Shown: positions 1 to 20,621 of the stretch, one piece after another
Layout of the letters: every line of letters begins with the position of its first letter
Position numbering within the stretch: the stretch's first letter is position 1
Assembly: GCA_001642005.1 (NCBI GenBank)
Contig: LWCA01000686.1
Span: forward strand, 1 to 20,621
DNA: 20,621 nucleotides
Origin: Intoshia linei
Taxonomy: Eukaryota; Orthonectida; Rhopaluridae
Direction of reading: 5' to 3'
Notes under the pieces: model-generated
Databases searched by the model: none
What the model was told of the DNA's origin: nothing
What the model saw: only the letters and a program-made list of their open reading frames with translations
Position numbers and translations under genes: made by a program

Positions 1-449
1 TTGGAAACCAAGGCATGTCTATGTATGGTACAATGAGTACCAATCACATTTGGATATTTTTCTTTCACAAGAGTTTGAAATCCCGATCGACATCCTACCA
101 TTGAGGGTGTTCCATCTGTACAAATACCACACAAATATTCCCATAAAAATGAATATGCTTCAAAGAAATCCGAAACCTTCTTAAAAACTTCTTTTACTGT
201 AGTTCTAGATTCTAAATTTTCACAAAAAATTCGTGCCAATTTTTTAACTTTAGAAATAAATACTCTTGGTGGAGAAATGTACATTAAATTTGATAATTGA
301 TTCATTGCTTCACTGATAGAAAGGTCTGCTATACCATTATTTTGTTTAACCAATTTCAATAAATCATGGACATTGTCAGGAATTTTATCTTCCTCCAGAA
401 TAAGTTTCCTATGATTAGTATGTAAACTAAAAATAATTAACATCACCTT
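1..449 (-). pseudogene. hAT-family (ZBED/Buster-like) transposase fragment, running off the window edge
   Basis: The minus strand is open for about 149 codons from 449 to the window edge, with a TAA directly upstream. The downstream half reads like the catalytic core of BED-finger hAT transposases: a segment LARIFCENLESRTTVKEVF, then FFEAYSFLWEYLCGICTDG, TPSMVGCRSGFQTLVKE and GTHCTIHRHAL. The GICTDG...PSMxGxxSGF and HCxIHRxAL signatures are hallmarks of the ZBED5/FAM200-type group, where the TDG aspartate belongs to the DDE site. The upstream half (with KLILEEDKIPDNVHDLL and SEAMNQLSNLMYISPP) does not look like hAT, so the reading frame may be a rearranged or internally deleted copy, or joined to other sequence. 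No BED finger is attached; a separate one lies at 1257-1640. Whether the C-terminus survives cannot be seen. It is probably a non-functional relic, though the frame itself is unbroken. Confidence 0.75.
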
Positions 450-965
450 TTATTTTTGAGATCCGTCCTTGGAATTCGACCATAACTCAATTGTTTTCAC
501 CCATGTTTCGATATCCAAGTCAATCGAAAGTATTGAAATTTTAAATTTTATTTTTGTTTATTAGGAATGAAAATTTTTATAAAAATATATTGTAATGTCT
601 GAAAAATTATGTTATAAAATCCTTTATTTTACAGAAAATATATTTTTAAGATATTGAGTAATCTGAATCGATAATTTAAATAGAGAATAAGCATAATGAT
701 ACCATTATAACGTTACACTGGTGTCAGTAAAGTCCTCAGAATCATTAAAGTCTATGTTCTAAATTGAGGTTAAATTAGGATTTCAAACACAGCATAGCTC
801 GTATAATAGAGAAATTGAATGGTATGACATAAATTTTCAATAACGAAAAAATGACGTTATTTTGATTATTATATGTGAAATTAATTCGATTTGTATTTTT
901 AATTGTTTAAATTTATAACAACAAATTATTTAAAAAATCAATTTATTTTTTATAATTCAAAATTT
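450..965. other. AT-rich tract without a recognisable gene
   Basis: No coding frame of note appears on either strand. The tract lies between the hAT core fragment and a hAT-like terminus, so it may be non-coding sequence of the same element (the 5' side of the minus-strand transposase). No direct evidence settles that. Confidence 0.4.
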
Positions 966-1020
966 TATTTAAACTTGCGGACCCCCGGGGGTCCGCAGAT
1001 CCAAGTTTGAGAATCACTAC
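966..1020 (-). mobile_element. hAT-like terminal inverted repeat (one end)
   Basis: Read on the minus strand from 1020, the sequence begins GTAGTGATTCTCAAACTTGG and continues to a perfect GC-rich palindrome, GCGGACCCCCGGGGGTCCGC, at 977-996. The pattern TAGTG/CAGTG-TTCTCAAACTTGG-GGACCCC is a common end of animal hAT elements. The element would extend leftward and could include the minus-strand transposase piece at 1-449. No partner terminus is in view, so the pairing is inferred. Confidence 0.5.
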
Positions 1021-1127
1021 TCTAAGCTGTCGCGAACTGTAAATTTGTAAATTTCAATCTAGATTCGTATTATTTAATTAATTATATTTCTTTTTGTTTC
1101 TAAAATTTTTTATCAAAATTAATTAAA

Positions 1128-1196
1128 ACCGGGAAATTAAAAATTAAATTTCCCGGTTCTCGACTTTTGTTATTTCCCGGGAAATCACAATCACTA
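1128..1196 (-). repeat. Two nested palindromes forming a hAT-like terminus
   Basis: ACCGGGAAATT (1128-1138) is exactly complementary to AATTTCCCGGT (1147-1157) with an 8-nt loop. A second perfect palindrome, ATTTCCCGGGAAAT, occupies 1172-1185. Read on the minus strand from 1196, the sequence starts TAGTGATTGTGATTTCCCGG, which looks like a hAT end with sub-terminal inverted motifs. No partner end or target duplication was found. Confidence 0.45.
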
Positions 1197-1256
1197 TGAA
1201 ATATCCGTTGATTCATTGACAATAAGGGAGAATGGTTGATTTTTTAATGTGACAAT

Positions 1257-1640
1257 TTATAAAAAAAAAATTTTTTTTGAGAAAACAAAAGCAATCACAT
1301 TTTTTATCAATTGCAAATACTTTGTAGGTCCTAATCTTACAGGTTTATTTGATATTTTAAATTCATTAAGTATTTTTGTAAGATGTTCGATTAAAAGGAT
1401 TGAGGTGTGACAAGCGGAATAAATAGCCATACATATTTCAATTTTTAAAGTTTTTACAATACTGGATGTTTGATTGGTATCTAAAACAGGTAACACATTT
1501 ACTGCATTAGAATGTAAGCCTGTCAAAACATGTCGTTTTAGTGTTCCCTTGTGTATAGGGTATAGATTTTTACAACGAAAACAAATAATTTTATCATTCC
1601 GTTTTCCAGGTCATTTTGATCCAGCCACATAGAAAAATTT
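1257..1640 (-). pseudogene. hAT transposase N-terminus with BED-type zinc finger, decayed
   Basis: On the minus strand the frame open from 1610 to 1257 encodes a BED finger: IICFRCKNLYPIHKGTLKRH followed by VLTGLHSNA, with the Cys pair CFRC and the H-x5-H pair RHVLTGLH. After it comes the helical segment of hAT transposases (KIEICMAIYSACHTSILLIE, then HLTKILNEF and KYLQLIKNVIA), matching the post-finger region of ZBED-like transposases. An in-frame TGA at 1611-1613 separates it from a plausible upstream continuation (KFFYVAGSK), and the frame ends in an A/T-rich stop-containing tract just after KNVIA, where the catalytic domain should begin. The copy is therefore broken at both ends. It may belong to the same ancestral element as 1-449, separated by insertions and deletions. 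Confidence 0.7.
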
Positions 1641-1800
1641 AACTTTCTGCTCATATTCATTATATAAATTTAAAAAAGATCAAATTTTGTACATTTAAAC
1701 TTAAGATATATTTTGAATAATAAATAGTACAAATTGTTACATTTTATTCTGGTCGCTTTAGTTTAGCACATTTTACACAAAATAAACTTTTTAAATTTCT

Positions 1801-2130
1801 GTGAAATCATGTAATTTTTTATCATTGCACATTACACACTTTCTAGCAACTCTGGTGTCACTCGTCTACAATGGAAGTTGTTATAGTAGAAAATTGATGT
1901 TAACTAATGATGCGACGATATCAAATAATCGGAATTGGAAATCGTTATTATCAAAATGCGTTGTCAATGCTATTTTCCATCTGTCCGAACGATGCAATGG
2001 TATTTGTCAATCACCATTAGTAAGGTCTAAGGTTGAGAATATTTTTCTACTTTCTAAAAAATTCAAACATATATGCAAATTTGGAGCAGGATACCTGGCT
2101 GGAATAGTCACCCAATTTAATTGTAAATAA
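1801..2130 (+). CDS. Small hypothetical protein, possibly a partial exon
   Basis: The frame is open to the stop at 2130, only 89 bp before the copine start. The first in-frame ATG is at 1893, giving 78 residues. Upstream the frame stays open with a possible splice acceptor (TTTCTAG near 1843), so 1893-2130 could instead be part of a last exon. The C-terminal part contains SKVENIFLLSKKFKHICKFG and AGYLAGIV, a short helix plus a Gly/Ala-rich hydrophobic end. That faintly recalls the end of FUN14-domain proteins, but I would not assign it. There is no clear signal peptide or transmembrane span. It could be a real small gene or a chance ORF. Confidence 0.3.
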   Translation: MKSCNFLSLHITHFLATLVSLVYNGSCYSRKLMLTNDATISNNRNWKSLLSKCVVNAIFHLSERCNGICQSPLVRSKVENIFLLSKKFKHICKFGAGYLAGIVTQFNCK

Positions 2131-2219
2131 GTGTAAATAATTTGAAAAATAAATATTTGACAAATGTAGGAAAATAAATATTTACGTATGAATTTCAATA
2201 ACCTACATTAAATATAAAA

Positions 2220-3971
2220 ATGTCAGATATATCTGAAAATTCAGAATATACCATTGAACTAATAATAAAATTTATAAACACTCCAATAATAGACAATTAC
2301 GGTGAGTACAAAATCTTTTTCTCATTTTATCAACTGAACTTTGAAAAAGTCAAATGGGAATACATTATGTCTTCCGAATTGACGCCCCAAGCTTCTCAGA
2401 TAAATTTCAATAAAAGGATTGATTACAAATATATTTTTAATAAAATACAAGAATGTCAAATAATAATGCATTATGGTGATTATACCAAGAATGTTAAAAT
2501 CGGAAAATACGCATTTAAAATGGGCGATGTAATATACGAGCGTGATGATGTACCAAAAGCATTAAATCTCTTGGAAAATGATTTGATTAGTGAACTAAAC
2601 GTGGGTGCAATTATTATTGAGACACTCACGAAAAATGCACACACATACTTTATGAACTTGTCCGTGTATATAGATCTACCTGTCGAAATGGAAAGTCAAT
2701 TAAAAAGTAAAGTAAAATTGTCCTTTTCAAGAAAAAACTCTAGGGACGAGTATGAAAGAATAAATACTTTCGAATCTCTTTCCTCTAAAAAAAGATGGAA
2801 TATCAAATTAAACTCTGATATTCTTTGTAACAATAATATGGATGAAACACTACAAGTTGAAATTATTTACCAAACTCATAATCCAACAATATATACCAGT
2901 TTTATGAAATTGGGCTACTTTATTAACGCATGGACGAAAAAAACAAGAAATAGCGTTAGTAGTATAATTGGCGAGGAAGATTTACAAAGTGACTCTTATG
3001 GGGTAGGTGATAGTGGGAATAACGACGAAAGAAATAAGAAGAAGTTTTCTTTTAATTTGTCCAAAAAAATAAAATTAAAAAAACAGTTCAGTAAATTGAA
3101 ACACATCGGATATAAAAGCATGGAGAATGCAGACATGCAGTTCAGTCTTTATAATAAAAGTTCCGTTAAAGTCAACGGTATAGCTTTAAAAGTTGGCATT
3201 GTAAATCTTGTAAAGACAAATTGCTTTTTAGACGTTCTTTCAGATCTGGATTTAATTTTATTCGATTGTATAGATTTCACTTCGTCCACGAAATTGGTTC
3301 ACAATATTGATGTTTCAAATAACCAAATTCTAGCAGCCATTACTGAAACGACAAATATATTGATGCAATATAACTATGACAAGTACGTTGAATGTTATGG
3401 ATTTGGTGCCAAAGTGAGGGGCTGTAACAATGTCTCAAACTGCTTTCCAATAAACCCGAGCGACCCTCTTTGTGAAGGTATTAAAGGCCTCACAGATTCT
3501 TATTTGAAATGTCTTACTTCCATTCAACTCAAAGATACACACTCTATATGCCCAGTAGTCAATAAAACCGTAGCATGTGCTATACTTTATCACAAAAAAA
3601 ACATTTTAAATGCGGCAAGTAAAACTTACCAAAACTCTTGTCTGACCTATACCGTTCTACTCATATTTTTACATCATGATTTTGCTAATATTAAAGATTT
3701 TGTTAGTTTAATTGTTGACATTTCTCATTTACCCATTTCTATTATTATTATGGGCGTCGGAGACGGTCCATTCATTATTATGAACATGTTTGCCTTGAAA
3801 AAATCTAGACTTTCTTTTAAAGGACAGTCAGCTGTCAGAGATATGGTTCAATTTGTAACGTATCCTATTGAAACTGATAATTTAACCTTTCAAAAAGCCG
3901 TAGCCAATGTACCTCGTCAAATTATATCTTATATAAACATACATGGCATTAAACACAACAAATACGTGTAA
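2220..3971 (+). CDS. Copine-family protein (divergent C2-C2-vWA), single exon
   Basis: This 583-residue intronless ORF is close to the usual copine length. Copines are cytosolic proteins that dock on membranes through two Ca2+-dependent C2 domains and bind partners with a C-terminal von Willebrand A (copine) domain. Residues about 8-120 and 127-240 fit degenerate C2A and C2B folds; the acidic Ca2+-binding loop residues expected of copine C2 domains are mostly not visible. Residues 265-300 form a Lys/Ser-rich linker. The copine domain spans about 302-578. It has VNGIALKV near 318-325, the MIDAS motif DFTSS at 352-356 (copines have DFTAS), GFGAK at 394-398, VLLIF at 479-483, LPISIIIMGVG at 504-514, VRDMVQF at 539-545 and a terminal ISYINIHGI. 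The usual ITDG of the third MIDAS loop is replaced by FLHH (483-486), losing its aspartate. The start ATG has the context AAAAATGTC with upstream stops. Family assignment is strong; Ca2+ and metal binding are doubtful. Confidence 0.9.
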   Translation: MSDISENSEYTIELIIKFINTPIIDNYGEYKIFFSFYQLNFEKVKWEYIMSSELTPQASQINFNKRIDYKYIFNKIQECQIIMHYGDYTKNVKIGKYAFKMGDVIYERDDVPKALNLLENDLISELNVGAIIIETLTKNAHTYFMNLSVYIDLPVEMESQLKSKVKLSFSRKNSRDEYERINTFESLSSKKRWNIKLNSDILCNNNMDETLQVEIIYQTHNPTIYTSFMKLGYFINAWTKKTRNSVSSIIGEEDLQSDSYGVGDSGNNDERNKKKFSFNLSKKIKLKKQFSKLKHIGYKSMENADMQFSLYNKSSVKVNGIALKVGIVNLVKTNCFLDVLSDLDLILFDCIDFTSSTKLVHNIDVSNNQILAAITETTNILMQYNYDKYVECYGFGAKVRGCNNVSNCFPINPSDPLCEGIKGLTDSYLKCLTSIQLKDTHSICPVVNKTVACAILYHKKNILNAASKTYQNSCLTYTVLLIFLHHDFANIKDFVSLIVDISHLPISIIIMGVGDGPFIIMNMFALKKSRLSFKGQSAVRDMVQFVTYPIETDNLTFQKAVANVPRQIISYINIHGIKHNKYV

Positions 3972-4308
3972 TTTATATATTAAATTTGTTTATATTTTTA
4001 CATTTCCTTTTTTAAATATTGTAACCTTCTTTTCGTATAATATTTGTCATTAATGTATTCATTTTTGTTTTTAAAATTTTGTTGTAATTTTGTACGTTTT
4101 CTAGTATTTTTGTCATTACATCACAACTCTAATTTTTACATATATTTAAAATAAAAATATACAATTAAACAAACTAAAATTTTTCATTTTTCTAGGTTAG
4201 AAAAATAAGCTACAATCGGGGTCCAAAAAGTAAAAAATATACCTTTATTTGACTTGCGTTTTTTGGTGTTCTAAATATATAAATTTTATATTAATCTACA
4301 ATGTAGTC
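3972..4308. other. Copine 3' flank with candidate poly(A) signal
   Basis: This is A/T-rich sequence with no ORF. An AATAAA hexamer at 4150-4155 lies about 180 bp past the copine stop and is a plausible polyadenylation signal, although such hexamers are frequent by chance in this base composition. Confidence 0.4.
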
Positions 4309-4345
4309 CAGCGTATCCCAACCTTTCCACTCCAGCTAACCGATC
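4309..4345 (+). mobile_element. Possible solo hAT-like terminus
   Basis: CAGCGTATCCCAACCTTTCC resembles the CAGGGxxxCCCAACCT termini of the elements at 16079-16446 and 14262-15721. No inverted partner or target duplication was found nearby, so this is a weak call. Confidence 0.25.
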
Positions 4346-4579
4346 AAAACATAATATATTGTAATGAATCTGTAAGATGTGGTAACGTATATTAAAGGTT
4401 AACACAATGGAATTCAACGGTGGTAAAAGCTGAGTTATTTTTTAATTATAAAACCATTAGTAATGTCCATTACTTACTTATATTTTTTATTTTATAAAAT
4501 GTTAATAAAAAAAATGAATAAAAAAGCGTAGCAATGAAAAAAATTCTGAAGGAATGAATTATATAGATTTTCACCCATA

Positions 4580-6310
4580 TGTTTTTATTGGAAATGTGTA
4601 GACGTACAATCCACATTTTTTTTGAAATTGTAGAATCAATATTTACATTTTCAATTTTTGATTTTAATCGAAATATTTGAAAAATATTGGTTGATAATAT
4701 ATTAAAAATTATTTTTCACCGGCAATCCCTAGATTTCTGGGGTTATAATTTTGTATTTATATCAACTGGAATAAGCTCTATCAGAATAATCCTTTTTTAA
4801 ATTTTCAGACAGTTAATTATTTCATATTTTTTGTTTTAATAAAATATTTCGGAAAAAAATATATGAATACTAAAGTGTTTTGTTGACCGTGAAGACGTCA
4901 TTTATTCAGATTGAATTTTTTTTGTGTATTAACAGGACACAACTGTACCACCTGTAAATTTTTTTAAATTCTAGGGTTGTTTTCATTAAAAAAAAGGGAA
5001 TTTGTGGTTTTGGCCATGAAGATATAATTGTTTTTAAATTTAAATTTATGATAATGTTTATGATTTTAAAATCCGTATCAGAGTATATATTTTTTAAATT
5101 CTCGAACTCGTTTGATTTTTCAAAAAAAGGACAATTGGGTTTTTGTCCCGTAAAATATGGGTTTGGGAGGTTGAAATTTATTTGGCGAACACCTTCGGAA
5201 AAAACTGTAATTGAAATGTGGATTTATAAAATTCTAAGACTGGTAGTTATTGAAATAAACGGTAACACACATAAACAAATATTGCATAGCATATTACTAT
5301 GTATTAGTATGTAAGTAAGGATTTAGTAATTTTTAGTTTTGGCCTGAATGTGCTAGTTTTTAAGGTTCAAATATTTCATAATGCTCATGATGTTAAAAAT
5401 CGTCTCAGAATCATATGGTTTGTAAATTTTCAGGACTCATTTTATTAAAAAAAATAAGGTAATTTAGGATTTTTACCCTGAAGGACTAAATTTTTGAAAA
5501 TTAAATTGGCGATAAAACTTCAAACTAAAATATTGTATTAGAAATTAGTTTTTAAAGCTCTAGGTCTTATAAATTAAATAAATAATTACAAACAGACGCA
5601 AAGACACACATTTTTAGCTAAATCCTTTACATTTTGTATATTAAAATTTAATCTCTGTGTGATATACCGTTTATTTAAAAAATTAACTGGTAAAATTTAA
5701 ACAAACCCAATTTATAATACAGTTTTTCGCGAATGATGTTTATATCCAAGTTTTATTTTTCAAATTGAGACCTTCATGGTCAAAACCCTAAATTACCCAT
5801 TGTTTTAAAAATGAAAATTGTCCTAAAATTTTATAAAACATAAATTCTGGGATTGTTCTTAAAATCATAAGTATTATCATAAATCACAACCTCAAATCAG
5901 TATACTTTCATGATGAAAACCACAGATTAGCATTTTTTTGATAAATGAAAATTTCTTAAAATTAAATTAAAAAATTTTTTAGATGATACAGTTATATACA
6001 ATTAAAACATACAAAACTTCAATCTGACAAAGTGACGCCTTCACGGCAAAAAAGCCCTTTTGTATTCATTTTTTTATATCGAAACTATTTTATTAAAACA
6101 AAAAATTTTAAATAATTAACGGTCCTACAATTAAAAAAAAGAAGATTATTCTTATACAGCTTATTTCAGTTGATAAATATATACAAAATTTCAACCTCAG
6201 AAATCTAGGCTTTCACGGTCAAAAATAACTTTTAAAAATGAAAATGTAAATATTCATCTTAAAATTTCAAAAAAATGTGGATTGAACGTCTACACATTCC
6301 TCACAAAGAA
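4580..6310. repeat. Large imperfect palindromic repeat (fold-back-like element) with internal sub-repeats
   Basis: The two halves are inverted copies with a centre near 5445-5470. GAAATGTGTAGACGTACAAT at 4591-4610 matches the reverse complement around 6281-6300. GACCGTGAAGACGTCA near 4885-4900 matches the complement of the tract at 6032-6046. TTATGATAATGTTTATGATT near 5047-5066 matches the complement of 5863-5882. Within each arm a motif of the form T-rich/GACCGTGAAG recurs at irregular 120-200 bp spacing (about 4885, 5005, 5145, 5340 and 5470 in the left arm, with complements at about 5775, 5915, 6040 and 6212). The arms are therefore also tandemly repetitive. No protein-coding frame stands out; the 88-codon ORF at 5048-5314 follows the repeat and has no family signature. 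A right-arm copy occurs at 10770-11225. Confidence 0.7.
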
Positions 6311-6319
6311 ATATAGATG

Positions 6320-7077
6320 TACATCTTATTTATCCTCTATGAAAAAAGTTTAAGAACCACTCCTTTAAAGGATTGATAATAGTGAATAGTATCATTTTTA
6401 AGTGCCATTTTATGGAATTTATTTTTTTAGTAGAATTAAAAATGTTCACCCTAGGTAGAGCTAGTTGCTGTTGGTACGAAGAACATAACAGCAAGCTAGT
6501 TTTTATATATAAGTAAGAATTAATTAATTATGGTCATATGCAGATTTTCCTAGAAATTCGCATTAAAAGTACAATTATAATTGTAATTTGAAGTTAATTA
6601 AATTGTAATAAAACAAAAGCCTCATTAGAACTACTGTTTATGCAAAGTTCATAAAAGACCAGCAAGTTTTTAGTTTTAAAGGAAATATAATCTATATTCA
6701 AATTAGTAGTTTTCAGGCCCAATGAAAAAATTACCGGTTGGACGTAAAGTATACGATTTTATCAATTATAGAATTTACTGTAAATAGGACTATATTCTGG
6801 ACTAACTGATATATAATTTATAATTATTATTTTTGAAGATTACGGTCTAGTTTCCACGTAATGAATCAAATCTATCGGATAATAATAAAAGGCATTTATC
6901 CGTTCTTTAAGTGAAATCTAATTTTAATTAAGAAACAGTTATAAACCATTTAAAAGATACTCCAGTTATAATCCATAGTCACTGATGCACAGATTATGGA
7001 CCAATTGACAATGTTATGATTGTCAGTAAAATTTTGACAAAGTCAACTTAAATTGATGATATATATGTATATTTAAA
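6320..7077. other. Intergenic tract with a small hairpin
   Basis: There is no supported gene. A hairpin is formed by CTAGTTGCTGTT (6461-6472) and AACAGCAAGCTAG (6487-6499), with one bulge. A related tract (GAGCTAACTGCTGTTTGTAC) occurs near 11949-11968, suggesting a dispersed repeat. At 6340-6357 the minus strand reads GGAGTGGTTCTTAAACTT, like a hAT end of the GTGGTTCTCAAAC type. The 3' end of the LRRC49-like transcript presumably lies in this tract. Confidence 0.4.
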
Positions 7078-10000
7078 TTATACCGTTACATCATTTATTT
7101 TTTGTAATTTGAAATCTTGTCCATATCGCTTGATAAGTTTTTCATTAAAGATGATGGTGTAATTTGAATTATCATTTTTTTTTAATTTTCCGTCATTCAA
7201 CTTGACAAATGATTCATTTTTAGGTAAATAATGAATATTATCTTTAATAAAAAAATATTGATTTGTTGCAATCAAAAAATATCGCCATTGATTGTATGAA
7301 ATTGAGCATTTTTGATTCAAATGCATTGTAAATTCTATACTAATGTTGCAAAAATAGTTGAATCTTGCCAGGTTGACAATTTCCACCAGATTTTCAATGT
7401 TTGATGACACGATACTAATAGTCTAGGAATAAAAATGACATTGTACAATAGTATTAATAGTATTACATCTACAGAATTTGTTCGATTTATTAAAAATGAT
7501 ATTATATTCAATACATGTTTAATCGGTGTGTAGTTGCATACAATTTTTTTTAGTACAGGTAAACAGGTTTTGATGGGCAGTTTATTTATTAAAGTCAACG
7601 GTACGATTCCGTAAATAGATAGAGTGGTTGTGTTTATCACTTCTGCTACATAAGACGTACCGATGATTCTACTAGACTTGTTTTCATTATTAATATACGA
7701 TACAAACTTTTTCTTGTGCAAATTCAATACATTAATATTTTTGAATCCCATGCGGCCATTTAGACCGTGTTTATCCATATTAGATTTCAATTTGTCGATT
7801 ACACGTATTTTTTTCTAGAGGTTAATACTTTTTAATTTAAAATTGTTTTTACCTCGATGTACGATTTTTTCTGAATGATTTGTTCGTCAATGAAACAATT
7901 TCTCTTAAATATTTTGATGCATAATCTGCGCTCATCTTCCTATAACACGTTTTATTAATTTCAATCTGAGAGAAGGGAGCAGAGACCATTGCACTCCGTC
8001 GTAAGACTTCGTCAACAAAGTTTTACAATTTTTAATGTAACGCCGGACCAATGCCGAACCCACTGTACCCCGTGACCCTCTTCAAGCCCCTCATTTTTGA
8101 ATTAAACATGAATTGAATTGAGCATTAAAAAAATTATATTATTGAATATCATAACTATTTTGTGTGTTAAATTTAAAATATCAAGTCAAGACATAAAAGA
8201 GGTCGTTAGGGCTATATGACACTATGCATTGTTTGTGAAAAATTTTTAGGGGCTTAGGGATAAAACTTTTAGGGAATTTTTGGATGATCTCGATCTAGGT
8301 AGACTCGGCTCTGTGTTGCACGACCCCACCAATCCAGATTCTTACGACCTTAATTGGTTGGATTTTTCAAAAAAAATATTGGTTAAAGGGGATTGGTAGG
8401 GATTCCTTAAGGACTGGTAAAATTAATTTTTTCCTTTTGGTGTACGATAGAGGGATTTTGGATCTAAAAGGTTGATAAAATTGGATTTTTCAATAAATAT
8501 TGGTAAAAAAGGATTGGTAGGGATTCTTAAGGGTTGTAAAATTTTGATTTTTTCTTATAAGATTTTACTAAATTGAATGATTGAATAAAATATGCTAAAA
8601 ATTTATTATTCATCCCAATCATCTAAAATTTTTGTATTCACCCCTCATAAAATTATTGACCCTTGGGTGACTGGTCACCCATGAAAATCACTGGTGTAGT
8701 GTATAAATTTCGTAATTTGTACCGTTATTATTTTTTTGTCGAGAACTTTGATTCTCTTGAAAATGTTGACAACAGTAGAACGATAGTTTTTAGTATTAAT
8801 GATTTTGTTCCCACTCAAAGAAAGCGTTTCCAATCTATGACATTTATGGAGACCTTGGATTTGCTCCATTCTAAATTGTGTCATTGAAAATGTAATTTGA
8901 TTTTACAATCAGAGACGTTTTAAAGCATGGGCAATATGGGCTGTAGCCCAGGGCCCCTCATTAAAAAAGGCTCCTCAAATTAATAAAAGTACTTACATTT
9001 ATATCTTAAAAAAAGGCCTCCAAATTAATAAAAGTACTTTATATTTATATCTTAAAAAGAGGCCCCCAAATTAATAAAAGTACTTACATTTATATCTTAA
9101 AAAAAAGCCTCCAAATTAATAAAAGTACTTTACATTTATATCTTAAGAATCAGTTTATAAGTTTTGAAGTTTATTGAAGTTTGAACTTTTTCTAAACTAA
9201 AAATAATTAAGAATGAACTTCGAAATTGCTTAGCTCAATCTCGTTTGAATGCTCTCTCCTTAATGTCAATTGAGAATGATATCAGTTTTTATATCATATC
9301 TGATTTCTCTCAGAAAAAAGTGAGAAAACAACATTTGTGAAGAATTGTCAAGAATTTTTTGTGACTGCATGGTGCATATTTTCAAATGAAAAAGTAAACT
9401 TTGTTCATTAATTAATGTAAGTAGGTTTTTGTAAAATAAATAAAAGTTACTAGAAACCTACATAATATTTTTTAATGCTCTTATTAATACTCAATAAAAT
9501 AAAACTCTAAGTCTCCAACCAACAGTATGCCCTGTCTTCTAAACAGGGGACCTAATTTTTTTTATCGCTTCGCTCAAAATTTTAAAGGGCCCGGCCTTTT
9601 GCTTAGCCCAGGGCCCCGAAGTGGCTTAAGACGGCTCTATTTACAATTAAAAATTAAAATTACAAGTGAAAATTGTTCATCGATAAATAGACTAGTTTAA
9701 GTTTTGATGGAACAGTATTTTCATTCTAAAAATTATAAAACATAAATATTAAAATTTACAATTTTAGTAATATAATTGTGATTAAGATTCAGTTGCGTTA
9801 AATTATCCAATTTTTTCAAAGAATCTCCCAATGAATTTGTAGTCAATCTATTATTAGCCAAATTTAGAATATTCAAATTTGTTAATGTGTCCATTTTATC
9901 AATTTTTGATATCTATTATTAACTATAATATATAATCACTTTGTTCATTATTACTTCATTATTGTGGACATCAAGTATCTGCAGATATTTTAAAGATTGG

Positions 10001-10504
10001 AGTTGTTTTAAATGTTTAATTCTACATTAAACATTAATTACGATGGACATTAAAAAATGTTCAAATAAGTGGAAATTTTACTTGTTGTTTGATAAAATCA
10101 AAACTCGCAAATTGACAATGTTGGAAAAAACTTGAACATTGTCAATATTATTGGTACACAAATCCATTATTATTAAATTATTATAATTTGACATCTCTCT
10201 AATTCCACTAATTTTGTTACATTGTGCCGATATAAATTTTATTTTGTTGTCCGCTGGGAATATTGGTAATTTTAATAATCCTAATCTATCAAAATTCAGA
10301 CTTTCTCCATTTTCTTTGTTTGTAGTTTTGTCGTTACATGTTAGAGGGCGAATGTATCCGGAATTGATAATTTCAATTTTATTTGCTTCTATTTGTTTAT
10401 TTATGAATATTTATGACCCATATTTATAATTATTATAATTTACGTAAGTTTTCATGTATCAATTCCTTATATACCCTATTTGCATATTTACGTTTTTCAA
10501 TTTT
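7078..10504 (-). CDS. LRRC49: LRRC49-like leucine-rich repeat protein (tubulin polyglutamylase complex regulator), nine exons, 5' end missing
   Basis: I assembled nine minus-strand exons: 10504-10444, 10388-10082, 10021-9955, 9912-9760, 9725-9664, 8870-8723, 7939-7853, 7814-7473 and 7422-7078. All eight introns are GT-AG and keep phase, giving about 523 residues. Six to seven leucine-rich repeats follow one another (LIIMDLCTNNI, LRVLILSNNKI, LQILDVHNNEI, LNILNLANNRL, LTQLNLNHNYI, LKLVYLSMNNF, LETLSLSGNKI). A cap motif follows (KNYRSTVVNIFKRIKVLDKK), then ITEDERR, matching the RITEEERR of LRRC49. Past it, SYVAEVINTTTLSIYG fits the family's YLVEVDGDTLSLYG, and NQWRYFLIAT fits its FTLWKYY region. 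In vertebrates LRRC49 acts at centriolar satellites with the TTLL1-containing polyglutamylase complex. This protein ends about 130 residues earlier than the human one. The first coding exon is not found upstream of 10504. Intron sizes are 55, 60, 42, 34, 793, 783, 38 and 50 nt. Confidence 0.85.
7940..8722 (-). other. Expanded intron of the LRRC49-like gene (783 nt), probably transposon-filled
   Basis: This intron joins ...KVLDKKIIT to EDERR, with donor ACG|GTACAA at 8722 and acceptor TTATAG at 7940. It is more than ten times longer than most introns of the gene. Near its 5' end, on the minus strand from 8693, the sequence reads CAGTGATTTTCATGGGTGAC, a possible hAT end, which includes a palindrome GGGTGAC-TG-GTCACCC (8665-8680). 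The block 7980-8110 is locally richer in G and C than its surroundings. No target duplication was recognised. Confidence 0.55.
8355..8565 (+). repeat. Imperfect tandem duplication of about 120 bp
   Basis: TTGGATTTTTCAAAAAAAAT followed by ATTGGTTAAAGGGGATTGGT at about 8357-8398 recurs as TTGGATTTTTCAATAAATAT and GGTAAAAAAGGATTGGTAGG at about 8481-8522. Each copy continues into GGGATTC-TTAAGG and a TAAAATT-TTTTTC tract. It lies inside the 783-nt intron and is non-coding. Confidence 0.65.
8902..9647. mobile_element. Non-autonomous hAT element with perfect 8-bp target site duplication, inside an LRRC49-like intron
   Basis: The 8-bp sequence TTTACAAT occurs at 8902-8909 and again at 9640-9647, directly flanking a 730-bp element (8910-9639). 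The element starts CAGAGACGTTTTAAAGCATG and its complement starts TAGAGCCGTCTTAAGCCACT. Both ends then carry a GGGC...AGCCCAGGGCCCC block (8952-8957 and 9605-9617 on opposite strands). An 8-bp duplication with CAG-type ends is the hAT signature. No transposase is present. Removing the element plus one duplication (738 bp) leaves an intron of 55 nt, in line with the gene's other introns, so the insertion explains the intron's size. The insertion is intronic and leaves the splice sites intact. Confidence 0.9.
8969..9147. repeat. Four tandem 45-46 bp units inside the hAT element
   Basis: Units begin at about 8969, 9015, 9061 and 9106. Each reads GG(C/G)CTCC or GGCCCCC, then AAATTAATAAAAGTACTT, then ACATTTATATCTTAAAAA. 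Units 1 and 3 read ACTTACATTT, while units 2 and 4 read ACTTTAxATTT, so the array looks like a duplication of a two-unit block of about 92 bp. Confidence 0.85.
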
Positions 10505-10769
10505 CTAGAGTATAATATAAAAATGTTACAATTTTTAAAATACAGCGACGCTCTAAAAGTCATAACAGTATGAAATTAACGACTTTCAAGTCGCAACCTT
10601 ATCAGATTAAGTCAATTTTTCTGGTGAACTTTAGAATATTAAACTTGAGCGACATAAGCATTGATTTTGCTAATTAATCATATTGTTAATCTTGTCAGCA
10701 AATTTCAATGATTTCAAGATAATTAATATTTTAAGATTAAGATTATTTTACGATAAAATCCAAATTCAA
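10505..10769 (-). other. Upstream flank or intron of the LRRC49-like gene
   Basis: The first exon I can place begins after the acceptor ACTCTAG at 10505. No initiator exon is convincing here. A short frame MSLKFNILKFTRKIDLI, whose ATG is near 10656, ends in a stop and has no phase-compatible donor. The true 5' exon may lie beyond the repeat at 10770-11225. Confidence 0.35.
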
Positions 10770-11225
10770 AAATGAACTTCTTCAAGTGAAAAAATTAAAA
10801 TTACTATTTTTTTAAAAATAAAAATCTTAGAATTTAAATGCTGGAACAAATTTTAAAATCATCCGCATTGTCATAAATTACAACCTCAAAAATCTGCATC
10901 ATCATTGTCAAAAACGTAAATTAACCATTATTTTGTAAAATGAAAAAAACTTAGTTTACAATAATCAATTTAGTTGTAATACAATATAGTAGTTCTACAA
11001 TTTTAAAAAACATGAAATTTAATACTTTTTCCAGTAACATACAATGTCAAAAATTTCACGATCAAAAAAAAAAGTTTACAATTTATTTACTTTTTTTAAA
11101 TTATTTCATTAATTGAAAATAAAAGTATGTAATAATAATTAATATAATAATTAGTGGTCCTAGAATTAAAAAAAAATTATTCAGATTCAGCTTATTCCAG
11201 TTGATCTGAACACAAATTTTAACTA
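10770..11225. repeat. Second copy of one arm of the palindromic repeat
   Basis: GGTCCTAGAATTAAAAAAAA at 11157 onward, then TTATTCAGATTCAGCTTATT and CCAGTTGAT, parallel the tract at 6121-6174 (GGTCCTACAATTAAAAAAAA, then CAGCTTATTTCAGTTGAT). CATAAATTACAACCTCAAA and TGTCAAAAACGTAAATTAAC further left parallel 5880-5895 and 5775-5800. Only the right-arm orientation is seen, so this is a partial or solo-arm copy. Confidence 0.65.
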
Positions 11226-12365
11226 ATATGGGTGTAGTGATGTCGTAGACCAAGGTCTTTGTTTAAAGTTTAATATTAATTACGGGTTACAATAAAATTG
11301 ATATTCTCTTGATTCATTACTAAGGTTATTATATGTTTTAGTAAGTTTATTGTTATGATTTAATCATTACTATGGGTTTCAATGTGATAAATTGATTTCT
11401 TCGGTTTTATTATCATTGCTGCGCAAAATTTTTATTTTCAAAAAATTTATAATCAAATCAAGTATAACTTTGTTATCTTTAATTAATAATTTGATATTAT
11501 ATTTTGTTATTTATTAAAATTTTGGTAACATTCCTTCTTTGCAAAATTCTTTTACATGTCTTCAACTTACAAATTTGAGAATCCGTTAATTATTGATACA
11601 AAATATTTTTTACTTATCGAAAGCGGATACTGAATGTTTTATTGTGATAATGGAAGAAAGAAATATACAGATCCGAACCTATCTAGCTCTAATCCATACC
11701 ATTCATCCATCCGAAAATTAAAAATAGGCCCCTTAATTTTTTTCATATACTATGGATAGTGGCCACGATATTAAAAAATTTTGTCTAGGCCCCTAGAAGA
11801 GGGTAGAGAAGTTGCTTAGACACTGGAGGATGTACTAAAGGTATTTAGAATTTATTTTTTTAGCGTTGTAACTATACTTGTACTATTTTGCTTTATTTCT
11901 AAGATTATACACTCATTGTCGGTCCAAATTTAAAATTCTGCCCTATACAGAGCTAACTGCTGTTTGTACAAATTATATAACATTGAAGGTAGTATACTAT
12001 ATAAATTAAAACAAACTGAAACAAGAGCACTAATATGCTTCTGACATAAATCGTTTGTATATGAATTTTTGCGAACTTTATGAGAAAAAGAATAATTTGT
12101 GGGTAAAACAATCTACACATAATTGTAAACATACAAAATTCAAATAACCTCCTTAATGGAAACATTTTTTTTTTTGCCCGTAGAATAATCGGTAAAGACT
12201 CTATAATTAGTTTTTTTCAAATTTTCAGGTTGCATTATAAAAATATATTATGTAATGGTTACGGCATAAATACAAAAAATGTACAATTTTTAAAACAATC
12301 AAACAAATTATGTAAAAAACGATTTAAAATATTTGAGATTATAATTTAATTGAGATTAAAAACAG
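11226..12365. other. Gene-free intergenic tract with transposon debris
   Basis: No gene is supported; the 70-codon minus-strand ORF at 11953-12165 is hydrophobic by base composition and has no family signature. Between about 11668 and 11826 there may be a small hAT-like remnant: the minus strand from 11826 begins CAGTGTCTAAGCAACTTCTC and both sides carry an AGGCCCCT block (11728-11735, 11787-11794). The outer ends do not match well and no duplication was found. The 3' end of the multi-ubiquitin-like gene lies just right of this tract. Confidence 0.4.
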
Positions 12366-15300
12366 TTATAAAAACATGTTGGAACTATCACATCCATTAA
12401 AGCTTATATTAATTATGCAGTCATATTTAATTCCAACACCCTTGAGAGTTTTAAACTGACTAATGATATCTTCATCCAATAATTTTCTTTTATAATACAA
12501 ACAAAAAGAATCGGATTGAATAGAATGGATATTCGAAATGAGCATTTTGAGTTGAAAAATTAGCATTGATTGAGATACTTCAATAATTATATTGTCTCTG
12601 AATATACTATACCGATCCATATTTTTTATACAAACGAAATAAGTTTTTTTAAAGACCATACGAGTAGTTGCTTCGCAATTGGGATTGTCTGTCAAAGCTG
12701 AGAGGTTTGGTAATTTAGCATACTGATGTTTTATATTTTCGCGGAATTTTAGAGTCTCTTTCCTACCTAGAGATAAATTTTTATTTTCAAATACGTCAAT
12801 TATACCCTGCAACGTGCAAAGCTTTTCTTCAGAAGATAATTTGTTTGTCAAAGTTTCTTTAAAAACCTTTCTAGTAAAAATGCTTTTACTACGATTGATC
12901 ATGGGTTCTTTCTCCTTTTTCTTTGGTTCCACGTCTTGTATAAAGTATTCGTCATTTTCACTATTATCTATAGAATTTTTTTCGGATGAGCTGGATCTTT
13001 CTTCGTCGCTAGCAACTTCTGTAATGGGTTGGGTTAGGGGATAGTGTATATTGTAAGAAGACAAAATTGCCCGAATTTTGTGAATCTTTTCACGTAGAAT
13101 AGTATTGGATATGTCCATTTTGTTTTCCTCCATTACATCGTATGTATTGATATCACACATGAATGTACTCATTGTATCGCTAACTCTTCTGTTCTTTAAT
13201 TTATACACTTCATCATATTCTTCATTTAAGCTATCATTGGGCAAACTTTTATTCATCACCATTTTTGTAATTTGCTTAGATGATAGACTTTTTTCCCTTA
13301 TTATACTTCCGTTCTTGGTAAAAGATTCATTAAAACTTTTTTCCTTGTTCAATTTGTTTGTCGTTTTACGTACATTCAATTTGGATAATGATTGACGTAT
13401 TTTGGATTTGATGGTGGCTCTATTCTGAGACGATTTAAAAGTTCCTTCTACGGATGATCCTGATTTAGATTTTTTACTTTTTTTGGTAACTATCGTGGTT
13501 GTAGATTGTTTCAAATCTTCAGGAGTATTATCTGGAGTAATTGCATTGGATGTAAATTTAGACCCGCTACGTTTAATCCTTGATCTTAAATCATCCATGC
13601 TAGGATTCACTAATGTATTGTTAAGGTTTTTGCTATTTTCATCGCATTTCACTATCCGCCACAAAACATATATGGCGGAAGACGTACTCAATATGTTTCG
13701 ATAGTCGTATTTATTTGAAGTTCCATAATTTTTTTCATAAAATTCTGATAATATCGTACTATTTGAAAGTATATACAATTTTATAGAAATATTTACATAA
13801 TCGTTCTTTCTGTCCTCTTCATTGAATATATACTGATGAGAAGGATGATTTTTGATTATATCAAAGTTTTTGTATCGAAAAAGTGATTTTACCGCATTTA
13901 TAAAGGATTTACACGTCAAGTATAACCGAGGAGATACCAAAGCACGTTCTCCATTTAATGTGGATATAACTATTAATGCAGCTGGCCATATATTTATAGA
14001 ATCAAGTTCCAATTTAGGTATTCGTATTCGTGTGTCTTTGATGCTTGAATCTGGTAATGCATCTATATGATCATTATGCTTTATCCCCAATTGATGAAAT
14101 GTTTTTGAGGTTAATGGTAGCTTTATGTCTTTACGGTAGATTAAACGTTTTGATTCCTTCCGTAATTGTTGTACAGCCGATAATAAAGTCATTGGTCGAT
14201 CGATCGATCTAATTTAAACAATTATAATGTAATCATTTAGTTTTTCGTTAATATAATATAGCAGGGGATCCCATACTTTTTTCAGGCGGACCGGTAGTAA
14301 ATAAAAAATTGAAATATATTTTTAAACATTTTAATGTATTTTTGTCCTTCTATTTTATCTAAATAGTGAAAAATATTCACCAATCCAGGGTGTATTACTT
14401 TTCGGAATATTTAGGTGCCGAATTTATTTATTTCACAAAGTAGATAATAATCCTTAATGATGACAACTAAACCAGTGTTTCTCAAAATTTTTTCATTGCG
14501 CGGACTTGGAAAAAAATGCTTGTTAAATGGCATATGTAATGTATGTCTAACGTTCAAAAGATGAAAATTATATTGCTGGTTCGCTAGTGTTCATTATCTA
14601 CAGCTAGTTGTTTTTAACTTCTAAAACTTTTTAGTGTTATATTAGTTTTATAATACAAATAATGTATATGATAGTGCAGTGCACAAAGTGCACATATCAA
14701 ACTTTTAATTAATTTAATATGGTAATTTTTTTTTATGTATAGTATCTATACAATAGATGCAAATATGGTAAAAACAAACCATTTTATTGCGCACATGCCT
14801 TCCCATATATAATGTAATAAACTTTTATTATATTGAATGGAACATAAGTTAAGTGTTATAAAATGTCGAAATAATATCATTAATTCTTTTTATTTATTAA
14901 TTTAACCTTTTTAAACTAATGAATTAAATTTTGAATTAAAATAAAATTGAAAATAGAGTTAGATTATAAAAAAAATGTGGATTAAGATAAAATTAAATAG
15001 TAAGATGGAGATATTGAAGTGTACTTATATTTTACAATAATTGAGTTTATATGGTAGTAAAAATAAAGTTGAACTTTAGCTTTAATTTACTTTTTTAGGT
15101 AAATGTCTCCCAGCCTAAATGACAACAATTTCAAATTTAACAATATTTGTGCTGTATTTTTTAACTCAAATAATATCCGTTTTTTTTTTAATGAAATTTA
15201 TATTGAGTATTAAAGATTTTATTTTTCCTAGCATACTAGCTGTCGCTGACTGTAAAACATAAAATATATAAAAATAACATAAAATTAATAGTAGTAAATT

Positions 15301-18300
15301 TCCTCAATTGTGAGTAATTCCATCTTCCAACAAATACTGATTTATCATTTTACTTCTTAATATTAGATTTTTTAATTAGTGAAACAGTCTAGTGAGATGC
15401 AAAAGTTTTGACAATATGTGACTTATGTGCGTTTGGAAATTTATCAAAAATATCAAATATTATTAAATGTAAATGTAAATTTTAATCTAAAATTTTAAGT
15501 TTGTAAAAACATATATGTGAGCGCCGAACCTACCAAACTGATGGTCACCGCCGAAAGCCAAAATTTTTTCCCTTAAAAAAATTAAATTAAATGTCATATC
15601 ACTCAAGCCACACCTCCAAGACTCTTGATTGACACATATTAACACGTATACCAGCGTTTCATAAATGCTAAATTTTATAATTTATTACCGGTCCGCCGTC
15701 AAAAAAGTGTGGGTACCGCTGATCTATACTATTCACAATGGTATATTACACACCAATATTACTTTTTTTTAATTCTCAATTTAACACAAATTTCATGGAG
15801 ACCCGAAGATGGTATCTCGGTACGGTAAGTTGGTCGCTATATAAATGTAAATCCTCAGACCTAAAAAGCTAGTTTCTATTTGTAATAAGTATGTAATCGG
15901 CTAGCTAGTATATTGATATTTTAATAATATATACAAATTTAATATAAACTACATTATGTATTATTATGTAAAAATATTAATTTTTCCTGGTTTTCTGGTA
16001 AAAGGATTCAAAAACACTGGTTTATGTAGACAACATAATATCCAAGTCATCTGTAAATGACGGTTAGTTAGTGTATATCAGGGACGCCCAACCTGTCGAT
16101 CGCCAAAATGAATTAAATTATTTTATTAATACTCGTTATCAAAATAATGTCTATTTTAAAATAGTTATTTTTAATATTGTTAAAATTAAATTTAAAATAA
16201 TATTTGGATTAGTTCACTATTTCTTAAACTAGGTTTTGGCGATAATTTTCAAATATACCGCGAAAGTACCTCGAATTATTCTGAATTTTAACTTTTATGT
16301 TTTCTACAATCATACTAAAAATATTTAGTTAACAATTGTTATTGTGTTCCGATCAGACACATTTTTCTAATCAATGTATTAGTTGATCGCCATTAATTGA
16401 AAATTTTTTAAGTCGATCGCATCAAAAAAAGGTTGGGTACCCCTTGTGCATAATATATTGAATACCTGATGAAAATCCGGACTGGGTATGTTTTTTCAAC
16501 CCATTATTTCAAAAATTAGTTCATGAATATGTAAAGATTTGTAAAATTACAACGCACAAAAAAAATTTGACTGCAAATCAATTGAGCAAAAAAAATTTGT
16601 TATAGACTGCGTTAAAAATTATTTTAAACATTTCTAATGGTTTTCCATATTTGAGTGCATTCTAATTTTATTTCATCATGCCGACCGAGGTAAATTTTTT
16701 AATTAATTTTCAACAAGTCTAGACTATAGACTCTACAATATATATTTCAGAGCCCAAAATATAACATATAAGCTGGAAGAACATCGTAAAATGATCAAGA
16801 TGAGAACGTGGGAAAAAGTTAATTTTAAATTAAGTACAAAAAACTAAAACTTAACCTAAAAAGTACAGAAAATACCTGGTTAAAATTAAAATTATACCTA
16901 AATTCAAACATGTATGTTGATTGATTTGTCAAATCGTTTTGCAGAGTGGTAATCGAAAGTATATTAGCATCTGAAAGAGCTTCATTGTTACTTTTAAGAT
17001 ACTCTCTTTTGTATATTTTTCCATAATCTGGATGATTTGGTGTGATTTCTGGGTTATAATTGGTGGTTTGGACAATTCGATAACAATAAAAAATGATTGA
17101 ACCATGCACAATACCCAGTTTGTATAAAATTCCATTTTTATTAGGCATTACCTGTCGATCTAGGAACAATCGTTCTCTTTCGACTTGTTCTCCAGAAACT
17201 ATGAATATTTTTTTCATTAACAATTTAACATTGCACAATTTAGAAATTCGAAACATGTATTGATTGCCACGCCTAGAATTATAAAAAACGACAATATTGT
17301 TACGAGCGTCGTCGCTCATAACGTTTTCATCAGTTTCTGATCGAAAAACACTTTTATGTAACAAGGTTTGAGATTCAATCATGTCTTCATTCGATTTCTT
17401 GTCAGATAATTTTTTAGACAATTTTTTTTTAACCTTTTCTTTAGTTTCACATTTTTTATTGTCAGATATATCCGAAGCTGATATCGATTGTGGAGGTGTC
17501 AAAATTGACCTATTATCGCCAAATGGATAAATTTCACAACACACTGAATAAACCATTGATCCTGTCACAATTTGATATTCTGCCAAACTCTTATTATCTT
17601 GTAGAATATGTTTGCCATAAACGAGTGTATTAATAGATTCCCTTATTTGCGTAATGTATCTAAATGCCTTTTTGACGGAATAAATGGATTTAGAAGCGTC
17701 AATTCTGATTGCAACAACATAAAAATCGTTCAATTTAGTGTCAATGGTATAAATTACGCGATTGAAGTTATTTGGCCAACAGGACAAGTCTTTGTCAAAA
17801 GTATTATTTTTAGTATATTTCAACATTTCGGAAGCGTATTCGTTTCGTACCTGATCATCGCATTTGTTGTAAATATCATCCACGTCGTTTGGAGAGTATT
17901 GAATATATTGTTTAGTTAAGATGAAGAAACAAATGGGCAAGGCCATTTCTTGAGAATTGTCTTGATCGTTTAAATTTCTCTTTTGTTTTGTTGCTTTTTT
18001 CAATTCATTGTCTTGATGAATATATAACCTCTCGTAAGCTGATTTGAAGAAGGATCTAATCATAACCGATACCAATATAACACATTCGCAATCAATAATT
18101 TTATAATCACACAATAGTCCGTATTGGTCAATCAACTCCACATTTGAGTCTTTGTTAGGCGTATTTGTTCTCATTATATGCAATTCTTGATAATGATGTG
18201 ATATTCCTGTACATTTGTGAATACATTTCATTAAATAAAAAATACTATCAGTGTCATCGATATTTATATAATCGCAGGTTAAATTGGGAGATACAATTTT

Positions 18301-18309
18301 CAAATGCAT
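12366..18309 (-). CDS. Large protein with tandem divergent ubiquitin-like domains, two exons
   Basis: Exon 1 is 18309-16898 and exon 2 is 14208-12366, giving 1084 residues. The donor is TTT-AG|GTATAA and the acceptor AAATTAG|ATCG, both phase 2. Ubiquitin-like folds are seen at about 1-84 (MHLKIVSPNL... to VILVSVMI), 197-261 (YVVAIRIDASKSIYSVKKAF, LVYGKHILQDNKSLAEY), 337-412 (ERLFLDRQVMPNKNGILYKLGIV) and 463-524 (STYMFEFRSIDRPMTLLSAV... LGIKHNDHIDALPD). The last is at about 995-1075 (IIIEVSQSMLIFQLKMLI, CLYYKRKLLDEDIISQF). A further degenerate one is possible at 548-660. Low-complexity Lys/Ser-rich linkers occupy about 285-335 and 690-800. None ends in Gly-Gly, so cleavage to free modifiers is unlikely; scaffolding or proteasome/ubiquitin-receptor roles are only guesses. 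The start is the ATG that begins strand 1 of domain 1. The frame stays open upstream to a TTTATTCAG acceptor at 18353, perhaps a 5'-UTR splice or trans-splice site. I recognise no orthologue. Confidence 0.75.
14262..15721. mobile_element. hAT-like non-autonomous element with inverted termini
   Basis: The left end reads CAGGGGATCCCATACTTTTT then GGCGGACCGGTAGTAAATAA. The right end, on the complement, reads CAGCGGTACCCACACTTTTT then GGCGGACCGGTAATAAATTA. These match over about 45-50 bp with a few differences. Flanks are TAATATAG and ATCTATAC, not an exact 8-bp duplication, so the insertion is old or rearranged. No transposase is inside. At 14473 another hAT-type end (CAGTGTTTCTCAAAATTTTT) suggests a nested insertion or a composite element. 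Confidence 0.75.
16079..16446. mobile_element. Short hAT-like MITE (about 370 bp)
   Basis: The left end is CAGGGACGCCCAACCTGTCG followed by ATCGCC. The right end on the complement is CAAGGGGTACCCAACCTTTT with GATGCGATCGAC further in. Both ends share CCCAACCT and a GATCG motif. Flanks (GTGTATAT left; GTGCATAA right if the element ends one or two bases earlier) agree at 6 of 8 positions, a possible decayed target duplication. It has no coding capacity. Confidence 0.6.
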
Positions 18310-18439
18310 GTCTCGCAAAAACTGGTCAAATTCAAAGATAACTTGAGAAAATCTGAATAAAGGTTATATCACATTTAATTAAGAAAATCAACTTATATTT
18401 CTCTTGTAGTTTTCAAATATCCCTTATTAACTGGTTTAT

Positions 18440-18628
18440 TTAACAATGATCAATATTTGTTTTACATGCATGTTCACAGGCATCATACTCAATATTATTG
18501 CAATATATTAATGATATATCGTACACACCATTTGTACACTTTAAACTGGTGGGTACGTAAAATTTACATTGTAAGTTGCAAATTTCATCGGACACATTTA
18601 TGTCAACATTTCTAAACAAACTTAACAT
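18440..18628 (-). CDS. Small cysteine-rich, Kazal-like protein or last exon
   Basis: The ORF has 62 residues with cysteines in the pattern C-x3-C-x9-C-x11-C-x7-C-x3-C near the end: ICNLQCKFYVPTSLKC, then TNGVYDISLIYC and NNIEYDAC. The segment C-T-N-G-V-Y...C...AC resembles the CGSDGVTYxNxC core of Kazal/follistatin-type domains, which are secreted protease-inhibitor or extracellular modules. The spacing is slightly off, however, and no signal peptide precedes it (start MLSLFRNVDINV). A secreted product would need an upstream exon; TTTAG just before AAATGTTGAC could be the acceptor. An AATAAA overlaps the stop region (complement of about 18436-18441). The family call is tentative. Confidence 0.4.
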   Translation of the reverse strand: MLSLFRNVDINVSDEICNLQCKFYVPTSLKCTNGVYDISLIYCNNIEYDACEHACKTNIDHC

Positions 18629-18990
18629 TTTAGAATGAGATATGACAGATTTTACATGAATAAAAAATTAATGAATCGCACACATAGTATAAAAGACTTT
18701 ACGGTCGAGATTCGTTGATATTAAACGGTAGAGATTAAATTTTTACATGTAATAAATATATTACGTAGTTAACCTTTCAACGTGACATTTAGCTTTTGTT
18801 TAAATATTAATAACTATTTTATGTTGTATTAATAAATTCCTGTATTATTCCTGTAAATAATATATGGATAGAATCCAATATATATCAAATTGAATGCGAT
18901 AAAATCTACCCTGTGTTTGATGTGAAAAAACTGAAATTTTTACGATAATTTAATATATATACGTAATATGTATATTATACAGTGTATAGG
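18629..18990. other. Intergenic tract with no recognised feature
   Basis: AT-rich sequence between the cysteine-rich ORF and the transposon end at 18991. I see no ORF, RNA gene or clear repeat. The minus-strand promoter of the cysteine-rich gene, or its missing first exon, could lie here. Confidence 0.35.
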
Positions 18991-20536
18991 GTGTCCACTA
19001 GGCTGGACACAATTTCAATATTTTTGAATTTCTTATGGGCCATTAGCCAGAAAGTTTCGTTTTGTTAAATTAACTTAAAATACAAAATTTTAACAAAATT
19101 TGAAAACTCTACGAGGTGCTCAAGGATACTGAATTTTAGTATACGATTTGTATACATAACTATGTATGAGTAGGATATACCGAGGATTTATCTTAGTTTT
19201 ATCATATTTAAAATAACATTGATTACGGAGACGTTCATTTTGGCGAAAACTATTGTGTTTAAATTATTACCAAAGGTTTGTAGGTGTGCCTAATTAAAAA
19301 AAATCCAATATTTTTGATATTTCGTAAATGTATAATAGCATGCAAAAAGCTAATATTGTTTCACTTTTCGAATTGATTAGAGCCCGAAGAGCTATAATTT
19401 AAAAAAATCTATCAGATGTTATACACACCGTTAAAAATTCAACAATTGTATTATCATAATCATCAGCTTTTTTCATGTCAAATTGCAGACAAAAATCTTT
19501 TTTAAAGAACTGAATATCTGAATTTATTTTATTTGTACAACAACCAATTCTTTGTTCAAAGCATGCATGCACATTGTTCTACAAGGAATGATAGAATTAG
19601 TGATTGTTTTTAGAATCGTTTGCATTTTACGTGATGAAGTTTCTGTCTTTATACATATTATTGTTATTATTATATTGTTACTAGATAATTTTGACTGTTC
19701 TCTACTATCAGCTAATTCAGTATTTTCAAAAACTTGATTATTGCAATTCAACTCTATCGAAATAGGTAGAGGTTTTTGAACTTGAAACGTATTTAATCGG
19801 TGTTTCTCTTTTAATTCGCGCTGCAATTGTAATTCCTTACGTTTTATTTTTTTTCATATTTACGACCAAATGCATTATCAAGTATACCAAACATCATCTT
19901 TCTTTTGTTTCTCTGATCACGTAAAAAACACAAGTCTTCAGGATGTGTACATATCAACTCGGCATTTATACGCGATATATCGAACAATTTATCAATTGTA
20001 TTAATGAAATTATCCTCACGTTATATTTGTGACTTACATCTCCTATTTTTATTCTTTTTTAATAAATTATAGCGTTTGCAGTATGTCTTTAACATATTTA
20101 CAAAAATCTTCCATCACATTGCCTATTATCCAAATATAATCCGCGGATCTTGTTAATACGTGCATTTCCAAAAAAAAACTTTATAATTTAAATTAATAAA
20201 GCTAGGCAAACTTAAAACCAATTTGAGCACTACATTAAAATTAATTTTGCTTCCTAAAATTTTGCATAGACATACGTATGAATCTGAAGAATAAAATTAG
20301 AGAATGGCCCATCAGAGAATATTAGTGAAAAAATATATATGACCATTCAAATTTTTTAACCAAAATGTCTAATTTTTTAGCTTTGCACGTCATTGAGCAC
20401 TTCTATGATGTTATTTTTTTTATGTAAAATTTGGCATGTGCGTATGTATTCATAAAATAAACAACATTATCGAAGGGCCTATCAAAAAATGTAAAAAAAA
20501 ATTTACTATGAAAATTGTGTCCACCCTAGTGTCCAC
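18991..20536. mobile_element. DNA transposon with inverted termini and decayed coding sequence
   Basis: The left terminus GTGTCCACTAGGCTGGACAC, followed by AATTTCAATATTTTT, matches the complement of the right terminus (GTGGACACTAGGGTGGACAC, then AATTTTCAT). A weaker correspondence continues to the inner GGGCC/GGCC boxes (19038-19042 and 20475-20479). Each terminus is itself nearly palindromic (GTGTCC...GGACAC). A 105-110 bp imperfect direct repeat is visible near the right end: AAAATTTTGCATAGACATAC... GAATGGCCCATCA at about 20257-20315 versus AAAATTTGGCATGTGCGTAT... GAAGGGCCTATCA at about 20425-20483. No target duplication was found, so the superfamily is undetermined. The interior carries the pseudogene at 19524-20095. 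Confidence 0.65.
19524..20095 (-). pseudogene. Decayed transposon-associated ORF
   Basis: From an ATG at 20095 the minus strand reads MLKTYCKRYNLLKKNKNRRC, an in-frame TAA, then EDNFINTIDKLFDISRINAE, LICTHPEDLCFLRDQRNKRK and MMFGILDNAFGRKYEKK. A run of eight A's at about 19847-19854 shifts the frame, and the reading continues as KRKELQLQRELKEKHRLNTF to the stop at 19524. Coherence across a nonsense codon and a frameshift argues for a once-continuous basic, helical protein. The FIxxIDxLFDIxxxNA...EDxxFLxxQR pattern reminds me of uncharacterised repeat-associated proteins in insects and hydra, from memory only. Its position inside the inverted-repeat element at 18991-20536 suggests it is that element's cargo, not a host gene. 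Confidence 0.55.
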
Positions 20537-20621
20537 TTTTAAACTTTCGGTTGAATTAACAAAAGTGTATTTTACTGAACGTTCGAAATGTAATTTAGAA
20601 CACAATTACCGATTAAATTTT

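Follow-up and report, generated by a model that had tools for sequence, protein, structure and literature searches.

A predicted Intoshia linei protein with five diverged ubiquitin-like segments and no Gly-Gly ends

Integral ubiquitin-like (Ubl) domains usually occur one or two to a protein, beside a working domain. Several ubiquitin folds also share a chain in polyubiquitin, whose near-identical repeats follow one another directly and are cut apart after Gly-Gly, and in ISG15, a tandem Ubl protein with two Ubls that ends in Gly-Gly. OASL is described as combining two Ubls with an OAS unit (PMC6307210). For USP7 (HAUSP), the account in PMC4457826 gives a catalytic domain and five C-terminal Ubls, packed 12-3-45, which serve partner binding.

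The gene analysed here lies on the minus strand of a 20,621-nucleotide stretch of DNA from Intoshia linei (taxonomy: Orthonectida), referred to in its entirety as the window. Two exons encode 1084 codons and a stop, and the predicted product is basic (~126 kDa, pI 9.1). With USP7 it shares the number of five Ubls per chain. However, no peptidase was reported in the Intoshia protein, and its domains stand ~40 to 450 residues apart rather than being packed together. OASL likewise has more than one Ubl per chain and is the nearest PDB sequence to a profile of three of the Intoshia domains (a weak score, indicating likeness and not descent), but its Ubls number only two and follow the OAS unit, whereas the Intoshia protein has no OAS match. 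ISG15 entries are the PDB sequences nearest to the C-terminal domain (again weakly, and as likeness rather than descent), but ISG15 has two Ubls and a Gly-Gly end where the Intoshia protein has five and none. Polyubiquitin resembles it in carrying several ubiquitin folds per chain; in contrast, the Intoshia domains are spaced by linkers, lack Gly-Gly and match the first row of their alignments at 13-23% identity. The gene is real and somewhat unusual, and its product is a variant of the integral Ubl proteins.

Two stop-to-stop frames are present on the minus strand where the earlier note had placed two large ones, at 18363-16825 (512 codons) and 14213-12366 (615 codons). Both have a GC content of ~31%, at which we estimate that roughly 8% of random codons would be stops, and frames of this length are therefore far beyond chance. 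The features are as follows (window positions, all minus strand). Domain limits were placed by eye, after those of the earlier note, and leave-one-out counts are shuffles scoring as well as the segment.

16898..18309, minus: exon A, residues 1-470 plus two bases of codon 471 (open frame; deposited model fits the same end)
18052..18309, minus: U1, Ubl, residues 1-86 (weak Pfam matches; leave-one-out 2/3000)
17518..17751, minus: U2, Ubl, residues 187-264 (Pfam PF00240; PDB ubiquitin variants; leave-one-out 0/3000)
17062..17310, minus: U3, Ubl, residues 334-416 (leave-one-out 0/3000)
16898..16944, minus: first part of U4, residues 456-470 (exon join; the U4 profile signal is independent of it)
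14209..16897, minus: intron, 2689 bases, GTATAA...TTAG, repeat-rich (frame join; repeat matches in the genome)
16270..16314, minus: mini-exon of the deposited model, 45 nt, 15 residues (residue mapping and GT-AG; within a repeat)
12366..14208, minus: exon B, residues 471-1084 plus stop TAA (open frame; deposited model fits)
14025..14208, minus: second part of U4, to residue 532 (leave-one-out 5/3000; no Pfam match)
13605..14000, minus: residues 541-672, sixth beta-grasp candidate by eye only (unsupported)
12666..13604, minus: long Lys/Ser-rich linker, residues 673-985 (K+R 18%, S+T 22%, hydrophobic 27%)
12369..12665, minus: U5, C-terminal Ubl without a Gly-Gly end, residues 986-1084 (Pfam PF00240; leave-one-out 0/3000)

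The start ATG of exon A, at 18309, falls on the first strand of U1, with about 620-680 bases between it and an upstream repeat. This start is uncertain, because the deposited model carries exon A on to 18351. The junction TTTAG/GTATAA ... TTTAAATTAG/ATCG joins phase 2 to phase 2 and yields 1084 codons, in agreement with the matching-phase donor and acceptor proposed earlier; the deposited protein is compatible with both sites (its splice sites were deduced from residues and GT-AG). Ten GT sites occur in 17040-16827, five of them in the needed phase, and two of the nine AGs in 14260-14000 are in phase (14209 and 14044). The profile score of U4 was about equal with all five phase-compatible donors or with exon B alone, placing the signal in the exon-B half, which on its own was equalled by 2/3000 shuffles. 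Since profile scores do not separate the five donors, that at 16898 is favoured for its AG/GTATAA form and its agreement with the deposited model. The claim that the junction restores a domain is compatible with these data, but draws no independent support from the U4 score.

Evidence for the individual domains is uneven. Searched with the whole protein, Pfam PF00240 scored 38 bits against a cut-off of 25.4, with U2 as the best stretch, a match above cut-off that places the protein in the Ubl superfamily (PF00240 and kin). Taken singly, U2 (E 2e-5, 24.7 bits) and U5 (E 9e-4, 19.4 bits) matched PF00240 under the cut-off, U1 matched OTU1_UBXL (0.010) and Ubiquitin_2 (0.012), both under their curated cut-offs, and U3 and U4 matched no Pfam family, so that only one of U1, U3 and U4 had a Pfam match. 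Against the PDB, U2 found ubiquitin variants (E 0.0013), all seven matches of U5 were ISG15 (E 0.98-2), and none of the three matches of U1 was ubiquitin-like by name. In pairwise comparisons, U2 with ubiquitin, U2 with NEDD8, U1 with NEDD8 and U5 with ubiquitin stood above shuffled sequences (at most 8/500), the remaining ubiquitin and NEDD8 pairs doing so less or not at all; U4 against either protein and U1 against ubiquitin were at chance. Among U1 to U5 themselves, no pair was rarer than 14/500 shuffles. Single-sequence AlphaFold models gave pLDDT values of 30 (exon A) and 43 (U3) and are uninformative on a beta-grasp fold.

Profiles were more sensitive to what the domains have in common. 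A plain Ubl profile was built from 14 reference Ubls (11 of the 14 entered by hand) and each segment was compared with 5000 shuffles, of which 0 scored as well for U2, 0 for U5, 5 for U3, 56 for U1 and 175 for U4. The other five segments were matched by 581/5000 or more, but linker Lk1 by 44/5000, and U1 and U4 were thus no better than this linker. Because Lk1 had matched U1 in the plain profile, a leave-one-out design was adopted in which the sibling domains were added and the tested domain omitted (3000 shuffles each). The counts then fell to 2 for U1, 0 for U2, 0 for U3, 5 for U4 and 0 for U5, and 16 control segments run against the all-domain profile were null (five linkers at 434/3000 or more, 11 copine windows at 111/1000 or more). 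A profile of U1, U3 and U4 had a single match among 177,635 PDB sequences, 7sbi (E 0.033). This chain of 160 residues carries the name 2'-5' oligoadenylate synthase, and we take it to be the Ubl part of OASL; after reversal, the same sequences gave no match. The five-domain profile, containing no ubiquitin, reached PDB ubiquitin variants at 1.4e-7. It gave 194 matches up to E 10, and among the best 20 of these 18 carried ubiquitin or Ubl names, one was uncharacterised and one a methyltransferase; chloroplast ribosomal L20 was also among the best 60. The five segments named by the earlier note are thus all supported as Ubl-like by sequence statistics, U1 and U4 being the weakest, and a beta-grasp fold is presumed for each.

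The earlier note had allowed for five or more Ubls, but more than five are not supported: the sixth candidate, at residues 541-672, gained no backing from Pfam, profiles or the PDB. In the plain profile it was equalled by 3052/5000 shuffles, the leave-one-out test gave it no reported score, its five PDB matches (E 0.24-1) were unrelated, and neither residues 537-662 nor the long linker matched a Pfam family. Two further descriptions from the same source held. The linkers are rich in Lys and Ser, and from its composition the stretch 673-985 is probably disordered; moreover, Gly-Gly is absent from all 1084 residues, so that the domains lack the ends of conjugable Ubl modifiers and of polyubiquitin.

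The only database protein found was the NCBI hypothetical protein A3Q56_04908 of I. linei, with 99% identity along the full query. At 1705 residues, it differs from the 1084-codon model by the mini-exon, by 5' exons and by a leucine-rich repeat (LRR) run-on. Elsewhere in the genome, at least 64 pieces match the repeat around the mini-exon (40 of 94 candidates scored), and the mini-exon is probably not a real exon. The 5' exons, at 19835-19426, also sit in a repeat, with 35 further genome matches for 19400-20200; this repeat reaches about 18990-18930, and 38 further matches were found for 18310-19399. The run-on leaves exon B two codons before its stop through the donor AT/GTTTTTAT (GTTTTT), whereas all 7 donors within the LRR part, and that of exon A, start with GTA. 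We read these three additions as artefacts and, because of the repeat-borne exons and the non-GTA joining donor, favour two genes, one for a 1084-residue protein and one for the LRR protein. If the deposited model were correct, a Ubl array with a repeat-derived exon within U4 would be fused to a C-terminal LRR protein, the whole chain counting 1705 residues or more. The existence of the record and a frame kept across its joins speak for this, but the odd joining donor and the multi-copy repeats that hold its mini-exon and 5' exons, together with its omission of two LRR exons that we read near 9.7 and 8.8 kb, make it unlikely. That exons A and B are not spliced together at all, and belong to two genes or a broken one, is in our view very improbable. 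The intron of 2689 bases is exceptional beside a species median given as 57 bp (PMC6543705), the Ubl signal of U4 is confined to exon B, and exon B has its own ATG at 14192 (residue 477); however, repeats make up much of the intron, a start at 14192 would remove the front of U4, the phases agree at good splice sites, and the deposited model likewise joins the two exons. We therefore retain the two-exon gene. A protein search of the 34.65 Mb assembly for paralogues (E 10) returned only the gene's own two exons, and the locus is a genuine I. linei gene, single in the assembly. In the deposited model, two genes and some repeat-derived exons have probably been run together, so that anyone consulting the database would miss the Ubl protein.

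A whole-protein search of 5.8 billion proteins returned only itself among 7115 candidates, and U2 alone gave no candidate; the search needs shared 5-residue words, of which at most 100 were used. Literature on orthonectids with ubiquitin, or on the locus tag A3Q56_04908, yielded nothing on this protein, and we know of no animal protein with a matching multi-Ubl architecture. The papers listed give a weak hint that a five-Ubl architecture may be undescribed so far. Molecular evolution is reported to be rapid in orthonectids (PMC12249979), and missing relatives are therefore weak evidence of true novelty. The earlier suggestion that the protein may be lineage-specific accordingly stands insofar as the whole-protein (at most 100 words) and U2 searches found no relative, but fast orthonectid evolution may explain that absence. 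The gene could then be orthologous to a multi-Ubl protein already known and widespread in animals, but have diverged too quickly among orthonectids to be recognised. We think this somewhat unlikely: the evolutionary rate and the dependence on at most 100 shared words would favour it, but the protein found only itself among its 7115 candidates, no catalytic Pfam family was reported, and no matching animal architecture is known to us. A bolder reading, which we hold to be less likely than not, places the gene in an orthonectid-specific family: a scaffold of five Ubls alone, with neither an enzyme nor a conjugation module and with no counterpart among described animal architectures, that may have originated in a parasite of drastically simplified build or have changed there past recognition.

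As to function, no catalytic family was reported among Pfam matches up to E 10 (HMMER filters discard most matches above about 0.1); neither the USP catalytic family, expected of a USP7-type protein, nor the OAS family, expected of OASL, was among them. Doublecortin-type domains (DCDC1), considered because their fold is related, were set aside, no DCX family appearing in the Pfam matches. We judge the chances to be evenly balanced that the protein is a non-conjugable multivalent Ubl adaptor, in which five built-in diverged Ubls and their linkers present fixed docking surfaces. Lacking Gly-Gly ends, the domains would be neither released nor conjugated in the ubiquitin manner and, by analogy with integral Ubls elsewhere, might gather several partners; these could be the proteasome, Ubl-binding proteins of the p97 type or others, or partners outside the ubiquitin system. 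The ubiquitin-system scaffold proposed in the earlier note is likewise an inference. In the alignments, the residues equivalent to Ile44 are H, V, F, I and Y in U1 to U5, respectively. Classical ubiquitin-receptor binding by several of the domains is therefore doubtful, and some may bind partners unconnected with ubiquitin receptors. If the adaptor reading is right, a chain made up of five Ubls and long linkers, in which no other module was recognised, would represent a new build for a multivalent adaptor. It would have been retained in an animal described as having a few hundred cells and as missing many organ systems (PMC6543705).

Several other features were observed in the window. Within the intron, 32-nt inverted repeats (81% complementary) flank a repeat-rich part at 14277-15705, and many other genomic sites carry similar inverted-repeat ends; the element resembles a DNA transposon. 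The multi-copy repeat that holds the deposited 5' exons spans 18990-20103 (minus strand), with many copies 85-98% identical. Between it and the Ubl start lies a 62-residue Cys-rich ORF (18440-18628, minus strand), for which a Kazal-like reading was dropped as Pfam gave no match. The LRR gene lies downstream of the Ubl gene at 6840-10474 (minus strand). A protein search with it found 69 proteins (7994 candidates scored), with the region that follows the LRR core reaching no better than E 0.018 against any of these 69. Its identification as LRRC49 gained no support, the C-terminal part being at chance against an LRRC49 stretch entered by hand (z 1.0; 155/1000 shuffles as good). A putative intron of this gene holds a tandem array at 8961-9146, with a period of 46 or 91 and four or two copies. 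Further along, a single open frame at 2217-3971 (plus strand) encodes a copine-family protein (Pfam Copine, 1.9e-35).
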